Shown: one piece after another, positions 1 through 64,000 of the stretch
Layout: each line of letters starts with the position of its first letter
How positions within the stretch are numbered: the first letter of the stretch is position 1
DNA from: Herminiimonas arsenitoxidans
GTDB taxonomy: Bacteria; Pseudomonadota; Gammaproteobacteria; Burkholderiales; Burkholderiaceae_D
Direction: 5' to 3'
NCBI RefSeq assembly: GCF_900130075.1
Contig: NZ_LT671418.1
Location: forward strand, 2,356,001 to 2,420,000
DNA: 64,000 nt
Position numbers and translations under genes: made by a program
Notes under the pieces: model-generated
Database searches by the model: none
What the model was told of the DNA's origin: nothing
What the model saw: the letters and a program-made list of their open reading frames with translations, nothing else

Positions 1-969
1 CCAGTGCAGTTGAGTGGCAATGATCATGTCTATGATTTGTTTTCTTCGAGTTCTACTGCATCGCAATCTTCATCACGCACTTCCTCTGGCCTCACCGGTT
101 TGGGTGCATCAGCTGATTCTTCTGTGAACAACTACGGTCGCGGTTTCTGGTTACGCGGTTACGGCAATTATCAATCGACCAGCAGTGATGGCAATGGTGT
201 CGCTAGTACGGTACGCAGTAATGGCTTGAGTGTGGGTTTCGATACTGAAGTCAGCGAAGGTTTGGTTGTGGGTGTGGCCGGCACCTTCGGTAAATCCAGT
301 TTACGTTTCGATAGTAACGATACCGGTCGTTCGCGTGATCGTGCGATTGCTGCTTATGCGAGTTACAAGACAGGACCGTGGAACTTCAATGGTTCTGCCA
401 ACTTTGCTTTTAACAGCAGCAATATGGCAAGACAAATCGCAGTTGGTGCGTTGACGCGTACGGCTACCTCTGCCTTTGATGGCAATACAGCTTCTGTCTA
501 TGGTGAAGCGACCTACGATATTCAGATGCAGAGTTGGATGTTGCAACCTTTGGCGGCTTTGTCTTTAAGCCGTAGCAAGACTGATGGTTTTACTGAACAA
601 GGTGCCGGTGCCTTGAATCTGCAGGTGGCGGGACAGACGACTAATTCGGTGAAGACGCTGTTCGGTGCGAAAGCACAATTTGAAGTCGGACAAGTAAAAC
701 TGGAACCACGGTTAGCATGGGGACATGAGTTTGGCGATGCGAATGCACCGATGACGATGCAGTTTGCCGGATCGGCAGCACCGTCTTTCCTGGTTTCTGG
801 GGTGAAGCTGCCGCGCAATAGTGTGATTGCTGGTTTGGGAATCAGCAGCAATATCAGCAAAAACAGCAACAGCAACAGCAATCTGTCTCTCTTCGCTGAT
901 GTTCAGGGCGAGTACAACAGCAGACAGAGCAATGTGGCGCTGTTGGTGGGAATACGCAGTCGCTGGTAA
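1..969 (+). CDS. Autotransporter, C-terminal beta-barrel part (5' end outside window)
   Basis: The reading frame is open from base 1, so this is the 3' part of a longer gene. About 320 residues are visible. A Ser/Gly-rich linker (roughly residues 15-45) leads into alternating hydrophobic/polar strands with many Gly, Asn and aromatic residues, ending in an Arg-Trp C-terminus. That is the layout of an autotransporter domain: an outer-membrane barrel that carries a passenger to the cell surface. The final aromatic residue fits the BAM recognition signal. The passenger lies upstream and is not visible, so its function cannot be given. The GTG at base 4 is only the first start-like codon in the window and should not be taken as the true start. 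Confidence 0.85.
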   Translation, partial: PVQLSGNDHVYDLFSSSSTASQSSSRTSSGLTGLGASADSSVNNYGRGFWLRGYGNYQSTSSDGNGVASTVRSNGLSVGFDTEVSEGLVVGVAGTFGKSSLRFDSNDTGRSRDRAIAAYASYKTGPWNFNGSANFAFNSSNMARQIAVGALTRTATSAFDGNTASVYGEATYDIQMQSWMLQPLAALSLSRSKTDGFTEQGAGALNLQVAGQTTNSVKTLFGAKAQFEVGQVKLEPRLAWGHEFGDANAPMTMQFAGSAAPSFLVSGVKLPRNSVIAGLGISSNISKNSNSNSNLSLFADVQGEYNSRQSNVALLVGIRSRW

Positions 970-974
970 AAATA

Positions 975-1018
975 AGTCTGAATGCGTGAATGTTGATTAC
1001 TGCTCACGCATTCAGACT
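975..1018. terminator. Perfect 15-bp inverted repeat between convergent genes
   Basis: AGTCTGAATGCGTGA (975-989) pairs exactly with 1004-1018 across a 14-base loop. It starts 5 bases after the autotransporter stop and ends 10 bases before the stop of the opposing EF-hand gene. It probably ends transcription in both directions, although neither side has a clean T-run. Confidence 0.65.
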
Positions 1019-1028
1019 ATGTATTGCA

Positions 1029-1928
1029 TCAAGCTGTTTCGGAAATGACGTTAACGCTGCTGCTTGAGTTGGCAATATCTTGATCGAACTTGCCGTAGGT
1101 CTGTGCCAGTTGCGTCATGATTTTCATCACGGCGTCCATGCTGGTTTTCTTGTCAGTTTCGCTGCTGGCAGTTTTAGAAGCTTCGCTCAATTGATAGGCA
1201 ACCAGTTCCTGCAAGCTGACGGTGCCGTCTTGATTGGTATCGGCTGCTTCGTAGGTTTTCGTGGTGCTGCTTCCGGCTGAACTACCACCGCCACCGCCGC
1301 CTGCTGGTGGAGCTGGTGGTGCACCCGCTGCTTGCTCCGTTGCGCCGCTACCGCTGGCGGCACTTGCCGCACCATTTGGCCCACCCAACTGATCGATACC
1401 AGCGGCCAGTTCTTCCTTAGTGATTTTGTTATCACCGTCGGTATCCAGCGCTTTGAAAATTTCTTCCACCTTGGCCGTATTGGCTTCGGTATCGGTAGAG
1501 TTTTTATCGAAGGCGGCTTGCAGCGATTCCTTGTCGAGATAACCCTGATTCTTGGTATCCAGACTGGAGAAAATATCATCTATCGATGGTGGCGCTGGTG
1601 GCGGCTCACCGGCTCCTGCACGTGCAACGCGCGAACTATCGAATTGCGCATCCAGTTGATCAGCCAATTGCTTGACGCCATCCGTCAGCTCCTGCTTGGT
1701 GATCTTGCCGTCGCTGTCGGTGTCTATCTTGCTGAGGAATTGATCGACATCGGTAGAGGTCGAGCTGCCATCTGCCGAGACTTGCTCCAGCGCCGATTGC
1801 AACGCAGCCTTGTCGATATAACCCTGATTTTTGGTATCGACCTTGGCGAACAAATCGTTCGCTATCTTGGTCGCGTCCGGACGCTGTACGGTCCATGATG
1901 TGCTGCTGCTCACTCCGCCGATTGCCAT
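1029..1928 (-). CDS. Five-EF-hand calcium-binding protein
   Basis: This 299-residue protein has five EF-hand loops near residues 31-42, 69-80, 124-135, 162-173 and 230-241. Loops 2, 4 and 5 keep the DxDxDG...E pattern (loop 5 is DTNQDG...QE). Loops 1 and 3 (DTKNQG...) lack the position-12 Glu, so the first four form two degenerate/canonical pairs. A Pro/Gly linker (about 203-222) separates the fifth hand. There is no signal peptide or membrane segment. Family knowledge supports calcium binding as buffer or sensor; the partner is unknown. GGGAG lies just before the ATG. The gene lies 136 bases downstream of a two-component operon on the same strand, with repeated TGTATC sites between, which suggests that system controls it (inference). 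Confidence 0.85.
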   Translation of the reverse strand: MAIGGVSSSTSWTVQRPDATKIANDLFAKVDTKNQGYIDKAALQSALEQVSADGSSTSTDVDQFLSKIDTDSDGKITKQELTDGVKQLADQLDAQFDSSRVARAGAGEPPPAPPSIDDIFSSLDTKNQGYLDKESLQAAFDKNSTDTEANTAKVEEIFKALDTDGDNKITKEELAAGIDQLGGPNGAASAASGSGATEQAAGAPPAPPAGGGGGGSSAGSSTTKTYEAADTNQDGTVSLQELVAYQLSEASKTASSETDKKTSMDAVMKIMTQLAQTYGKFDQDIANSSSSVNVISETA

Positions 1929-1998
1929 GTTTTTTCTCCCATTGATTGACGCCGGCAGAGACCCTATCTCTATGCAGGCGATCTCAGGATGTCAGCGC

Positions 1999-2042
1999 AA
2001 TGTATCCGCGGCATGTGTACTTTGTATCGAGATTGATACATT
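1999..2042. promoter_or_regulatory. Candidate operator upstream of the EF-hand gene (TGTATC repeats)
   Basis: AATGTATC (1999-2006) recurs as TTGTATC (2022-2028), with TGTATC starts 22 bp apart. The second copy forms an inverted repeat with GATACATT (2035-2042). Helically phased copies suit an OmpR-type regulator such as the neighbouring response regulator. This is pattern evidence only. Confidence 0.35.
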
Positions 2043-2064
2043 CGGCATATTTGCAACAAAAGGG

Positions 2065-3144
2065 CTAGCGTGTGATGGCAATACTGGCAATCAAGCCGCC
2101 TTCCGGCGCATTACGCAAGGTGAGGCGACCATCACATTGAATTGCGGCTTCACGCGCGATGGATAGTCCCAAACCCACACCGCCATAAGCCTTGTTGCGA
2201 GAAGGATCTAGCCGTACGAAAGGTTCGAATACTGCGGCCATCTTGTCCGGTGGAATTCCCGGACCGCGATCTTGCACTTCTATCACCAGCGTCTCTTGCG
2301 TATCACGCAGCGTGATCACCGCTTCCTGTCCGTAGCGCAAAGCGTTTTCCACTAAATTGCTGAGGCAGCGACGCAAAGCTATCGGTCGCGTGAACAGAGG
2401 TTCTGCCGTACCCGACATGCTGACCTTGTCGCCATTGGCGCCAGCATCTTCGGCGATGACTTCGATCAGAGACTGCACATCGAGCAATTGCAAAGGCTCG
2501 GTTGACACTCGCTCACGTAAATAATCCAGCGTCGCATCCAGCATATCGGCCATCTCGCCAATGTCATCGCGCAGTTTTTGTTTGGCATAATTCTCGGACA
2601 AATTCTCGATGCGCAACTTCATGCGCGTAAGCGGCGTACGTAGATCATGCGACACGGCGGCGACAAAACGTTCGCGCTCTTCAATCTGCCCGCGCACCTT
2701 GTGTTGCATGTCATTGAACACGCGTGCCGTCTGGCGCGCTTCATCCGGCCCTTGTTCTTTCATCGGTACGCTGTACAGATTTTTCGCCAGCTGCGCCGAC
2801 GCATGTGCGACTTGCTGCATGGGACGCGCTAGGAAGCGCGCACCAAACCAGGCCGTCGCCGTCAGCGTAATGAACTGAACGATCAAGCCTATCCACAAAC
2901 CCGGCGGCAGCGGTCGGAAGGTGTAACCGCCGATTTCCCACATAGGAGGCGGAGGGCGACGCATGAATCCATCCGGCTCTGCCATTTGCCCGGCATGCGC
3001 CCGCATGTGCGGTGGTGGCCCTGGTGGAAAATCGCGATCAAAGAATTTGAAGAGCAAGACAAATGTCATGACGTGGCTGACCACCAGCGCCATCACCACC
3101 AACGCAAACAGCCGAGCGAAAATGGTGTTTGGAATCAGTTTCAT
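2065..3144 (-). CDS. Sensor histidine kinase (EnvZ/RstB type)
   Basis: This 359-residue inner-membrane kinase has TM1 near residues 10-33, a short Pro/Met/His-rich periplasmic stretch (about 36-75), TM2 near 83-104, then HAMP, HisKA and HATPase domains. The phosphoacceptor is His166 in the VSHDLRTPL motif. The N box (NLVENALRYG) and the G boxes (DRGPGIP, GVGLGLS) are intact, so it should be active. The short periplasmic part is unlike large ligand-binding sensors and may sense membrane state or metal. It overlaps the response regulator by 4 bases, so the two are translationally coupled. The downstream EF-hand gene hints at a calcium or divalent-cation role, which is inference. Confidence 0.92.
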   Translation of the reverse strand: MKLIPNTIFARLFALVVMALVVSHVMTFVLLFKFFDRDFPPGPPPHMRAHAGQMAEPDGFMRRPPPPMWEIGGYTFRPLPPGLWIGLIVQFITLTATAWFGARFLARPMQQVAHASAQLAKNLYSVPMKEQGPDEARQTARVFNDMQHKVRGQIEERERFVAAVSHDLRTPLTRMKLRIENLSENYAKQKLRDDIGEMADMLDATLDYLRERVSTEPLQLLDVQSLIEVIAEDAGANGDKVSMSGTAEPLFTRPIALRRCLSNLVENALRYGQEAVITLRDTQETLVIEVQDRGPGIPPDKMAAVFEPFVRLDPSRNKAYGGVGLGLSIAREAAIQCDGRLTLRNAPEGGLIASIAITR

Positions 3145-3899
3145 CGCACGACCTTGGCATCGAACATATAGCCTTCGCCGCGTATCGTTTTGAGGAATTT
3201 CGGGTCTTTCGGATCTTCTTCCAGCTTTTGTCGCAGGCGCGAAACGAGCAAATCAATGCTGCGATCGAATGCCGTCGCGTTCTGGCCACGCGCCGCATCC
3301 ATCAATTGATCCCGACTCAAGACGCGGTAGGGACGTTCGATAAAAACAGACAACAGACGAAATTCTGCATTGGAGAGCGGTACGACCATGCGCTGCGGCG
3401 TGACCAACTGACGTGCCAGACGATTGATGGTCCAGCCTTCAAAATGCCATAGCTCGGTATTGTCGTCGGCAGTCTGACCACGCTTCTTGCCATCCTTGGT
3501 ACGACGCAGAATGGTGTGTATACGTGCAACCAGTTCACGCGGGTCAAAAGGCTTCATCACATAATCGTCAGCGCCCAGCTCCAATCCGACCACACGATCC
3601 GTCGATTCACCGCGTGCGGTCAGAATAATGATCGGAATATCAGTCGTTGTGCGTAACTGCCGACAGAGTGACAAACCATCCTCGCCCGGCAACATCAGAT
3701 CGAGAATGATGGCATCGAAGTGCATCGTTGCCATGGCCTCGCGCATCGCCTCACCATCAGCCACGCCATGCGCCCGAATGGAAAAATCGGCCAGGTAATT
3801 CGCCAGCAAATGACGGATTTCTTCATCGTCATCGACGATCAAGACGCTCGTCGTATCCATCTTTGCATCACTCTTCGTATCGCTTTTTACATCACTCAT
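3141..3899 (-). CDS. OmpR-family response regulator
   Basis: This 252-residue protein has a receiver domain with the acidic pocket (VDDDEE), phospho-acceptor Asp67 (LDLMLPG) and Lys in the VMKPFDP motif. A C-terminal winged helix (about 150-248) follows. It is the first gene of the operon and partner of the overlapping kinase. The N-terminus (VKSDTKSDAK) is a short Lys/Asp/Ser repeat absent from typical family members. The internal Met14 (MDTTSVLIVDDD) would give a normal start, so the annotated start may be too early. Likely targets are itself and the EF-hand gene (inference). Confidence 0.92.
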   Translation of the reverse strand: MSDVKSDTKSDAKMDTTSVLIVDDDEEIRHLLANYLADFSIRAHGVADGEAMREAMATMHFDAIILDLMLPGEDGLSLCRQLRTTTDIPIIILTARGESTDRVVGLELGADDYVMKPFDPRELVARIHTILRRTKDGKKRGQTADDNTELWHFEGWTINRLARQLVTPQRMVVPLSNAEFRLLSVFIERPYRVLSRDQLMDAARGQNATAFDRSIDLLVSRLRQKLEEDPKDPKFLKTIRGEGYMFDAKVVR

Positions 3900-4090
3900 T
3901 ATTGCGTTCCATCTTCCGTTATGCCGACATATTGCCGCGCACCAATTGAGCAGATAATCTCACAAGGCCATGCGGCTTGCCAGTTTGCTTGCGCCGATAT
4001 CGTCGCAAATGAGTGTAGATGCAACACTGGATTAAAGCTGTCTCGGTCGCCTTACTCCCTTACAATAGCGGCTCTACAAATGGAGTCTCT

Positions 4091-4369
4091 ATGTTTTCAG
4101 GAAAATCGCTAGACGAACTGTTGGCGCAAAAGAAGGTTCGGCTGACACTCACCGTGCTCTGCATCTACTTTGCCGTGATGGGTGCATATCAATTAGTTAC
4201 CGGCGTGAATGAAGTCGACTGGCTGCGCGGCGGCGGCAATCTGCTGGTGTGGGGCGGCTTTGCGGTATCCAATGCCAGGAAGGCATACGGTCGTACACAG
4301 CCCGGCATCAATATTCCTATCAATATCGGCGTAGTACTGGTCGTGGCTAGCTGGATCGTCAGAATGTAA
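4091..4369 (+). CDS. Small two-helix membrane protein
   Basis: This 92-residue protein has hydrophobic helices near residues 17-35 and 72-90, with a weaker one at about 46-60. I do not recognise a named family. The ATG at 4091 is chosen because GGAG lies 6 bases upstream and the longer frame has no signal. A TACAAT -10-like hexamer lies at 4061-4066. The gene is 13 bases before the DUF1653 gene and probably cotranscribed with it. The Gly-rich segment (LRGGGNLLVWGGF) and short loops suggest an integral inner-membrane protein. No function is proposed. Confidence 0.7.
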   Translation: MFSGKSLDELLAQKKVRLTLTVLCIYFAVMGAYQLVTGVNEVDWLRGGGNLLVWGGFAVSNARKAYGRTQPGINIPINIGVVLVVASWIVRM

Positions 4370-4382
4370 GCAAGAGGTCATC

Positions 4383-4586
4383 ATGCAATTCAGACACTAC
4401 AAAGGCGGCATCTACGATTTTGTTTGCGCCGCCAAACTGGAATCCGATCCCAGCATCGTGATGATTGTGTACACCGCCGCGGATGGTTCATTCTGGACGC
4501 GGCCGGAAAGCGTGTTCTTTGAAAAGTTTGAGCACCAAGGGCAAACCGTACAACGCTTTGTGCCTATAGAAGAATCTGCTAGCTGA
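4383..4586 (+). CDS. DUF1653 family protein
   Basis: This 67-residue protein begins with FRHYKGGIYDFVCAA and has the RPESVFFEK and VQRFVPI blocks of DUF1653, a small beta-rich domain of unknown role found in many bacteria. The length equals a single domain, so it is complete. AGAGG precedes the ATG. It sits between a small membrane protein and a two-component operon, with a short palindrome separating it from the regulator. No catalytic residues are known for the family. Confidence 0.85.
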   Translation: MQFRHYKGGIYDFVCAAKLESDPSIVMIVYTAADGSFWTRPESVFFEKFEHQGQTVQRFVPIEESAS

Positions 4587-4590
4587 AATA

Positions 4591-4612
4591 GCGCATGCGT
4601 GATTGCATGCGC
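4591..4612. repeat. GCGCATGC inverted repeat in the two-component promoter
   Basis: GCGCATGC (4591-4598) and GCATGCGC (4605-4612) flank a 6-base loop. A TACAAT -10-like hexamer follows at 4620-4625. The repeat lies where a -35 element or operator would be. It could be a regulator site or a weak terminator for the DUF1653 gene; no T-run follows. Confidence 0.4.
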
Positions 4613-4675
4613 TGCGCGTTACAATCACCGCATACGCAATCCGATTTTCAACCAGCTGACCGAAGAGAAGAAAAC

Positions 4676-5359
4676 GTGTACGCACTGATCATCGAAGATA
4701 ATCCGGATATCGTCGCCAATCTGTACGGATTCCTGGAGCCGCTAGGCTATACGCTGGATGTCGCCTTGAGCGGCTCGGCTGGCGTCACGCGTGCCACCAG
4801 TGCGCACTACGATGTAATCGTGCTGGATCTAGAGTTACCGGGCATAGACGGCATCGAAGTCTGCCGCCAACTGCGCAAAGAGCATCGCCTCGCCACACCC
4901 ATCCTGATCCTGACCGCACGCGATACCGTCAAAGACAAGCTGACTGGCTTCGAAGTCGGTGCTGACGATTATCTGGTTAAACCTTTTTCACTGGTTGAGC
5001 TGGAAGCCAGACTGAAAGCGCTGGTACGCCGCGCCCGCAATGAGAACGTCGAACATATTCTGGAATTCGGCGAATTGCGCTACGACCTCAGTCGTTGCGA
5101 AGCCAAACGCGCCGGCCACAAACTCACGCTGACGCCAACCGGCTACAAATTGCTGGAATCGCTGATGCGTAAAGCACCAGCGCTGATCACGCGCGAAGAA
5201 TTATTACGTGAAATATGGGGCGACGATCCGCCCGATAGCGACGCGCTGCGCACGCACATCCATGCCTTGCGCCATGCGATGGATAGACCTTTTGTGAAAC
5301 CAATGTTGCGTACATTGCCAGGCAGCGGTTATCGCCTGATCGACCATGATGAAACCTAG
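4676..5359 (+). CDS. OmpR-family response regulator (PmrA/QseB-like)
   Basis: This 227-residue protein has a receiver domain (IIEDNPD pocket, phospho-acceptor Asp51 in LDLELPG, Lys in LVKPFS) and a winged-helix DNA-binding domain from about residue 128, ending in LRTLPGSGYRL. A GTG at 4676 preceded by GAAGAG is chosen; the longer frame adds 27 residues unlike the family. The stop overlaps the kinase start by 14 bases. The cotranscribed kinase and the downstream phosphoethanolamine transferase make a PmrA-like lipid A modification regulator the best reading. A TTAAC direct repeat upstream of that gene is a plausible target. Confidence 0.9.
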   Translation: MYALIIEDNPDIVANLYGFLEPLGYTLDVALSGSAGVTRATSAHYDVIVLDLELPGIDGIEVCRQLRKEHRLATPILILTARDTVKDKLTGFEVGADDYLVKPFSLVELEARLKALVRRARNENVEHILEFGELRYDLSRCEAKRAGHKLTLTPTGYKLLESLMRKAPALITREELLREIWGDDPPDSDALRTHIHALRHAMDRPFVKPMLRTLPGSGYRLIDHDET

Positions 5360-6617
5360 TCAATCGCTAAAGAACCGTATTGCCGGTGCTTTTATCCTGC
5401 TGGCCTTTGTGCTGTGCAGTTTCTTTTCGCTGGCCGCATACACCGCGGTCGAATTGATGGAATCCAAGCTGATCGATAAAAATCTCGATAAGCTGGCGAC
5501 CAATCTGATTGGCCAATACGTCAATCATCGCACGCTGGAACTACCACCCGACATCAGTTTTTACGTTGGCGTGGAAATCCCGGAAACTCTGCGCAAGCTG
5601 CCGCCTGGCATTCATGAGATTGAAATCGAAGGCTCAGAAATGCATGTCGTCGTGCGCATGGCCAACGATCAACACTTTGTCATTGCCGACGACACCAGTG
5701 ATTTCGAGCGCACTGAATTACTGATTTTCTTTGCCATCGCCGCCGGCTTTATTGCCAGCCTCCTGCTGGCGGTCGGCCTCGGCCGTACATTTGCCAAACA
5801 CGTTATTGCTCCGCTGACTGCATTGGCCACGTCGGTAGAACATAACGACATGCCATCCACACTGCCTTCGCTCAATACACAAAATGAAGTCGGCATGCTG
5901 GCACGTGCCTTCACCAAACGTACCGATCAGTTGCAACAATTTCTCGCCGATGAAAAATTGTTTACCGGCGATGTCAGCCATGAGTTGCGCACACCACTGA
6001 CCATCATCCTCGGCGCATCCGAATTATTAAAAGTGCAGTTGGCACAATCGCCAGATCAATTGGCAGTGGCCGAACGCATACGTCGCGTCGCGGCCGAAGC
6101 ATCCGAGCGCGTCAGTGCCTTGCTCATGCTGTCGCAATCACCGGATACCCTGGGCGGCTCGCAACTCTCGCTCACACATTTGATCGAACGCGAAATTGAG
6201 CGCTGCCGCCAACTCTTGCTCGGCAAGCCGGTACAAATTGAGTTCCATGCATCCAGCGATGTCTGGGTCTATGCACGTGCAGAGCTGGCCGGGATCGCGA
6301 TCGGCAATCTGCTCCGCAACGCCTGCCAGTACACGGAAGAAGGCACCGTCAAGGTACAGCTAACAACGCAACAATTAACAATTGAAGATAACGGGCCTGG
6401 CATTCCGGACAATGTGCGCACCCGCCTGTTCGAGCGCTTCGTACGTGGCAGCGAGAACCATCATGTTGGCTCCGGCCTCGGCCTGGCAATTGTTAAACGG
6501 GTAGCAGATCATCTCGGTTGGAAGATTCAATATGAAAGCCCGGCCGGCGGTGGCAGTCGTTTTATTCTGGCCTTCCCAGCCAATGCTCATATCGAACATC
6601 GGCACGTTCCTCTCTGA
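5346..6617 (+). CDS. Sensor histidine kinase (PmrB/QseC-like)
   Basis: This 423-residue protein has TM1 near residues 13-36, a periplasmic segment of about 85 residues, TM2 near 124-147, HAMP, then HisKA with phosphoacceptor His212 (VSHELRTPL). The HATPase motifs are NLLRNACQY, DNGPGIP and GSGLGLA. All catalytic motifs are intact. It overlaps the response regulator and is followed, 105 bases on, by a phosphoethanolamine transferase. That neighbourhood is typical of kinases sensing cationic peptides, metal or low pH, but the signal here is not known. The periplasmic domain has no clear ExxE iron motif, so PmrB identity is only by context. Confidence 0.9.
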   Translation: MMKPSQSLKNRIAGAFILLAFVLCSFFSLAAYTAVELMESKLIDKNLDKLATNLIGQYVNHRTLELPPDISFYVGVEIPETLRKLPPGIHEIEIEGSEMHVVVRMANDQHFVIADDTSDFERTELLIFFAIAAGFIASLLLAVGLGRTFAKHVIAPLTALATSVEHNDMPSTLPSLNTQNEVGMLARAFTKRTDQLQQFLADEKLFTGDVSHELRTPLTIILGASELLKVQLAQSPDQLAVAERIRRVAAEASERVSALLMLSQSPDTLGGSQLSLTHLIEREIERCRQLLLGKPVQIEFHASSDVWVYARAELAGIAIGNLLRNACQYTEEGTVKVQLTTQQLTIEDNGPGIPDNVRTRLFERFVRGSENHHVGSGLGLAIVKRVADHLGWKIQYESPAGGGSRFILAFPANAHIEHRHVPL

Positions 6618-6682
6618 GATAACAACGGTCAAGCAAGCCGCATGATCGTCATTGACCTCGCAATGAGAGACATTTCAATAAC

Positions 6683-6699
6683 ATTAACGCGCCCTTAAC
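6683..6699 (+). promoter_or_regulatory. PmrA-like direct repeat upstream of the phosphoethanolamine transferase
   Basis: ATTAAC-GCGCC-CTTAAC gives two TTAAC half-sites 11 bp apart, the spacing used by PmrA/OmpR-type regulators (PmrA box: YTTAAK-N5-YTTAAK, from family knowledge). It lies 24 bases before the TTG start. It is a strong candidate target of the adjacent two-component system. Confidence 0.5.
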
Positions 6700-6722
6700 G
6701 GCATAGGCGATAGCGTATTGGT

Positions 6723-8444
6723 TTGTCTATTCTGAGGTCGGTGTCCGTCTTGAAAACATCGCAAGCAACCGGAAGCACCGGCGCAGTACTTGAAGCACGC
6801 GGCAGCAGCCGCTTTCTCCATATCGTAAATCGTCTTCCCGCCATCAGTACCGAACGGCTCACCATACTGGCCAGCCTGTTCTTTTCGCTGACATCCAATT
6901 ATTTGTTCTTTTCAGCAGCAGTGGCTGGACGCAATTGGGCGCAATTCGACTCCTGGCTTTTTGCCGGTGCAATCTTCGTTGCGATCACGGCATTGCAATC
7001 TGCAGCGTTGCTCTTCCTGCTGAATCGCTGGACTGCCAAACCGGTACTTACCGTGCTGTTCCTCGTCACGGCCGCGGCAACGTATTACATGAACAAGTAC
7101 ACCGTGTTCTTCGATTCGGACATGGTGAGAAATATCCTGCGTACCGACGTCAAGGAAGCCAGTGAACTGTTCTCGCTGAGCTTCTGTATACATATGCTCG
7201 TATTCGCCGTGCTGCCGATACTACTGCTATGGAAGCTGCGTTTGAAAACGACATCCTGGTATCGTGCTATCCCGGTTCGTCTGCTGTATATCATTGGTGC
7301 ACTCGCCGTTACGGCTGGCTCCACCATGCTGGTTTATCAGGATTTTTCCTCGCTGATGCGCAATCAGAAGGAAGTCCGCTACCTGATCACGCCCAGCAAT
7401 TATCTATACTCGCTAGTGCGCGTCGTAGTCGCCGATACCGCACACGCCAACACGCCACGCGTCAAAATCAGCGAAGACGCGAAGATGGCAGCAACTTGGG
7501 GCCAACGTACCAAACCCATGCTCTTTATATTAGTAGTGGGTGAAACGACACGCGCCGCGAACTGGGGCTTGAACGGTTACGAACACCAAACCACACCGGA
7601 GTTAAGCAAGCTGGATGTAATGAACTTCCCGCATGCGACTTCATGCGGTACCAATACCGAAGTGTCGGTTCCGTGCATGTTCTCTATCTACGGACGACGT
7701 AACTACGACGAAGCAAAGATACGCGGTCACGAATCGCTGCTGCACATCATCGATCATGTCGGCGTCAAAACAATATGGCGAGATAACCAGGCCGGTTGCA
7801 AAGGTGTATGCGACGGTCTTGAAGAACAGCAGTTAGGTAATAGTAAAAATCCTGCCTTGTGTGACGGCGAGCGCTGTCTCGATGAGATCATGTTGGAAAA
7901 CATGGATGGCGAAATACATAAAGCGAAGAACGGCAATCTATTCATCGTCATGCATCAACTGGGCAATCACGGTCCGGCTTATTACCGTCGTTATCCAGCG
8001 TCTATGCGCACCTTTACGCCGACTTGCGATACATCCGATCTGAGCAAATGTTCACGCGAACAGATCGTCAATGCGTATGACAATGGCGTGCTGTACACCG
8101 ATCACTTCCTGGCGAAAACCATCGCTTATCTGAAGACACAAACGACTTACGATACCGCGATGCTGTATCTGTCTGACCATGGTGAATCGTTGGGCGAACA
8201 CGGCATTTATCTGCACGGCTTGCCGTACTCGATCGCGCCTAAAGAGCAAACACAAATCCCTATGGTGATGTGGCTGTCACAAGGTTTTGCCAACAGCTTC
8301 CATCTGAATAAAGACTGCCTGGCAAAACGTGCCGCCAACCCAGTCAGTCAGGATAATCTGTTCCACTCCATCCTCGGTATGCTGCAGATCGAATCCAAGT
8401 ATTACGATAAGTCGCTGGATATCAGCGCAGAATGCCGCTCATAA
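6723..8444 (+). CDS. eptA: Lipid A phosphoethanolamine transferase, EptA/MCR family
   Basis: This 573-residue inner-membrane enzyme moves phosphoethanolamine from phosphatidylethanolamine to lipid A on the periplasmic face, lowering negative charge and polymyxin binding (family knowledge). Five hydrophobic helices cover about residues 45-225. The periplasmic sulfatase-fold domain has metal-site Glu274 (VVGETTRAANW), nucleophile Thr312 (SCGTNTEVSVPC), HQLGNHGPAY and SDHGESLGEHG, all as in EptA and MCR. Cysteines equivalent to the structural disulfides are present. The TTG start is uncertain; a GTG at 6741 gives a protein six residues shorter. It lies directly downstream of a PmrAB-like system. 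The stop is 4 bases from the end of a convergent acyltransferase. Confidence 0.93.
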   Translation: MSILRSVSVLKTSQATGSTGAVLEARGSSRFLHIVNRLPAISTERLTILASLFFSLTSNYLFFSAAVAGRNWAQFDSWLFAGAIFVAITALQSAALLFLLNRWTAKPVLTVLFLVTAAATYYMNKYTVFFDSDMVRNILRTDVKEASELFSLSFCIHMLVFAVLPILLLWKLRLKTTSWYRAIPVRLLYIIGALAVTAGSTMLVYQDFSSLMRNQKEVRYLITPSNYLYSLVRVVVADTAHANTPRVKISEDAKMAATWGQRTKPMLFILVVGETTRAANWGLNGYEHQTTPELSKLDVMNFPHATSCGTNTEVSVPCMFSIYGRRNYDEAKIRGHESLLHIIDHVGVKTIWRDNQAGCKGVCDGLEEQQLGNSKNPALCDGERCLDEIMLENMDGEIHKAKNGNLFIVMHQLGNHGPAYYRRYPASMRTFTPTCDTSDLSKCSREQIVNAYDNGVLYTDHFLAKTIAYLKTQTTYDTAMLYLSDHGESLGEHGIYLHGLPYSIAPKEQTQIPMVMWLSQGFANSFHLNKDCLAKRAANPVSQDNLFHSILGMLQIESKYYDKSLDISAECRS

Positions 8445-8448
8445 AGTC

Positions 8449-9549
8449 TTAGTTCATCTGGTGGGCGACTAGCATGCCGCTCACCAGCAAACCCGTCGGC
8501 GCCAGCAAACGGCGCTTGTTGCTTGGTCTGTCTTCCACCCATTTGAACAATAATGCTCCACCGATAATGCTGACGCATAAAGCGATCAGCATGCCGATGA
8601 CGTTCACAATAGGTTCTTGCGGGAAGAAATGGAAGAACACTGCATTCACGATCATGCACAAAGGAAAGTGAATCAGGAAGACTGAGTATGAGATACGTCC
8701 GAGGTAAGTCAAAAAGCCAGGCATCTGCCAGCGTTCCAATACACCCAACTGACGTGCAACACCCAGCATCAGCATCACGCAACCTGCCACCAGTATGCGT
8801 CCGCGGAAATCAAACAACAGTGCCGCGACCACCACCAGACCCAAAGCCGCCAACCACATCATGCCCAGCGGGCGACGCGACGCCCAGTACGCCAAGGTAC
8901 CCAAGCCATACGAGCCGAAAAAGTACAAGGCGGTTTCATCCAATCCTGTATTCCGGTTGAAGACAAACAGGGACGCAAAGGTCAGCAGTGCAATGAACAA
9001 AGGACCGATGATGCGCAGCTTCGGATAATGCACTTCAACTTTTCCGCCCAGCCATAACAACATGGCTGCAACGGCGAACAGTTGCAAATCAATCGCCACA
9101 TACCAGACGCCGGCAGACAAGGCTTCCTGATCCATCAAATCCTGTAACAAGAAAATGTGCGGCAACAACTGCGCGAGACTAGGTGCATCCGGGATCGAAT
9201 CGCTGGTCATCCACTCGCGTGCCAGCGCCGCGCACAGAATCGCAAATACCAGCGCCACCAGATAAGGAATCACCAGACGCAAATAACGTTGATAAATTGC
9301 TCTGATCGGATGCGTCAGAGAAGTAGCGCCATCCGGTGCAAATTTTGCGGCCAACAAGAATCCTGCAATCACAAAGAAAGCCTGCACTGCCATCCGGCCA
9401 TATTGATAAAACAGATCGATCACGGTCGGCATCAGTGGATACGCAATATCGGACATCGGACCGTAAAACGCGAGGTGATGCAAAACAATCAACAAACAGG
9501 CAACCGCCTTGAGCGCATCGACGCAAGGCATTCTTGAAGCAGTGGACAT
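8449..9549 (-). CDS. Acyltransferase 3 family membrane protein (OafA-like)
   Basis: This 366-residue protein has about ten hydrophobic helices. Near the N-terminus it has VDALKAVACLLIVLHHLAFYG, with the conserved His pair region of acyltransferase 3 enzymes, followed by AVQAFFVIAGFLLA. Such proteins acetylate or acylate surface sugars, O-antigen, peptidoglycan or other acceptors across the inner membrane. It has no SGNH domain, so it is the short form. The acceptor cannot be read from sequence. It converges on eptA with only 4 bases between stops and shares no visible terminator, so antisense overlap of transcripts is likely. A shared role in surface modification is an inference from proximity. 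Confidence 0.88.
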   Translation of the reverse strand: MSTASRMPCVDALKAVACLLIVLHHLAFYGPMSDIAYPLMPTVIDLFYQYGRMAVQAFFVIAGFLLAAKFAPDGATSLTHPIRAIYQRYLRLVIPYLVALVFAILCAALAREWMTSDSIPDAPSLAQLLPHIFLLQDLMDQEALSAGVWYVAIDLQLFAVAAMLLWLGGKVEVHYPKLRIIGPLFIALLTFASLFVFNRNTGLDETALYFFGSYGLGTLAYWASRRPLGMMWLAALGLVVVAALLFDFRGRILVAGCVMLMLGVARQLGVLERWQMPGFLTYLGRISYSVFLIHFPLCMIVNAVFFHFFPQEPIVNVIGMLIALCVSIIGGALLFKWVEDRPSNKRRLLAPTGLLVSGMLVAHQMN

Positions 9550-9759
9550 GGATTCTGACTTGGTGGAATGTAATCTTGACGCGCCCGTCTCATGGGATGA
9601 GCGCCGGGCGCAAGTCTACACGCACTCGCACCAGTTTGCAGACTTAAGTGCCTGCAAAACAATACTGCAAGTAGCAAATCCGTTTGACGGTCGAAATAGA
9701 ATTGACCTCAATCAAGAACGATGATGTCGATGCAGTGAGGCTGCTATTTAACCTGGGTA

Positions 9760-10089
9760 CTATTTGCTGCTGCGCCATTCTTGTACATAACGCACGACCG
9801 ATGCTGTTCTCGGTGTCTGTAGCCATGTCGGCAGGCGTTCTTCATACGCTTGGCGATAAGTTGTTGCTGTCACCTGGTTCGCCATGAAGGTTTCAACCGA
9901 AGCTTCGCTCCATCTCTCATACAACGTGTAAAGGTTTTCATCCTGTACATCCTGATGCAGCGTACAACTGACGAATGCCTCTTCTTTTGCCATCTGCTCT
10001 ATCAAAGCAGTGACAGCTGTTTTCCACTCTTGCACGTATTCCGGTTTGATATGTAATTGCACATAAAAGACCAAATCTTGTTTAACCAT
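9760..10089 (-). CDS. ABM-fold monooxygenase (YgiN-like)
   Basis: This 109-residue protein matches the antibiotic-biosynthesis-monooxygenase fold in pattern: a first strand FYVQLHIKPEYV, helix WKTAVTALIEQMAKEE, FVSCTLHQDVQDENLYTLYERW and a later helix FMANQVTATTY. Members are small dimeric ferredoxin-like proteins, some oxidising quinols without a cofactor and many uncharacterised. It is a single domain of usual length. It stands alone with 210 bases upstream of the acyltransferase start and a divergent hypothetical gene on its other side. Substrate unknown. Confidence 0.82.
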   Translation of the reverse strand: MVKQDLVFYVQLHIKPEYVQEWKTAVTALIEQMAKEEAFVSCTLHQDVQDENLYTLYERWSEASVETFMANQVTATTYRQAYEERLPTWLQTPRTASVVRYVQEWRSSK

Positions 10090-10183
10090 TATTTCTTTCT
10101 CATGTATTTATAAACACGCATCAGCGGCGTGGCGGCAAATGCAATTATGATACACAGCCTGATTAAATGAATGCAGATGCCCC

Positions 10184-10696
10184 ATGAGCAATATCGACAC
10201 ACCCAACGCCCCTGACACTAACGAAGCGGATCAAGACAGCGCCATACACGAAGCACGCTTATGGCGCGACAATGGCTGGACCGCACGCGTCATCAAGAAT
10301 GAAGACGATGAAGGCTGGGCCGTCGCGATGATCAAGGATGGTGAATCCGAACCCGCTCTGGTCGGTCCGTGGACCATGGGACGCGACAAGAAGAATCCCA
10401 AGCCGTTGGACACACCGGCCTTCCATACGCTGGTCAAGACTGCGTCAGAAGTCTTGCGCCGCCATGAACAGCAATTGCATGCAGATCTGCACAAAAGCGT
10501 GACCGTCAATACCGCCAACGCCAGCATTACCGTCACCCTGGACATCGTGCCGGACGAAGATGATCCCTACGCTTTATTAGCTGCGCAAGATGAAGCCGGC
10601 GATCAACTTGCCGAAGTGCGCGTCGCCGCGAACTTCAAGCTGACACGTAGCAGTGCGGCTGACTGGATAGAAGCCGAATACCGCAAGCCGCGTTGA
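10184..10696 (+). CDS. Conserved-looking hypothetical protein
   Basis: This 170-residue acidic soluble protein has no signal peptide or membrane segment. I do not recognise the family. An N-terminal Asp/Asn-rich tail (1-25) precedes an alpha/beta-looking core: WTARVIKNEDDEGWAVAMI, a Lys-rich loop GRDKKNPKPL, a long helix near 75-100, and strands SVTVNTANASITVTLDIVPDEDDPYALLAA. It ends 38 bases before the aadA-like start and may be cotranscribed with it. The base composition looks like the surroundings. No function is proposed. Confidence 0.7.
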   Translation: MSNIDTPNAPDTNEADQDSAIHEARLWRDNGWTARVIKNEDDEGWAVAMIKDGESEPALVGPWTMGRDKKNPKPLDTPAFHTLVKTASEVLRRHEQQLHADLHKSVTVNTANASITVTLDIVPDEDDPYALLAAQDEAGDQLAEVRVAANFKLTRSSAADWIEAEYRKPR

Positions 10697-10734
10697 GTTT
10701 TCACGGCTTGGGTAGCCTGCTAAGATATCTCTCC

Positions 10735-11517
10735 ATGAACACAACACCACCTGTCGAAATCACCCAGCAACTGTCAAATACGCGCGCCATACTGGAACAC
10801 CATCTGGCAGGAAGCTTGCAAGCCATACACTTGTTTGGTTCCGCCATCGATGGCGGACTCAAGCCGCATAGCGATATAGACTTGCTGGTCACGGTCAGTA
10901 CTCCACCAACCGAATCGACCCGACGCTCGCTGATGATGGAGCTGTTGACGGTCTCTGCATGGCCAGGAAGCAGCACATCATATCGCCCACTCGAAGTGAC
11001 GGTTATCGCCCGGGAAGAAGTTATACCTTGGCGTTACCCGGCGCGGCGCGAACTTCAATTCGGTGAATGGCTGCGCGAAGAACTGCAAGCCGGCATTATC
11101 GAACCAGCCATGCTGGACCATGACCTTGCGATCTTGCTGACAAAAGCGAGACAGCACAGTGTCTGCTTGATGGGCATCCCCGCAACTGAATTCTTCGATC
11201 CAGTCCCCAGAGAAGATTTTGCAAAGGCACTGTCTGACACCATCGCGCAATGGAATGAAGCATCAGACTGGCAAGGCGACGAGCAAACTGTCGTGCTGGC
11301 TCTTGCACGCATCTGGTTCAGTGTCTCTACGGGGAAAATCGCGCCTAAGGATATCGCCGCCGCATGGGCGCTTGAGCGCTTGCCGGAAGAGTACCGACCA
11401 GTACTGGCAAAAGCACAGGCCGCTTACCTGCATGGTGCAGCCGACGAATTGGCTGACGACACAGAGCGGATGAGTCCGTATGTACACTACGTCAAGACTA
11501 TGATTCAGCGTGCCTGA
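10735..11517 (+). CDS. aadA: Aminoglycoside 3''-adenylyltransferase, AadA-like (chromosomal)
   Basis: This 260-residue protein has the nucleotidyltransferase motif HLFGSAIDGGLKPHSDIDLL (metal Asp pair in SDID), IPWRYPARRELQFGEWLREEL, DLAILLTKARQHS and GKIAPKDIAAAWALERLPEEY. All are shared with AadA enzymes, which adenylylate streptomycin and spectinomycin. The length matches the family (about 260). The ATG at 10735 is chosen because the upstream extension has no family counterpart. No attC, attI or integrase is seen around it, and the gene sits among ordinary chromosomal genes, so it looks like a resident homologue rather than an integron cassette. Whether it gives resistance depends on expression. 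Confidence 0.9.
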   Translation: MNTTPPVEITQQLSNTRAILEHHLAGSLQAIHLFGSAIDGGLKPHSDIDLLVTVSTPPTESTRRSLMMELLTVSAWPGSSTSYRPLEVTVIAREEVIPWRYPARRELQFGEWLREELQAGIIEPAMLDHDLAILLTKARQHSVCLMGIPATEFFDPVPREDFAKALSDTIAQWNEASDWQGDEQTVVLALARIWFSVSTGKIAPKDIAAAWALERLPEEYRPVLAKAQAAYLHGAADELADDTERMSPYVHYVKTMIQRA

Positions 11518-11537
11518 CTAGTGCAAATGCATCAATC

Positions 11538-11768
11538 TCAGAGTTTGCCGTACAAACGCGCGAACTCTTCTTCCAGTGTATTTTTCGGTAATGAACTATT
11601 GCCGCGACCATACCAGTAACGCGCGTTACCGAGATCGCCTTCCACCCGATGCAGATAGCCATGTATCTGGCAGGACAGTTCATCCGAATGCACTTGCACC
11701 AATGCGTGTGCTTCTTCCCAGTTGCCGGCCTTCTCTAAATCCAGCACTTTCTTGTGATCGCAAACCAT
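11538..11768 (-). CDS. Small helical (TPR-like) protein
   Basis: This 76-residue soluble protein has two helix pairs: residues 4-30 (KKVLDLEKAGNWEEAHALVQVH) and 31-60 (a Cys-Gln-His turn, LHRVEGDLGNARYWYGRG). The W-E-A-H and G-D-L-G-N-A-R-Y-W-Y spacing resembles tetratricopeptide repeats, and small proteins of this type are common in beta-proteobacteria. It is the last gene of the long minus-strand run starting at the TetR regulator, 33 bases after the PIG-L gene. Convergent with aadA. Function unknown. Confidence 0.7.
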   Translation of the reverse strand: MVCDHKKVLDLEKAGNWEEAHALVQVHSDELSCQIHGYLHRVEGDLGNARYWYGRGNSSLPKNTLEEEFARLYGKL

Positions 11769-11801
11769 TTCAATTCCTTCGTACTAATTCTTTTTTATTC
11801 A

Positions 11802-12554
11802 TTAATCATCTGAGCCGTATCGCTCCAGTTCGAAAGCCTCGGCATATTCTGCATCGAGCTCACGTCCGGTTTTACGATTGACGGCCAGCACGCGTTCATC
11901 AAATCCTTGTCCGCGCGTATTCAAATTACGCTGATGTTGCGAGCGATGCAAGCGCAACAATTCTGCTTTCCATGCCGCGCTGTCAGCGTCAAACGGTGTG
12001 TAGAGATCCGTACGCATCGCGACGGTTTTTGCATCCTGATTCAGCACCGCCCATATTGACAATTTTTCTGCCAAAGCAACTGCGCGGAACAAGGCATACG
12101 TGCGTTGATGCGTGATATTGCTGTCGTTCCCGTGTGGCATAAACACTAGATCGGGTTGACGTTGCGATAAGTAATCACGAATGATTTCCTGATTCGCAAC
12201 ATCCAGACGTGGATTACCTTTTTCATCCGGCGGCAAACGCAAGAAGCTAATACGCTCCGACGGCAAGCCGAAGAATGCACAACTTGCAACTTGTTCAGCT
12301 TCGCGCAGAACAGCTTTTTCATCATTCGTATGTGCATTGGCAAAACCATCTTCGACGCCACTTGCACCTGTCGTCAATACCGCCAGATGTATCGTATCGC
12401 CACGTTGATGAAAGTAGCGCAAGGTAATAGCGATCGCATCAAAGTCATCCGGATGCGGTGCCAGTATCACCAGTGTGAGTGGCGATGACAACGACAACTG
12501 ATGCAGATTCAGTGGCACGCCTTTAGCCGATGTTTGTAATGATGAAAACATCAT
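11802..12554 (-). CDS. PIG-L / LmbE family deacetylase
   Basis: This 250-residue protein has the N-terminal zinc motif of the family as LAPHPDDFDAIAI and a later PHGNDSNITHQRTY block supplying the third metal ligand. The Rossmann-like core carries LAVLTTGASG. Members remove N-acetyl groups from sugars such as GlcNAc derivatives or act in small-thiol and antibiotic pathways. The second Asp of the usual DDE is followed by Phe instead of Glu, a minor departure. It lies 10 bases after the glutaredoxin-like gene and is probably in the same operon. The substrate is not predictable. Confidence 0.87.
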   Translation of the reverse strand: MMFSSLQTSAKGVPLNLHQLSLSSPLTLVILAPHPDDFDAIAITLRYFHQRGDTIHLAVLTTGASGVEDGFANAHTNDEKAVLREAEQVASCAFFGLPSERISFLRLPPDEKGNPRLDVANQEIIRDYLSQRQPDLVFMPHGNDSNITHQRTYALFRAVALAEKLSIWAVLNQDAKTVAMRTDLYTPFDADSAAWKAELLRLHRSQHQRNLNTRGQGFDERVLAVNRKTGRELDAEYAEAFELERYGSDD

Positions 12555-12564
12555 CGCACCTTTA

Positions 12565-12921
12565 TCACTTGACTATGGTGCCGGCCTTCAATGCCGCGAC
12601 TGTTTCCTTGTAACCACCTATCAATTTGCCATCGACGAACACTTGCGGAAACGTAGGCCAGCCACTCCACATCTTGATTGCCAGACGCGGCTTCCACATT
12701 GAAAAGTAATTACCGTATTCCAGATACTGGAAATTGACACCGGCGTCCGACAAGGCAGTACGCGCTTTTTTAACGAAAGGATTGAGTCCCATGCCAACCA
12801 CCACAACTTTATTAGTTGCGATGGCATGGGCTACTTCGTTGACAGTTTTTTGATGATAAGCGGCGATGTAATGAGTGACATCCGGCGACAATTTGTCAGA
12901 AGATAAAACAGGGCGAGTCAT
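12565..12921 (-). CDS. Glutaredoxin-fold protein lacking the active-site cysteines
   Basis: This 118-residue protein shows the glutaredoxin layout: strand KVVVVGMG, helix PFVKKARTALSDAG, strand FQYLEYG, cis-Pro segment WPTFPQVFVDGKLIGGYKE. The TVPxVF-like and GG motifs that bind glutathione are kept. The CPYC/CGFS site is replaced by NPFV, and there is no cysteine anywhere in the protein. It therefore cannot do thiol exchange and may bind glutathione or Fe-S partners, or be structural. The ATG at 12921 has a good AGGAG upstream. It follows the RND permease by 40 bases, so it is probably transcribed with the efflux operon. Confidence 0.8.
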   Translation of the reverse strand: MTRPVLSSDKLSPDVTHYIAAYHQKTVNEVAHAIATNKVVVVGMGLNPFVKKARTALSDAGVNFQYLEYGNYFSMWKPRLAIKMWSGWPTFPQVFVDGKLIGGYKETVAALKAGTIVK

Positions 12922-12961
12922 GATGCTCCTTGAATTTTTGATCAGCAGCAAATATCTGCCA

Positions 12962-15900
12962 TTATTTTTCCAACGCTATTTGCGGTGGCGTTAGAGGTTC
13001 TTCCTTGATGCCACGTGCCTTGCGCATCATGCGCTTGACCCAATGTTCCAGATCATCAATATAGGTAAACACCGCAGGCACCACCAGCAAACTCAGCAAG
13101 GTCGAGGTTATCAAGCCGCCGATCACCGTGATCGCCATCGGCGAACGGAAACTAGGATCAGCGCCCCAGCCCAGCGCCAATGGCAACATGCCGGCACCCA
13201 TCGCAATCGTCGTCATGATAATCGGACGACTACGTTTATGACAGGCGTCAACCAAGGCATCGTAGCGATTCATCCCTTGCTGACGCGCCAGAATTGCATA
13301 GTCGACCAGCAAGATTGAGTTCTTCGTCACGATGCCCATCAACATGATCAAACCGATCATCGATGGCATCGACAAGGCGCGGCCCGTCAGCAATAGTGCG
13401 ACGAAAGCACCTCCGATGGACAAAGGCAAAGCAGCCAAAATCGTGATCGGTTGCATGAAGTCTTTGAACAACAAGACCAGCACGCAGTAGATACACAAGA
13501 CACCAATCAACATCGCCAGACCGAAGCTGTTAAACAGCGCCTGCATCTCTTGCGCATCACCCAGTTCAGCGATCTTTACCGCTGGCGGCAGATTCCGCAT
13601 CGATGGCAGGGCGCGTGCTTCGGTATTCAATTCACCTAATGAACGCGAACCCAGTTCCACATCCAACGTCACGTTGCGGCTGCGATTTAAACGATCGATT
13701 TGCGCCGGGCCACTATCCATATATACAGACGCGACATTGCCCAACATCACCGGGCCATTTTTACCCGGCACCGTCAGACGTTCAATTGCAGCCAGATCGG
13801 CGCGCATATTGTCTGGCAGCTTGATACGTATAGGCACCTGGCGCTCGGACAAATTCAGCTTGGGCAAATTCATATCGTAGTCACCGGCAGTGGCAACACG
13901 TACGGTTTCGCCCATGCTAGAGGTTGTCACGCCAAGATCAGCCGCACGCGCAGTATCGGGACGCACGATGATTTCAGGACGCACCAGCGATGCACTGGAA
14001 GTGACATTGCCTATACCTTTCAGGCCACGCAATTCACGTTCAACTTTTTGTGCTGCCTCCGACAATGCGAGTGGATCTTCACTGCGCAATACCAGTTGCA
14101 TCTTGACGCCGGTATCCGGCGGTCCAACGTTGAAACGTGCACCAGGGATATCCGCGATGTTGGCGCGTATCTTGGTTTCAATATCCGACATCGATTCGTG
14201 CCTGTCGTTACGATGCGTGGTCGTCAGCGTCAGCACCGCACGACGTGCTTCAGCAGAAGCACCTGGCGCAAATGCATCACCGCTGGAACCACCACCGATA
14301 GAACTGAAAACGCTCTTGATGTTTTTATCCTGCGAGACTGCAAGACGCACTCGTTCTGCCACAGCGGTTGTTTCTGCCAACGTACTGCCCGGTGGCAACT
14401 CGATATTGATTTGCGTCTGACCACGATCTGCCGGCGGTACAAAACCGGTCGGCAACAAAGGTACCAGCAAGATGGAACCGACAAAGAACACGCCGGAAGC
14501 GATGGCCGTCGTCAGACGATGCGTCAAACACCAACGCATGATGATCAAGTAGCGCTGCATCATCCAGCTATCTTTTTCTACATGATGCTTGACCGGCTTC
14601 AGGATATACGCCGCCATCATAGGTGTGAGTAAACGCGCGACGACCAAGGATGCCAACACCGCTAACACCGCAGTCCAGCCGAACTGCTTGAAGAACAAAC
14701 CCGGAATACCGGCCATGAATGCAGTCGGCAAGAACACGGCAACCAGTGCAAAGGTGGTCGCGATCACGGCCATACCAATTTCATCGGCAGCTTCCATCGC
14801 AGCTTGCATCGGCGTCTTGCCCATATTCAGATGGCGCGAGATATTTTCAATCTCCACAATCGCATCATCGACCAGCACCCCGACCACCAGTGCCAGCGAG
14901 AGCAGGGTCACCGTATTGAGCGTGTAACCGAAATAGCTCAAGCCGAGGAAGGTAGGAATCACCGATAAAGGCAAGGCCGCTGATGCGACTAGTGTGGCGC
15001 GCCAGTCGCGCAAGAACCACCACACCACCAGCACCGCGAGAATCGCGCCTTCGTACAACAACTCCATCGAACCTTCGAAATTTTCCTTGACCGGCTCGGC
15101 GTTATCTATCGCTTCCTTGAAGATGATATTGCGATTGTTTTTCTGCAATTCCTCTACTGCTGCCTTGGTGCCATTGGCGACCGCCAATTCGCTCGCACCC
15201 TTGGTGCGGAATACTTCAAAGCCGACAACTGTGTGGCCGTCTTGTGAAGCCGACGAACGTCGTTCCGCAATGGTATCGGTCACATTGGCAACTTGATCGA
15301 GTCGGATGTGATGACCATCGGCCAGCGGAATATCCAGCTTAGACAACTCAGCCGCAGTCTTCACCGTCGCGATAGTGCGCACTGCTTGTTCTGCACCACT
15401 GACATCGCCACGACCGCCCGGTGCTTCCTGCTGTACCAAACGCAAACGACGCGACACATCGACAGCGGCCACATTCAAGGCCGCCATCTTGGCTGGATCA
15501 AGTTCAACTCTTACTTCACGCGTCACGCCACCGACACGCTTGACCGAACCGACGCCCGGCACTGCGAGCAGACGTTTGGACACTGTGTTGTCGACGAACC
15601 AGCTCAGTTCCTGTTCATCGAGCTGACTGCCCGGTGCGGCCGCTGCGGTAAAGGTCAGGATCACGCGGCCTGCGGTCGATACCTTGGTCACCGATGGATC
15701 ACGCAAATCAGCCGGCAAGTCAGCACGTATCAGCGCTACCGCATCACGCACATCATTGACAGCATCCGAGATATTTTTTTCAAGTACAAACTCCACCGTC
15801 ACGGTGACTGCACCGTCGAGTACCTTGGTATAAATATTCTTGATGCCTTGCAGCGTGGCGACTGAGTTCTCTATCTTGCGCGCCACCTCGGTTTCCAACT

Positions 15901-16072
15901 GCGCCGGCGCAGCGCCGGGCAGGGAAGCAGAGACGGTGACGATAGGCAATTCAATATCAGGGAAATCCTGCACCGCGTTCGACTTGAACGCGAGCAAGCC
16001 GCCCAAGGCCAGCAATGCAAACAGCATGATGGCCGGGATCGGGTTCTTGATGGATAGCGAGGAAAAATTCAC
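12962..16072 (-). CDS. RND efflux permease (HAE1 type)
   Basis: This 1036-residue inner-membrane proton/drug antiporter has TM1 at about 11-30, two large periplasmic loops, and TM4 with the proton-relay Asp pair in VGVLVDDAIVEIEN near residue 400. A second helical bundle includes FALVAVFLPTAFM and a C-terminal GIVTKNSILLVDYA motif. The length is normal for the family. It is preceded by its adaptor gene (9 bases) and outer-membrane factor, and all are led by a TetR regulator. The multidrug (HAE1) assignment rests on the TM4 DD motif and overall sequence; HME metal pumps differ there. Substrates are unknown. The C-terminal tail is Lys/Pro-rich. Confidence 0.93.
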   Translation of the reverse strand: MNFSSLSIKNPIPAIMLFALLALGGLLAFKSNAVQDFPDIELPIVTVSASLPGAAPAQLETEVARKIENSVATLQGIKNIYTKVLDGAVTVTVEFVLEKNISDAVNDVRDAVALIRADLPADLRDPSVTKVSTAGRVILTFTAAAAPGSQLDEQELSWFVDNTVSKRLLAVPGVGSVKRVGGVTREVRVELDPAKMAALNVAAVDVSRRLRLVQQEAPGGRGDVSGAEQAVRTIATVKTAAELSKLDIPLADGHHIRLDQVANVTDTIAERRSSASQDGHTVVGFEVFRTKGASELAVANGTKAAVEELQKNNRNIIFKEAIDNAEPVKENFEGSMELLYEGAILAVLVVWWFLRDWRATLVASAALPLSVIPTFLGLSYFGYTLNTVTLLSLALVVGVLVDDAIVEIENISRHLNMGKTPMQAAMEAADEIGMAVIATTFALVAVFLPTAFMAGIPGLFFKQFGWTAVLAVLASLVVARLLTPMMAAYILKPVKHHVEKDSWMMQRYLIIMRWCLTHRLTTAIASGVFFVGSILLVPLLPTGFVPPADRGQTQINIELPPGSTLAETTAVAERVRLAVSQDKNIKSVFSSIGGGSSGDAFAPGASAEARRAVLTLTTTHRNDRHESMSDIETKIRANIADIPGARFNVGPPDTGVKMQLVLRSEDPLALSEAAQKVERELRGLKGIGNVTSSASLVRPEIIVRPDTARAADLGVTTSSMGETVRVATAGDYDMNLPKLNLSERQVPIRIKLPDNMRADLAAIERLTVPGKNGPVMLGNVASVYMDSGPAQIDRLNRSRNVTLDVELGSRSLGELNTEARALPSMRNLPPAVKIAELGDAQEMQALFNSFGLAMLIGVLCIYCVLVLLFKDFMQPITILAALPLSIGGAFVALLLTGRALSMPSMIGLIMLMGIVTKNSILLVDYAILARQQGMNRYDALVDACHKRSRPIIMTTIAMGAGMLPLALGWGADPSFRSPMAITVIGGLITSTLLSLLVVPAVFTYIDDLEHWVKRMMRKARGIKEEPLTPPQIALEK

Positions 16073-16080
16073 GCTTACTC

Positions 16081-17286
16081 CTATTTAGTCGCAGCGGTAG
16101 CGCGCACAGGCGTGCCCGCATCTTGCGATGCACTGCCTGCGGCAACCGGTGGTGTCGCTGGTACGACTTTCACCAGATCGCCATCGTTGAGGAAGCCAGC
16201 ACCATTCGCCACCAGCACCGCATCTGCCGGGATACCGGATACGATTTCAATCCTGTCAGCCAGACGACGCCCCGGTTGAACTTTTGTTTGTGTCACGCGG
16301 CTATCCGCATTCACACGGAAGACATAACTGAAGCCATCACGAATCACGATGGCCTGCTGCGGCACGGTCACCGCAGTGGAAACACCGAGATCAAATTGGC
16401 CAGTAGCAAACATACCGGCACGCACTGGTGCGATCTTCGCTGCTGTCGGTGCCAGATCGACATACACCAGCGCCGCGCGATTTTGCGCGTCCACAGTAGG
16501 TGCGATCATGCGTACCTTGCCTTTGACTTGCGTACCATTGGCCGCCGTGATCAAGGCCGGCGTACCCGTTGCCAAACGCCCCAACTCGGCCGAAGTCACT
16601 TCAGCGCGCCATTCCAAACGGCCCTGACGGATCATGCGAAACAATTCGGTACCTGCGCTCACAACCGCGCCTACTGTTGCACTACGTGCAGAAATCACGC
16701 CGTCATCCGGTGCCAGCACTTGTGTTTGATTCAAGCGCACGATACGTACTTCCAATGCAGCTTTTGCTGCTTCCGCTTTCGCCTTGGCAGTTTGTTCCGT
16801 GGTCAGATATTGATTGATCTGCTGTGTGCTTAAAGCGCCAGTTGTCTCCAACGTGCGTGCGCGCTCTGCATTATTTTTCGCATCGGCGGCATTGGCTTCT
16901 GCTTCCATCAGACTGGCGCGTGCCTGTGCCACATCGGCCTTCACTGAAGCAACCGAGAAGGTTGCCAGCACTTGGCCGCGCTTGACGACGTCACCAACAT
17001 TGACGCGCACTTCCATCAATTGCAAACCATTCGATTCACTGCCTATGATGGCTTCCTGCCATGCGGTTACAGTGCCGTTGGCGGTCAAGTAGATAGGTAA
17101 GTGTGCCTGCGATGGTTGCGCAGTCGTCACGGCCAGCGCCGGTTTAGGGCCGGTATCGTCTTTCTTCTTGGCGGCCTCGGATTTGCCGCTGCTCATTACG
17201 ATCACAATCGCGGCCAGCGCCAGCACGGCGACCACAGCGATAACGATGGTTTTTTTGTTGAAACGTTTCATGTTTGCGTCCGTCAT
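16081..17286 (-). CDS. RND periplasmic adaptor (membrane fusion protein)
   Basis: This 401-residue protein has a single N-terminal anchor helix (about residues 11-32), then a biotinyl/lipoyl-like half (GSESNGLQLMEVRVNVGDVVKRGQVLATF), an alpha-helical hairpin rich in Ala/Glu/Lys (about 118-185), the second lipoyl half (VLAPDDGVISAR) and a beta-barrel. It links the RND permease to the outer-membrane factor across the periplasm. It begins 18 bases after the outer-membrane factor gene. A second Met five codons in is an equal start candidate. The C-terminal tail (Pro/Ala/Ser) is low complexity. Confidence 0.92.
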   Translation of the reverse strand: MTDANMKRFNKKTIVIAVVAVLALAAIVIVMSSGKSEAAKKKDDTGPKPALAVTTAQPSQAHLPIYLTANGTVTAWQEAIIGSESNGLQLMEVRVNVGDVVKRGQVLATFSVASVKADVAQARASLMEAEANAADAKNNAERARTLETTGALSTQQINQYLTTEQTAKAKAEAAKAALEVRIVRLNQTQVLAPDDGVISARSATVGAVVSAGTELFRMIRQGRLEWRAEVTSAELGRLATGTPALITAANGTQVKGKVRMIAPTVDAQNRAALVYVDLAPTAAKIAPVRAGMFATGQFDLGVSTAVTVPQQAIVIRDGFSYVFRVNADSRVTQTKVQPGRRLADRIEIVSGIPADAVLVANGAGFLNDGDLVKVVPATPPVAAGSASQDAGTPVRATAATK

Positions 17287-17303
17287 TCAGATTCAGGATG
17301 GTT

Positions 17304-18755
17304 TTATTTAGTTGCCGTTGCAGCTGTACTTTGCGGATTGACCCAACCGCCGCCAGCGGCACGGTATAGCGCAATCCAGGCGGACATGCGTTCGCGTTCC
17401 AGCGTAGCGGCATTCAGTTCGGCGGCCAGACGCGTGCGACGCAAATCTTCCAGATCGATCAAGCTGGCCAAACCGTTTTGATACAGGCTTTGTGTACCGT
17501 TGAACGATGCGCGATAGCCTTCCACTGCGACGCGTGCATCTTCACTGCGTGAAGCAGTGCTTTGCAGATTCACCAGTGCTTCTTCGACTTCACGCACGGC
17601 TTGTCGCACACTGGCGCGGTAATTGACGACGGCTTCTTCGTAACGTGCTTTTGCTGCATCGATATTTGCCACGCGGGTACCGCCATCAAAAATAGGCAGT
17701 GACAATGACAAAGGGCCGACCGACCATGTATTCATATTGGTAGTCGTACCGGCGGAGCGGAAACTGCCAGCGCCGATGGAACCGCTCAAACTAAGGCGCG
17801 GATAACGTTGCGCCTGCGCGCTGCCGACTTCTGCACTGGCTGCCGCGACTTCACGTTCGGCGATAAAGATGTCCGGACGTTGCGACAAGGTTTGTGCCGG
17901 CAAGCTGTCTATATTCAGCAAGGTCACCGATACTGGCGGCGCGCTGCTGTTTGCCAACTTGTTGCGCAACGTTGGCTCATCCATGGCCGTCAGATATACC
18001 AAGGCCTTGACGTCCAGATCGCACAAAGCGCTCTGCTGTGTCGCACGGCCATTACCTTCTGCTGCACTGGCGCGCGCCAAAGCGGCAGTCGCTGGCGCCT
18101 GGAAACCTGCCTTCGCACTCAACTCCGACAGACGTGCCGTTTCAGCACGCGAATCTGCATCCGCACGTGTCACGATCTCTAGTTTGTTGCAGGTACGCAG
18201 GCTGTAATAACGATTCGCCACTTCTGCCGCAACCGAGACACGCGCGTCATGCCAGTTCGCTTGCGCACCTTGCAAGCGTGCTTGCGCAGCACGACTGGTC
18301 GCACGATTAGCGCCGAACACATCGATTTCCCACGAAGGTTGCAGCGCTGCCTGCGTAGTAGTGCCGAGCGGTAGCGGCGCTTGCATATTGCTACGCTGCG
18401 AACTCGCTGTGACATCCAGTTTCGGCCCCAGTACCGCACCGGTTGACACGCTGGTCGCACGCGATTGCTCTATGCGCGAGACCGCAGTTGCCACCGTCGG
18501 GCTGACTGTTTCCGCCGACTGAATCAACTCCACCAGCACAGGATCGTTCTGCTGTTCCCACCATTTGGACAAGTCGGTTAACGTGCCACCATGCGGCAAA
18601 TTTTCCACGCTCTTATCAACGGTTGGTGTAGTTGGCAATGGCGCAAACCATTTGTTAGGCGGTTGCACCGAGACTGTTTCCGGTGGTGCAGTCAAAGCAC
18701 AACCGGCGAGCCAGAACGGCAGGCTCGCATACGCGAGTAGCTGAATTCGTTTCAT
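17304..18755 (-). CDS. Outer-membrane efflux lipoprotein (NodT family)
   Basis: This 483-residue protein starts with a lipoprotein signal (LPFWLAGC, Cys19 lipidated). Two long TolC-like repeats of coiled helices and barrel strands follow. Typical pieces are WWEQQNDPVLVELI, NRYYSLRT and LSQRPDIFIAEREVAAASAEVG. It forms the trimeric outer-membrane channel of the RND system encoded downstream. It follows the TetR gene by 8 bases, so it is the first structural gene of the operon. No frameshift is seen. Confidence 0.92.
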   Translation of the reverse strand: MKRIQLLAYASLPFWLAGCALTAPPETVSVQPPNKWFAPLPTTPTVDKSVENLPHGGTLTDLSKWWEQQNDPVLVELIQSAETVSPTVATAVSRIEQSRATSVSTGAVLGPKLDVTASSQRSNMQAPLPLGTTTQAALQPSWEIDVFGANRATSRAAQARLQGAQANWHDARVSVAAEVANRYYSLRTCNKLEIVTRADADSRAETARLSELSAKAGFQAPATAALARASAAEGNGRATQQSALCDLDVKALVYLTAMDEPTLRNKLANSSAPPVSVTLLNIDSLPAQTLSQRPDIFIAEREVAAASAEVGSAQAQRYPRLSLSGSIGAGSFRSAGTTTNMNTWSVGPLSLSLPIFDGGTRVANIDAAKARYEEAVVNYRASVRQAVREVEEALVNLQSTASRSEDARVAVEGYRASFNGTQSLYQNGLASLIDLEDLRRTRLAAELNAATLERERMSAWIALYRAAGGGWVNPQSTAATATK

Positions 18756-18763
18756 GATTTTTT

Positions 18764-19492
18764 CTATTGAATGAGAGAGCGGCGGCGTGTTGCCTCAACT
18801 GCGACCATCGCTTCTGCGTAAGCAGTCAGTTGCTCCGCCCATTGATCAATTGCTGCCGGCGCCTTGATCAGGCTCGGTCGTATGGTATCGATCACGTCGT
18901 GCGCAATCATCAGATGCACAGCCATGCCGACGATGGAAAACACCAAGCGGTGTATTTCATCATCTTCTTCTGCCACATCCAGATGACGCATCAGTATGGC
19001 CACCAATGCATCGTGGGAAGGTTTGATATTGCTGCCTATCTCTTCTTCCCACAAACCGGTTGGTTCCAGCATTTCGCGGAAATGCAGACGCACACATAGT
19101 TGCACCAAATCGCTTTGCTTCAAGGGCTCCAGAAAATTTTTGAAGAACTCGGCCAGCGATTCATGCAGCGTGAACGTGTCTGAATTGACCGGGATGTAAT
19201 CACACGAAGTGCCCATAGGTTCGGTAAACACGGCGCGATACAAACCTGCCTTGTCGCCAAAATAATATTTAATCGATGCGATATTGACGCCGGCTGCTTG
19301 CGCGATTTCACGAGTGGAGGTTTTGCTGAAACCTTTGTCAGCGAACAAACGCAAGGCCATCTGCAATAAGCGCGTACGCGCCTCGGCACCATCGGAACGT
19401 TGCTTGCGCGCCTCGCCGTCCACATTGGTGGAATCGACAGGATGCTGCGGCTTGGGAGAAGGTTTATTGCTGGTAGTAGTCATGACCAGCAT
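18764..19492 (-). CDS. TetR-family repressor of the RND operon (CerR-like)
   Basis: This 242-residue protein has an N-terminal extension, then the TetR helix-turn-helix (LFADKGFSKTSTREIAQAAGVNIASIKYYFGDKAGLY, about residues 48-84). The C-terminal helical ligand domain resembles the CerR/DUF1956 group (MGTSCDYIPV, FKNFLEPLKQ). It is the promoter-proximal gene of the efflux operon and should repress both itself and the pump by binding the AAATCAAACGTTTGATTT palindrome 11 bases upstream. Met1 and Met4 are both possible starts. The inducer is unknown. Confidence 0.9.
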   Translation of the reverse strand: MLVMTTTSNKPSPKPQHPVDSTNVDGEARKQRSDGAEARTRLLQMALRLFADKGFSKTSTREIAQAAGVNIASIKYYFGDKAGLYRAVFTEPMGTSCDYIPVNSDTFTLHESLAEFFKNFLEPLKQSDLVQLCVRLHFREMLEPTGLWEEEIGSNIKPSHDALVAILMRHLDVAEEDDEIHRLVFSIVGMAVHLMIAHDVIDTIRPSLIKAPAAIDQWAEQLTAYAEAMVAVEATRRRSLIQ

Positions 19493-19502
19493 TAGAACAC
19501 AT

Positions 19503-19537
19503 AAATCAAACGTTTGATTTAACTAAATCGTTTGATT
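19503..19537. promoter_or_regulatory. TetR operator: perfect palindrome plus a second site
   Basis: AAATCAAACGTTTGATTT (19503-19520) is a perfect 18-bp palindrome. CGTTTGATT repeats 18 bp away at 19529-19537 within AATCGTTTGATT. It sits immediately upstream of the TetR start and likely overlaps the operon promoter, consistent with cooperative binding of two dimers and autorepression. Confidence 0.65.
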
Positions 19538-19613
19538 GTGTTTTTATGCAGTCAAATATTGCTTATTTGAAAGGCAAGGATGTGTGCATTGCGCACTTTA
19601 CGCCTTAGATAAG

Positions 19614-19772
19614 TTAGCGCTTACTATCCGATGTGATCGGTAAAAACGTCAGCATGAAGACGGATAAGGACAAAATACCAACCAGCACCGCAGCGAACTC
19701 CGGCCTCATTGCAAACCATCCCATGGCGACGATCATGCCCGTCGTTGATAAGATTTTCGCTATGTTGATCAT
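19614..19772 (-). CDS. Small membrane protein (52 aa)
   Basis: The frame reads MINIAKILSTTGMIVAMGWF... and ends ...PITSDSKR. It has two hydrophobic stretches (about 5-21 and 27-45) separated by the short polar turn RPEF. The start has a purine-rich site (GAACGGGAATCAAT) just upstream. Overlapping longer frames on both strands show neither membrane pattern nor good start signals. I do not recognise a family. It stands alone between the TetR promoter and the divergent deacetylase gene. Confidence 0.55.
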   Translation of the reverse strand: MINIAKILSTTGMIVAMGWFAMRPEFAAVLVGILSLSVFMLTFLPITSDSKR

Positions 19773-19998
19773 ATTGATTCCCGTTCTCAAGGCAGCTTTC
19801 GATAAGTTTGTAATGTATCGAAGATGAACTGGGGAAACTATAGGTGTTCATGCCGATTGCTTGTGGGGAAATTCCTACGTGGCAAGCTGTTGTCTATCTA
19901 CGTCATCTCGTTTTTCAGAAAGCAGGAAAGCAAACTTGCCAAGCAGCTTTCAGTTACGCTTGCCCCTGTCATTTCAGCGCGCTCAATTCATCACCCTC

Positions 19999-20940
19999 AT
20001 GCCATCCACCACCACTCGTACACTCCGCAAAAAAATTTTGCAAATAAGCGTCAACTTCAACGCACGCTTCCAAAAAATATTCTTCGCAGGAGCAATGCTG
20101 TTTTTCAGTCTGGCATTGTCCGGTTGTGCGCTGATATTGCCGTCAAACATCCCAATAAGCGAACCGATTTCGCACCCCGTCCGTTTTTTGCTGACTTTCG
20201 ACGATGGCCCAAGTTCTTCCAACTATATGAATTCGACTGAATCCATACTGAAAGATCTGGCGCACAACCCGGTACAACCAGGCATTAAGGCGCTGTTCTT
20301 TGTGCAGACACGTGGCGCGACACTGCATTCACCGGGACGTGAATTATTGCCGCGTGAGTATGCGGAAGGTCATCTGATCGGTTTTCATACCGCGACTTCT
20401 GGACATAACAATCATCGCTTTTTATCACCGGAAGATTTCGTCGCCTCGCTGGAAAATGGTATCGCTGATATACGCAACGCCACCGGCACTGCTCCGACTT
20501 TAGTAAGACCGCCTTACTGGAGTTATGACACGCGCACGTTTGCTGCATATCAAGCGCACGGCTTGCACATGCTGCTGACAGATCTGAGTGCCAACGATGG
20601 CAAAACATGGGGCTTCAACGGTAGTCCACGCAGGCGTATCAATTTACACAATCAACTCGCTGCTATGCGAGCCAAGATGGTTGCAGGAAGCTTGCCCGTC
20701 GTCGATGGTGTCGTTCCCATCGTCGTTACCTTCCACGACACCAATTCCTATACCGCACGTCACATGAATGAATATCTGCAAATATTGCTCGATGTTGCCA
20801 AGGAATTGAACATACCCGTCAGCGATCAAGCGTTTTACAAAGATCGCTCTGCACTTGAACGCGCCGCACTGGCACGTACGGTAAAAGATGGATCAGAACC
20901 GGTAGTGCTGCCAGGATTATGGGGATGGATTTGGCGTTAA
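19999..20940 (+). CDS. Polysaccharide deacetylase lipoprotein (NodB fold)
   Basis: This carbohydrate esterase family 4 protein has motif 1 TFDDGPSSSN (catalytic base and metal Asp), motif 2 GFHTATSGHNN (His ligands), motif 3 RPPYWSYD and a late His in TFHDTNSY. A hydrophobic stretch ending LALSGC gives a lipobox, so it is probably anchored to a membrane facing the periplasm. It would remove N-acetyl groups from peptidoglycan or an exopolysaccharide. The ATG at 19999 gives 313 residues with a long Arg/Lys N-region. No start has a good Shine-Dalgarno, so the N-terminus is uncertain. Single gene. Confidence 0.85.
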   Translation: MPSTTTRTLRKKILQISVNFNARFQKIFFAGAMLFFSLALSGCALILPSNIPISEPISHPVRFLLTFDDGPSSSNYMNSTESILKDLAHNPVQPGIKALFFVQTRGATLHSPGRELLPREYAEGHLIGFHTATSGHNNHRFLSPEDFVASLENGIADIRNATGTAPTLVRPPYWSYDTRTFAAYQAHGLHMLLTDLSANDGKTWGFNGSPRRRINLHNQLAAMRAKMVAGSLPVVDGVVPIVVTFHDTNSYTARHMNEYLQILLDVAKELNIPVSDQAFYKDRSALERAALARTVKDGSEPVVLPGLWGWIWR

Positions 20941-20957
20941 CGCAGATGCGATACAAA

Positions 20958-21176
20958 TCACATTGGTTTGAGTGCTGCCTTACGCGATATCTTTTTACGT
21001 GATTTACCATCTTCCATACGCTTCTCCCACGCTTTCAACGCAAGGCGATAACGATCCATTTCAAGTTCATACAAGTCGAAGATGCATGGTTCGCAACCGC
21101 TATGACAGCATTCGTCATTGTCGGGTCGTACTGGCGGAACGGGCGGTGCATCATCTGGATGCTTGGCTGTAGGCAT
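20958..21176 (-). CDS. Oxidoreductase-like domain protein
   Basis: This 72-residue protein has a Pro-rich N-terminus followed by the CCHSGCEPCIFDLYELEMDRYRLALKAWE block. This is the four-cysteine signature of the Oxidored-like family (CCxxGCxxCxxDxY), often found as a short protein or at the end of redox enzymes. The cysteines probably bind a metal. The Lys/Arg-rich C-terminus (KSRKKISRKAALK) is basic. It converges on the deacetylase gene with 17 bases between. Function unknown. Confidence 0.82.
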   Translation of the reverse strand: MPTAKHPDDAPPVPPVRPDNDECCHSGCEPCIFDLYELEMDRYRLALKAWEKRMEDGKSRKKISRKAALKPM

Positions 21177-21321
21177 ATTGAAAAAGTAGAAATAACGTTC
21201 GAAGCGTCGCTTTCTTTAATATACTGCGGAGTCGCATACGGCGCGTATTCATGCTCAGTTCAAAATACGCTTTCGTCCGCGCCATCATCTGCACCAATAA
21301 AAACTCACGCGCATCTCTTGC

Positions 21322-21936
21322 ATGAACGATCCACTCACGCTCTTCGGTTTGGTCCATACCTCACTTCTTGAGATCGTATCGTTCGCGCTCGCGCTTGTCA
21401 TGGTGGTCTTGAATATCCGCCAATCACCGTGGGCGTGGCTATTCTCCATCACATCAGCTGCCTTGTATGCCGTCGTGTTTTACGACAGCAAGTTGTATGG
21501 CGATATGTCGCTGCAATTTTTCTTTATCGCCGTCTCGCTCTGGGGCTGGTATCAATGGTTGTTCGGCGGCGTCTCGCATCATGGCGTACTAGTGTCGCGC
21601 CTCACGTCAAAAGGGTGGCTATATTCAGGACTCGCATGGCTGTTCGGCTTTGTCGCTATCGCTTCCTTCCTGCGCCTGTTCACTGATACCGACGTGCCGC
21701 ATATCGATGCCTTCCTGACTTCGGGTAGTTTGGTCGGTCAACTCTTGCTGTCACGTAAAAAACTGGAAAACTGGCATGTGTGGATAGGCATCGATCTGAT
21801 TTACATCGGCTTGTACATACACAAGAATTTGTATCTCACTGCCTTGCTGTTTTCCCTGTTCGTTGTCCTGGCTGCCGTCGGATTGCGCACCTGGAAAAAA
21901 TCCCTGGCAAACCAATTTGCCGAAGTCATTAATTAA
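21322..21936 (+). CDS. pnuC: PnuC-family vitamin precursor transporter
   Basis: This 204-residue protein has seven hydrophobic helices and the PnuC motifs FSITSAALYAVVFYDSKLYGDM, SLWGWYQW and WHVWIGIDLIYIGLYIHKNLYLTALLF. PnuC carriers bring in nicotinamide riboside by facilitated diffusion, trapped by a cytoplasmic kinase. Paralogues (PnuT, PnuX) carry thiamin or riboflavin. The next gene overlaps by one base and encodes a NadR-type kinase, which fits nicotinamide riboside salvage. The neighbouring TPP-riboswitch receptor leaves thiamin as an alternative. No riboswitch is seen before pnuC itself. Confidence 0.88.
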   Translation: MNDPLTLFGLVHTSLLEIVSFALALVMVVLNIRQSPWAWLFSITSAALYAVVFYDSKLYGDMSLQFFFIAVSLWGWYQWLFGGVSHHGVLVSRLTSKGWLYSGLAWLFGFVAIASFLRLFTDTDVPHIDAFLTSGSLVGQLLLSRKKLENWHVWIGIDLIYIGLYIHKNLYLTALLFSLFVVLAAVGLRTWKKSLANQFAEVIN

Positions 21937-22460
21937 TGAACACGTCACCGTTACGCGTTGCACTACTCGGCGCAGAATCAACTGGCAAGTCGACCTTGGC
22001 TGCAACATTGGCTGCGCATTACCGCACGGTTTGGGTGCCGGAATATCTACGCGAGTTTGTGGAAGAGAAGCAGCGTACGCCACAAGAGTCTGAACAATTC
22101 CTGATTGCCAGTACGCAGCTTACAAGGGAAGAGGACTCAGCGCGAGAAGCTAATACATTACTGTTTTGCGATACCACTCCGCTGATGACTGCCATCTACA
22201 GTCAATTCTATTTCGGCAGCATAGACACGGCACTGGAAAATCTGGTGCGCGCGCATCGCTATGACTACACCATCGTCACAGAACCAAGCACTCCCTGGAT
22301 CGCCGATGGCTTGCAGCGCGAATCAGATACGGTACGGCAAGCTGTACACAAACTATTGCTGACTACGCTCGCTGCAGAAGCTATTTCTTTTCTCTTGGTA
22401 TCGGGAGCAGTGGAACAACGTGTACAGCAAGTGACTAAGTATTTATCTGAAGAAAAGTAG
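21936..22460 (+). CDS. NadR-like ribosylnicotinamide kinase domain protein
   Basis: This 174-residue P-loop protein has Walker A GAESTGKST (about residues 12-20), WVPEYLREFVEEKQ, a FCDTTPLMTAIYSQFYFG segment and YDYTIVTEPSTPW. It corresponds to the kinase half of NadR alone; the adenylyltransferase and HTH parts are absent. It would phosphorylate the nucleoside imported by PnuC, trapping it. Stop/start overlap with pnuC (TAATGA) indicates translational coupling. The exact substrate (nicotinamide riboside or thiamin) is not settled by sequence. Confidence 0.85.
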   Translation: MNTSPLRVALLGAESTGKSTLAATLAAHYRTVWVPEYLREFVEEKQRTPQESEQFLIASTQLTREEDSAREANTLLFCDTTPLMTAIYSQFYFGSIDTALENLVRAHRYDYTIVTEPSTPWIADGLQRESDTVRQAVHKLLLTTLAAEAISFLLVSGAVEQRVQQVTKYLSEEK

Positions 22461-22474
22461 ACACGTAATAAAAA

Positions 22475-22508
22475 CGCCACCGCTAGATTTCCGATTCTAG
22501 TGGTGGCG
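22475..22508 (-). terminator. Rho-independent terminator of the TonB-receptor gene
   Basis: A 13-bp stem with one G-U pair (22475-22487 with 22496-22508) has an 8-base loop. Read on the minus strand it is followed by TTTTTATT, a proper tail, 32 bases after the receptor stop. It may also slow transcription from the pnuC side. Confidence 0.85.
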
Positions 22509-22540
22509 AATTCATCAGCACCTCAATGAAAGCTCTGTGA

Positions 22541-24685
22541 TTAGAGATCCATCTGCGCTGACAGTCTAAATACGCGCGGCGCACCGGGAATCAGATAACC
22601 ACCAAAGGCATTTGATGCATCGCCCCAATAGAATTTATTGAAGACGTTATCGACACCGAAGCGGAAAGTTGTCTTCACGCCGGATACCTTGGTCGCATAA
22701 CGTGCGCCCAGATTCAGCACACTGTAACCAGGGATAGCGGTGCGAATATCGCGATTCGGTACAAATTCCTTGCTGCTCGAATAAATCCAGGTGCCATTGA
22801 GTTTCAACGCAGGCATTTGCGGTAATGCGTAATCCATATACAGCGCCGATTTGAGCTTAGGCACATTACCAACGCGCTTGCCTTCGATCTGCGCATCGCC
22901 GGTATTTTCTGCCGTAGCCTGCAGTGCCGTCATGCTGGCACCTATCATCAGATTGCGCGTCACACGACCTTGTGCGGACAGCTCTACACCACGATGGATC
23001 GCATCGCCAGCTACCACATAGGTATTGCTGGAATCGATGTATTCATTGGTGCGCTTGATCTGGAACAAAGCGGCCGCGACACTGACATTGCTGCTGATAT
23101 CTGCCTTGACGCCCACCTCATATTGTCGGCTGCGCGACGGATCCAATACCGTGCCTTGATTGGTCGCGCCATCAGGAACTTCACCACCCGGATCCAGACC
23201 TTCCGAATAAGAACCATAGATAGACCAGTTCTCTTGCGGACTAAACACCAAGGCCACATTCGGCAAGGCAAAACCTTCATCGGTATGACGCAGCAAGGTG
23301 CCGCCGGCATTGAACTGATCGCGCTTCAATTGCGTGTAACGCACACCGGCGTGCAATTTGAGTTTATCCGTCAAACTCAGAATGTCTTGCATGAAGACTG
23401 AGCGCTCATCATCCTTGCGACGTAAGCTGACTGGTTTCGTCGGTCCCAAAGTGTAGTTGTAGTACACCGGGTTATAGATATTGCCGGTACCTACGAAGTC
23501 GAACAAATAGTCAGCAAAGCTGTCACGACGATTCAATGTCGAAACGCCCGTCGTCAATTCATGTTTGACTGTGCCGGTGTTGAACCTACCCTGCAACAAA
23601 GCCTGCGTGGTATTCACTGTCCGCTTGTCATTGTCACGACGCAAATCGTATAAGCCGTAATCGCCATTCGCACAATAATTAGAGAACGAACCAGTTGCCG
23701 GGCAACCAACAGACAAGGCAACAGCATCATCTCTACGCAAAGCAAACGCGTTGGCTTGCAAAGTCGTACGCCAGTTATCGTTCAGCTCATATTCAAATTT
23801 CACACCCAGATTATTGGTGTCATCAGTAACCGGACGGCTCCACGGTTGATCATTCAGCATCGTCTTGCCGCTGACGCCGGTAGGAATGCGCAAGTCAGAG
23901 CCAAGCAACTGGAAGCCAGGTACCGTCAATTGCGATTTATGCTGATAGTCGACATCGACTTGCAGCAAGGCGCGTGGGCTGATGCGCCAATCGAAGGCAC
24001 CGGACACGAAGCGTCTGTCACCATTGGAAGCACGCACGTAGGAACGTATATCTTCCACGGCTGCATTGATGCGATAACCAAAGCGCTGATCTTCAAAACG
24101 TCCGCCCAGATCGACTGCTGCATAACGCGTGCCGCGCTCACTCACCTCGAGCGTCACCGTGCGCAAAGGCTCGTTGGTAGGGCGTTTGGTCACGTAATTC
24201 AGGACGCCACCCGACGAGGCTATGCCTGACTGCAAGCCAGCCAAACCCTTGAGGATTTCAAAGCTTTCCTTGTTCTCCATCGGAATCGACGATTGCGCGA
24301 GTATGACCAAGCCATCTTTGCGATAGCTGGAACCCTGATCCAGTACAAAGCCGCGTATCGCAAACCAGTCGGACAAACCAACCGCGTTATAGGAATTCTG
24401 TACGCTCGCATCGTATTTCACTGCGTCGGTCGCCGTGCGTATGCTGCGGTCCTGCATCTGTTCACGCGTGATGACGCTAATGGATGCCGGCGTCTCGCGC
24501 AGCGGCGCTTCCGAAAATCCACCTATGCTCGCATTGCGCGCAATCCCATCTTTTGCCGAATCGGAAGTCACAACAACTTCAGGCAAAACGTTTTCGGAAG
24601 ATTCAGCCATGGCAGCAGGCGCAAATGCACAAGCTTGCGCAACAGCCAGGGCAATCAGGGAACGGCGGGAGTGTGATGCAGACAT
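22541..24685 (-). CDS. TonB-dependent receptor controlled by a TPP riboswitch
   Basis: This 714-residue outer-membrane receptor has a signal peptide (ends near APAAMAE), a TonB-box-like VLPEVVVTSD, a plug domain (AIRGFVLDQG, ILKGLAGLQSG) and a 22-strand-type barrel with many aromatic/Gly repeats. By sequence it falls with siderophore receptors. The TPP riboswitch in its leader, however, shows that its expression responds to thiamin status, so its likely cargo is thiamin or a related pyrimidine/thiazole compound. The ATG at 24685 is preferred over a TTG five codons earlier. A terminator follows the stop. Confidence 0.9.
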   Translation of the reverse strand: MSASHSRRSLIALAVAQACAFAPAAMAESSENVLPEVVVTSDSAKDGIARNASIGGFSEAPLRETPASISVITREQMQDRSIRTATDAVKYDASVQNSYNAVGLSDWFAIRGFVLDQGSSYRKDGLVILAQSSIPMENKESFEILKGLAGLQSGIASSGGVLNYVTKRPTNEPLRTVTLEVSERGTRYAAVDLGGRFEDQRFGYRINAAVEDIRSYVRASNGDRRFVSGAFDWRISPRALLQVDVDYQHKSQLTVPGFQLLGSDLRIPTGVSGKTMLNDQPWSRPVTDDTNNLGVKFEYELNDNWRTTLQANAFALRRDDAVALSVGCPATGSFSNYCANGDYGLYDLRRDNDKRTVNTTQALLQGRFNTGTVKHELTTGVSTLNRRDSFADYLFDFVGTGNIYNPVYYNYTLGPTKPVSLRRKDDERSVFMQDILSLTDKLKLHAGVRYTQLKRDQFNAGGTLLRHTDEGFALPNVALVFSPQENWSIYGSYSEGLDPGGEVPDGATNQGTVLDPSRSRQYEVGVKADISSNVSVAAALFQIKRTNEYIDSSNTYVVAGDAIHRGVELSAQGRVTRNLMIGASMTALQATAENTGDAQIEGKRVGNVPKLKSALYMDYALPQMPALKLNGTWIYSSSKEFVPNRDIRTAIPGYSVLNLGARYATKVSGVKTTFRFGVDNVFNKFYWGDASNAFGGYLIPGAPRVFRLSAQMDL

Positions 24686-24755
24686 GTTTTGTTCAATCAA
24701 TCGCGTTAAAAAACGAATGCGTGCGAAGGAATGGACAAAGAAATTGCGTGGACTT

Positions 24756-24845
24756 TGCGCTTCCCTACGCTGGCATTATCCAGGTCAGGTACGGAGGGTT
24801 TTTTCTCACCCGAAGACGTTTAGCTCTTCAGGACCCCTAGCGTGG
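24756..24845 (-). promoter_or_regulatory. TPP (THI-box) riboswitch
   Basis: Read on the minus strand this carries the THI consensus in order: CTAGGGGTCC, GGGTGAGA, ACCTGACCTGGATAATGCC and AGCGTAGGGAA. A P1 stem closes with CGCT/AGCG. It ends about 70 bases before the receptor ATG. Such aptamers bind thiamin pyrophosphate and switch the downstream gene off when thiamin is plentiful. Confidence 0.95.
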
Positions 24846-25024
24846 CCGCATACTAACACGAAAGAATAAGCGTGCGAAATGGCATCTTTGTTGTATTTTG
24901 CAGCGAATTTCGCCGATCTTAACCAGGATCAATTGGCAAGATGGCTAGTCTGCGGAGACGTGGAAGTAGGCGGCGTGACTATCAAAGATGTGCAGAACGC
25001 ATGCTTGGTACAACGAATTGATTT

Positions 25025-25423
<399 letters not shown>

Positions 25424-25504
25424 TCAAGCCATTCCATCTACTACTTGTCGCATACACCTCATGTCTATGCGCTTATCTGTAGGACACTTTGATCCACATC
25501 CAGT

Positions 25505-26041
25505 TCAACTACTAGGCGGATAACGTACGTGCATGATCTGCAATTTCTCTGTACCAGCTGGGCTTTCCAACAGTACTGTGTCGCCTTCGTTTGCACCGAG
25601 CAATGTTTGCGCAAGTGGTGCCAGCCAGCTTATCTTGCCGTGCGCCGGGTCCAGCTCATCTAGGCCAACTATGGTGACGGTATGTTGTTCACCAATTGCG
25701 TTTTGATAGGTGACGCTTGCGCCAAAGAAGACTTGATCGCCATCGACATGCACGCTTGGGTCAACGATTTCTGCAGACTCCAAACGAGTTTGTAGATAGT
25801 GAATACGTTGGTCGATTTCACGCAAGGTACGCTCGGGATCAAACTCCAGAGATGTTTGATTTGTAGCATCTTGCTCGGTTTGCAAAACATGGGCGCGTGT
25901 TACTTCCACCAATTCCAGTAACTCATTTTGCAAACGCTGATACCCCTCAGGCGTGATGTAATTTTTCACGTCTAGCGGCATCTCCGGCTGCAACGATAGA
26001 GCATCGTCGTCGCCCGTTTCCTTAACAAAAGCCTTGTTCAT
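25505..26041 (-). CDS. greB: GreA/GreB-family transcription factor
   Basis: This 178-residue protein has an N-terminal coiled coil (YITPEGYQRLQNELLELVEVTR..., about residues 27-95) with the acidic turn typical of Gre factors, and a C-terminal FKBP-like domain (GASVTYQNAIGEQHTVTIVG, ISWLAPLAQTLLGANEGDTVLL). Such factors enter the RNA polymerase channel and restart backtracked complexes by transcript cleavage. The two tip acids are not clear, so Rnk-like anti-Gre action is possible. The ATG at 26041 has AGGAG upstream; the longer frame adds nine unsupported residues. Confidence 0.8.
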   Translation of the reverse strand: MNKAFVKETGDDDALSLQPEMPLDVKNYITPEGYQRLQNELLELVEVTRAHVLQTEQDATNQTSLEFDPERTLREIDQRIHYLQTRLESAEIVDPSVHVDGDQVFFGASVTYQNAIGEQHTVTIVGLDELDPAHGKISWLAPLAQTLLGANEGDTVLLESPAGTEKLQIMHVRYPPSS

Positions 26042-26190
26042 GGTTGCGCTCCTGCACTGCTCATGCATGAACTACTACCTTAACGCATCTTTGCAGAAGC
26101 TACTGTGCGCTACTACACGAAGATATCAATCGGAAATTTTGCCGCATGAGGTTGCGCATCAAGCCATGAAGTCCCAATGCATTCCCTGTA

Positions 26191-27288
26191 TCAGCACAAG
26201 CCGAGGAACTGCTCCATGCGCTGCAGTTCTTCGTCCAATGCGCTACGGAATGCAGCACCTTTTGGCGCTGCGCCAGCCACATAGCCGAACGCTGCTTCCA
26301 GTCGGCCTTCACGCGTCGACACATTGGCCCAGCCGATTACCTGGCCACGCCAGAGCATAGGCAGCGCGTAGTAGCCGAACTGGCGCCGGGCCGGTGGTGT
26401 GTAGGCCTCGAACTTATACGTCCAGTCCCAAAACAACGTGAAGCGGCACCGGTCCCAGACCACAGGATCGAAAGGAGTGAGTAGCCGCAGCCGGTCATCG
26501 ATGGCGTAACGGCGCGAGCGAGGATTTTCGTCAGCGGGCCAGTACCAAGTAGTCCCGTCGATGCGGCAACTGGCCAGGTGCTCGCGCGCCAGCCGCAGCG
26601 CCGCCTGGGTCTGCTCCGCCAGATGCGGTGCGCCGTAGCCGAGCAGCCGCACCAGATAGGTCAGGCTGGCGGCTGGCAGTGGTGCGTACTTGCGCACCAC
26701 CAAATCGATCAAAGCAGCTGCGCGCTGAGCGCTTGCAGCGGGACTGTCGTCTGCGGCCGGGTGCGTAACCGCCTCGTAGACGCGCGTGCCGCTGTCACGC
26801 CGCTGCACTCGCAACAAGCCGCGGTAGTGCAAACCATCGAGCAGATGCGTACTAGCGTTGCTCGAACCACCCCAATAGTTCTTCACGCGCCCGTGTGCGA
26901 AGTGCTGATCGACCTCGCGCGGATGGACTGCGCCGCGTTCATGCACGAAGGCCAGCACGTCTGCAGCCTGACGTTGTGTCTCGCTATCCCAGACTTTCTT
27001 CGCCTGACGCGGATGCATCAGCGCCAAGTGCTCGCTGGGCAGGAAGCCGTAGTTAACCAGGCAATCTTCGTCGATCGCCAGGCGCACGTAGCGGCGCTCC
27101 AGATCGCCGGCACGGTAGTCCTTGACTCGGTGGCGTAGCGTCAGGTCCTGCGCCCGAGCCGGGGCACGGATCGGATCCGCTTGCACGAAACCCAGGCGTC
27201 GGATCGCTGCCGGCAACGTAGTCGGCGTAAACAAGGTGCGCGCGACCGCGTAGCGACGCAGGTCTTCGAGACTCGATTCAGTGGGCAT
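26191..27288 (-). CDS. YcaQ/AlkX-family winged-helix DNA glycosylase-like protein
   Basis: This 365-residue protein matches the HTH_42 family. An N-terminal LGFVQADPIRAPARAQDLTLRHR block contains the QxD motif, with winged helices after it and WDRCRFTLFWDWTYKFEAYTP, YYALPMLWRGQVIGWAN in the C-terminal half. Family members excise alkylated or crosslinked bases. The gene is visibly richer in G+C than its neighbours and uses more GC-ending codons, suggesting transfer from a high-GC relative. A 10-bp inverted repeat stands between it and the tautomerase gene. The lone Gre gene on the other side is not part of an obvious operon. Confidence 0.85.
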   Translation of the reverse strand: MPTESSLEDLRRYAVARTLFTPTTLPAAIRRLGFVQADPIRAPARAQDLTLRHRVKDYRAGDLERRYVRLAIDEDCLVNYGFLPSEHLALMHPRQAKKVWDSETQRQAADVLAFVHERGAVHPREVDQHFAHGRVKNYWGGSSNASTHLLDGLHYRGLLRVQRRDSGTRVYEAVTHPAADDSPAASAQRAAALIDLVVRKYAPLPAASLTYLVRLLGYGAPHLAEQTQAALRLAREHLASCRIDGTTWYWPADENPRSRRYAIDDRLRLLTPFDPVVWDRCRFTLFWDWTYKFEAYTPPARRQFGYYALPMLWRGQVIGWANVSTREGRLEAAFGYVAGAAPKGAAFRSALDEELQRMEQFLGLC

Positions 27289-27344
27289 GTGGGAATTGAA
27301 GCACAGAGCAGAACGTCATCACTGTCGTCGACCGAGATGAGATC

Positions 27345-27404
27345 GCTGATGTACAGCAGACGTCTGCCAGACTAGTGCGCAGATAAGGCCGTGCGTACAT
27401 CAGC
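27345..27404. repeat. 10-bp inverted repeat with nested palindrome
   Basis: GCTGATGTAC (27345-27354) and GTACATCAGC (27395-27404) are exact complements across 40 bases. The palindrome CAGACGTCTG lies inside at 27357-27366. The spot is between the tautomerase stop and the YcaQ start on the minus strand. It could be a terminator-like structure or a footprint of the gene's acquisition. Confidence 0.45.
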
Positions 27405-27411
27405 ATAAATA

Positions 27412-27597
27412 TTAAACGTCAGACCACAGCTTGCCGCCGGTTGCCCAGTTTTCACGCTTCACGTCTTCGATAATGATATCGACAGATTCAGCACTGGAAC
27501 CGAGCGTTGCGACTGTTGCTTCAGTAACGGCTTTAACGAAAGCACGTTTTTGTTCGACGGTACGGCCTTCGAATAATTGCACGTTGATAGTTGGCAT
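27412..27597 (-). CDS. 4-oxalocrotonate tautomerase family protein
   Basis: This 61-residue protein begins MPTINVQLFEGRTVEQKRAFVKAVTEATVATLG, so Pro1 after Met removal is the expected catalytic base. The length and the C-terminal WATGGKLWSD fit the small tautomerase subunit, which works as a hexamer. The substrate is unknown. It begins 37 bases after the class II aldolase gene and probably shares its transcript, with an AAGGA site before the ATG. A keto-enol isomerisation next to an aldolase is plausible for a catabolic pair. Confidence 0.87.
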   Translation of the reverse strand: MPTINVQLFEGRTVEQKRAFVKAVTEATVATLGSSAESVDIIIEDVKRENWATGGKLWSDV

Positions 27598-27634
27598 GAG
27601 TTTTCCTTTTTAGTTGATAAGAATAATGAATAAA

Positions 27635-28399
27635 TCAGTCGCGATAGGACGGCGACAAAGCATCGAGCTTGCGCAGCAAAGACGGCCATTCGAGTATGCC
27701 TTCGGGCGAGCCATCGCCGAGTAATTCCTTGTACGTTTTTGCACAGACTTCAGGCGGCGGGATATTCAAAGCTCCACCACCTGATTGCGCTTTTAACTGG
27801 AAGGAACACGCTTTATCCAGCGTATCCATCAATACATAGGCTTCAGCTATCGTGCGGCCGCTGATCAGCGTGCCGTGATTGCGCAACAGCATCGCCGGAT
27901 AATCACCAAGGCGTTCAATCAGCCGCGTCTGCTCAACTGGCGACAAGGCCAAACCTTCATAGTCGTGATAACCCATCTGCTGATAGAAACGCATCGCGTG
28001 CTGCGATAAAGGTAGCAAGCCACCTTGTTGCATACCGACGGCAACACCGTTTTCATTATGCAAATGCATGACGCACATCGCATCTGCACGCGCTGCATGC
28101 ACCGCACCGTGGATCGCGAAGCCGGTCACATTCACGCGATAAGTCTGGTCACCAATGATATTGCCCTGCAAATCAATCTTCACCAGATTAGATGCGGTAA
28201 TTTCATCAAAGCGGAAGCCAAAAGGATTGATCAGGAAGCGACCTTCTTCGCCCGGAACCGTGGCGGAAATATGCGTGTAAATCAGGTCATCCCAATTCTT
28301 TAACGCGCATAAGCGGTAACAGGCGGCGAGATCGACACGAACTTGCCATTCGGCGGCGCTGATGCCGGCCGGTGGAGTCTGGATTGCTGGGGTAGTCAT
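27635..28399 (-). CDS. Class II aldolase/adducin family protein
   Basis: This 254-residue protein has DLAACYRLCALKNWDDLIYTHIS, INPFGFRFDEITASNLVKID, HGAVHAARADAMCVMHLHNENGVAVG and LLRNHGTLISGRTIAEAYVLMDTL. The HxHxxN and NHG histidines form the zinc site of class II aldolases. Members cleave sugar phosphates or act as non-catalytic adducin-like proteins; the phosphate-binding residues are not conclusive. It heads a two-gene run with the tautomerase and lies on the far side of the ahpC promoter region. Confidence 0.87.
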   Translation of the reverse strand: MTTPAIQTPPAGISAAEWQVRVDLAACYRLCALKNWDDLIYTHISATVPGEEGRFLINPFGFRFDEITASNLVKIDLQGNIIGDQTYRVNVTGFAIHGAVHAARADAMCVMHLHNENGVAVGMQQGGLLPLSQHAMRFYQQMGYHDYEGLALSPVEQTRLIERLGDYPAMLLRNHGTLISGRTIAEAYVLMDTLDKACSFQLKAQSGGGALNIPPPEVCAKTYKELLGDGSPEGILEWPSLLRKLDALSPSYRD

Positions 28400-28719
28400 A
28401 TCACCTTGCTAAGAATCTGAAGCGGAAGACGCCTTGAACGTCACGAAGGTTGAAATTATAAAGTCATAGTAGGACAGACGCCGATTCCTCTTGAAATCTA
28501 TCGTTTGCCATCCATTTTTTATACTGAAAACAGGACTGTCACACCCTAGTCGCAGTAAAACTGCATAATAGGTAGTTCGTTAGCGAAGGAACGTTGCTGC
28601 AACACTTATCGATAGCGAAAACAAATCGAATTTGTAAAATAAATCAATTATACAAATGATTGATGGTCCTCTACTATTCGTACTCACACCATTTTTTAAC
28701 CCAGTAAGGAAGAAAACAC
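28400..28719 (+). other. 320-base intergenic region with the ahpC promoter
   Basis: This AT-rich stretch separates the divergent aldolase and ahpC genes. A TACTAT hexamer at 28672-28677 could be the ahpC -10. ATAG-containing sequence near 28611 partly fits the OxyR pattern ATAGnTnnnAnCTAT, but matches are too few to call a site. The last bases carry a strong AAGGAAG before the ahpC ATG. No gene is seen. Confidence 0.4.
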
Positions 28720-29283
28720 ATGTCACTTATTAACACCCAAGTTCAGCCGTTCAAGACCCAAGCTTTCCATAATGGCAAGTTCATTGAAGTTACCGAACAG
28801 TCCTTGAAGGGCAAATGGTCCGTGCTGATTTTCATGCCAGCAGCTTTCACATTCAACTGCCCAACAGAAGTTGAAGATGCAGCTGACAGCTACGCAGAAT
28901 TCCAAAAACTGGGCGCAGAAGTTTACATCGTTACTACCGATACCCACTTCTCGCACAAAGTTTGGCACGAAACTTCGCCAGCAGTTGGCAAAGCAAAATT
29001 CCCATTGGTTGGCGATCCAACTCACCAACTGACCAACGCATTCGGCGTACACATTCCTGAAGCTGGTTTGGCACTGCGTGGCACCTTCGTGATCAATCCT
29101 GAAGGCGTCATCAAGACCATGGAAGTGCATGACAATGCAATCGCTCGTGACGTTTCGGAAACACTGCGCAAACTGAAAGCAGCTAAATACGTTGCTGCAC
29201 ATCCAAACGAAGTTTGCCCAGCTAAATGGAAAGACGGCGAAAAAACCATCGCTCCATCGCTGGATCTGGTCGGCAAAATCTAA
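28720..29283 (+). CDS. ahpC: Alkyl hydroperoxide reductase subunit C (peroxiredoxin)
   Basis: This 187-residue typical 2-Cys peroxiredoxin has peroxidatic Cys47 in FTFNCPTEVED and resolving Cys166 in NEVCPAKW. It reduces hydrogen peroxide and organic peroxides in the cytoplasm as a decamer and is recharged by AhpF, encoded downstream. The length and C-terminal tail (DLVGKI) match the E. coli type. A G+C-rich hairpin in the 91-base gap before ahpF may protect the ahpC message so that the peroxidase is made in excess over the reductase. Confidence 0.96.
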   Translation: MSLINTQVQPFKTQAFHNGKFIEVTEQSLKGKWSVLIFMPAAFTFNCPTEVEDAADSYAEFQKLGAEVYIVTTDTHFSHKVWHETSPAVGKAKFPLVGDPTHQLTNAFGVHIPEAGLALRGTFVINPEGVIKTMEVHDNAIARDVSETLRKLKAAKYVAAHPNEVCPAKWKDGEKTIAPSLDLVGKI

Positions 29284-29309
29284 GTTGTAATTTCAAGTAG
29301 TTGCAATAT

Positions 29310-29333
29310 TGTCCGGGCCGTGTGGCCCGGACA
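29310..29333 (+). repeat. Hairpin between ahpC and ahpF
   Basis: TGTCCGGGCC (29310-29319) pairs perfectly with GGCCCGGACA (29324-29333) across a GTGT loop. No T-run follows, so it is better read as a transcript-stabilising or partial attenuation hairpin than a full terminator. Confidence 0.7.
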
Positions 29334-29374
29334 TGCAGGACTTAATTTAAATCGTAAAGAAAGTAGGGACCATC

Positions 29375-30970
29375 ATGTTGGATGCAAATCTCAAAACCCA
29401 ATTAGCCGCTTATTTGGAAAAGATCGTGCAACCGATCGAGATCGTCGCGTCACTCGATGGCAGCGATAAATCTCGTGAATTGCAGGAGTTGCTGCAAGAA
29501 ATCGTTGTGCTGAGCGACAAGATCACTCTGGTCGAACGCACCGATGGCGACGAGCGCAAACCTTCTTTTGTCATCAAGCGCCCAGACGCTCACGCAGGCA
29601 TACAATTCGCCGCGATTCCGATGGGGCACGAATTTACTTCACTGGTCCTGGCCTTGCTGCAAACCGGCGGCCATCCATTGAAACTCGAAGAATCAGTCAT
29701 TGAACAGATCCGTAATCTGGACGGCGACTATCACTTCGAAACTTATATGTCTTTGTCTTGCCACAACTGCCCGGAAGTCGTGCAAGCCTTTAACGTGATG
29801 GCGCTGATCAATCCGCGCATCCGTGCCGTCACGATCGATGGTGGTTTGTTCCAAGATGAAGTCAAAGAACGCGAAATCATGGCCGTACCAACGACCTTCC
29901 TGAACGGACAACCGTTCGAGTCCGGTCGCGTCAGCATCGAACAGATCCTCGCCAAACTCGACACCGGTGGTAACAAGCGCAAGCAAGAAGAACTCAGCGC
30001 CAAAGCACCATACGATGTATTGATCGTCGGCGGCGGACCTGCAGGTGCAGCAGCAGCTATTTACGCTGCACGCAAAGGCATCCGTACCGGCGTGGTGGCT
30101 GAACGTTTCGGCGGTCAGGTGCTGGATACTTTATCGATTGAAAACTTCGTATCGGTACAGGAAACCGACGGCCCGAAATTCGCCGTCGCGCTAGAACAGC
30201 ACGTCAAGAGCTACGAAGTTGACATCATGAACGTACAGCAAGCTTCCCAACTGGTACCGGGCAAGCTGATCGAGATCAAACTGAAAGATGGCGGTTCGCT
30301 GAAAAGCAAATCCGTGATCCTGGCAACCGGTGCACGCTGGAAAACCATCAACGTGCCGGGCGAAAACGAATACCGCAACAAAGGTGTCGCGTATTGTCCG
30401 CACTGCGACGGCCCACTGTTCAAAGGTAAACGCGTTGCAGTTATTGGTGGCGGCAACTCCGGCGTGGAAGCAGCAATCGACCTGGCAGGTATCGTCGGTC
30501 ATGTGACCTTGATCGAATTCGGCGCAGAACTCCGTGCCGATGCCGTCTTGCAACGCAAATTGCATAGCCTGGCCAATGTCACCGTGATCACGTCGGCACA
30601 AACGACAGAAATCACCGGCGACGGCAAACGCGTCAACGGCTTGGTTTACAAGGATCGCAAGTCCGAAGAAATCAAAACAGTCGAACTGGAAGGCGTCTTC
30701 ATCCAGATCGGTCTGGTGCCGAACACCGAATGGCTGAAAGGCACAGTTGCCTTGTCACGCCACGGCGAAATCGAAGTTGATTCGCATGGCCGTACTTCAG
30801 TACCAGGCGTGTTTGCAGCTGGCGACGTTACGACTGTACCGTACAAACAGATCGTAATCGCAGTCGGTGAAGGTGCCAAAGCATCGCTCTCCGCTTTCGA
30901 TTATCTGATCCGCAGTTCGGATACGGATGAAGTTGAAGCACCGGCTAACAGTGAAGCTGTCCCAGCCTAA
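29375..30970 (+). CDS. ahpF: Alkyl hydroperoxide reductase subunit F
   Basis: This 531-residue flavoprotein passes electrons from NADH to AhpC. The N-terminal tandem thioredoxin folds carry the CHNC disulfide (SCHNCPEV), followed by the FAD-binding [17 protein letters not shown], the redox CPHC (YCPHCDGP), the NADH-binding [15 protein letters not shown] and a final FAD motif ([15 protein letters not shown]). All redox centres are intact. It is cotranscribed with ahpC and ends with a strong terminator 20 bases later. Confidence 0.96.
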
Positions 30971-30990
30971 ATAAAGTAGTCGCATCATAA

Positions 30991-31015
30991 AAAAGCCGCA
31001 GCAATGCGGCTTTTT
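30991..31015 (+). terminator. Rho-independent terminator after ahpF
   Basis: AAAAGCCGCA (30991-31000), loop GCAA, and TGCGGCTTTT (31005-31014) are followed by further T bases. It is a standard intrinsic terminator. Confidence 0.92.
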
Positions 31016-31304
31016 CTTTTGGCAATAGAAACTAACGATATCAGCTTCATACATATATCTATGAAGCTGAATTTCTTGCCACATCGCATCATCCTGCCAC
31101 AAGCAGACCACTCATCCCGCACCAAAAAGACAGTCATGCACCTGAATGGTGAGCACAGAAACGCCTAGCTCCACCGTTCGTAGCTGCACGGCTTTCCCAC
31201 CCATCTGTACAAGCCTCACAGGGAAAACAACACAAATATTTGCCTTAAATCTTGTATACAAGTACTGTCCATCAGATAGGCATACAACTTGCTGAGGTAT
31301 GGTC
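31016..31304 (+). other. Intergenic region before the GntR operon
   Basis: No gene is seen. Two sites stand out: a TGCACC-N5-GGTGAG stretch at 31137-31153 that partly fits an NtrC box, and the palindrome CTTGTATACAAG at 31251-31262. There is no clear sigma-54 (GG-N10-GC) element, so the NtrC-like site is unsupported. Confidence 0.4.
31251..31262. promoter_or_regulatory. GntR-type palindromic operator
   Basis: CTTGTATACAAG is a perfect 12-bp palindrome 42 bases before the GntR start. FadR/FCD-type GntR proteins typically bind TTGTATACAA-like sites, so autoregulation of the following operon is likely. Confidence 0.65.
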
Positions 31305-32153
31305 ATGACTTCCGAGAACCCACTCAAATCATCGATCCAGATCGCTGCACGTATTACAGAATCGATACTGGCCAAACAACTTGCACCCGGCACACGGCTG
31401 GGCGAACAGCAATTGGCCGATCTGTTCGGCGTGTCGCGCACCTTGATACGCGAAGCCTTGATGCGCTTGGCAACACGCGGCATCGTGATGGTCAGCGCGC
31501 GTCGCGGCTGGTTTGTCATCGAGCCAACTGCCAGCGAAGCACGCGAAGCCTTTGAAGCGCGTCGCGTAATCGAGCTTGGCCTCTTGCGCCATGCACGCCC
31601 ACTTTCCAAACATGCCATCAATCAACTGCACGATCACATCGCACGCGAACAAGCTGCGATTGCCGGCGACGATGTCGGTGCACGTAGTTATCTATTAGGC
31701 GACTTCCATGTCTGCTTGTGCGAATGCCTGGGCAACAATCTGTTGTCCGACACGCTGCGCGATCTGACCGCACGCACCACACTGACTGCGATGCTGCGCC
31801 AATCGCCATCGCAGGCAGTGGACTCTTGCGAAGACCATGTACACATCGTAGCTGCGCTCGAAAGCGGTGATATCGATGAAGCCGAACGCCTGATGCTGGA
31901 CCATCTACAAATCGTGGAAAGTACGCTGTACGACGTTGCTCCCAACGATCCATTGAATGCATTGCGCACTGCGCTGACACCAGTTGCTGCAGCAAAAGCA
32001 TCGAAATCAGCAGCGACCATCTCAACCGAAAAACAGCCTGCCAAAAAATCCACCGCACGGGCAAAGACGAGCCGGGCGGCTAATGCAGCAACTATCTCGT
32101 CAACCCTGTCGCATCCATCTTCGTATTCACCTGGAAAGGAAATGAAAAAATGA
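31305..32153 (+). CDS. GntR-family regulator with FCD domain
   Basis: This 282-residue protein has an N-terminal winged helix (about residues 8-70: LAPGTRLGEQQLADLFGVSRTLIREALMRLATRGIV) and an all-helical FCD ligand domain with metal-ligand His candidates (DFHVCLCE, EDHVHIVAALESGD). The last 50 residues are Lys/Ala/Ser/Thr-rich low complexity, beyond the usual family length. The ATG at 31305 has the better-spaced GAGG. The stop overlaps the substrate-binding protein start by 4 bases. It should respond to the imported compound or its product. Confidence 0.9.
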   Translation: MTSENPLKSSIQIAARITESILAKQLAPGTRLGEQQLADLFGVSRTLIREALMRLATRGIVMVSARRGWFVIEPTASEAREAFEARRVIELGLLRHARPLSKHAINQLHDHIAREQAAIAGDDVGARSYLLGDFHVCLCECLGNNLLSDTLRDLTARTTLTAMLRQSPSQAVDSCEDHVHIVAALESGDIDEAERLMLDHLQIVESTLYDVAPNDPLNALRTALTPVAAAKASKSAATISTEKQPAKKSTARAKTSRAANAATISSTLSHPSSYSPGKEMKK

Positions 32154-32929
32154 AGCTCTCTAAAATCCTGATCGGCCTGATGGCCAGCACTCTTCTGTTC
32201 ACCAGCTTCGCGCGTGCCGATGCACTCGACGATATTCAGAAAAAAGGCGTGTTGCGCGTCGCCGTGCCGCAAGACTTCCCACCATTCGGTTCCGTCACCA
32301 CCGACATGAAACCGCAAGGTCTGGACATCGACGTTGCTACCATGATCGCGAAAAAAATGGGCGTCAAAGTCGAACTGGTTCCCGTCACCAGCGCCAATCG
32401 CATCCCTTATCTGCAAACGAAAAAAGTTGATTTGGTGATTTCCAGCATGGGTAAAAATCCCGAGCGTGAAAAAGTCATCGATTTCAGCGCAGCCTATGCA
32501 CCGTTCTTCAACGGCGTATTCGGTCCGGCGGATCAAAAGGTTGCAGGCGCTGCTGATTTGGCAGGCAAGACTATCGGCGTAACGCGTGGCTCGGTCGAGG
32601 ATCTGGAACTGTCTAAGATCGCGCCAGAAACTGCCACCATCAAACGCTATGAAGACAATAACGGCACCATCAGTTCCTTCCTGTCGAATCAGGTGCAACT
32701 GGTTGCTACCGGCAACGTGATCGCCGCTGCCATCATCGCGAAAAATCCACCGAAAAAACCGGAAACAAAATTCCTCATCAAGAACTCGCCATGCTCGATC
32801 GGCTTGAACAAAGGTGAAGAAAAACTGCTGGAAAAAGTAAACACCATCCTCGCACAAGCGAAGAAGGACGGCTCGCTTAATGCCTTGAGCGAAAAATGGC
32901 TGGGCTTGCCGCTGCCAGCCAATATGTAA
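32150..32929 (+). CDS. ABC transporter substrate-binding protein (polar amino acid family)
   Basis: This 259-residue periplasmic protein of the SBP_bac_3 family has a signal peptide of about 23 residues (ends FARADALDD). Typical blocks are GVLRVAVPQDFPPFG, GLDIDVATMIAKKMG, NRIPYLQTKKVDLVISSMGKNPEREKVIDFS and GKTIGVTRGSVEDL. An Arg/Asp pair for an alpha-amino/carboxyl ligand is not clear. It overlaps the GntR stop and leads two permeases and an ATPase. With the two downstream amidohydrolases, an N-substituted amino acid is a likely cargo (inference). Confidence 0.92.
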   Translation: MKLSKILIGLMASTLLFTSFARADALDDIQKKGVLRVAVPQDFPPFGSVTTDMKPQGLDIDVATMIAKKMGVKVELVPVTSANRIPYLQTKKVDLVISSMGKNPEREKVIDFSAAYAPFFNGVFGPADQKVAGAADLAGKTIGVTRGSVEDLELSKIAPETATIKRYEDNNGTISSFLSNQVQLVATGNVIAAAIIAKNPPKKPETKFLIKNSPCSIGLNKGEEKLLEKVNTILAQAKKDGSLNALSEKWLGLPLPANM

Positions 32930-33017
32930 AGCAAACGCATCCGCACATTGTGTTGCGGATGCATGCTGAAACAGGCGCTGTCAGGAGTGCGCCCCACTTG
33001 TAGGAAATGGAGCTAGC

Positions 33018-33689
33018 GTGGCCTATCAATTTGATTTTCTGTCGACCTTCGATTACACCGGCGTGCTCGTCAAAGGCGTGCTGACGACGGTGGAATTGAT
33101 TGCGGTCGGTGGCGTGCTCGGTGTTGCCGTCGGCATTTTCGGCGCATGGGCGCGCACGCAGGGACCGCGCTGGTTGCGACCGCTGGTGAGCGCCTATGTC
33201 GAGTTGATCCGCAACACGCCATTCCTGATTCAGCTCTTTTTCATCTTCTTCGGTTTGCCAAGCATAGGCGTGCAAATTACGGAAATGCAGGCAGCCATCC
33301 TGACCATGGTCATCAATCTGGGCGCCTACAGCACCGAGATTATTCGTGCCGGTGTCGTCGCTGTCACACGCGGACAAATCGAGGCCGCACAGAGTTTGTC
33401 GATGACGCGCTTGCAAATATTCCGTCACATCATTCTGCGTCCGGCCTTGCAAAAAATATGGCCGGCATTGTCGAGCCAGATCGTGATCGTGATGCTGGGT
33501 TCGGCTGTGTGTTCGCAAATTGCAGTAGAAGAATTGTCGTTCGCTGCCAACTTTATTCAAGGGCGTAACTTCCGCGCATTTGAAGCGTATCTGGTCGCGA
33601 CTGCTATCTATCTCGTCATGGCGATCCTGCTGCGGCAACTGCTGCGACTAATCGGCAATCGCTTTATTTCTGGAAGGAGACCCACATGA
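33018..33689 (+). CDS. ABC permease (His/Glu/Gln family), first
   Basis: This 223-residue inner-membrane protein has about five helices and the EAA motif EAAQSLSMTRLQIFRHIILRPALQKIWPAL near residues 120-150. VELIRNTPFLIQLFFIFFGLP is the family hallmark before it. It starts with GTG after a GGAG site. The stop overlaps the second permease start by 4 bases, so the two form a coupled heterodimer channel. Confidence 0.9.
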   Translation: MAYQFDFLSTFDYTGVLVKGVLTTVELIAVGGVLGVAVGIFGAWARTQGPRWLRPLVSAYVELIRNTPFLIQLFFIFFGLPSIGVQITEMQAAILTMVINLGAYSTEIIRAGVVAVTRGQIEAAQSLSMTRLQIFRHIILRPALQKIWPALSSQIVIVMLGSAVCSQIAVEELSFAANFIQGRNFRAFEAYLVATAIYLVMAILLRQLLRLIGNRFISGRRPT

Positions 33690-34342
33690 TTTCCTTTTCG
33701 CTGTGGGATATTCTGCGCAACCTGCTACTGGCCGGACGCTGGACGGTGGTCTTGTCGCTGGTCACCTTCTTACTAGGTGGCATGCTGGGTCTGTTGATCC
33801 TGTTCATGCGTACGTCCAAGCAAGGTACGCTGCGCAATGTCGCACGTGTCTATATCGAAGTATTCCAGGGCACACCTTTGCTGATGCAATTGTTCCTGGT
33901 GTTCTTTGGCATTGCCTTGTTCGGTGTTGAAGTGCCAGCATGGCTGGCCGCTGGTTTGACACTGACTTTGTGGAGTGCATCGTTTCTTGCCGAAATCTGG
34001 CGTGGCTGCGTCGAAGCGATTCCACGTGGGCAATGGGAAGCATCCTCCGTACTCGCAATGAATTACGTACAGCAGATGCGTTACATCATATTGCCGCAAG
34101 CGCTGCGCATCGCGATTCCGCCGACTATCGGCTTCAGCGTACAGATCATTAAAGGTACGGCGGTTACGTCCATCATCGGCTTTGTCGAACTGTCGAAAGC
34201 GGCGACTGTCATCACCAACGCCACCTTCATGCCGTTCACCGTGTACGCGGCTGCCGGTTTCTTTTATTTCATCCTCTGCTGGCCTTTATCCAAGTACAGC
34301 CAATTCCTGGAAAGGAAATTCCATGCCGCTCATCGCCATTGA
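33686..34342 (+). CDS. ABC permease (His/Glu/Gln family), second
   Basis: This 218-residue inner-membrane partner of the preceding permease has VFQGTPLLMQLFLVFFGIAL and the EAA-like loop WEASSVLAMNYVQQMRYIILPQALRIAIPP that docks with the ATPase. Five hydrophobic helices are visible. It overlaps the first permease by 4 bases and the ATPase gene by 20 bases, indicating tight coupling. Confidence 0.9.
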   Translation: MISFSLWDILRNLLLAGRWTVVLSLVTFLLGGMLGLLILFMRTSKQGTLRNVARVYIEVFQGTPLLMQLFLVFFGIALFGVEVPAWLAAGLTLTLWSASFLAEIWRGCVEAIPRGQWEASSVLAMNYVQQMRYIILPQALRIAIPPTIGFSVQIIKGTAVTSIIGFVELSKAATVITNATFMPFTVYAAAGFFYFILCWPLSKYSQFLERKFHAAHRH

Positions 34343-35054
34343 TAACGTCAAGAAAAGCTACGGCAGCAATTCAGTTCTGAAAGGCATACGTCTCGATGTC
34401 GAACCCGGCGAAGTGATTGCCATCATCGGCAAGAGCGGCTCCGGCAAGAGCACACTGCTGCGCTGCATTAACGGACTGGAAAGCATAGATGAAGGATCGA
34501 TCAGCGTCGCCGGTACGCACTTGGGAAAGACGGAACTGGAACTGCGCAATCTGCGCTTGAAGGTCGGCATGATCTTCCAGCAGTTCAATCTGTTTCCACA
34601 TTTAAGCGTGGGCCGCAACGTGATGATTTCACCGATGATAGTCAAAGGCGTGTCAGAGAAAGATGCGCGTGCACTGGCGATCAAGAATCTGGAACGCGTC
34701 GGTCTGGGTGAAAAGTTCGACAGCTTTCCTGATCAACTTTCCGGTGGACAGCAACAACGTGTCGCCATCGCGCGCGCACTCAGCATGGAACCACAAGCTT
34801 TGCTGTGTGATGAAGTCACATCGGCACTCGATCCTGAATTGGTCAATGAAGTATTGAATGTAGTGCGTGGTTTGGCCGAAGAAGGCATGACGCTCATCAT
34901 GGTCACGCACGAGATGCGCTTCGCGCGCGAAGTATGCGATCGCGTCGTCTTCATGCATCAGGGGAAAGTGCATGAGATAGGTGCACCGGAAGAAATCTTT
35001 GCCCATCCCGAAACACCTGAACTGAAACAATTCCTGGGAATGGCTGCAGCCTGA
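34323..35054 (+). CDS. ABC transporter ATP-binding protein
   Basis: This 243-residue ATPase has Walker [14 protein letters not shown], signature [16 protein letters not shown], Walker B-like ALLCDEVTSALDPE and the switch His in VTHEMRFAREV. Walker B has Val after Asp-Glu rather than the common Pro. The ATG at 34323 has GGAAAGGAA upstream; the long upstream frame is an overlap with the permease. It powers the importer encoded just before it. Confidence 0.92.
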   Translation: MPLIAIDNVKKSYGSNSVLKGIRLDVEPGEVIAIIGKSGSGKSTLLRCINGLESIDEGSISVAGTHLGKTELELRNLRLKVGMIFQQFNLFPHLSVGRNVMISPMIVKGVSEKDARALAIKNLERVGLGEKFDSFPDQLSGGQQQRVAIARALSMEPQALLCDEVTSALDPELVNEVLNVVRGLAEEGMTLIMVTHEMRFAREVCDRVVFMHQGKVHEIGAPEEIFAHPETPELKQFLGMAAA

Positions 35055-35109
35055 TACGTATGTAGTCAAGCATGCGATATCTGACAAAAAATCAACGATC
35101 TAAATCATC

Positions 35110-36381
35110 ATGAGCCTTACTTTTACCAGCGCCATCCAGCCGACCATAGGTCATGAAATCATGGAGCGCCTGCATCTACTGGCGCAATATACCGAGCAGG
35201 ATGGCATGATGACGCGCACCTATCTGACGCCTGCCCATCGCGGTGCCGCCGGACAGATAGCTGCATGGATGCGCGATGCCGGCATGACGGTGCGACGCGA
35301 TGCTGTCGGCAACGTCATCGGTCGTTATGAAGGCCACAATGCAGATGCATCAGTGCTGATGACAGGTTCGCATTTCGATACCGTGCGCAATGGCGGTATC
35401 TACGACGGCTTGCTGGGAATTTTGCTGCCCATCAGTTGCATTGCAAACTGGCATAAACAAGGCCTACGTTTTCCGTTCCCGATTGAAGTGGCTGCCTTCA
35501 GCGAAGAAGAGGGTGTGCGTTTCAAAGCGCCTATGCTGGGTAGTCGTGCGATAGCCGGCACCTTCCAGCAAAGTGTACTGGATCACGTCGATGAGCTAGG
35601 TATCACGATGCGTGACGCGATGAAGGCCGCTGATTTCAATCCTTTGCAGATTAGCGCTGCTGCCGCACCGCGCGATAGCATTGCCGCCTTTGTCGAAGTC
35701 CATATCGAGCAAGGCCCAGTACTACTCAATGAGAATTTGGCGCTGGGTGTGGTGACCGCGATTGCCGGCGCCACACGTTACATGCTGGAGCTGGAAGGCA
35801 TCGCCGGCCACGCCGGCACCGTGCCTATGCATATGCGTCACGATGCTGCGATGGCAGCGGCGGAGTTTGCGCTATTCGTCGAACAACGTTGCAGTCATAC
35901 ACCCGAGTTAGTCGGCACCATCGGTCAATGGACGGTGCCGAATGGCGCAACCAATGTGATCCCGGGACGCGTCGTTTTGTCACTCGACGTACGCGCCGGC
36001 GACGATGCACAACGCTTGTCAGCCACGGCAGATATCACGACAGAACTTGAACGCATTTGCACACGACGCGGCGTACGCAGCACTTTGAAAAAAACCTATG
36101 AAACATCTAGCGCTGTCTGCGCCGACTGGCTGCAACAAGGCTGGCATGCTTCACTGGAACGCAATGGCTGCACCATGCGCAGCCTGCCGTCCGGCGCGGG
36201 TCACGATGCCATGGCGATCGCTAGCGTAGCGCCGATCGCGATGCTGTTTGTCCGCTGCGGCAATGGCGGCATCAGCCACAATCCGGCAGAAACCATGGCG
36301 GTCGAAGACGCTACATTGGCTTCCGATGTCTTCATGGATTTTGTCGAACATTTCGATGCTTTGAACAAGAACACCGTATAA
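35110..36381 (+). CDS. M20 amidohydrolase (allantoate/N-carbamoyl-L-amino-acid hydrolase type)
   Basis: This 423-residue protein of the hydantoinase/carbamoylase branch has metal ligands in GSHFDTVRNGGIYDG (His, Asp), FSEEEGVRF (Glu), EVHIEQGP (His) and GISHNPAET (His). Two metals are expected in a dimeric enzyme. Relatives split N-carbamoyl amino acids or allantoate, releasing ammonia and CO2. It follows the ABC importer after 55 bases with a weak ribosome site. The substrate is not fixed by sequence. Confidence 0.9.
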   Translation: MSLTFTSAIQPTIGHEIMERLHLLAQYTEQDGMMTRTYLTPAHRGAAGQIAAWMRDAGMTVRRDAVGNVIGRYEGHNADASVLMTGSHFDTVRNGGIYDGLLGILLPISCIANWHKQGLRFPFPIEVAAFSEEEGVRFKAPMLGSRAIAGTFQQSVLDHVDELGITMRDAMKAADFNPLQISAAAAPRDSIAAFVEVHIEQGPVLLNENLALGVVTAIAGATRYMLELEGIAGHAGTVPMHMRHDAAMAAAEFALFVEQRCSHTPELVGTIGQWTVPNGATNVIPGRVVLSLDVRAGDDAQRLSATADITTELERICTRRGVRSTLKKTYETSSAVCADWLQQGWHASLERNGCTMRSLPSGAGHDAMAIASVAPIAMLFVRCGNGGISHNPAETMAVEDATLASDVFMDFVEHFDALNKNTV

Positions 36382-36492
36382 GCGTATCGCACCAAACAAT
36401 ATGTGTTGCCAGAACGCTGCTTGCATCACTGCACATTCATTCTGCAACCCTGATGCTTGCTTACCGATTATTTCCAATACTGGATAGCCAAG

Positions 36493-37725
36493 ATGAATAA
36501 AGCCTTACTCAAACAACAGATCGCCACATGGGTCGATCAGCATGCTGATGAACAAATCGCCTTTCTTGCCAAGGTCGTGCAATGCCCGTCCGATAACCCT
36601 CCCGGCAATTGCGCGCCACATGCACTCATGACTGCTGCTTTGCTGGAGGAGATGCAATTCACCGTTGAGCAGTATGCAGTACCCAATGAATTTGCCCGCA
36701 GCACAGGCTTGGAAAGTGCGATCAATCTGATCGTGCGTGAGCGCTTCGCCGATGGCCCAACCGTCGCCTTGAATGCGCACGGCGACGTGGTGCCGCCAGG
36801 CAGCGGCTGGAGCGTAGATCCATACTCAGCCACCGTACGCGATGGCTGGATGATAGGACGCGGAGTAGCTGTATCCAAATCCGACTTCGCGACGTATGCC
36901 TACGCCTTGCGTGCCTTGAAGGAATTATCGATTCCCTTGCGCGGCCAAGTCGAACTGCATTTGACTTACGATGAAGAAACCGGCGGTCTGGCCGGTCCTG
37001 GTTGGTTGCTGCAACAAGGTTTAACCAAACCTGATTACGCCATCTGTGCCGGCTTCTCATACAACGTGACGACCGCACACAACGGCTGCCTGCATCTGGA
37101 AATAAAAGTGCATGGTGTCTCCGCGCATGCAGCGCGCCCCGACACCGGACACGATGCACTGGAAGCAGCAACCAAACTATTGGCCGCACTCTACAACTAT
37201 CGCGACACCTTGCAGAATCGCACGTCGGCAATCAATGGCATCACCTCACCATCACTGGTGGTCGGCACGATCAACGGTGGCATCAACACCAATGTGGTGC
37301 CGGATGAAGTGACTTTGCGTCTGGATAGACGCATCATCCCGGAAGAAATTCCAGAAGAAGTAGAAGCAGAATTGCGCACCGTCATTGAACGCGCCGTGCA
37401 TGGCATGCCCGGCATACGCTGCGAGGTAGAACGTATTTTGCTGGCCAGCCCGTTCAAGCCGGTTGGCGATGCCGTGCGTTTGCGTGATGTCATCTGCGCA
37501 GAAGCATCTGTCGCATTAGGCGAAGAAGTCACACCAATCGGCGTGCCACTGTATTCCGATGCGCGTCTTTATGCAGAAGCCGGCGTCGCCACCGTGATGT
37601 ACGGTGCCGGACCACGCACACTGCTGGAAGCCAACGGCCATCGCGCGGATGAAAGAGTCCCGCTCTTTACGCTATCCGTTGCAACCAAGGCGATTGCATG
37701 GAGCCTGCTGGAGTTGCTGACATAA
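36493..37725 (+). CDS. M20 family metallo-hydrolase (ArgE/DapE-like), variant metal site
   Basis: This 410-residue protein has the M20 fold: NAHGDVVPPGSGW (first His/Asp), YDEETGG (catalytic Glu and metal Glu), a dimerisation domain from about 190 to 300 and EANGHRADE near the end (last His). The place where the bridging Asp normally sits (GRG-x-x-D) reads GRGVAVSKSD, with no Asp in the usual position. A subgroup with this wording seems to exist. The ATG at 36493 gives the family-like N-terminus; a TTG is 36 bases earlier. It is the last gene of the operon. Confidence 0.85.
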   Translation: MNKALLKQQIATWVDQHADEQIAFLAKVVQCPSDNPPGNCAPHALMTAALLEEMQFTVEQYAVPNEFARSTGLESAINLIVRERFADGPTVALNAHGDVVPPGSGWSVDPYSATVRDGWMIGRGVAVSKSDFATYAYALRALKELSIPLRGQVELHLTYDEETGGLAGPGWLLQQGLTKPDYAICAGFSYNVTTAHNGCLHLEIKVHGVSAHAARPDTGHDALEAATKLLAALYNYRDTLQNRTSAINGITSPSLVVGTINGGINTNVVPDEVTLRLDRRIIPEEIPEEVEAELRTVIERAVHGMPGIRCEVERILLASPFKPVGDAVRLRDVICAEASVALGEEVTPIGVPLYSDARLYAEAGVATVMYGAGPRTLLEANGHRADERVPLFTLSVATKAIAWSLLELLT

Positions 37726-37744
37726 GCGTCGCAAGATACCGCTT

Positions 37745-38110
37745 TTAAAAATTGTATTCACCGAATACATATTTATCGAAACTGAACTTGGTACCGCCCG
37801 GCAGCGTATCGACCAAGCGTTTTGCATTCTTGGCCGAGATAAAAACATCCGCCATCTGATCCTTGCAACGGAACCTCGTTGCCGGGCTCAGTATCGTATT
37901 CGCCTTGATTCTGATATGGCGAAAGCTCTTAGCCTTCTCGCTACAAATCAGAAAATGTCGCTCCTGCCGAAAGCCGGAGAGCGGAATATTTAGCCACCAT
38001 CCTTCATCTCCCGCATATGGCACCACGGTTGACCATTGCGTGTTGCTGTCATTCAGCAAGTTGGCATGCAACTCTTCGTTGACTCGCTTGATCGCTTCGT
38101 TTTTTGTCAT
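37745..38110 (-). CDS. Hypothetical protein (121 aa)
   Basis: This basic, soluble-looking protein has no signal peptide. I do not recognise it. N-terminal helix NEAIKRVNEELHANLL, then a Trp-rich strand region (WSTVVPYAGDEGWWLNIPL), FRHIRIKANTIL and a C-terminal VFISAKNAKRLVDTLPGG. It starts with a GAGAAG site. It converges on the M20 operon with 19 bases between, and 234 bases of non-coding sequence lie upstream. Confidence 0.65.
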   Translation of the reverse strand: MTKNEAIKRVNEELHANLLNDSNTQWSTVVPYAGDEGWWLNIPLSGFRQERHFLICSEKAKSFRHIRIKANTILSPATRFRCKDQMADVFISAKNAKRLVDTLPGGTKFSFDKYVFGEYNF

Positions 38111-38344
38111 GTTCTTCTCTGTAATTAAATATCTTGCACGCTATGCACCATGATAGGCGGCTTGCCGCATGGTAAAGTTTTTGCTTGGCAAAATAGAAAC
38201 AGCCATCATTAACTCGTCGCCTCAGACTGCCTATGGTCTTGGCTTTAATTGAGCATGATGCTGATTGCCGTCAAAAATGTTGATGCTCGGATAAGGGCGT
38301 ATCCGCAGCGATAAATCAATCGTCGCCCATTTTACTGTTATCTC

Positions 38345-39226
38345 ATGGAGCCAGCCTTGGTAAAAGACGAAACCGAATTCGATTCCATCACTTTCATCAA
38401 AGACGGCAAACCACAGGATTTAAAAGATCCTGTGGCATTTCCATTTCTTTATAACGATAACGGCACAGGTGAACAGCACAGTGAGGTGCGTGGGAAACTG
38501 ATCACCATCGCGCCTGACAAGCCTGATCTTGATCTTGGTAACAAATACTTCAATATCAAACACTCACCCAAAACGATCACCCCCGATAGCGGGAAATCCT
38601 ACGAAATAACCTTGTTTGATTTCGGTGTCAGGGAAGTGCATTACACGCCTTTTTCCGCGAACAAGGAAAATGTACAAGCCTTCGGCATGACCTTGCTGAA
38701 GAGTGGCGAATGTGTGAAGTTTCCATACAAAGGCCTGATCACCAGCGATTTCACCTACGGCAAATGGGCAGGGCATCAATCACCGTATCTTGGTCCGGGT
38801 CGTGGTCGCGAACTGCTCCCTATCAACCCGACTGATCTGGAATATCACAATTTTCCGCATGTTTTCTTTTCACGAGCTGGCGGACTACCGTTAGTCATCA
38901 GCGTGGCGCGCTGGCGTCCTTACGTAAATGAAATCGCGCTAGCCGATTTATGGGTGAAACCGGGCGATGCCATTGTGTTGCCACCCAAGGTCAAACCGGC
39001 ACTACCAAGTTGTTCTTCCGATAACGTTGCACGAAGCCTGATCCTCGATCTGCACGGCAACAGAAACTCTGCTCGCGCCTGCTGGTTTATGGAAGGAAAC
39101 GCGACCTTGCTGACCACTACGATTCTAGGCAACAACGACACGATGATGGCCGAAGCCACCAAGCCGCATTATCACGAAGAAAAAAGTCCAACCAAGCACA
39201 CTCTGTTGCAACTCTCCGATTTGTAA
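38345..39226 (+). CDS. Hypothetical protein (293 aa), family not recognised
   Basis: A soluble-looking protein with no signal peptide or membrane segment, rich in beta-type sequence: KYFNIKHSPKTITPDSGKSYEITLFDFGVREVHY, GLPLVISVARWRPYVNEIALADLWVKPGDAIVLPP. Conserved-looking Trp, His and Gly are spread through the middle. The ATG at 38345 has no clear ribosome site. It stands alone between intergenic gaps, with nothing around it to suggest a role. No function is offered. Confidence 0.6.
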   Translation: MEPALVKDETEFDSITFIKDGKPQDLKDPVAFPFLYNDNGTGEQHSEVRGKLITIAPDKPDLDLGNKYFNIKHSPKTITPDSGKSYEITLFDFGVREVHYTPFSANKENVQAFGMTLLKSGECVKFPYKGLITSDFTYGKWAGHQSPYLGPGRGRELLPINPTDLEYHNFPHVFFSRAGGLPLVISVARWRPYVNEIALADLWVKPGDAIVLPPKVKPALPSCSSDNVARSLILDLHGNRNSARACWFMEGNATLLTTTILGNNDTMMAEATKPHYHEEKSPTKHTLLQLSDL

Positions 39227-39300
39227 TATTTCGCGCATGCATGGCTTGGTGCGAACACGCAACGTTCCGCCATTTATCAGCGCTCATCTAAGGGCTGACC

Positions 39301-39441
39301 ATGCGCGCACGGCATTTCCTCAGACGACGCATGGTAGAGTTATTCCACCTTACCAAGGAAAATTACACTTTGAAGCTGATTGACGATTTAAATAATCACT
39401 CCATCAGAAACGCCATAGAGAAATTGCCTTTAATCGATTGA
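39301..39441 (+). CDS. Possible 46-residue ORF before the diguanylate cyclase
   Basis: An ATG at 39301 opens a frame (MRARHFLRRRMVELFHLTKE..., ending KLPLID) that stops 10 bases before the cyclase start. A second ATG at 39331 gives 36 residues. There is no strong ribosome site, so this may be chance. If real, it would be a leader peptide or coupled gene of the cyclase. Confidence 0.3.
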   Translation: MRARHFLRRRMVELFHLTKENYTLKLIDDLNNHSIRNAIEKLPLID

Positions 39442-39451
39442 GTTACAAACC

Positions 39452-40393
39452 ATGACCGATATTGCCGCGAAGATGGAAGCAGATAGCGCCGTCTATAAAA
39501 CCTTGCTGGAATCCACAAAAGCCATTCCATGGAAAATCGACTGGGCCACGATGAAATTTGCCTATATCGGACCGCAGATAGAAAGCCTGCTTGGCTGGAC
39601 GCCGTCCAGCTGGGTGGGCGTGGAAGACTGGGCGGCGAGGATACATCCCGATGAAAGAGAGAGCATCGTCAATTTTTGCGTTGCGCAATCACAAGCAGGT
39701 GTCGATCACGAGGCAGACTATCGCGCTCTTGCCAAGAATGGCGAAACGGTTTGGATACGCGATGTTGTACATGTCGTGCGTAACGACGATGGCTCGGTCA
39801 ATTCCTTGATCGGATTCATGTTTGACATCAATGAGCGAAAAAAAACGGAAGCCAAATTAATCGATCTGCAGAAAGAACTGGAAACACTGTCTTTCAACGA
39901 TGGTTTAACTGGCGTCCCCAATCGACGCATGTTCGATTCGGTCATGGAAATGGAGTGGGCCAATGCAAGACGCAACAGCCAACCGCTCTCCATCATTTTG
40001 CTGGATATCGATTACTTCAAACAATATAACGATCACTATGGCCATATTCAGGGCGATCATTGCCTGAAGCAGGTGGCAAAAGCCTTGAGCTCTGCCGCTA
40101 CCCGATCACACGACTTTTTTGCTCGTTTTGGCGGGGAAGAGTTCATATTGGTGCTCCCCGAAACGAATGAAAAATCAGCCCTCACAGTAGCAGAGCGTTG
40201 CCGTAGTCTGATTTTCAAGGAACAGATCCTGCATGAAAAATCCCAGGTCAGCCAGATTTTGAGCATCAGCCTCGGCGTCGGTACGATAATCCCGAGCCAT
40301 CATGATGAACCCATCAAATTTATTGAAGCCGTCGATAGACGTCTTTATCAGGCGAAAAGAAACGGTCGCAATTGCATCGCGTCCAGCGAGTAA
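39452..40393 (+). CDS. PAS-GGDEF diguanylate cyclase
   Basis: This 313-residue cytoplasmic protein has an N-terminal PAS domain of the PAS_3 type (about 20-130: AYIGPQIESLLGWTPSSWVG, DYRALAKNGETVWIRDVVHVV), a linking helix and a GGDEF domain. The active loop is GGEEF (227-231) in FARFGGEEFILVLPE, and the product-inhibition I-site RxxD (RSHD, 218-221) is present, so it should make cyclic-di-GMP and be feedback inhibited. The PAS ligand is unknown. No membrane segment. Confidence 0.93.
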   Translation: MTDIAAKMEADSAVYKTLLESTKAIPWKIDWATMKFAYIGPQIESLLGWTPSSWVGVEDWAARIHPDERESIVNFCVAQSQAGVDHEADYRALAKNGETVWIRDVVHVVRNDDGSVNSLIGFMFDINERKKTEAKLIDLQKELETLSFNDGLTGVPNRRMFDSVMEMEWANARRNSQPLSIILLDIDYFKQYNDHYGHIQGDHCLKQVAKALSSAATRSHDFFARFGGEEFILVLPETNEKSALTVAERCRSLIFKEQILHEKSQVSQILSISLGVGTIIPSHHDEPIKFIEAVDRRLYQAKRNGRNCIASSE

Positions 40394-40516
40394 GTTTTAC
40401 AAACTGTGGCGAAGCCGCACAACAAATGAATATGGGGTTGTAGATATTTTTTGAAGAGCGTAATGTAAAGGTGCAATACAAAACAAACACCACATAAACA
40501 ATATGAGGGGACATGT

Positions 40517-41254
40517 ATGAACAAAGCTTTTAGCGTATTGCCAAAAATTGCCGCCATCTCTGTATTCGCGGCATTTTCTTTGCCTGCTGCTGCGCAAAGT
40601 GCCGGTGACAACATCGTCAATGTGGGTTGGTTTCATTTACGCCCCAACGAATCAAGCGAACCACTCACCTTCACACAACCAGCGGCCGTAGGTACGATCG
40701 CAGGCAGTAGTGCCAGCATCAGCAATGCCGACACGCTCGGACTTGCCTTCACTCACTTCTTCACCGACAACTTTGCCCTCACCGCCGACTTGGGCATACC
40801 ACCAAAATTCAAATTGTATGGTGGCGGCACACTTGCTCCGCTTGGCGAGCTCGGTAAAGCCAGGCAATGGAGTCCGGCAGTCATTGCGAAATGGTATTTC
40901 GGCGACAAAAATTCTCAACTCCGCCCATTCGTCGGCCTAGGTTTAACGCGCGTCTGGTATAGCGATGTTGATTTATCTCAGTCACTTCAAGCATCAGCAG
41001 CACGTCCGGCTTTTGGTGGCCCAGGCACTGCAACCGCCAACCTTAGCTCATCGTGGGCACCTGTCGCCAATGTTGGCCTGACCTACAATTTCAACGAAAA
41101 ATGGTCACTCGGATTCTCTGTCGCCTATATCCCGCTTAAAACAGATGCCGAAATTATCGGCAGAAATATGGCCGGAACAGTAATCTCCCGAAGTGTAACG
41201 ACATTAACAATTAATCCCCTCGTTACATTCCTGTCAGTTGGCTACAAATTCTAA
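40517..41254 (+). CDS. OmpW-family outer-membrane protein
   Basis: This 245-residue protein has a signal peptide (ends SLPAAAQS), then an eight-strand barrel: VNVGWFHLRP, LGLAFTHFFTDNFALTADLGIP and the end LVTFLSVGYKF with the terminal Phe for barrel insertion. OmpW proteins form hydrophobic channels for small molecules and are induced in many stresses. GAGGGG lies before the ATG. It converges on pncB with 2 bases between the genes. Confidence 0.92.
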   Translation: MNKAFSVLPKIAAISVFAAFSLPAAAQSAGDNIVNVGWFHLRPNESSEPLTFTQPAAVGTIAGSSASISNADTLGLAFTHFFTDNFALTADLGIPPKFKLYGGGTLAPLGELGKARQWSPAVIAKWYFGDKNSQLRPFVGLGLTRVWYSDVDLSQSLQASAARPAFGGPGTATANLSSSWAPVANVGLTYNFNEKWSLGFSVAYIPLKTDAEIIGRNMAGTVISRSVTTLTINPLVTFLSVGYKF

Positions 41255-41256
41255 GT

Positions 41257-42450
41257 TCACTTGACGGCAGGATGATGAAAAACTTGCCTCAAATAAGCCA
41301 AGAAAGTTTCATCGGTACATAAAGTCTTACCTGCAGAATCGGACAGCTTGGCAACAGGCTGTCCGTTACATGCCATTAACTTCATCACAATATTCAGCGC
41401 TGGCACGCCGGTATCATTCGATAGATTAGTGCCGATACCAAAACCCGTCATCACGCGATCCGCGAAGTGTCGATACAAGGAAAACGCTGTCGGCAAATCC
41501 AGTGCATCCGAAAATACAAAACGCTTGTTACTCGCATCCACCCGCAATTTGGCATAGTGCGCCAGCGCCTTTTCGCCCCATACAACTGGATCACCCGAAT
41601 CATGGCGCAGGCCATCGAACAGCTTGGCGAAGTACAGATCGAAATCGGCAAGAAAAGCATCCATACCAACCACATCAGTCAAGGCTATACCCAGATCACC
41701 GCGATATTCCTGTACCCAATCTTCCAGTGCTACTTTCTGAAAATCACGCAGGCGCACGCCAAACGATTGGTAGGCCTGTAGATATTCATGTGCCATCGTA
41801 CCTATCGGTGTTAATCCATACTTCTTCGCGAAATACACATTTGAACTGCCTTTGAAATACTGCGGCACTTCTTTCGCTAGCGTGATGACAACTTCTTCAT
41901 GCCATGCAGCAGAAAAACGTCTGCGCACTCCAAAATCAAAAAATTCAAATGGATTCTTCTTTGCGACTTCTTCACCAAATGCGTGCAGCATCTGAATTTT
42001 TTCTTGCAGGCGTTTGCGTCCTTCCAGCAAAGAAACCTGTTGATCGAAGCGACGGAAGTAGAGTTCATTGACGATATACAAAACAAAAATCTCAAAACTC
42101 ATCACATGCACTTGCGGACCGACCGCATGAATGTTCAGCGTCTCGCCATCTGTCGTCACCGTTATGAATTTCCGTTGAAAACGAAACACGGTCAGAAAAT
42201 CCACGAAGTCACTTTTCATGAAGCGCAAGCTGCGTAAATAAGCCAATTCATCTTCCGCAAAGAAGAGCGTGCATAAATGATCCAGCTCGCGCTCTACATC
42301 CGCTTTCAACTCACTTAAAGGATAAACCGGCGTGTTGCGACAGACGAATGCGTACTCCGCCTGTGCATCGGGATGGCTATGCAGCAAGGCCTGCCACATC
42401 GTGAATTTGTATAAATCGTTTTCCAACAGGCTGCGGACTATGGGATTCAT
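41257..42450 (-). CDS. pncB: Nicotinate phosphoribosyltransferase
   Basis: This 397-residue enzyme of NAD salvage makes nicotinate mononucleotide from nicotinate and PRPP. The blocks [59 protein letters not shown] and [20 protein letters not shown] match the family; the His in TMAHE is the autophosphorylation site region. The ATG at 42450 gives the normal length; the longer frame adds 22 unsupported residues. Other NAD-related genes (pnuC and a NadR-like kinase) lie 20 kb away. Confidence 0.94.
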
Positions 42451-42486
42451 TTGATTTATGTCAATGTGCGGCCCTGATTTGACCGC

Positions 42487-42513
42487 TATTGTTTTTAAAA
42501 ATGTCGCCGATAA
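42487..42513 (+). promoter_or_regulatory. Sigma-28 (FliA)-type promoter
   Basis: TATTGTTT, 11 bases, GCCGATAA. The consensus is TAAAGTTT-N11-GCCGATAA, so the -10 is perfect and the -35 matches 6 of 8. It is oriented to the chemoreceptor gene, leaving a leader of about 240 bases, which is long. It fits motility control of the receptor. Confidence 0.65.
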
Positions 42514-42761
42514 CAAATATATAGGGTTTTCATCAACCTCTTCCTGTTCCGAAACATTACAGGCTAACTGTTTGAATCAGTTGATTTTAATGTTCGACTG
42601 CAATTTGGATGGAATGAGATGCTGCTGTCTGCACACAACATCGTGCAATGCAGCAATTTTGATTCCTGTAGAAATCGTCAGATATACAGTTATGATGTTT
42701 CCATCAGGAATGACCGCTAGTTATAGTTTTCGTACAACTTCATCATGGATGGAAGTAAGAA

Positions 42762-44777
42762 ATGAACAGCCTTAAGCGTTATATAGCCAAGCGTGGTGTC
42801 GGTGTAAAACTTTCCGCCATATCCTTTTTACTCATTGCTGTGGTCTTCGGTGCATTTGTATGGATCAGCGAGCACGCGACAGCCGATGTGCTGGAGCAAC
42901 GCGCAGCTGAAGAGGTCAATGCGAAGAGCCAGTTGATACTCGGCATGACCAACGATACTGCACTCATCAAGAGCAAGCTGCTATCGCTTAAAGTCGGCCA
43001 GACCGGAAGCTACTATGTACTCGATGCGAATCAAGGCAAAGACTACGGCAAATTGGTTATCGCAGCGAACAAGGAAGGACAAAACATTCTGGCAAGCAAA
43101 GCCAGCGATGGCCGCGAATTCATCAAAGACATCCTGAGCAAGAAAGAAGGCCTCATCCGCTATCGCCCCGACGCACAATCAGCTGAACGCATAGCCGCAT
43201 TCACCTATGCAAAAGATAAAAATTGGGTAGTCGTCGGCGATACCTATGCCTATGAGTTCTCGCAGGACGCCGGCATGTTGCGCAATATTTTCGCTGTTGC
43301 GGCACTGGCTGCTGCACTGATTTTGGCGGCGCTGTTATACGTAACCATACGCAAGATGCTGATCACTCCTCTTGCACAAGCAACACAAGCGGCACGCAAG
43401 CTCTCTACTGGCGACCTCACTGTCAGGCTGCAAACCAATCGTTCGGATGAAGTCGGCCATCTGCTGAATGCAATCAACGGCATTGGTCAAGGACTGGCCA
43501 ACGTCGTATGGAATATTCGTAACGGTACTAAAACCTTATCGACAGCAACCAATGAAATCGCCGCCGGCAATCTGGATCTCTCATCGCGTACCGAGCAACA
43601 AGCCAGCTCACTGGAAGAAACTGCATCAGCGATGGAAGAGATGACCTCGACCGTGAAAGAAAACGCAGCCAATGCAGAACAAGCTAATCAGTTGGCGCGC
43701 ACCGCATCTGAAGTAGCAGTCAAAGGCGGCAACGTCGTAGCAGAAGTCGTCAACACGATGGACTCGATCAATCAATCATCGAAGAAGATTGTAGACATCA
43801 TCAGCGTCATCGACAGCATCGCCTTTCAGACCAACATCCTGGCATTGAATGCAGCTGTCGAAGCCGCACGCGCAGGCGAACAAGGACGCGGCTTTGCCGT
43901 CGTTGCAGGAGAAGTCCGCAGTCTGGCGCAACGCAGTTCAGCTGCTGCACGTGAAATCAAATCCCTGATCGAAGACTCAGTCAGCAAAGTACAAAGCGGC
44001 AGCAAGCTGGTCGCGCATGCCGGTGCCACCATGAATGAAGTTGTCACCAGCATTCAGCGCGTCGACAACATCATGAGTGAAATCAGTTCTGCCAGCCGCG
44101 AGCAAAGCATAGGCATAGAACAAGTCAACCAAGCCATCGCACAAATGGATCAAGTAACGCAGCAGAATGCCGCGCTGGTTGAACAAGCTGCTGCTGCTGC
44201 AGAAGCGCTACAAAACCAAACGACAGAATTGAATAATGTCGTCGACGTCTTCAAGATCAAGAATGGCAGCCACGGCACGATGGAAGAAGCAAGCGAGATG
44301 GTCATGCGCGCGATTGCATCCCTGCATGCAAACGGCAAGACAGAAACCTTCGCCGAGATCAATAACAAGCTCGGTCCATTCTGCGACCGCGATCTATACG
44401 TCGTGGTCTACGATATGCACGGCAAGAATCTGGCGCACGGTGCCAACCCGGCCTTGATAGGCAAGGATTTGATCAATGCCAAAGATGGTGCCGGCAATCT
44501 GTTCATTCAGGAACGCCTCTCCATCATCAAGAACCACGGCAAGGGCTGGCAGGATTACATGTTCCTCAATCCCATCTCGAAACAGATGGAAGCCAAATCC
44601 ATGTATCTCGACAAGTATCAGGATTTGATTATCGGTTGCGGTGTCTATAAAGAAGTAGGTGCGACGCAGCAGGTCAAGCCAGGGCGCAAACAAATTTCGA
44701 CAGAGAAAAATACTCTGCGGCTCGGAACAGATAAGGCAAACACTCACCACAAGCGTATCGAAAAAGAAGCTGCATAA
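42762..44777 (+). CDS. Methyl-accepting chemotaxis protein with extra C-terminal Cache-like domain
   Basis: This 671-residue receptor has TM1 near residues 14-36, a periplasmic Cache-type domain (YYVLDANQG, FIKDILSKKEGLIRY, FTYAKDKNWVVVGDTY), TM2 near 172-198, HAMP, and a signalling hairpin with the MA core (QTNILALNAAVEAARAGEQG). After the hairpin a second Cache-like domain (about 507-632: LYVVVYDMHGKNLAHG, YLDKYQDLIIGCGVYKE) lies in the cytoplasm. Few receptors carry a sensor there; Cys in the last block hints at redox or heme binding. The basic tail (KKRIEKEAA-like) ends it. A terminator follows. Confidence 0.9.
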   Translation: MNSLKRYIAKRGVGVKLSAISFLLIAVVFGAFVWISEHATADVLEQRAAEEVNAKSQLILGMTNDTALIKSKLLSLKVGQTGSYYVLDANQGKDYGKLVIAANKEGQNILASKASDGREFIKDILSKKEGLIRYRPDAQSAERIAAFTYAKDKNWVVVGDTYAYEFSQDAGMLRNIFAVAALAAALILAALLYVTIRKMLITPLAQATQAARKLSTGDLTVRLQTNRSDEVGHLLNAINGIGQGLANVVWNIRNGTKTLSTATNEIAAGNLDLSSRTEQQASSLEETASAMEEMTSTVKENAANAEQANQLARTASEVAVKGGNVVAEVVNTMDSINQSSKKIVDIISVIDSIAFQTNILALNAAVEAARAGEQGRGFAVVAGEVRSLAQRSSAAAREIKSLIEDSVSKVQSGSKLVAHAGATMNEVVTSIQRVDNIMSEISSASREQSIGIEQVNQAIAQMDQVTQQNAALVEQAAAAAEALQNQTTELNNVVDVFKIKNGSHGTMEEASEMVMRAIASLHANGKTETFAEINNKLGPFCDRDLYVVVYDMHGKNLAHGANPALIGKDLINAKDGAGNLFIQERLSIIKNHGKGWQDYMFLNPISKQMEAKSMYLDKYQDLIIGCGVYKEVGATQQVKPGRKQISTEKNTLRLGTDKANTHHKRIEKEAA

Positions 44778-44798
44778 AAAATATCACTGACGCAATAC

Positions 44799-44846
44799 AT
44801 GGCGCCGTTTTCCATCCAACAGGAAAATCGGCGCCATTATTTTTCC
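44799..44846 (+). terminator. Terminator after the chemoreceptor gene
   Basis: ATGGCGCCG-TTTTCC (44799-44813) pairs with GGAAAATCGGCGCCAT (44822-44837) with one bulge, followed by TATTTTTCC. It is a strong intrinsic terminator. Confidence 0.85.
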
Positions 44847-44898
44847 CCCGATACGCCATATCGCAGTCATCTACTCTCGGCACAATATGAATAAGAGC

Positions 44899-44917
44899 TT
44901 GCTTAAAAAATAAGCAA
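44899..44917. promoter_or_regulatory. Inverted repeat upstream of the sigma-54 promoter
   Basis: TTGCTTA-AAAAA-TAAGCAA has 7-bp arms. Its centre lies about 67 bases upstream of the predicted transcription start, a usual place for a sigma-54 activator site. The activator is unknown; it may also be part of an independent structure. Confidence 0.45.
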
Positions 44918-44949
44918 TCCATTCATTCACCAAGATTGTGCATCCTCCG

Positions 44950-44965
44950 TGGCACAACAATTGCT
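44950..44965 (+). promoter_or_regulatory. Sigma-54 (RpoN) promoter
   Basis: TGGCACAACAATTGCT matches TGGCACG-N4-TTGCW except for one base. GG (44951) and GC (44963) are spaced 12, as in -24/-12 promoters. The predicted start is near 44975, a few bases before the first stem of the glycine riboswitch. Confidence 0.75.
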
Positions 44966-44974
44966 GTATCGGTA

Positions 44975-45155
44975 TTACTCCGCAGGAGAGAGGGGTTTTC
45001 CCCCGCCGAAGGTGCATCCCCATAATCACTCAGGCAACAACAACTGCGGCGTAATTTGGCCGATCTGGAGAGAGGTTGCGAATAGTTGGTACGCAACCCA
45101 CCGAAGGGGAAAGCGAGCAATGCTCGCGAAACTCTCAGGTAAATAGGACAGCGGG
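44975..45155 (+). promoter_or_regulatory. Tandem glycine riboswitch
   Basis: Two aptamers in a row. The first has GGAGAG (44985-44990), GCCGAAGG and TCACTCAGGCAAC, closed by CCGCAG (44980-44985) with CTGCGG (45043-45049). The second has CTGGAGAGAG, ACCGAAGGGG, AAACTCTCAGGTAAATAGGACAG (45129-45151). These are the glycine riboswitch consensus blocks. It leads the importer operon. Confidence 0.95.
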
Positions 45156-45294
45156 GCGGCTAATTATTTGACGCAAGTAATCCCTGCATGTCACGTCTCG
45201 GCCCTATCCGTAGCAAACCATTTATTCTGCGCGGCATCGTCACGATGATTCCGCCGAGACCGCTTGCGTCCTTGTTCACTTTCAGGATGATCAA

Positions 45295-46191
45295 ATGAAA
45301 ATTGTTAATAGCCTCGCTTTAATCCTTTCCGCCGGTCTGTTCGCAGGTGTCGTGCATGCCCAGGAGCTCACAGGTACGCTCAAAAAAATCAAGGACACCG
45401 GCATGATCACGCTGGGTGCGCGCGAATCTACCGCCCCATTCAGCTACAACCTGGAAGGTTCGCAATTCGTCGGCTATTCAGTCGACATCATGATGAAGAT
45501 AGTCGATCATCTGAAAACCGAATTGAAGATGCCGAATCTGCAATTCCGCATCATGCCTTTCACCGCGCAGAATCGTATTGCATTGATGCAGAACGGCACG
45601 CTCGATCTGGAATGTTCCACCACCACCAATACCGAAGATCGTCAGAAGCAGGTTGCCTTCTCCAACAGCATCTTCATCATCGGCACACGTCTGCTGACCG
45701 CCAAAGATTCCGGCATCAAGGATTTCGCTGATCTGAAAGGCAAGAATGTTTCCACCACTGCAGGCACCACCTCGGAACGTTTGCTCAACAAGGTCAATGA
45801 CGAAAAAAATCTGGGCATGAACATCATCGCTGCCAAGGAAAACGGGCAGGCATTTTTATCTGTCGATAGCGGGCGAGCGGTGGCCTTCATGATGGACGAT
45901 GCCATTCTTTACGGCGAACGCGCCAAATCCAAGAATCCAGAAAAATGGCATGTCGTCGGCACACCGCAATCGCGCGAAGCTTATGGCTGCATGATGCGCA
46001 AAGACGATGCCCCATTCAAGAAATTAGTTGATGGCGTAGTTGCCGATTTGATGAAGTCCGGCCAGATCATGCCTATCTATAAAAAATGGTTTGAGAATCC
46101 TATTCCTCCACGCCAGTTGCAACTCAGCTATCCGGTGTCGGATGACGTGAAAAATCTGTACGCCCATCCGAACGACAAAGCCATTCAATAA
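45295..46191 (+). CDS. ABC substrate-binding protein, glutamate/aspartate type
   Basis: This 298-residue periplasmic binding protein has a signal peptide ending about residue 22 (VVHAQELTG). GMITLGARESTAPFSYNLEG, VGYSVDIMMKIVDHLK, NGTLDLECSTTTNTEDRQKQVAFSNS and GKNVSTTAGTTSERLLN match GltI/AatJ-like proteins. The block LECSTTTNT is typical of acidic amino-acid binding. The first gene of an operon behind a sigma-54 promoter and a glycine riboswitch. The cargo is an acidic amino acid or a close relative such as hydroxyaspartate (inference). Confidence 0.92.
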   Translation: MKIVNSLALILSAGLFAGVVHAQELTGTLKKIKDTGMITLGARESTAPFSYNLEGSQFVGYSVDIMMKIVDHLKTELKMPNLQFRIMPFTAQNRIALMQNGTLDLECSTTTNTEDRQKQVAFSNSIFIIGTRLLTAKDSGIKDFADLKGKNVSTTAGTTSERLLNKVNDEKNLGMNIIAAKENGQAFLSVDSGRAVAFMMDDAILYGERAKSKNPEKWHVVGTPQSREAYGCMMRKDDAPFKKLVDGVVADLMKSGQIMPIYKKWFENPIPPRQLQLSYPVSDDVKNLYAHPNDKAIQ

Positions 46192-46284
46192 GCAAGTCAA
46201 ACGCATGCATAGGGAGGGCGGCATGTCGTATGCGTCGCCCGGCTTTGCAACGCCTGTATCAAAAGTAACAGCTAAGGAAACATC

Positions 46285-47016
46285 ATGACTTATGACTGGT
46301 ATTGGGGAATTTTTCTCGAATCGGCCAATGGACGCGAAACTTATTTTGACTGGCTGCTGTCCGGCTTCTGGACCACCATCAAGATGGGCGTGTTGGGTTG
46401 GATACTCGCCTTCGTACTGGGTTCCATTCTCGGCGTTATGCGCACCGCCAACCATCGCTTTCTATCCTTCATCGCGACGGCTTATGTGGAAGTGGTACGC
46501 AACGTGCCGCTGATTGTGCAATTGTTCCTGTGGTATTACCTCGTACCAAAATTTCTGCCTGAGACTTGGCGTGCATGGTTGTTCTCTCAACCACCGGCCA
46601 CGACGGCATTCGTGACAGCAACATTAGGCCTGGGATTTTTCACCGCAGCACGCGTATGCGAACAAGTGTATTCCGGCATTCAATCGGTACCGCGTGGTTT
46701 GCGTAATGCGGCGCTGGCAATGGGATTTACCACGCCGCAAACCTATCGCTACGTGCTGCTGCCTATCGCTTACCGTGTGATCCTGCCGCCCATGACGTCG
46801 GAGATGCTGAGTATTTTCAAAAACTCATCCATCGCAGCAACGATAGGCGTGATCGATCTGTTTGCCCGCACACGGCAATTAAATGATTACACCGCACGCG
46901 CTTATGAATCCTTCATTGCCGTCATCGTGTGCTACTTCATCATCAACCTGACCGTCATGCTGGCGATGCATTTGCTGGAGAAGCGCATGCGCATTCCCGG
47001 CACTGCAGGAAATTAA
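46285..47016 (+). CDS. ABC permease, glutamate/aspartate type (GltJ-like)
   Basis: This 243-residue inner-membrane protein has the family start TYDWYWGIFLE, VEVVRNVPLIVQLFLWYYLVP, the EAA loop GLRNAALAMGFTTPQTYRYVLLPIAYRVILPP and IFKNSSIAATIGV. About five helices are visible. TAAGGA lies before the ATG. It pairs with the next permease, 9 bases on. Confidence 0.92.
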   Translation: MTYDWYWGIFLESANGRETYFDWLLSGFWTTIKMGVLGWILAFVLGSILGVMRTANHRFLSFIATAYVEVVRNVPLIVQLFLWYYLVPKFLPETWRAWLFSQPPATTAFVTATLGLGFFTAARVCEQVYSGIQSVPRGLRNAALAMGFTTPQTYRYVLLPIAYRVILPPMTSEMLSIFKNSSIAATIGVIDLFARTRQLNDYTARAYESFIAVIVCYFIINLTVMLAMHLLEKRMRIPGTAGN

Positions 47017-47025
47017 GGAGACATC

Positions 47026-47706
47026 ATGCTTGGTCTGGATTTTAGTATCCTCACGCCGGAAGCCATCAGCGTGTTGGTCGAAGGCATGCTGGTGTCCCTA
47101 AAGGTAGCTGGCACTGCACTGGTCGTCGGCTTGATATGGGGCACGCTATTGGCAATGATGCGGCTGTCGCGCTTCCGCGTGCTATCGCTATTCTCTGCGG
47201 CTTACGTCAACTTCTTTCGCTCCATGCCTTTGGCGATGGTCTTGCTGGGTTTCTATCTGGTGGTGCCGCAGTTGCTCAAAAGTTTGTTCTGGGTACCGCA
47301 GACGATGGATACACGCATGTTGTCTGCACTGATTGGCTTCGCCTTGTTCGAGTCCGCTTATTACGCAGAGATCATGCGTGCCGGCATACAAAGCGTATCA
47401 AAAGGGCAGCTCGCCGTTTCCTACGCATTGGGTATGCGTCCTATGCAAGCGATGCGTCTGGTCATCTTGCCGCAGGCATTCCGCAATATGTTGCCGCTGC
47501 TCTTGATGCAATTGATCATTCTGTTTCAAGACACTTCGCTGGTCTACATCATCTCGCTCGCAGATTTCTTCACTAGTGCCGAAGGTATAGGTGAACGCGA
47601 TGGTCGCGTCGAAGAAATGATGCTGGTAGCCGGCGCAACTTATTTCATTATTTGCTTCACCGCGTCCATGCTGGTCAAGCGCTTATCAGGAGCAAAAAAA
47701 TCATGA
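47026..47706 (+). CDS. ABC permease, glutamate/aspartate type (GltK-like)
   Basis: This 226-residue inner-membrane protein has [20 protein letters not shown] and the EAA loop [33 protein letters not shown], plus [20 protein letters not shown]. It starts with a strong AAGGAG. The stop overlaps the ATPase start by 4 bases. It forms the second half of the channel. Confidence 0.92.
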
Positions 47707-48437
47707 TCGATATTTATCGCGTATCGAAGTGGTATGGCAATTTTCAAGTATTAACCGATTGCTCGACGCAGATTGCCAAAGGCGATGTAGTCGTCGTCTG
47801 CGGTCCATCCGGTTCGGGAAAATCAACTCTGATCAAAACCGTCAACGGCCTGGAACCCATCACCACCGGCAAGATCATGGTCGATGGCATCTCGGTCAAT
47901 GCACACGGCACCGACTTGCCCAAGCTGCGCTCGCGCGTCGGCATGGTGTTCCAGAACTTTGAATTGTTTCCACATCTATCCATTCGTGAAAATCTGACGC
48001 TCGCGCAAATACATGTCTTGCGACGCAGCAAGGAAGAGGCGATGGAAAAAGGCATGTTGTATCTGGAACGCGTTGGTTTGAAAACGCAGGCTGATAAATA
48101 TCCAGGACAACTATCCGGCGGACAACAACAACGCGTGGCAATTGCACGCGCCTTGTCAATGGACCCGATCTGCATGCTGTTCGATGAACCGACTTCAGCA
48201 CTCGATCCGGAAATGGTGAATGAAGTGCTGGATGTCATGGTGGAACTCGCACAAGAAGGCATGACCATGATGTGTGTCACACATGAAATGGGATTTGCCC
48301 GTAAAGTAGCGGATCGCATCATCTTCATGGATAAGGGCAGCATCGTCGAAGATTGCAGCAAGGAAGATTTTTTCGGCAATCTGGAAGCCCGCTCGGAACG
48401 CGCCCAACAATTCCTCTCCAATATTCTTGCGCATTAA
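47703..48437 (+). CDS. ABC transporter ATP-binding protein (GltL-like)
   Basis: This 244-residue ATPase has Walker [18 protein letters not shown], signature [16 protein letters not shown], Walker [17 protein letters not shown] and switch His in [13 protein letters not shown]. It is coupled to the preceding permease by a 4-base overlap and has CAGGAG upstream. It powers the importer behind the glycine riboswitch. Confidence 0.94.
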
Positions 48438-48471
48438 TTCTCTGTATTCATTCTGCACCTTAAGGGAACAC

Positions 48472-49623
48472 ATGAGTCACAACGATTTATCTTCCACCTT
48501 CACATCAAATATTCAAGCTGCACCGGCTGCAACAGGTGATCTTCTCGATAGCGTGGATACGCCAGCGTTGTTAGTCGATCTCGATGCATTTGAAGACAAT
48601 CTGGCGCGCGTACATACACGCATCCTGCAAGCAGGGTTGCAGGTGCGTCCACATGGCAAGGCACACAAAAGTCCCGCCATTGCGCATAAACAAATCGAAG
48701 CTGGTGCCCATGGCATCTGTTGTCAGAAGGTAAGCGAAGCAGAAGTCTTCGTCGATGCAGGCATACAAGATGTACTGATCACGAATCAAATTGTCGGCAT
48801 GCGCAAGGTTGATCGTCTGGCTGCACTGGCCGGTCGAGCACACATTGGTGTTTGTGTCGATCATCCGATTCAGGTCGAGCAACTCGGCGACGCCGTAGTA
48901 AAAGAAGGCACACATATTGACGTATTAGTTGAAGTCGATATCGGTCATGGCCGTTGCGGCGTAGCCAATGCGTTTGAAGCAATCGATCTCGCACGCACCA
49001 TCCAGCAATATCATCCGCATCTACGCTTCGTCGGCATACATGCCTTCCGTGGTTCGGCGCAACACATGCGTCAACCGCAAGAGCGTGCCGCCGCCGTTAC
49101 TAGCGCAGTGGAAAAAGTACGCGGCATCGTGCAGGAACTGGAAGCAGCAGGCTTCGCGTGCACTACGATTACCGGCGGTGGCACCGGTACCTATATGCAT
49201 GAAGCGAGTTCTACCTTGTACACCGAAGTGCAACCAGGCTCGTATGTATTAATGGATACCGATTACGCAGCGAACAAGCTGGAAGAAGGCAGCACGCCTT
49301 TGCAACATGCTCTGTTCGGTTTATGCACAGTGATCAGTGTGCAAGCTGGCCATGCAGTGCTGGATGGCGGCTTGAAGGCATTTGCTGTCGATCAAGGATT
49401 GCCACGTATTCAATTAGCAGGATGGTCGGTCAAAACATTGTCGGATGAACATACAGTGATCATCCCCGACGATACTGCCACACCATTGCACGTCGGTGAC
49501 AAAGTCAGATTGATTCCCAGTCATTGCGATCCTACAGTCAATCTGCATGATTGGCTCATCGCATTTCGCGGAAAAACAGTAGAACATGCGTGGCCAGTAT
49601 CGGCGCGTGGCGCTTTGTTTTAA
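48472..49623 (+). CDS. D-threonine / D-3-hydroxyaspartate aldolase family PLP enzyme
   Basis: This 383-residue enzyme has the alanine-racemase-type PLP barrel. Lys63 in RPHGKAHKS should bind PLP; GICCQKVSEAEVF, ITGGGTGTY, LDGGLKAFAVDQGLP and the C-terminal SHCDPTVNLHDW (metal ligands) and WPVSARGALF follow. From memory, the whole pattern is closest to D-3-hydroxyaspartate aldolase (glycine plus glyoxylate), close to D-threonine aldolase (glycine plus acetaldehyde). Either gives glycine. The operon is led by a glycine riboswitch. The ATG at 48472 has AAGGGA upstream. Substrate specificity is inference. Confidence 0.85.
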   Translation: MSHNDLSSTFTSNIQAAPAATGDLLDSVDTPALLVDLDAFEDNLARVHTRILQAGLQVRPHGKAHKSPAIAHKQIEAGAHGICCQKVSEAEVFVDAGIQDVLITNQIVGMRKVDRLAALAGRAHIGVCVDHPIQVEQLGDAVVKEGTHIDVLVEVDIGHGRCGVANAFEAIDLARTIQQYHPHLRFVGIHAFRGSAQHMRQPQERAAAVTSAVEKVRGIVQELEAAGFACTTITGGGTGTYMHEASSTLYTEVQPGSYVLMDTDYAANKLEEGSTPLQHALFGLCTVISVQAGHAVLDGGLKAFAVDQGLPRIQLAGWSVKTLSDEHTVIIPDDTATPLHVGDKVRLIPSHCDPTVNLHDWLIAFRGKTVEHAWPVSARGALF

Positions 49624-49652
49624 CATCTGGCGATACTCTGTAGAAATTCATC

Positions 49653-49703
49653 AGCGCGCTGACCTTACGCATAGATGCAAAGCACTGCGTAACTCAGCGT
49701 GCT
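49653..49703. repeat. Long imperfect inverted repeat before a small gene
   Basis: AGCGCGCTGA...TTACGC (49653-49670) pairs with GCGTAA...TCAGCGTGCT (49687-49703) with few mismatches. No T-run follows either way. It may be the end structure of the importer transcript or part of the next promoter. Confidence 0.45.
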
Positions 49704-49732
49704 AAGATGAACCATACTTCAAGGAGGTCGCC

Positions 49733-49957
49733 ATGGCTGTGAAAAAGCTGAGCAAGCAAGAGTTTCTGGACGAACTCAATCGCAATCTGAAAGATCATCC
49801 CGGCTACGAAGACTGGATGCAGTTCGTGCCACCGCCGGAAGGTGTAGAGCCGGATACGGTGGAAGGATTCGAACGCGCCGGGCCTGAACCGCGTCACTCG
49901 CTCTATGATCTGGTTGCCTTGAAAGTAGGCGAAGCCTTCGAGATATTTCCGAAGTAA
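49733..49957 (+). CDS. Small hypothetical protein (74 aa)
   Basis: This acidic soluble protein starts MAVKKLSKQEFLDELNRNLKDHPGYEDW and ends with LVALKVGEAFEIFPK; the middle is Pro/Glu/Gly-rich. A near-perfect AAGGAGG before the ATG supports translation. I do not recognise the family. Short helices at each end flank a loop. Single gene between hairpins; function unknown. Confidence 0.7.
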   Translation: MAVKKLSKQEFLDELNRNLKDHPGYEDWMQFVPPPEGVEPDTVEGFERAGPEPRHSLYDLVALKVGEAFEIFPK

Positions 49958-49968
49958 TTCGCGAACAT

Positions 49969-50004
49969 TCTTCCCGTCATAATTGCGTATGAAAGACGGG
50001 AAGA
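49969..50004. terminator. Hairpin after the 74-residue gene
   Basis: TCTTCCCGTC (49969-49978) pairs with GACGGGAAGA (49995-50004) around a 16-base loop. There is no T-tail, so it is a weak terminator candidate. Confidence 0.5.
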
Positions 50005-50037
50005 GTGATATCGGAATTAAGGACACACACTAGAATT

Positions 50038-50059
50038 AAAACTACGCAGCTGTAGTTTT
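50038..50059 (-). terminator. Small hairpin ending the next minus-strand gene
   Basis: AAAACTAC (50038-50045) pairs with GTAGTTTT (50052-50059). On the minus strand it lies 40 bases after the stop of the 72-residue gene and ends in TTTTAATT, so it can serve as its terminator. Confidence 0.55.
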
Positions 50060-50098
50060 GCTTGTTGAACAAGAAAAACTATTTCTTGTCGTCAGTAC

Positions 50099-50317
50099 TT
50101 AAACCAGTATCCCGCGCGCATAGGCCCAATGGTCTTTCGGATGCGGTCTAGCTTCACCTTCATCCATCAAATACGCTTCCGTCACTTCACGCGGGAAGTA
50201 TTCCAGATGCACCCAGAAGTTCTGCGTCTTCCCCTGGAAACCTGCCGAGGCAGTTTCACCAGAAATGGAATCCTGATACCAGACTATCTGTATGTGCTCC
50301 AACTCCACTTTTTTCAT
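50099..50317 (-). CDS. Small hypothetical protein (72 aa)
   Basis: This soluble protein reads MKKVELEHIQIVWYQDSISGE, then QNFWVHLEYFPREVTEAYLMDEGEARPHPKDHWAYARGILV. The Trp/Tyr-rich beta pattern suggests a small fold. GAGG lies before the ATG at 50317; the longer frame would place the ribosome site inside the gene. I do not recognise it. It is separated from the two-component operon by about 100 bases. Confidence 0.65.
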   Translation of the reverse strand: MKKVELEHIQIVWYQDSISGETASAGFQGKTQNFWVHLEYFPREVTEAYLMDEGEARPHPKDHWAYARGILV

Positions 50318-50431
50318 TTTGATCCTCTTCAACTATGGCTGCCATTATTCTACGCTGCGACCATAATGTTGTATGCCATTTGGATCAAACTGATGCCCAT
50401 TTACGTTGCAGAAATGTTCACTATTGCTTTA

Positions 50432-51826
50432 CTAGGCTGATGCAGAACCATCCGCCACGGTAAATCCTATCGTCGTCACATTCGCATTGCTGGCGGCAAA
50501 CACCGTACCACCATGCATCAGGGCAATTGCCTGAACAATCGCCAAGCCGAGGCCGTGACTGTTGCCGCTATCGGTACGCGCCGAATCGACGCGATAAAAA
50601 CGGTCGAATAAACGATCCAGATGATGTGAAGCGATCGGTACACCTTGATTGCTGACATTAATCACCACATCGGTAGCGGTTTTTTCAATGTGTATGCGTA
50701 TCGTTGAATTGCGATCGCAATGCTGGATCGCGTTATACAAGAGATTGGTAATGGCACGACCGAACAGCGAACGGTCTATGCACGCATCAGCATCGCCATC
50801 TATCACCAAGGACACGCCGGCATCTTCGACCAGCATATCGAGGAACTCTGCGCTCTTGGCTACTTCTGCCGCTATCGATGTCAGTTTCAAATTATCGGCA
50901 CGCATACCGCGATCAGCTTGCGCCAGGAAGAGCATGTCGTTGATGATAGTGCGCAAGCGCTCCAGTTCTTCCAGATTGGATTGCAAGACTTCCGTCAATT
51001 CTTCTGCCGAACGCTCACGCGACAAGATCACCTGCGTCTGACCAATCAGATTACCTAGCGGTGTACGCAACTCATGCGCCACATCTGCATTGAATGTCGA
51101 CAATTGCACATACGCCTGCTCAACACGATCCAGCGCACCGTTGAACGACAACACCAAACCATTGAGTTCGCTCGGCAGATTACGCGCTGGCAAACGTTCG
51201 GCCAGATTCAGCGGACTCAATTTTTCCGCGTGACGCGATAGCTCATCGACTGCCGCCAAGCCGCGCCGCGCAATCCACCAACCCAGACCCGCAACGGCAA
51301 CGACACAGAAGAAAAAGGCAAATACCAATCCCGCATTAATCGCACGCGCAGTTGTATCAAAAGCGCTGGCATCCATACCCACCGTCAACAACACGGCCGG
51401 CCTGTCTTCGTATGCAGCAACTTCGCCGCTGATCGTCAGATAAGTACGCGTCGCCGTCTCGATACGACGCATGCGATTGCCTTCATTGCTGACCTGCGCA
51501 TCTGCGGCAAATGGCGTACCAAGTCGATACTGCGGATCCTTGCTTTCAACCAGGTAAACAACGCTGCCATCCTGCGGCACGAGGTCGACCATTTTTTCTT
51601 CCAGCAACGTCCATCTATGCGCGTTGTTGATGCGCTTGACGATGATGTTTTCTACAAAATCGAAACGCGTATTCAACTCCTGCAACTGATGCCGACGCAA
51701 TTCTATGCACTGGAATTGATACAAGGCATAACCGGTGATGGAAAACACCAGCGTCGCCGCCACCGCGAACATCAAGGCAAGGCGGCGTGCAATCGAATGT
51801 GTATTGACGGATAGTTTCGCGCTCAT
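50432..51826 (-). CDS. Sensor histidine kinase (CusS / heavy-metal sensor type)
   Basis: This 464-residue kinase has TM1 near residues 13-36, a periplasmic domain of about 120 residues, TM2 near 164-186, HAMP, HisKA with His251 (VAHELRTPLGN) and HATPase (NLLYNAIQHC, NSHGLGLAIVQAIA). The D box (usual DNGxG) reads VSNQGVPI, a common variation in this subfamily. It overlaps the response regulator start by 4 bases. With the RND genes upstream on the same strand it should sense stress that the pump relieves. The ligand is unknown. Confidence 0.9.
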   Translation of the reverse strand: MSAKLSVNTHSIARRLALMFAVAATLVFSITGYALYQFQCIELRRHQLQELNTRFDFVENIIVKRINNAHRWTLLEEKMVDLVPQDGSVVYLVESKDPQYRLGTPFAADAQVSNEGNRMRRIETATRTYLTISGEVAAYEDRPAVLLTVGMDASAFDTTARAINAGLVFAFFFCVVAVAGLGWWIARRGLAAVDELSRHAEKLSPLNLAERLPARNLPSELNGLVLSFNGALDRVEQAYVQLSTFNADVAHELRTPLGNLIGQTQVILSRERSAEELTEVLQSNLEELERLRTIINDMLFLAQADRGMRADNLKLTSIAAEVAKSAEFLDMLVEDAGVSLVIDGDADACIDRSLFGRAITNLLYNAIQHCDRNSTIRIHIEKTATDVVINVSNQGVPIASHHLDRLFDRFYRVDSARTDSGNSHGLGLAIVQAIALMHGGTVFAASNANVTTIGFTVADGSASA

Positions 51827-52506
51827 ACGCCAGCCTCGTTACGTTCTTCCAATAGATAACCCATGCCACGTATCGTGTGCAGCAATTTGATGTCAGACGG
51901 CTCATCCAGCTTGGCGCGCAGACGCTTGATCGCAACTTCAACCACATTGGTATTGCTGTCGAAGTTGACGTCCCACACCATTTCGACGATGACGGTTTTC
52001 GACAAAACTTGACCGCGATGCCGCGCCAACGCTGCCAGCAAGGCGAACTCCTTGGCCGTAAGATCAAGTCGACGCGTACCGCGCATTGCGCGTCTTGCCA
52101 TCAAATCTATATGCAGATCGGCAATACGAATATGTGTCGACTCCTGTGGACGACCGCGGCGGCTCAGTGCCTGCAAGCGTGCCAGCAATTCAAGAAAGGA
52201 AAACGGTTTGACCAAGTAATCATCGGCACCACTCTGCAAGCCATGAATGCGATGATCAACTTCACCACGCGCAGTCAGCATGATGACCGGCGTACTCTTG
52301 TGCAGTCGCAAAGCCTGCAAGACCTCGATACCATCACGGCCCGGCAACATGATGTCGAGCACGATGGCATCGTAGTCACCGGTCAATGCCAGATGCTGGC
52401 CATCGATACCGTTACTCGCGACATCAACTGCATAGCCTTGCTCAGTCAATCCGCGCTGCAGGTAGGCGACTGTCTTTACCTCATCTTCAACCAGCAGGAT
52501 TTTCAT
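51823..52506 (-). CDS. OmpR-family response regulator (CusR/CopR type)
   Basis: This 227-residue protein has receiver motifs (LVEDEVK, phospho-acceptor Asp51 in LDIMLPG, Lys in LVKPFSF) and a winged helix with LTAKEFALLAALA and the VIVEMVWDVNFDSNTNVVEVAIKRLRAKLD run of the CusR/CopR group. It lies 68 bases after the outer-membrane factor gene and pairs with the next kinase. A CusR-like palindrome stands upstream of the RND permease, about 6 kb away in the same transcription unit. Confidence 0.92.
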   Translation of the reverse strand: MKILLVEDEVKTVAYLQRGLTEQGYAVDVASNGIDGQHLALTGDYDAIVLDIMLPGRDGIEVLQALRLHKSTPVIMLTARGEVDHRIHGLQSGADDYLVKPFSFLELLARLQALSRRGRPQESTHIRIADLHIDLMARRAMRGTRRLDLTAKEFALLAALARHRGQVLSKTVIVEMVWDVNFDSNTNVVEVAIKRLRAKLDEPSDIKLLHTIRGMGYLLEERNEAGV

Positions 52507-52574
52507 GCCATCACCATTTCCCGAGTCGATAGATAAATCGTAACGAGCGGCATCAGTAAAGCCGAGTAAAAAAT

Positions 52575-54005
52575 TTATTCATGCGCTGCGTGCCAACCAC
52601 CACCCAGTGCTTTGACTAGACGTACGGTATTGAGCAAGCGCTGTCCATGCAACTGCACTTCCTGACGACGATAGTTGAGGAAGGTTTGCTGCGCAATCAC
52701 CACTTCCAGATTCGTCGTGATTCCATGCTGATAGCGATCCATCGATAAACCGAGAGAACGATCTGCACTATCGGCTGCAATCTTGGCTGAGCCTGCTGCA
52801 CGTTCCAATGCTACGTCGCCACTCAAACCATCTTGCACTTCCTGGAATGCCGTCAGCACACTTTGCCTATAAGTAGCGACCGATTGCTGATAACCCGCTT
52901 TCGCAAAATCAACATTGGCGCTGATGCGACCACCATCAAAAATATTCTGTGATGCACTCACGCCGATTGCCCACAACAATGCTGGCGCACTGAACAGATT
53001 GCTGAGTTGATTCGCATCGCTGCCCACCAATCCAGACAAACCCAGCGATGGGAAGAATGCGCTGCGTGCCAAACCGATTTGCGCATTGGCCGCAGCCATC
53101 GCGCGTTCAGCAGCAGCGATGTCGGGACGACGTTCCAGCAAGGCTGCTGGTGCCGTCAATGGAATCTTAGGCACTACAACCAATTTCAAATTGACTGGCA
53201 AATTGAAATCTGGTGCCGGCACACCGACTAGTGTTGCAATCGCGGTTTGATAACGCGCACGCTGATCTTCCAGCAAGGTCAGTTGCGTTTGTGTCGCCGC
53301 AGTCAATCCTTGTTGTTGATTCAAATCCAGACCAGATACCGCGCCTAACTCATGCAAGGTGCTAATGTAATTGAGCGCCTTGGTTTGCGCACCCAGCGTT
53401 TGTTGCAGCAAATCGATTTCACTATCGCTCTGACGCAAAGCCAGATAATCGGCAGCCAGTTCCGCCGTCAGAATGAGGCGCGTATTTTCAAAATCAGTTT
53501 GCGCTTGTTCCGCACTGGCGCTTGCACCTTCGGCCTGTCTACGCACACGTCCGAACAAATCCAGTTCGTAATTGACGTTGAAGCTGGCGTTGAAGTCGTT
53601 CTGAATGATGGATACGTTCTGCGTCGCAGGATTCGTCAACGGCCTATCGGCTGAGGTGCGATTACGCGTTGTACCGGCCTGCACACCCACTTTAGGGAAG
53701 AAAGCACTATTGGCGACATTGGCTTGTGCACGCGCCTGATCGACACGCGCTTGCGCGATGACCATGGTCTGACCATTCTTCAGCGCCTGGTCCTGCAAGG
53801 CATTCAATTCAGGATCGCTGAAAACTTCCCACCACGCGCCCTTCAATTCGCCATCGCGTGGATTACCGGCTTGCCAACCTGGCTCGGCCTTCCATGCTTG
53901 CGCAATCGGTGCATCCGGTTTTTTATAATCGGGACCGACTGCACAACCACCCAAGGCCAACAGCGTCAGCAGTAATGCAGAAGCAGGGGCACGACGCAGC
54001 ATCAC
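52575..54005 (-). CDS. Outer-membrane efflux lipoprotein (NodT family), second system
   Basis: This 476-residue protein has a lipobox LALGGC (Cys21), then the two TolC-like repeats with DYKKPDAPIAQAWK, NVNYELDLFGRVRRQ, LLERRPDIAAAERAMAAANAQIG and a C-terminal Trp/His tail. It forms the channel of the second RND pump. It overlaps the adaptor stop by 4 bases. Confidence 0.92.
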   Translation of the reverse strand: MMLRRAPASALLLTLLALGGCAVGPDYKKPDAPIAQAWKAEPGWQAGNPRDGELKGAWWEVFSDPELNALQDQALKNGQTMVIAQARVDQARAQANVANSAFFPKVGVQAGTTRNRTSADRPLTNPATQNVSIIQNDFNASFNVNYELDLFGRVRRQAEGASASAEQAQTDFENTRLILTAELAADYLALRQSDSEIDLLQQTLGAQTKALNYISTLHELGAVSGLDLNQQQGLTAATQTQLTLLEDQRARYQTAIATLVGVPAPDFNLPVNLKLVVVPKIPLTAPAALLERRPDIAAAERAMAAANAQIGLARSAFFPSLGLSGLVGSDANQLSNLFSAPALLWAIGVSASQNIFDGGRISANVDFAKAGYQQSVATYRQSVLTAFQEVQDGLSGDVALERAAGSAKIAADSADRSLGLSMDRYQHGITTNLEVVIAQQTFLNYRRQEVQLHGQRLLNTVRLVKALGGGWHAAHE

Positions 54006-55252
54006 GATGCTTTCCCCTTGGGTGCAGTATTGCCGCTTGCAGGCTTGGCGTCCTTCGGCACGATCACGCTGACCGCATCGCCTTCGCTCAAGGAATCGGA
54101 TGGATTGATGATCAATTTATCCTGCGCTTTTACACCACTAGCCAACTCGACATCCACACCCAATTCGCGACCTATCACGACCGGCTGCAAATGCACCTTG
54201 CCATCGTTAACAATTGCCACGCGCGTTCCTTCCGGACGGAACAGCAAGGCATTGCTCGGTATCGTCAATGCTCCGGTGCCACTGCCGTTCGCTTTGACAG
54301 CAACTTGTACATACGCGCCGGGCAACAGCTCGCCGTTAGGGTTAGGCAAATCGACGACAACTTGCAAAGTGCGTGTCAGCGTATCGATTGCACCGGCAGT
54401 ACGTGCAATACTGCCTTCAAACACCTTGCCTGGAATTTCAGTCAAGGTGATACCAACCTTGTCGCCAGTCTTGATCTGTGTGGAATAACCTTGCGGCACG
54501 TAGATATGAACGCGCAAGGGATCGCTTTTCGCCATCGTGAACAATACGCGGGCACCACCACCGGCATCGATCAAGGTACCAATATCGATATTGCGGCGCG
54601 TGACGATACCATCGAATGGTGCGATGACGCGGCTATAACCAAGCTGATCTTGCAAGCGCTGTACCGTCGCCTTGGCAGAATTATCTGCCGCAACGGCAAC
54701 GGCAAGAGTATTACGCTTCTCATCCAGATCCTGTTGCGATACCGCATCGCGTTTGCGCAAGGCATCCCAACGTTCGAAGGTGCTCTTCGCCAATTGCAGA
54801 TTGGTGACGGCTTGTGCCTGTGTGGCTTTCGCTTCGTTCAATTGCTGCGCCACTTCCGGCGTATCAATCAGCGCCAGCAAATCGCCACGCTTGACCGGAT
54901 CACCGATGTCCTTGACCCAACGTGTGACGTAACCATTGGTGCGTGCGTAGATCGGTGCTTCGATGGCGCCTTGCAAGGTACCAGGCAAACGTAACAGATT
55001 ATCTGCAGCAGCGTCACGCGGATTCACTACTGTCACGTAGCGCATCGCTTGCTGCTTGGAGACATCCGCCAACTCACTCGCCTTGGCGAAACGCAAGCCA
55101 ATGACGATGGCCGCACCGATGATGAGCACACAAACGATCAGTAAAGCAAATTTCTGCACGCGACCGAGCAAGCGCAGGCGATGGATACCGCGCGCAGCTC
55201 CGTGTGCCTGCAAACCCTGGATGCCAATATTGGCGTGGCGTTCTTCAGTCAT
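54002..55252 (-). CDS. RND periplasmic adaptor, second system
   Basis: This 416-residue protein has an N-terminal cytoplasmic stretch of about 35 residues, anchor helix (FALLIVCVLIIGAAIVIGLRF), lipoyl halves (PVKRGDLLALIDTPEVAQQL, VIAPFDGIVTRRNIDIGTLI), a helical hairpin and a beta-barrel. It bridges pump and channel. The ATG at 55252 begins just after the permease stop; the longer frame is overlap with the permease. The tail is Lys/Pro/Ala-rich. Confidence 0.92.
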   Translation of the reverse strand: MTEERHANIGIQGLQAHGAARGIHRLRLLGRVQKFALLIVCVLIIGAAIVIGLRFAKASELADVSKQQAMRYVTVVNPRDAAADNLLRLPGTLQGAIEAPIYARTNGYVTRWVKDIGDPVKRGDLLALIDTPEVAQQLNEAKATQAQAVTNLQLAKSTFERWDALRKRDAVSQQDLDEKRNTLAVAVAADNSAKATVQRLQDQLGYSRVIAPFDGIVTRRNIDIGTLIDAGGGARVLFTMAKSDPLRVHIYVPQGYSTQIKTGDKVGITLTEIPGKVFEGSIARTAGAIDTLTRTLQVVVDLPNPNGELLPGAYVQVAVKANGSGTGALTIPSNALLFRPEGTRVAIVNDGKVHLQPVVIGRELGVDVELASGVKAQDKLIINPSDSLSEGDAVSVIVPKDAKPASGNTAPKGKAS

Positions 55253-55253
55253 A

Positions 55254-58200
55254 TCAGTTCTTTCCTTCGAGTACGGCAGTGTGGGGCGGCGGCAAACCTT
55301 TTTTGGCTGCACGCTGCGCCAGGAATTGATGAACGCCGGCAAATACCAGCGGTACAAAGAATAAAGTGGATACAGTCGCGAACAGCAAACCACCGATAGT
55401 GGCGCGACCCAGCGGTGCATTCTGTTCGCCACCTTCACCGAAGCCGAGCGCCATCGGCAACATACCGATAATCATCGCCAGCGCCGTCATCAAGACCGGA
55501 CGCAAACGCGTCGCACCGGCTTCCAGTGCTGCCGACAATGGCGGCTCACCCGCGAGCAAACGCTGCCGCGCAAATGACACCATCAAAATACTATTCGCCG
55601 TCGCTACACCCACCGTCATGATCGCACCCGTAAGCGCCGGCACACTCAGTGTAGTACCGGTGAGGAAAAGCATCCATGCAATACCGGCCAATGCACCCGG
55701 TAGTGCAGTAATGATGATGAACGGATCTATCCACGACTGGAAGTTGACCACGATCAGCAGATATACCAACACGATCGCCATCGCCAAACCTATGGCCAGA
55801 CCGACGAAGGAAGACTTCATTGTTTCCACCTGACCGCGCATCGTGATCTTCGAACCTTTAGGCAATTGTGCGCGTATCGGCTCTATCGCTTTCTCTACAT
55901 CTTTCGCAACCGAGCCAAGATCGCGACCGTTGACGCTGACGTACAAGTCGATCACCGGTTCAATGTTGTAACGTGAGATGACGGCTTGTTCACGACCAGA
56001 TGAGACATCCACCAGATTACTCAGCAATTGCGTCTGCGCGTTTGCGCCGCCGGCACTGACCGGTATCTGCATCAGTGCATCGATGGAATCGATTTTGTAC
56101 TGTGGCGTCTGCACACTGATGCTGTATGGAATGCCGTTATTCGGATTGAGCCAGAACGACGGTGCCGTCTGCGAACTGCCGGATAACGGGATCAAGACAT
56201 TCTGTGCGACATTGCTCGCGCTCAATCCCATCTGCTGCAAGCGGCTTCTATCCATCATCAACTTCATCGTTGGTTGATCGATACGCTGCTGTATGTGTAC
56301 ATCCACTGCACCAGGGATCTGCTTCACGGCATTCTGCAATTGCGTGGCGAGGCGATAATTTTCCTTGATGTTGTTACCGGCGAATTGCACATCGATCGCC
56401 GCCGGCAAACCAAAGTTGAGGATCTGCGTCACCACATCAGCCGGCTGGAAGAAAAATTCTATGCCAGGGAAACGCGCCGGCAACTCTGCACGCAATTGCT
56501 CGACGTACTTGTTCGTCGGCGCATGGTCTTTCTTCAGCGCGATCTGGATTTCGCCATCGAGCGTACCTATCGTGCCGGCATTGCTGTACGACAGATTTAT
56601 ACCGCTATACGGCAAACCAAGATTGTCGAGTATGGTTTCCAATTCATTGGCTGGAATTTTTTCACGTATCACGGCTTCGATCTGATCAGCCAGACGCGCC
56701 GTCTCTTCTATCCGTGTACCAGTCGGCGCGCGGAAATGCAGACGGATCAAACCGGCATCCACGCTCGGGAAGAAATCCTGTCCCAAGGTGAAATAAAGGC
56801 CGCTCGACAATACGGTAAATCCAAGAAAAATCGAAGCGTAAAAGCGACGACGTGGCAGCAATGCACTGAGCACCAGAATATAACCGCGGCGCATACGCTC
56901 GAAACGCGCATCGAAACTTTTGTACGTACGTTGCAGCAAACTCGGCTTGCCGGTTTGTTGTGCATCCGCATCCGGACCAGTGCCATGCGATTTACGCATG
57001 AACAGGATGACCAAAGTCGGGATCAAGGTACGCGACAGTATGTAAGACGCAATCATCGCGAACATCACCGCTTCCGCCAGCGGCACGAACAAGTAGCGTG
57101 CCACGCCTGTAAGGAAGAACATCGGCACGAACACGATACAGATACACAGCGTTGCTACCAGCGTCGGGATCGCGATCTCGCCGGCACCTTCCAGCACCGC
57201 CGTTTCCAGATCGTGGCCTAGATGCAGATAACGTTCGATATTCTCGATCGTCACCGTTGCATCATCGACCAAGATCCCGACCGCAAGCGCAAGGCCACCC
57301 AGCGTCATGATGTTGATCGTCTCGCCCAGTGCATGCAAAGCAAGAATGGACGACAGCACTGACAAAGGAATCGAAATCGCAATGATGCAAGTCGTGCGCC
57401 AGTTACCGAGGAAGAGCAAAATCATCGCTGCCGTCAAACAAGCTGCAATCAAACCTTCATGCATCACGCCACTGATCGCCGCCTTAACGAAGACCGATTG
57501 ATCGAACAGCGCCGTCACTTTCACATCATCAGGCAAACCCGGAATGATGTCGGCCAATGCAGCGCGCACGTTATCGACAATCGCCAGCGTGGAAGCGCCA
57601 CCATTCTTCAGCAGCGACAACAGCACGCCGCGCTGACCGTCCTGTCGCGCGATATTGGTTTGCGGTGTAAAGCCGTCGCGCACATGCGCCACTTCACCCA
57701 AATACGTGGTGGCGCCATTCAGAGTGCGCACCGGCAAATCGTTCAATTCATCGAGCGCACGCGGTGAACCGTTCATGCTGACGGTAAATTCTGTCGAGCC
57801 AAACTTGGCGGTGCCGCCCGGCAAAATCAAATTCTGCGTATTAATGGCATTGACAACATCAATCGGTGACAAACCCTTGGATTGCAAAGCCTGCGCATCC
57901 AGATCAACCGAAACGACACGGCTTTTGCCGCCATAAGGATAAGGAATTGCGACGCCGGGTATCGTTACCAACTTGGTCCGTACCGCATTCAAGGCGAGAT
58001 CGAACAAACCCTGTTCCGACATCGTCGGGCTGGACAAACCGAGCTGCATGACTGGAATACTGGAAGCGGAATACTTGATGACCAGAGGCGGCGTAATGCC
58101 AGGCGGCATTTGACGCAAAATTGCTTGTGATACCGAACCCACCTGCGCAATCGCAGTCTGGATATTCGCGTTCGGTTGGAAGAAGACCTTGATCACGGCC

Positions 58201-58466
58201 ACGCCGGCCAACGTTTGCGATTCAATATGTTCGATGTCGTTGACGGTCGTCGTCAACACGCGTTCATTAATACCGGTGATGCGCTGCCCCATCTCCTGTG
58301 CGGACAAACCGTTGTAATTCCAGATGATGCTGATGACCGGGATGTCGATATCCGGAAGAATATCGGTCGCCATGCGTGTCAATGCAATCGGCGTCGCCAG
58401 AAAAATCAGCAGCGCCATCACAAGGAAGGTATACGGTCGCCGCAAGGCGATTTTGACTATCCACAT
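55254..58466 (-). CDS. RND efflux permease, second system
   Basis: This 1070-residue inner-membrane pump has TM1 at about 13-32, TM4 with the LAVGILVDDATVTIENIERYL motif near residue 400 (Asp pair), large periplasmic loops and a final ATANSILMVSFARQR. It begins the operon: permease, adaptor, outer-membrane factor, response regulator, kinase. The TM4 motif is of the drug-exporter type rather than the copper (CusA) type. The CusR-type operator upstream makes metal or redox stress the expected signal. Substrates unknown. Confidence 0.92.
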   Translation of the reverse strand: MWIVKIALRRPYTFLVMALLIFLATPIALTRMATDILPDIDIPVISIIWNYNGLSAQEMGQRITGINERVLTTTVNDIEHIESQTLAGVAVIKVFFQPNANIQTAIAQVGSVSQAILRQMPPGITPPLVIKYSASSIPVMQLGLSSPTMSEQGLFDLALNAVRTKLVTIPGVAIPYPYGGKSRVVSVDLDAQALQSKGLSPIDVVNAINTQNLILPGGTAKFGSTEFTVSMNGSPRALDELNDLPVRTLNGATTYLGEVAHVRDGFTPQTNIARQDGQRGVLLSLLKNGGASTLAIVDNVRAALADIIPGLPDDVKVTALFDQSVFVKAAISGVMHEGLIAACLTAAMILLFLGNWRTTCIIAISIPLSVLSSILALHALGETINIMTLGGLALAVGILVDDATVTIENIERYLHLGHDLETAVLEGAGEIAIPTLVATLCICIVFVPMFFLTGVARYLFVPLAEAVMFAMIASYILSRTLIPTLVILFMRKSHGTGPDADAQQTGKPSLLQRTYKSFDARFERMRRGYILVLSALLPRRRFYASIFLGFTVLSSGLYFTLGQDFFPSVDAGLIRLHFRAPTGTRIEETARLADQIEAVIREKIPANELETILDNLGLPYSGINLSYSNAGTIGTLDGEIQIALKKDHAPTNKYVEQLRAELPARFPGIEFFFQPADVVTQILNFGLPAAIDVQFAGNNIKENYRLATQLQNAVKQIPGAVDVHIQQRIDQPTMKLMMDRSRLQQMGLSASNVAQNVLIPLSGSSQTAPSFWLNPNNGIPYSISVQTPQYKIDSIDALMQIPVSAGGANAQTQLLSNLVDVSSGREQAVISRYNIEPVIDLYVSVNGRDLGSVAKDVEKAIEPIRAQLPKGSKITMRGQVETMKSSFVGLAIGLAMAIVLVYLLIVVNFQSWIDPFIIITALPGALAGIAWMLFLTGTTLSVPALTGAIMTVGVATANSILMVSFARQRLLAGEPPLSAALEAGATRLRPVLMTALAMIIGMLPMALGFGEGGEQNAPLGRATIGGLLFATVSTLFFVPLVFAGVHQFLAQRAAKKGLPPPHTAVLEGKN

Positions 58467-58616
58467 CGAGTAATTTCCGTTCTTGTATTAGATACAACAG
58501 AGGCAGTACCACCGAGAGCCGCATCCTCGTTAGGCAAAACAGCGAGCGCTTTGAATAAAAAGCCCGCAAGTTAATGAATATACCGTGCCATCCATGTCTT
58601 GTTGCTTACCGGGAAA

Positions 58617-58630
58617 TGACAAATTTGTCA
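58617..58630. promoter_or_regulatory. CusR/CopR-type palindromic operator
   Basis: TGACAAATTTGTCA is a perfect palindrome inside AAATGACAAATTTGTCAGTT. The E. coli CusR box is AAAATGACAANNTTGTCATTTT (family knowledge). It lies 150 bases before the RND permease start, suiting control by the CusR-like regulator encoded at the end of the operon. Confidence 0.65.
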
Positions 58631-58781
58631 GTTTTCTCCGGTTCGTGCATCAGCAATGACGAGGCAGCGATTCTACGCTCTTGGCGGCAAAATATTTCTA
58701 TAAAGAAAGCTTCTTTGCATAAGCAGCCTTTACCGATATCACTCAGACAGAAAGCGGAAAATACTGAAGCCAAACAACAAA
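58631..58781. other. Intergenic stretch between the RND operon and the MFS gene
   Basis: Bases 58467-58882 hold no convincing gene. Besides the CusR-type palindrome and the MFS terminator nothing stands out; short frames on both strands look non-coding (no ribosome site, odd composition). Confidence 0.55.
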
Positions 58782-58804
58782 AGCCATCGCATAAAACGAT
58801 GGCT
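58782..58804 (-). terminator. Terminator of the MFS transporter operon
   Basis: AGCCATCG (58782-58789) pairs with CGATGGCT (58797-58804) with a 7-base loop. Read on the minus strand it is followed by TTTTGTTG, about 80 bases after the MFS stop. Confidence 0.75.
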
Positions 58805-58882
58805 AGAACAAACATGAAGAAGTTAGCTGCGCTGAATCTGCTCAGCCTGCAAACCCATTGCTAGCCCAAGCAGAATTCGGAC

Positions 58883-60301
58883 CTAGTGTGCCAAACGTGA
58901 CTCCGACTTCCTCGACATCCCCGGCCACACAATCAACCACAGGACGACAGCCAGTGCCATTGCCAACATCACGACACCAGCGGTAAATGACGCCGCAATT
59001 TGATGTGCCAGCGAACTTGCCGCAGACAACTCGCTGGAACCTGCCGCCGCAAACACCACAACGAGGATGGCTAGCCCAAACGAGCCACCCAATTGATGCG
59101 CCACATTCACCAGCCCCGATGCCGCGCCAGCATCTGCTGCAGAAACACCCGCGATACCGGCAACAGTCAACGGACTGAGTGCGCCACCTTGACCGATACC
59201 AATCAAAATCATGGGTAGAGCGACGCCGGTTAAATAGGATGTATGCACCGATACTTGACTGAGCCAAGCCATACCGATCAATGACACAGCCAATCCGCCG
59301 GCAAGAACACGTCCATTGCCAAATCGTCTAATCAACATCGGTACCGCCATTGCTGCTGCGAAATTAGGCAAGGTCGTTGGCAGAAAAGCCAAGCCAGCTT
59401 CAAACGGGCTAAATCCCAGCACGCCTTGCATGAACTGCGTCGTAAAAAACCAGAAGCCGACCATCGCACCAAGGAAGAGAACGCGCGCCGCATAAGCCCC
59501 AGTTCGTTCACGACTGGCGAACAAGCGCAACGGCATGATCGGATGTTGCACCCGCGACTCGTTCCAGACCAGTAAAACGATAAACAGGACGCCAGTCGTC
59601 AAAGCAGCGAGCGTCAACGTATCGTGCCAACCGCTACTAGCCGAACGCACCAAACCATACACCAGCGTGCTCATGCCCAGCGTCGAACTAATCGCACCCA
59701 GCAGATCGAACTGTCCTGAGTGACGCTCGGTCTCTTTAATATAGCGTAGCGCACCTAAGATCAAGGCGATGCCGATGGGAAGATTGATAAAGAAGCCGAC
59801 ACGCCAGGACAACCAGTCCGCAATAATGCCACCTAATACCAGGCCGATACTGGCCCCTACACCAGCGGTCGCACCATACAGACTAATCGCACGCGTACGC
59901 TGTGGACCTTCCGGGAAGTTGGCCGTCAATAGCGCCAATGTCGACGGTGCAAGTATCGCGGCACCCACACCTTGTATCGCGCGTGCACACAGCAACCATG
60001 TAGGCGACTGTGCCAGAGCAATCGCAAGTGATGCTGCGGTGAACAACATCAAGCCGCTCACAAACATGCGACGACGCCCGAGGATATCGCCGGCACGTGC
60101 ACCCAACAGCAACAAGCCGCCGAAGGAAAGCATATAAGCGTTCTGTATCCACGAAAGCCCGGTCGACGAGAAGCCAAGATCCCGCTGTATCTTCGGCAGT
60201 GCTGTGATGACGATAGAAATATCGAGTATGAGCATCAGATAGCTGACGAGAACAATCATCAGCACCATTTCTCGCTGCTTGTTAATTTCAACATCCGTCA
60301 T
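58883..60301 (-). CDS. DHA2-family MFS drug exporter
   Basis: This 472-residue protein has about 14 hydrophobic helices with LDISIVITALPKIQRDLGFSSTGLSWIQNAYML, the motif A-like GARAGDILGRRRMFVSG and motif C-like GAAILAPSTLALL. Such proteins expel drugs with proton exchange (EmrB/QacA group). The ATG at 60301 has GGGAG upstream. It follows the cupin gene by 38 bases and should be in the same transcript as the cupin and alcohol dehydrogenase, under the divergent LysR regulator. Confidence 0.9.
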   Translation of the reverse strand: MTDVEINKQREMVLMIVLVSYLMLILDISIVITALPKIQRDLGFSSTGLSWIQNAYMLSFGGLLLLGARAGDILGRRRMFVSGLMLFTAASLAIALAQSPTWLLCARAIQGVGAAILAPSTLALLTANFPEGPQRTRAISLYGATAGVGASIGLVLGGIIADWLSWRVGFFINLPIGIALILGALRYIKETERHSGQFDLLGAISSTLGMSTLVYGLVRSASSGWHDTLTLAALTTGVLFIVLLVWNESRVQHPIMPLRLFASRERTGAYAARVLFLGAMVGFWFFTTQFMQGVLGFSPFEAGLAFLPTTLPNFAAAMAVPMLIRRFGNGRVLAGGLAVSLIGMAWLSQVSVHTSYLTGVALPMILIGIGQGGALSPLTVAGIAGVSAADAGAASGLVNVAHQLGGSFGLAILVVVFAAAGSSELSAASSLAHQIAASFTAGVVMLAMALAVVLWLIVWPGMSRKSESRLAH

Positions 60302-60339
60302 CACTTGCTCCCGCTTTCCATTACTCACTGCCGCTAAAA

Positions 60340-60738
60340 TTAGTGCGCCAGATATTCCTGCTCACGCACTTGCCCCTGCCAGTCGGCAGTTTTTCCTTCG
60401 AGTTCTTCCTGTATCGCGATATGCGTCATGGCCGTCGTCGCTTGCGCACCATGCCAATGCTCTTCGCCCGGCGCAATCCACACCACATCGCCTGGTCGAA
60501 TTTCCTGAATGGGACTGCCGCGTTTTTGAACTAGGCCAGCGCCCACAGTGACGATCAGCGTTTGTCCCAGTGGATGCGTATGCCAGGCAGTCCGGGCACC
60601 GGGTTCAAAAGTGACGCTGACGCCTAAAGCACGCGCCGGAGCATGTGCAGTGAACAGTGGATCGACACGCACGGTGCCGGTGAAATATTCAACCGGACCT
60701 TTGCCGGATGCTTGTGAACCGCTACGTTTGATTTCCAT
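60340..60738 (-). CDS. Cupin-domain protein
   Basis: This 132-residue single cupin has motif 1 [22 protein letters not shown] (His-x-His plus Gln/Glu position) and motif 2 [18 protein letters not shown] metal is expected; the C-terminal tail is acidic and Gln-rich. Members of this group occur next to LysR and aldo-keto/alcohol dehydrogenase genes and may act as quinone or carbonyl related enzymes, unproven. AAGGAAG precedes the ATG at 60738; the longer frame adds ten basic residues. Confidence 0.85.
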
Positions 60739-60806
60739 TTTGAGCTTCCTTTGCTTTCTGGCCCACACTATGCGCGGCCAAAGTGATGTTCATGAATACT
60801 GTTTGC

Positions 60807-61862
60807 TTAAGCTTTTAGTGTGGCGATATCGATGACGAAGCGATACTTCACGTCGCTCTTGAGCATGCGTTCATAGGCATCGTTGATCTCTTGCATATTG
60901 ATCATTTCAATATCGGAGGTGATGTTGTGCTTGCCGCAGAAATCCAGCATCTCCTGCGTTTCTGCAATGCCACCTATCAAGGAGCCAGCCACTGCTTTGC
61001 GTCCCATGATCATCGGAACGGTATTGAGCATGGGATCAAGCTCGCCTAAGTAGCCAACCAAAACCAGCGTGCCGTTAATGGCCAGCGTTGTGACGTAGGG
61101 ATTAAGGTCGTGCACATAAGGCACGGTATCGATGATCAAGTCGAACTTGCCGTGAACCGCAGCCATTTGCGCGTCATCGCTGGACAGCACAATATGCTTA
61201 GCACCCAGACGAGTGGCGTCGTCTTCCTTGCCTTTTGAACGCGTGAATAAAGTGACGTCAGCACCCAGTGCGCTTGCCAGTTTTAATGCCATGTGGCCCA
61301 AGCCACCCAAGCCGATGATGGCGACTTTGCTGTTCTTGCCGACCTTCCAGTGACGCAAAGGCGACCAGGTCGTAATCCCGGCGCACAGCAGTGGCGCGGC
61401 GCCAGCCAAGTCGAGGCCATCCGGCACTTTCAATACAAATTTATCCGACACCACGATCTTCTCGGAATAACCACCGTAAGTAGGCGTGTGGTCGTGCTTG
61501 TCGTGAGCGTTATAGGTCACGATAGGAAATTCAACGCAGTACTGTTCATGTCCTTGTTTGCAAGGATCGCAATGCTGGCAAGAATCCACCATGCAACCGA
61601 CGCCCACATGGTCGCCAGCTTTGAAGCGCGTGACAGCTTTACCCACGCTCAATACACGGCCTATGATTTCGTGTCCCGGCACCAGCGGATACATGCTGTT
61701 GCCCCAATCATTGCGCGCACTATGCAAATCCGAGTGACACACACCGCAGTAAAGAATCTCGATGGCAACGTCATCTGCACGCAGATCACGACGATCAAAA
61801 CGGAAGGGGGCTAAAGCTTCCTGCGCGGACTGTGCCGCATAACCCAGAACGTTCATAGTCAT
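60807..61862 (-). CDS. Zinc-dependent alcohol dehydrogenase (YahK/CAD type)
   Basis: This 351-residue medium-chain dehydrogenase has catalytic zinc ligands CGVCHSD, PGHEIIGRV (His/Glu) and LLCAGITTW; the structural zinc CQHCDPCKQGHEQYC; and nucleotide motif GLGGLGHMALKLA. It belongs with aldehyde-reducing YahK-like enzymes that prefer NADPH. GAGG precedes the ATG. It is the first gene of the operon facing the LysR regulator. A role in detoxifying aldehydes is plausible. Confidence 0.94.
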   Translation of the reverse strand: MTMNVLGYAAQSAQEALAPFRFDRRDLRADDVAIEILYCGVCHSDLHSARNDWGNSMYPLVPGHEIIGRVLSVGKAVTRFKAGDHVGVGCMVDSCQHCDPCKQGHEQYCVEFPIVTYNAHDKHDHTPTYGGYSEKIVVSDKFVLKVPDGLDLAGAAPLLCAGITTWSPLRHWKVGKNSKVAIIGLGGLGHMALKLASALGADVTLFTRSKGKEDDATRLGAKHIVLSSDDAQMAAVHGKFDLIIDTVPYVHDLNPYVTTLAINGTLVLVGYLGELDPMLNTVPMIMGRKAVAGSLIGGIAETQEMLDFCGKHNITSDIEMINMQEINDAYERMLKSDVKYRFVIDIATLKA

Positions 61863-61964
61863 GTTTTCCTCATCTCCAAAAATTGGTTGATCCGGATATC
61901 ACTGGCCTCATACAACTAAGACGCCTTTGATTACTAACCATACTGTAACGGGAAAGCTTTATCT

Positions 61965-61983
61965 TGATTAGAGCCTATAATCA
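61965..61983. promoter_or_regulatory. Candidate LysR operator
   Basis: TGATTA, 7 bases, TAATCA is an inverted repeat that includes a T-N11-A core, centred between the divergent dehydrogenase and LysR genes, 28 bases before the LysR start. It suits autoregulation and control of the operon. Confidence 0.5.
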
Positions 61984-62010
61984 GCATAGGTTAATGAATT
62001 AAACTCATCA

Positions 62011-62904
62011 ATGGCACGCGAAAACTTCAACGATCTGCAAGCTTTCCTGGTGGTAGCCCGCGAAGGAAGCTTTACCAGAGCGGCCGCACAACTCGGCGTT
62101 TCTCAATCTGCGTTGAGTCACACCATCCGTGGGCTGGAGACACGAATGGGACTGCGACTGCTAACCCGCACCACGCGGAGCGTTTCTCCCACCGAGGCAG
62201 GAGAACGGTTGCTATTGAATATAGGACCGCGCTTCGAAGAAATCGAGGCAGAACTCGCCGCCTTGAGCGAACTGCGGGACAAACCTGCCGGCACCATACG
62301 CATCACGACGGCCGAACACGCTGCGAACCATATTATTTGGCCCAAGCTGTCCAAGCTCCTGGCGGACTACCCAGACATCAAGGTCGAAATCAATCTCGAC
62401 TATGGAATGACTAACATCGTCGCGCAACGATTCGATGCAGGCGTGCGTCTTGGCGATCAGGTAGAAAAAGATATGATCGCCGTACGCATCAGTCCGGAAC
62501 TACGCATGGCCGTGGTTGGCGCGCCGTCTTACTTCGCGCAACGTGCAGCACCGAAGACGCCACAAGAACTGGCCGCACATAGTTGCATCAATCTACGCTT
62601 GCCTACTCACGACAGCCTGCTGGTGTGGGAGTTTGAAAAAAACAATCTGCCCTTGAAAGCGCATGTGGATGGCCAGTGGGTATTCAACACAGGAACCGCC
62701 ATCATGAAAGCAGCCTTGGCCGGATTTGGCCTGGCTTATCTGCCGGAAGATATGGTGGAGCCCTACGTTGCCAGCGGTGAACTTGCTTATGTCCTCCAAG
62801 ACTGGTGCCCGACTTTTCCCGCCTATCACCTTTACTATCCAAGCCGCCGACAAGCGTCACCGGCATTCAGACTTCTAGTTGATGCCTTGCGCTATCAGGA
62901 ATAA
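62011..62904 (+). CDS. LysR-family regulator
   Basis: This 297-residue protein has an N-terminal winged helix (LQAFLVVAREGSFTRAAAQLGVSQSALSHTIRGLETRMG) and a C-terminal periplasmic-binding-like effector domain. It is divergent from the alcohol dehydrogenase/cupin/MFS operon, the usual arrangement for a LysR protein that controls its neighbours. No cysteine that would mark a redox sensor stands out. The effector is unknown. Confidence 0.92.
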   Translation: MARENFNDLQAFLVVAREGSFTRAAAQLGVSQSALSHTIRGLETRMGLRLLTRTTRSVSPTEAGERLLLNIGPRFEEIEAELAALSELRDKPAGTIRITTAEHAANHIIWPKLSKLLADYPDIKVEINLDYGMTNIVAQRFDAGVRLGDQVEKDMIAVRISPELRMAVVGAPSYFAQRAAPKTPQELAAHSCINLRLPTHDSLLVWEFEKNNLPLKAHVDGQWVFNTGTAIMKAALAGFGLAYLPEDMVEPYVASGELAYVLQDWCPTFPAYHLYYPSRRQASPAFRLLVDALRYQE

Positions 62905-63161
62905 TCAAGCGTCCGATCACGACCACGGACGAAATCCGGCATCTGAAAAATGCCAAAAATTGCATCGCAGACATCTTCTCCAGCCACCTCTTTCTTACAA
63001 GACGTCGGCCACCGACAACACCCATACAGAAACCTGCAAATCCGCTATCCGATTGGTGTAATCTGCAAATAGTGCGGAGCCGGTGAGGCCGCACACAAAA
63101 TAAAAAATAGATTCAAACAGACATAGACAGTCAGCGCTATCGCGATGACTTTGGAGGAGAC

Positions 63162-63722
63162 ATGAAGAAGTTAGCTTGCACCTTGCTGGTGTTGAGTCTG
63201 GCCGCCTGCGGGCAAGCCGTCGAGACAAAAACGGCAGCGATGACAGAAACACAAAACAGCTTCAGCAAGGAAGCTGCGTTTGAATTAACGCCAGAACAAT
63301 TTGCCACTGCATTCAACGCTGCCGCGCGCGCTTACGGCCAAGCGTTCAGAATCAACAAAGTAGATGTGCAACACGGCTCCGCCCACGATTACTTTCAGCA
63401 AACATTCTCCAGCGGGATATCGCTGACCGCCGCTGTCTCCAAGGAAACCGGACACGTCACCAGCGTCACGGCCTTGGTCGCAGAAGATAACTCGCAAGCC
63501 GATAGCCGTAGCAATGTATTGGCAATATCGGAAGTTGTCGCCGCTACAGTCAATCCAAAACTGAGTCAAAACAAAAGTACCGAACTCGTCACTGACATGA
63601 TGAAGGAAGTCGCCAGCAGCAGCGATACCAGTAAATTCCCGCAACGCTTCGTCAACAATGTGCGCTACGTTTTACGCAATGGCAGTGGGATTGGTTATTG
63701 GTGGATTGCCAATCCAGTCTGA
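63162..63722 (+). CDS. Lipoprotein of unknown function
   Basis: This 186-residue protein has signal MKKLACTLLVLSLAACG (lipobox LAAC, Cys16) and a soluble alpha/beta domain: ATAFNAAARAYGQAF, SSGISLTAAVSKETGHVTSVTAL, VVAATVNPKL, MMKEVASSSDTSKF and RYVLRNGSGIGYWWIANPV. GGAGGAG precedes the ATG. Its shape (small-molecule-like surface domain) is not recognised. A short GTGCGG/CCGCAC hairpin (63072-63094) lies in the leader. A strong terminator follows. Confidence 0.8.
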   Translation: MKKLACTLLVLSLAACGQAVETKTAAMTETQNSFSKEAAFELTPEQFATAFNAAARAYGQAFRINKVDVQHGSAHDYFQQTFSSGISLTAAVSKETGHVTSVTALVAEDNSQADSRSNVLAISEVVAATVNPKLSQNKSTELVTDMMKEVASSSDTSKFPQRFVNNVRYVLRNGSGIGYWWIANPV

Positions 63723-63751
63723 TGTCTGACCGCTATATTCAACGCACAAAT

Positions 63752-63778
63752 AAAAAGGCTTCCTGAGGAAGCCTTTTT
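63752..63778. terminator. Bidirectional terminator between two lipoprotein genes
   Basis: AAAAAGGCTTCC (63752-63763) pairs with GGAAGCCTTTTT (63767-63778) across a TGA loop: 12 perfect pairs with A- and T-runs on either side, good in both directions. Confidence 0.93.
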
Positions 63779-63806
63779 GCAAGAAGCCGGGGATACCGCA
63801 CAAAGC

Positions 63807-63968
63807 CTAGCGACTTTCGTGTTGCACACCAATATCGATGACGCCATAAGCATCGACACCTGAACTACTGTTCGGCGTACGCGCATATCCGCCACATCCA
63901 CCAAGAACTAACAGGGCGGGTAACAATAGAACCAAGCCTATTCTGAAATATTTTTGAGATTGTTTCAT
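63807..63968 (-). CDS. Small lipoprotein (53 aa)
   Basis: A frame too short for usual cut-offs. It reads MKQSQKYFRIGLVLLLPALL, then VLGGCGGYAR with a lipobox (Cys25), and ends DAYGVIDIGVQHESR. GTGAGTGC lies before the ATG. The mature part is only 29 residues and resembles the first strand of beta-proteobacterial porins (YGVIDxGV). It probably attaches to the outer membrane. Function unknown; the overlapping frame in this region shows no such features. Confidence 0.7.
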   Translation of the reverse strand: MKQSQKYFRIGLVLLLPALLVLGGCGGYARTPNSSSGVDAYGVIDIGVQHESR

Positions 63969-64000
63969 TGCACTCACTGTATCAACTTGATCGCTCAGAA

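Follow-up and report, generated by a model that had tools for sequence, protein, structure and literature searches.

In Herminiimonas arsenitoxidans, a sigma-54 site (44950-44965) is followed by a tandem glycine riboswitch (44973-45159) and by gltIJKL plus a PLP aldolase (45295-49623) within the window, i.e., the whole 64-kb stretch of DNA analysed. This layout, proposed by a sequence-only reading, proved real: the promoter keeps 11 of 12 consensus positions, both aptamers exceed the family cut-off, the genes are gltIJKL and an aldolase, and the end coordinate, 49623, is the aldolase stop. According to our working model, which we judge to have a little less than an even chance of being right as a whole, a sigma-54-driven operon would lie beneath the tandem glycine riboswitch, GltIJKL would bring in an aspartate-like amino acid, the aldolase would split a D-beta-hydroxy amino acid, at a guess D-threo-3-hydroxyaspartate, which would yield glycine and glyoxylate, and the glycine produced would act back on the leader RNA. 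An uptake-and-cleavage loop fits the locus; its substrate, the formation of glycine, any control by RpoN or nitrogen and the direction of switching are predictions only.

Promoter and tandem riboswitch

The promoter TGGCACAACAATTGCT (44950-44965, forward strand) shows GG-N10-GC spacing. The pattern TGGCACN5TTGCW occurs at 21 sites in the 3.78-Mb genome against a single site for the reversed pattern used as control, so that few such sites should be due to chance, and the genome contains rpoN (PF04552, E 3.4e-66). Counting 12 nt beyond the -12 element, the predicted start (about 44975-44977) would fall within the first P1 strand of aptamer I, AUUAC (44974-44978), which pairs with GUAAU (45051-45055) in the leader fold. 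The site directly precedes aptamer I at 44973. The earlier suggestion that promoter and riboswitch are built together holds; transcription of the operon would be RpoN-dependent. In the gap between the upstream mcp gene and the operon, an inverted repeat on the forward strand (44799-44837; 13-nt arms 44799-44811 and 44825-44837, 92 % complementary) looks like the mcp terminator, and the dyad TTGCTTA-N5-TAAGCAA (44899-44917, no strand assigned), found in a repeat search, is a candidate activator site.

Both aptamers, I (44973-45056, 53.4 bits) and II (45055-45159, 54.2 bits), lie on the forward strand and score above the RF00504 gathering cut-off of 32 bits with the covariance model; no further aptamer turned up in the genome. 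Their overlap of 2 nt most likely explains why aptamer I goes unreported in some scans, and model R1, built partly from the same sequence, gives it 67.1 bits. At columns with 90 % or more conservation across 22 others, the two aptamers agree in 34/36 and 32/36 cases. Some of the departures in the cores resemble gap placement near J3/1. As in the tandem riboswitch of gcvT operons (RF00504), two aptamers above cut-off with a conserved core thus precede one downstream gene set, whereas here this set encodes an importer for acidic amino acids together with an aldolase, GcvT and GcvP are undetected and a sigma-54 site lies ahead.

A glycine riboswitch is present in 172 of 300 genomes; of 30 such loci examined in relatives, 27 carry gcvT downstream. 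The target here is unusual, as the sequence-only reading had maintained. Some glycine riboswitches sit on glycine transporters of the Na+/alanine symporter type. The present one likewise has a transport target, but this is a GltI-type ABC importer with an aspartate-like pocket, and an enzyme comes with it. Targets named in the accessible parts of PMC3766115, PMC2211319, PMC12452182, PMC9481103 and PMC6944388 are glycine cleavage, glycine transport, serine metabolism, malate synthase and unidentified genes; an acidic amino-acid importer does not figure in these parts.

The combined pattern of sigma-54 site and riboswitch, applied strictly (no mismatches, so that looser promoters would escape), matches 7 of 398 genomes. 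Five of these loci have no aptamer at E 1 and in another (G345) the match lies between its two aptamers, which leaves the genome described here. A second promoter-riboswitch pair, or the same gene set, was found neither with this strict pattern in the 398 genomes nor in the 30 riboswitch loci, drawn from the 172 riboswitch-bearing genomes, in which promoter and target were read. A search of open-licence papers (main texts) yielded no glycine riboswitch paired with a sigma-54 promoter, and the parts of PMC12316311 and PMC12421884 consulted contain no sigma54-dependent promoter and riboswitch pair of such kind.

Leader folding and the sign of the switch

Downstream of the aptamers, folding of the leader (all features on the forward strand) yields a possible anti-P1 hairpin (45147-45192), a rival of the aptamer II P1 composed of GACA/UGUC, GCGGGG/CCCUGC and an inner AUUAUUUG/CAAGUAAU stem; an alternative long stem (45170-45270) between GACGCAAG (45170-45177) and CUUGCGUC (45263-45270); and a possible Shine-Dalgarno (SD) hairpin CGUCCU/AGGAUG (45267-45289) containing the SD AGGA (45284-45287). 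The GCGGGG/CCCUGC helix has a pair probability of 0.78 in the unconstrained fold, and the anti-P1 hairpin receives no support from shuffles. With P1 enforced, the long stem reaches 0.66-0.70 when the 3' end is set at 45330, but has values of 0.02-0.10 for the three other 3' ends. Taken over its whole length, the leader folds just slightly better than shuffled sequences (z -1.84 and -1.19).

When anti-P1 is enforced, the cost of opening the SD is lower with P1 for each of the four 3' ends, a lean towards ON, yet P1 leaves the SD unpaired more often at just two of them. The lean is absent if anti-P1 is not enforced (3.58 vs 3.89 kcal). With P1 merely forbidden, the SD difference amounts to 0.59 kcal for a leader ending at 45310 and 0.02 kcal for one ending at 45330; 27 and 106 of 150 shuffles, respectively, give at least as large a difference. 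Folding thus lends support to neither an ON nor an OFF sign, the ON lean requiring an enforced anti-P1 and failing the shuffle control. A terminator-type switch was discarded, as 44780-45320 contains no intrinsic-terminator-like site (shuffles average 0.5). Repression of the operon by glycine is the slightly favoured sign, since making further glycine when it is already abundant would not suit a cell that lacks glycine cleavage. The sole structural lean, which fails the shuffle control, runs in the opposite direction.

Importer, aldolase and their distribution

The importer is encoded on the forward strand by gltI (45295-46191), a gltJ-like permease gene (46285-47016, PF00528), a gltK-like permease gene (47026-47706, PF00528; NF011687 277.2 bits, under the cut-off of 318) and a gltL-like ATPase gene (47703-48437, PF00005). 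GltI passes the curated cut-off of NF008063 (394.9 vs 375 bits), and its closest solved chain is 2ia4/2vha. With the GltIJKL importer and with jAspSnFR3, an aspartate sensor built from GltI, it shares NF008063 membership and residues R24, R75, R97 and D182; it differs from them by T27, A72 and N164 in the pocket, A72 being a change that shifts GltI to aspartate. According to PMC10942590, GltI carrying S72A or S72P comes to prefer aspartate instead of glutamate, and adding S27A to S72P increases selectivity. Among the 120 nearest proteins listed, residue 72 is A or P in 107, and residue 27 is A in 29 and T in 7. The pocket thus resembles that of engineered aspartate-preferring variants and by its sequence leans to aspartate, in line with the acidic amino-acid type assigned by the sequence-only reading; the importer may carry aspartate alone.

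The aldolase gene (48472-49623, forward strand) starts 34 nt past gltL. Its product belongs to the PLP fold-III D-threonine aldolase family by domains (PF01168 and PF14031), structural matches (7dib, 4v15, 7yqa, 6qkb) and tree. In an alignment read by eye it keeps the six catalytic residues of the D-threonine aldolase AxDTA (PDB 4v15), i.e., K59, which we take to be the PLP lysine, R157, H193, D321, H347 and D349. Roles of the last five in D-threonine aldolase are described in PMC4401734. In a tree of 40 rows the aldolase falls in a clade of its own, which groups with the neighbouring AxDTA clade (joint support 95/92). It reads HAFRG where most of its kin have QAY(H/N/Q)G, which puts an Arg 5 residues ahead of the catalytic histidine. 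With the 3-hydroxy-D-aspartate aldolase BhcC (PDB 6qkb, NF045642) it shares the fold family and the H-x-D metal motif; identity with BhcC was rejected, the score (382.5 bits) lying under the equivalog cut-off of 690 and the clade being separate from that of 6qkb. The earlier assignment to the D-threonine/D-3-hydroxyaspartate group finds support in this catalytic set. The aldolase would form glycine from a D-beta-hydroxy amino acid; 3-hydroxyaspartate stays a guess because the enzyme is a neighbour of AxDTA and does not group with BhcC, the 3-hydroxyaspartate aldolase that has been characterised.

GcvT was not found in this genome, and a search of 13 genomes of the genus showed GcvP to be missing from every one, so that the genus appears to have no glycine cleavage system. 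This context, and the occurrence of the arrangement in this genome only, lay beyond the view of the sequence-only reading. The aldolase is found in 71 of 300 genomes of the order at E 1e-60, and in 57 named loci. None of the 77 loci of the aldolase search (L063-L139, some on short contigs) contains a gltI match at E 1e-15 or a glycine aptamer, and 38 importer or aldolase loci gave merely two 14-bit aptamer matches (E 0.49 and 0.79). Among the riboswitch matches listed for the 300 genomes and inspected by eye, this genome alone has the aldolase or importer within 10 kb of the riboswitch. Importers at 68-69 % (L171 and L172, 16 kb each) have neither aldolase nor aptamer nearby, one at 71 % (L170) has no aptamer on a contig that ends right after gltK, so that an aldolase could follow beyond it, and 11 more importer loci contain no glycine aptamer. 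Further GltI relatives (P0002-P0006) reach 83-89 %. In three congeners, mcp and an aldolase orthologue are kept, separated by a short piece of gltL-like sequence, a remnant, and neither importer nor riboswitch is present. From this remnant, the importer was probably lost in these congeners and its pairing with the aldolase is older than one genome.

Competing readings of the operon

Several observations tell against the whole model: the arrangement is seen in one genome, the congeners have the aldolase without importer or riboswitch, the enzyme is not BhcC and the importer might only carry aspartate. The locus could instead be a loose assembly: a nitrogen-scavenging aspartate importer under sigma-54 would have picked up a stray riboswitch of the gcv type, and the aldolase would be a mere passenger, its substrate being D-threonine or some other compound not transported by the importer. 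We regard this as rather unlikely. It accounts well for the aldolase that stays beside mcp in the three congeners, for the related importers that stand apart from any aptamer and, in L171 and L172, from the aldolase, and for a clade closer to AxDTA than to BhcC; the 34-nt distance to gltL on the same strand, the gltL-like remnant in the congeners and the conservation of both aptamer cores argue against it. That the operon is transcribed from a different promoter, with the sigma-54 motif as a decoy, seems very improbable given the 21 to 1 enrichment and the exact spacing against the first riboswitch stem, even though the sigma-54 activator motifs GAFT, GESGTGKE-like and ESELFG are found in none of the six frames of the window; that 44780-45320 contains no sigma-70-like site also opposes a decoy but is weak evidence, as shuffles average just 0.8.

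Alternatively, high glycine would turn on the aldolase in the synthetic direction, condensing glycine with glyoxylate or another aldehyde into a hydroxy amino acid, with the ON sign inherited from a gcv leader. Such a glycine sink would suit the prevalence of gcvT under related riboswitches and the missing GcvT and GcvP, and threonine aldolases do serve to condense glycine with aldehydes (PMC4761611). A possible helix chain, from P1 through the GACGCAAG/CUUGCGUC stem to a broken SD hairpin, and the cheaper SD opening under enforced anti-P1 point the same way. However, shuffles match the SD differences, the lean vanishes unless anti-P1 is enforced and a sink has no need of an acidic amino-acid importer; this explanation appears improbable.

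Returning to uptake and cleavage, a more specific and speculative version, unlikely as it stands, is that a glycine riboswitch was moved to, or kept for, another glycine economy in a genus without a glycine cleavage system, forming with sigma-54 an AND gate of nitrogen starvation and glycine on 3-hydroxyaspartate uptake and aldol cleavage. If true, that gate gives D-threonine-type aldolases a natural substrate and shows a riboswitch outliving its original regulon. The locus would show a glycine riboswitch working without the machinery usually under its control, and a sigma-54 promoter that starts transcription inside the first stem of an aptamer. As gene order ties the aldolase both to a glycine sensor and to an importer whose ligand can be predicted, ligand, product and regulation are all testable, and the arrangement may hint at the natural role of the D-threonine-type aldolase family.

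Operon anatomy and promoter

The 3.78 Mb genome, a single contig, holds a promoter-riboswitch-importer-aldolase operon whose anatomy is real and unusual. Flanked by the chemoreceptor gene mcp (42762-44777) and by a small ORF at 49734, it comprises a sigma-54 promoter site, a tandem glycine riboswitch (aptamers at 44973-45056 and 45055-45159), gltI-gltJ-gltK-gltL and a gene for a PLP aldolase. The sequence-only reading had placed a sigma-54 promoter and a tandem glycine riboswitch before the importer and aldolase, and this holds: the site TGGCACAACAATTGCT (44950-44965) agrees with 11 of 12 consensus positions, and both aptamers exceed the Rfam cut-off, being the sole two found genome-wide. A TPP riboswitch lies at 24745-24848 on the minus strand (63.1 bits). 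The receptor encoded by mcp has an odd domain order, with its Cache domain (sCache_2, residues 481-630) C-terminal of the signalling domain.

The genome contains rpoN and 21 sites of the form TGGCACN5TTGCW, versus one for the reversed pattern. No sigma-70-like site was detected in 44780-45320, where shuffled sequences average 0.8. Within 260 nt ahead of 30 glycine riboswitches from other genomes, the best sigma-54 site scores 10 and lies at -135 (locus L012), the remaining loci scoring 9 or less. From the promoter position, transcription is predicted to start at about 44975-44977, in keeping with the earlier proposal of a start within a few bases of the first riboswitch stem. As this falls inside the first P1 strand of aptamer I, the transcript would have no free 5' leader. 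An inverted repeat (44899-44917) lies upstream of the sigma-54 site, and no sigma-54 activator motif was found within the 64-kb window.

A riboswitch apparently apart from its usual system

That glycine riboswitches usually serve the glycine cleavage system, unlike here, is borne out by the 30 loci of other genomes that scored highest among those retrieved: gcvT lies downstream on the riboswitch strand in 27, whereas the present operon carries gltIJKL and the aldolase. In two of the 27 (L004 and L020) a lipA-like gene, named by reading, intervenes. The other three loci, whose genes were likewise named from unscanned sequence, lead to a DadA-like FAD enzyme (L003, L011) or a glyA-like gene (L006). 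A relative's GcvT sequence matched nothing in the genome, in a search that had no control of its own, and GcvP (PF02347) matched in none of 13 genomes of the genus, against 28 above cut-off among the 60 searched and 10 of 14 control genomes. Since gcvT is the usual target and neither protein was found, the genome appears to lack the system that this riboswitch normally controls. A search with stricter filters detected no glycine riboswitch in 12 congeners. The targets described in the accessible portions of PMC3766115, PMC2211319, PMC12452182, PMC9481103 and PMC6944388 include glycine cleavage and transport, serine, and a small number of others; those portions describe none resembling an importer-aldolase operon.

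How the leader would switch was approached by folding. An anti-P1 hairpin (45147-45192) is predicted to compete with P1 of aptamer II; when P1 forms, a GACGCAAG/CUUGCGUC stem (45170-45177/45263-45270) would arise, overlapping a hairpin that hides the Shine-Dalgarno sequence (SD) of gltI (45267-45272/45284-45289). Opening the SD is cheaper with P1 than with anti-P1 enforced at all four 3' ends tried (5.13/5.86, 4.81/6.00, 3.89/6.18 and 4.99/6.20 kcal), but for only two of these ends does the P1 state also leave the SD unpaired more often. A pair probability of 0.66-0.70 for the GACGCAAG/CUUGCGUC stem is attained solely with the 3' end at 45330. Against the unconstrained ensemble, opening is slightly costlier with P1 (3.89 vs 3.58 kcal). 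Where P1 is simply forbidden, the differences of 0.59 and 0.02 kcal are equalled by 27 and 106 of 150 shuffles. For the sign of the switch we lean slightly towards repression by glycine on physiological grounds, namely the toxicity of glycine argued in the accessible part of PMC6944388.

History of the locus in congeners

In H. contaminans (L083), strain KBW02 (L084) and congeners G001, G004 and G011, the aldolase gene (79-80 %) immediately follows mcp, without the importer; L083 and G004 seem to belong to one species. Between the two genes, a 34-nt stretch (L083 9928-9961; L084 9900-9933) matches window positions 48275-48308, inside gltL, at 30/34 (E 1e-7) and 31/34 (E 9e-9), respectively. 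The same 11-12 codons are weakly matched in G001 (E 0.30) and G011 (E 0.061). The matched part of gltL lies in a motif shared by polar amino-acid ATPases. On the simplest reading, an importer would once have stood before the aldolase in the congeners and then been deleted, the remnant being a likely deletion scar.

Ligand and substrate

GltI passes the glutamate/aspartate family cut-off, which supports the proposed type of importer. Aligned to its closest solved chains (2ia4/2vha), it keeps R24, R75, R97 and D182 and carries T27, A72 and N164; apart from positions 27 and 72, their pocket roles are presumed. Among the matches listed, residue 72 in the 120 nearest relatives (P0001-P0120) is A in 71, P in 36 and S in 13; A72 and N164 co-occur in 71, never separately, and 29 carry A27, the residue that the engineered aspartate sensor has. 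According to the accessible part of PMC10942590, S72A and S72P shift the preference of GltI from glutamate to aspartate, and S27A adds selectivity on top of S72P. In the light of these substitutions, the A72-type pocket makes a ligand of aspartate size likelier than glutamate. This pocket is common among the relatives and thus no proof of a 3-hydroxyaspartate ligand; A72 and N164 are also present in L141 (G057, 70 %), near which no glycine aptamer was found. Relatives at 83-89 % (P0002-P0006) exist in sequence collections, and P0001, at 98 %, is probably the window's own cluster.

In the aldolase, all six catalytic residues of the D-threonine aldolase AxDTA align by eye. Among them are the metal-binding H-x-D pair and the base H193; the latter is missing from the related serine dehydratase (PMC4401734, accessible part). 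The best named relatives are from Herminiimonas species, which points to a Herminiimonas-like member of the Oxalobacteraceae as host. In a tree of 40 chosen rows, rooted by midpoint only and with some weak deep forks, the enzyme belongs to a nine-member clade (100/99), which joins the AxDTA clade (95/92). The 3-hydroxy-D-aspartate aldolase BhcC is placed elsewhere, and grouping the enzyme with it was rejected. The genome's second aldolase of this family, in L082 (G000:C1:1949000-1964000; 5723-6925, minus strand), falls inside the AxDTA clade; a TctA-type transporter and a class V aminotransferase lie nearby, perhaps marking another hydroxy-amino-acid or glyoxylate cluster.

The motif HAFRG places an Arg five residues ahead of the catalytic histidine. 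At this position, 100 relatives' loci have Arg (7), His (42), Asn (28), Gln (17) or Ala/Ser (5), with one unread; the seven with Arg are six Herminiimonas, some species counted twice, and Sheuella (HAYRG). Such an additional Arg close to the active site would match a substrate with an acidic side chain, an argument that is suggestive at most because BhcC has Gln there.

Among the loci whose surroundings were examined, the operon is the sole instance of its kind. Judged from its sequence, a loop in which a hydroxy amino acid would be taken up and cleaved to glycine, itself sensed by the leader RNA, is plausible.
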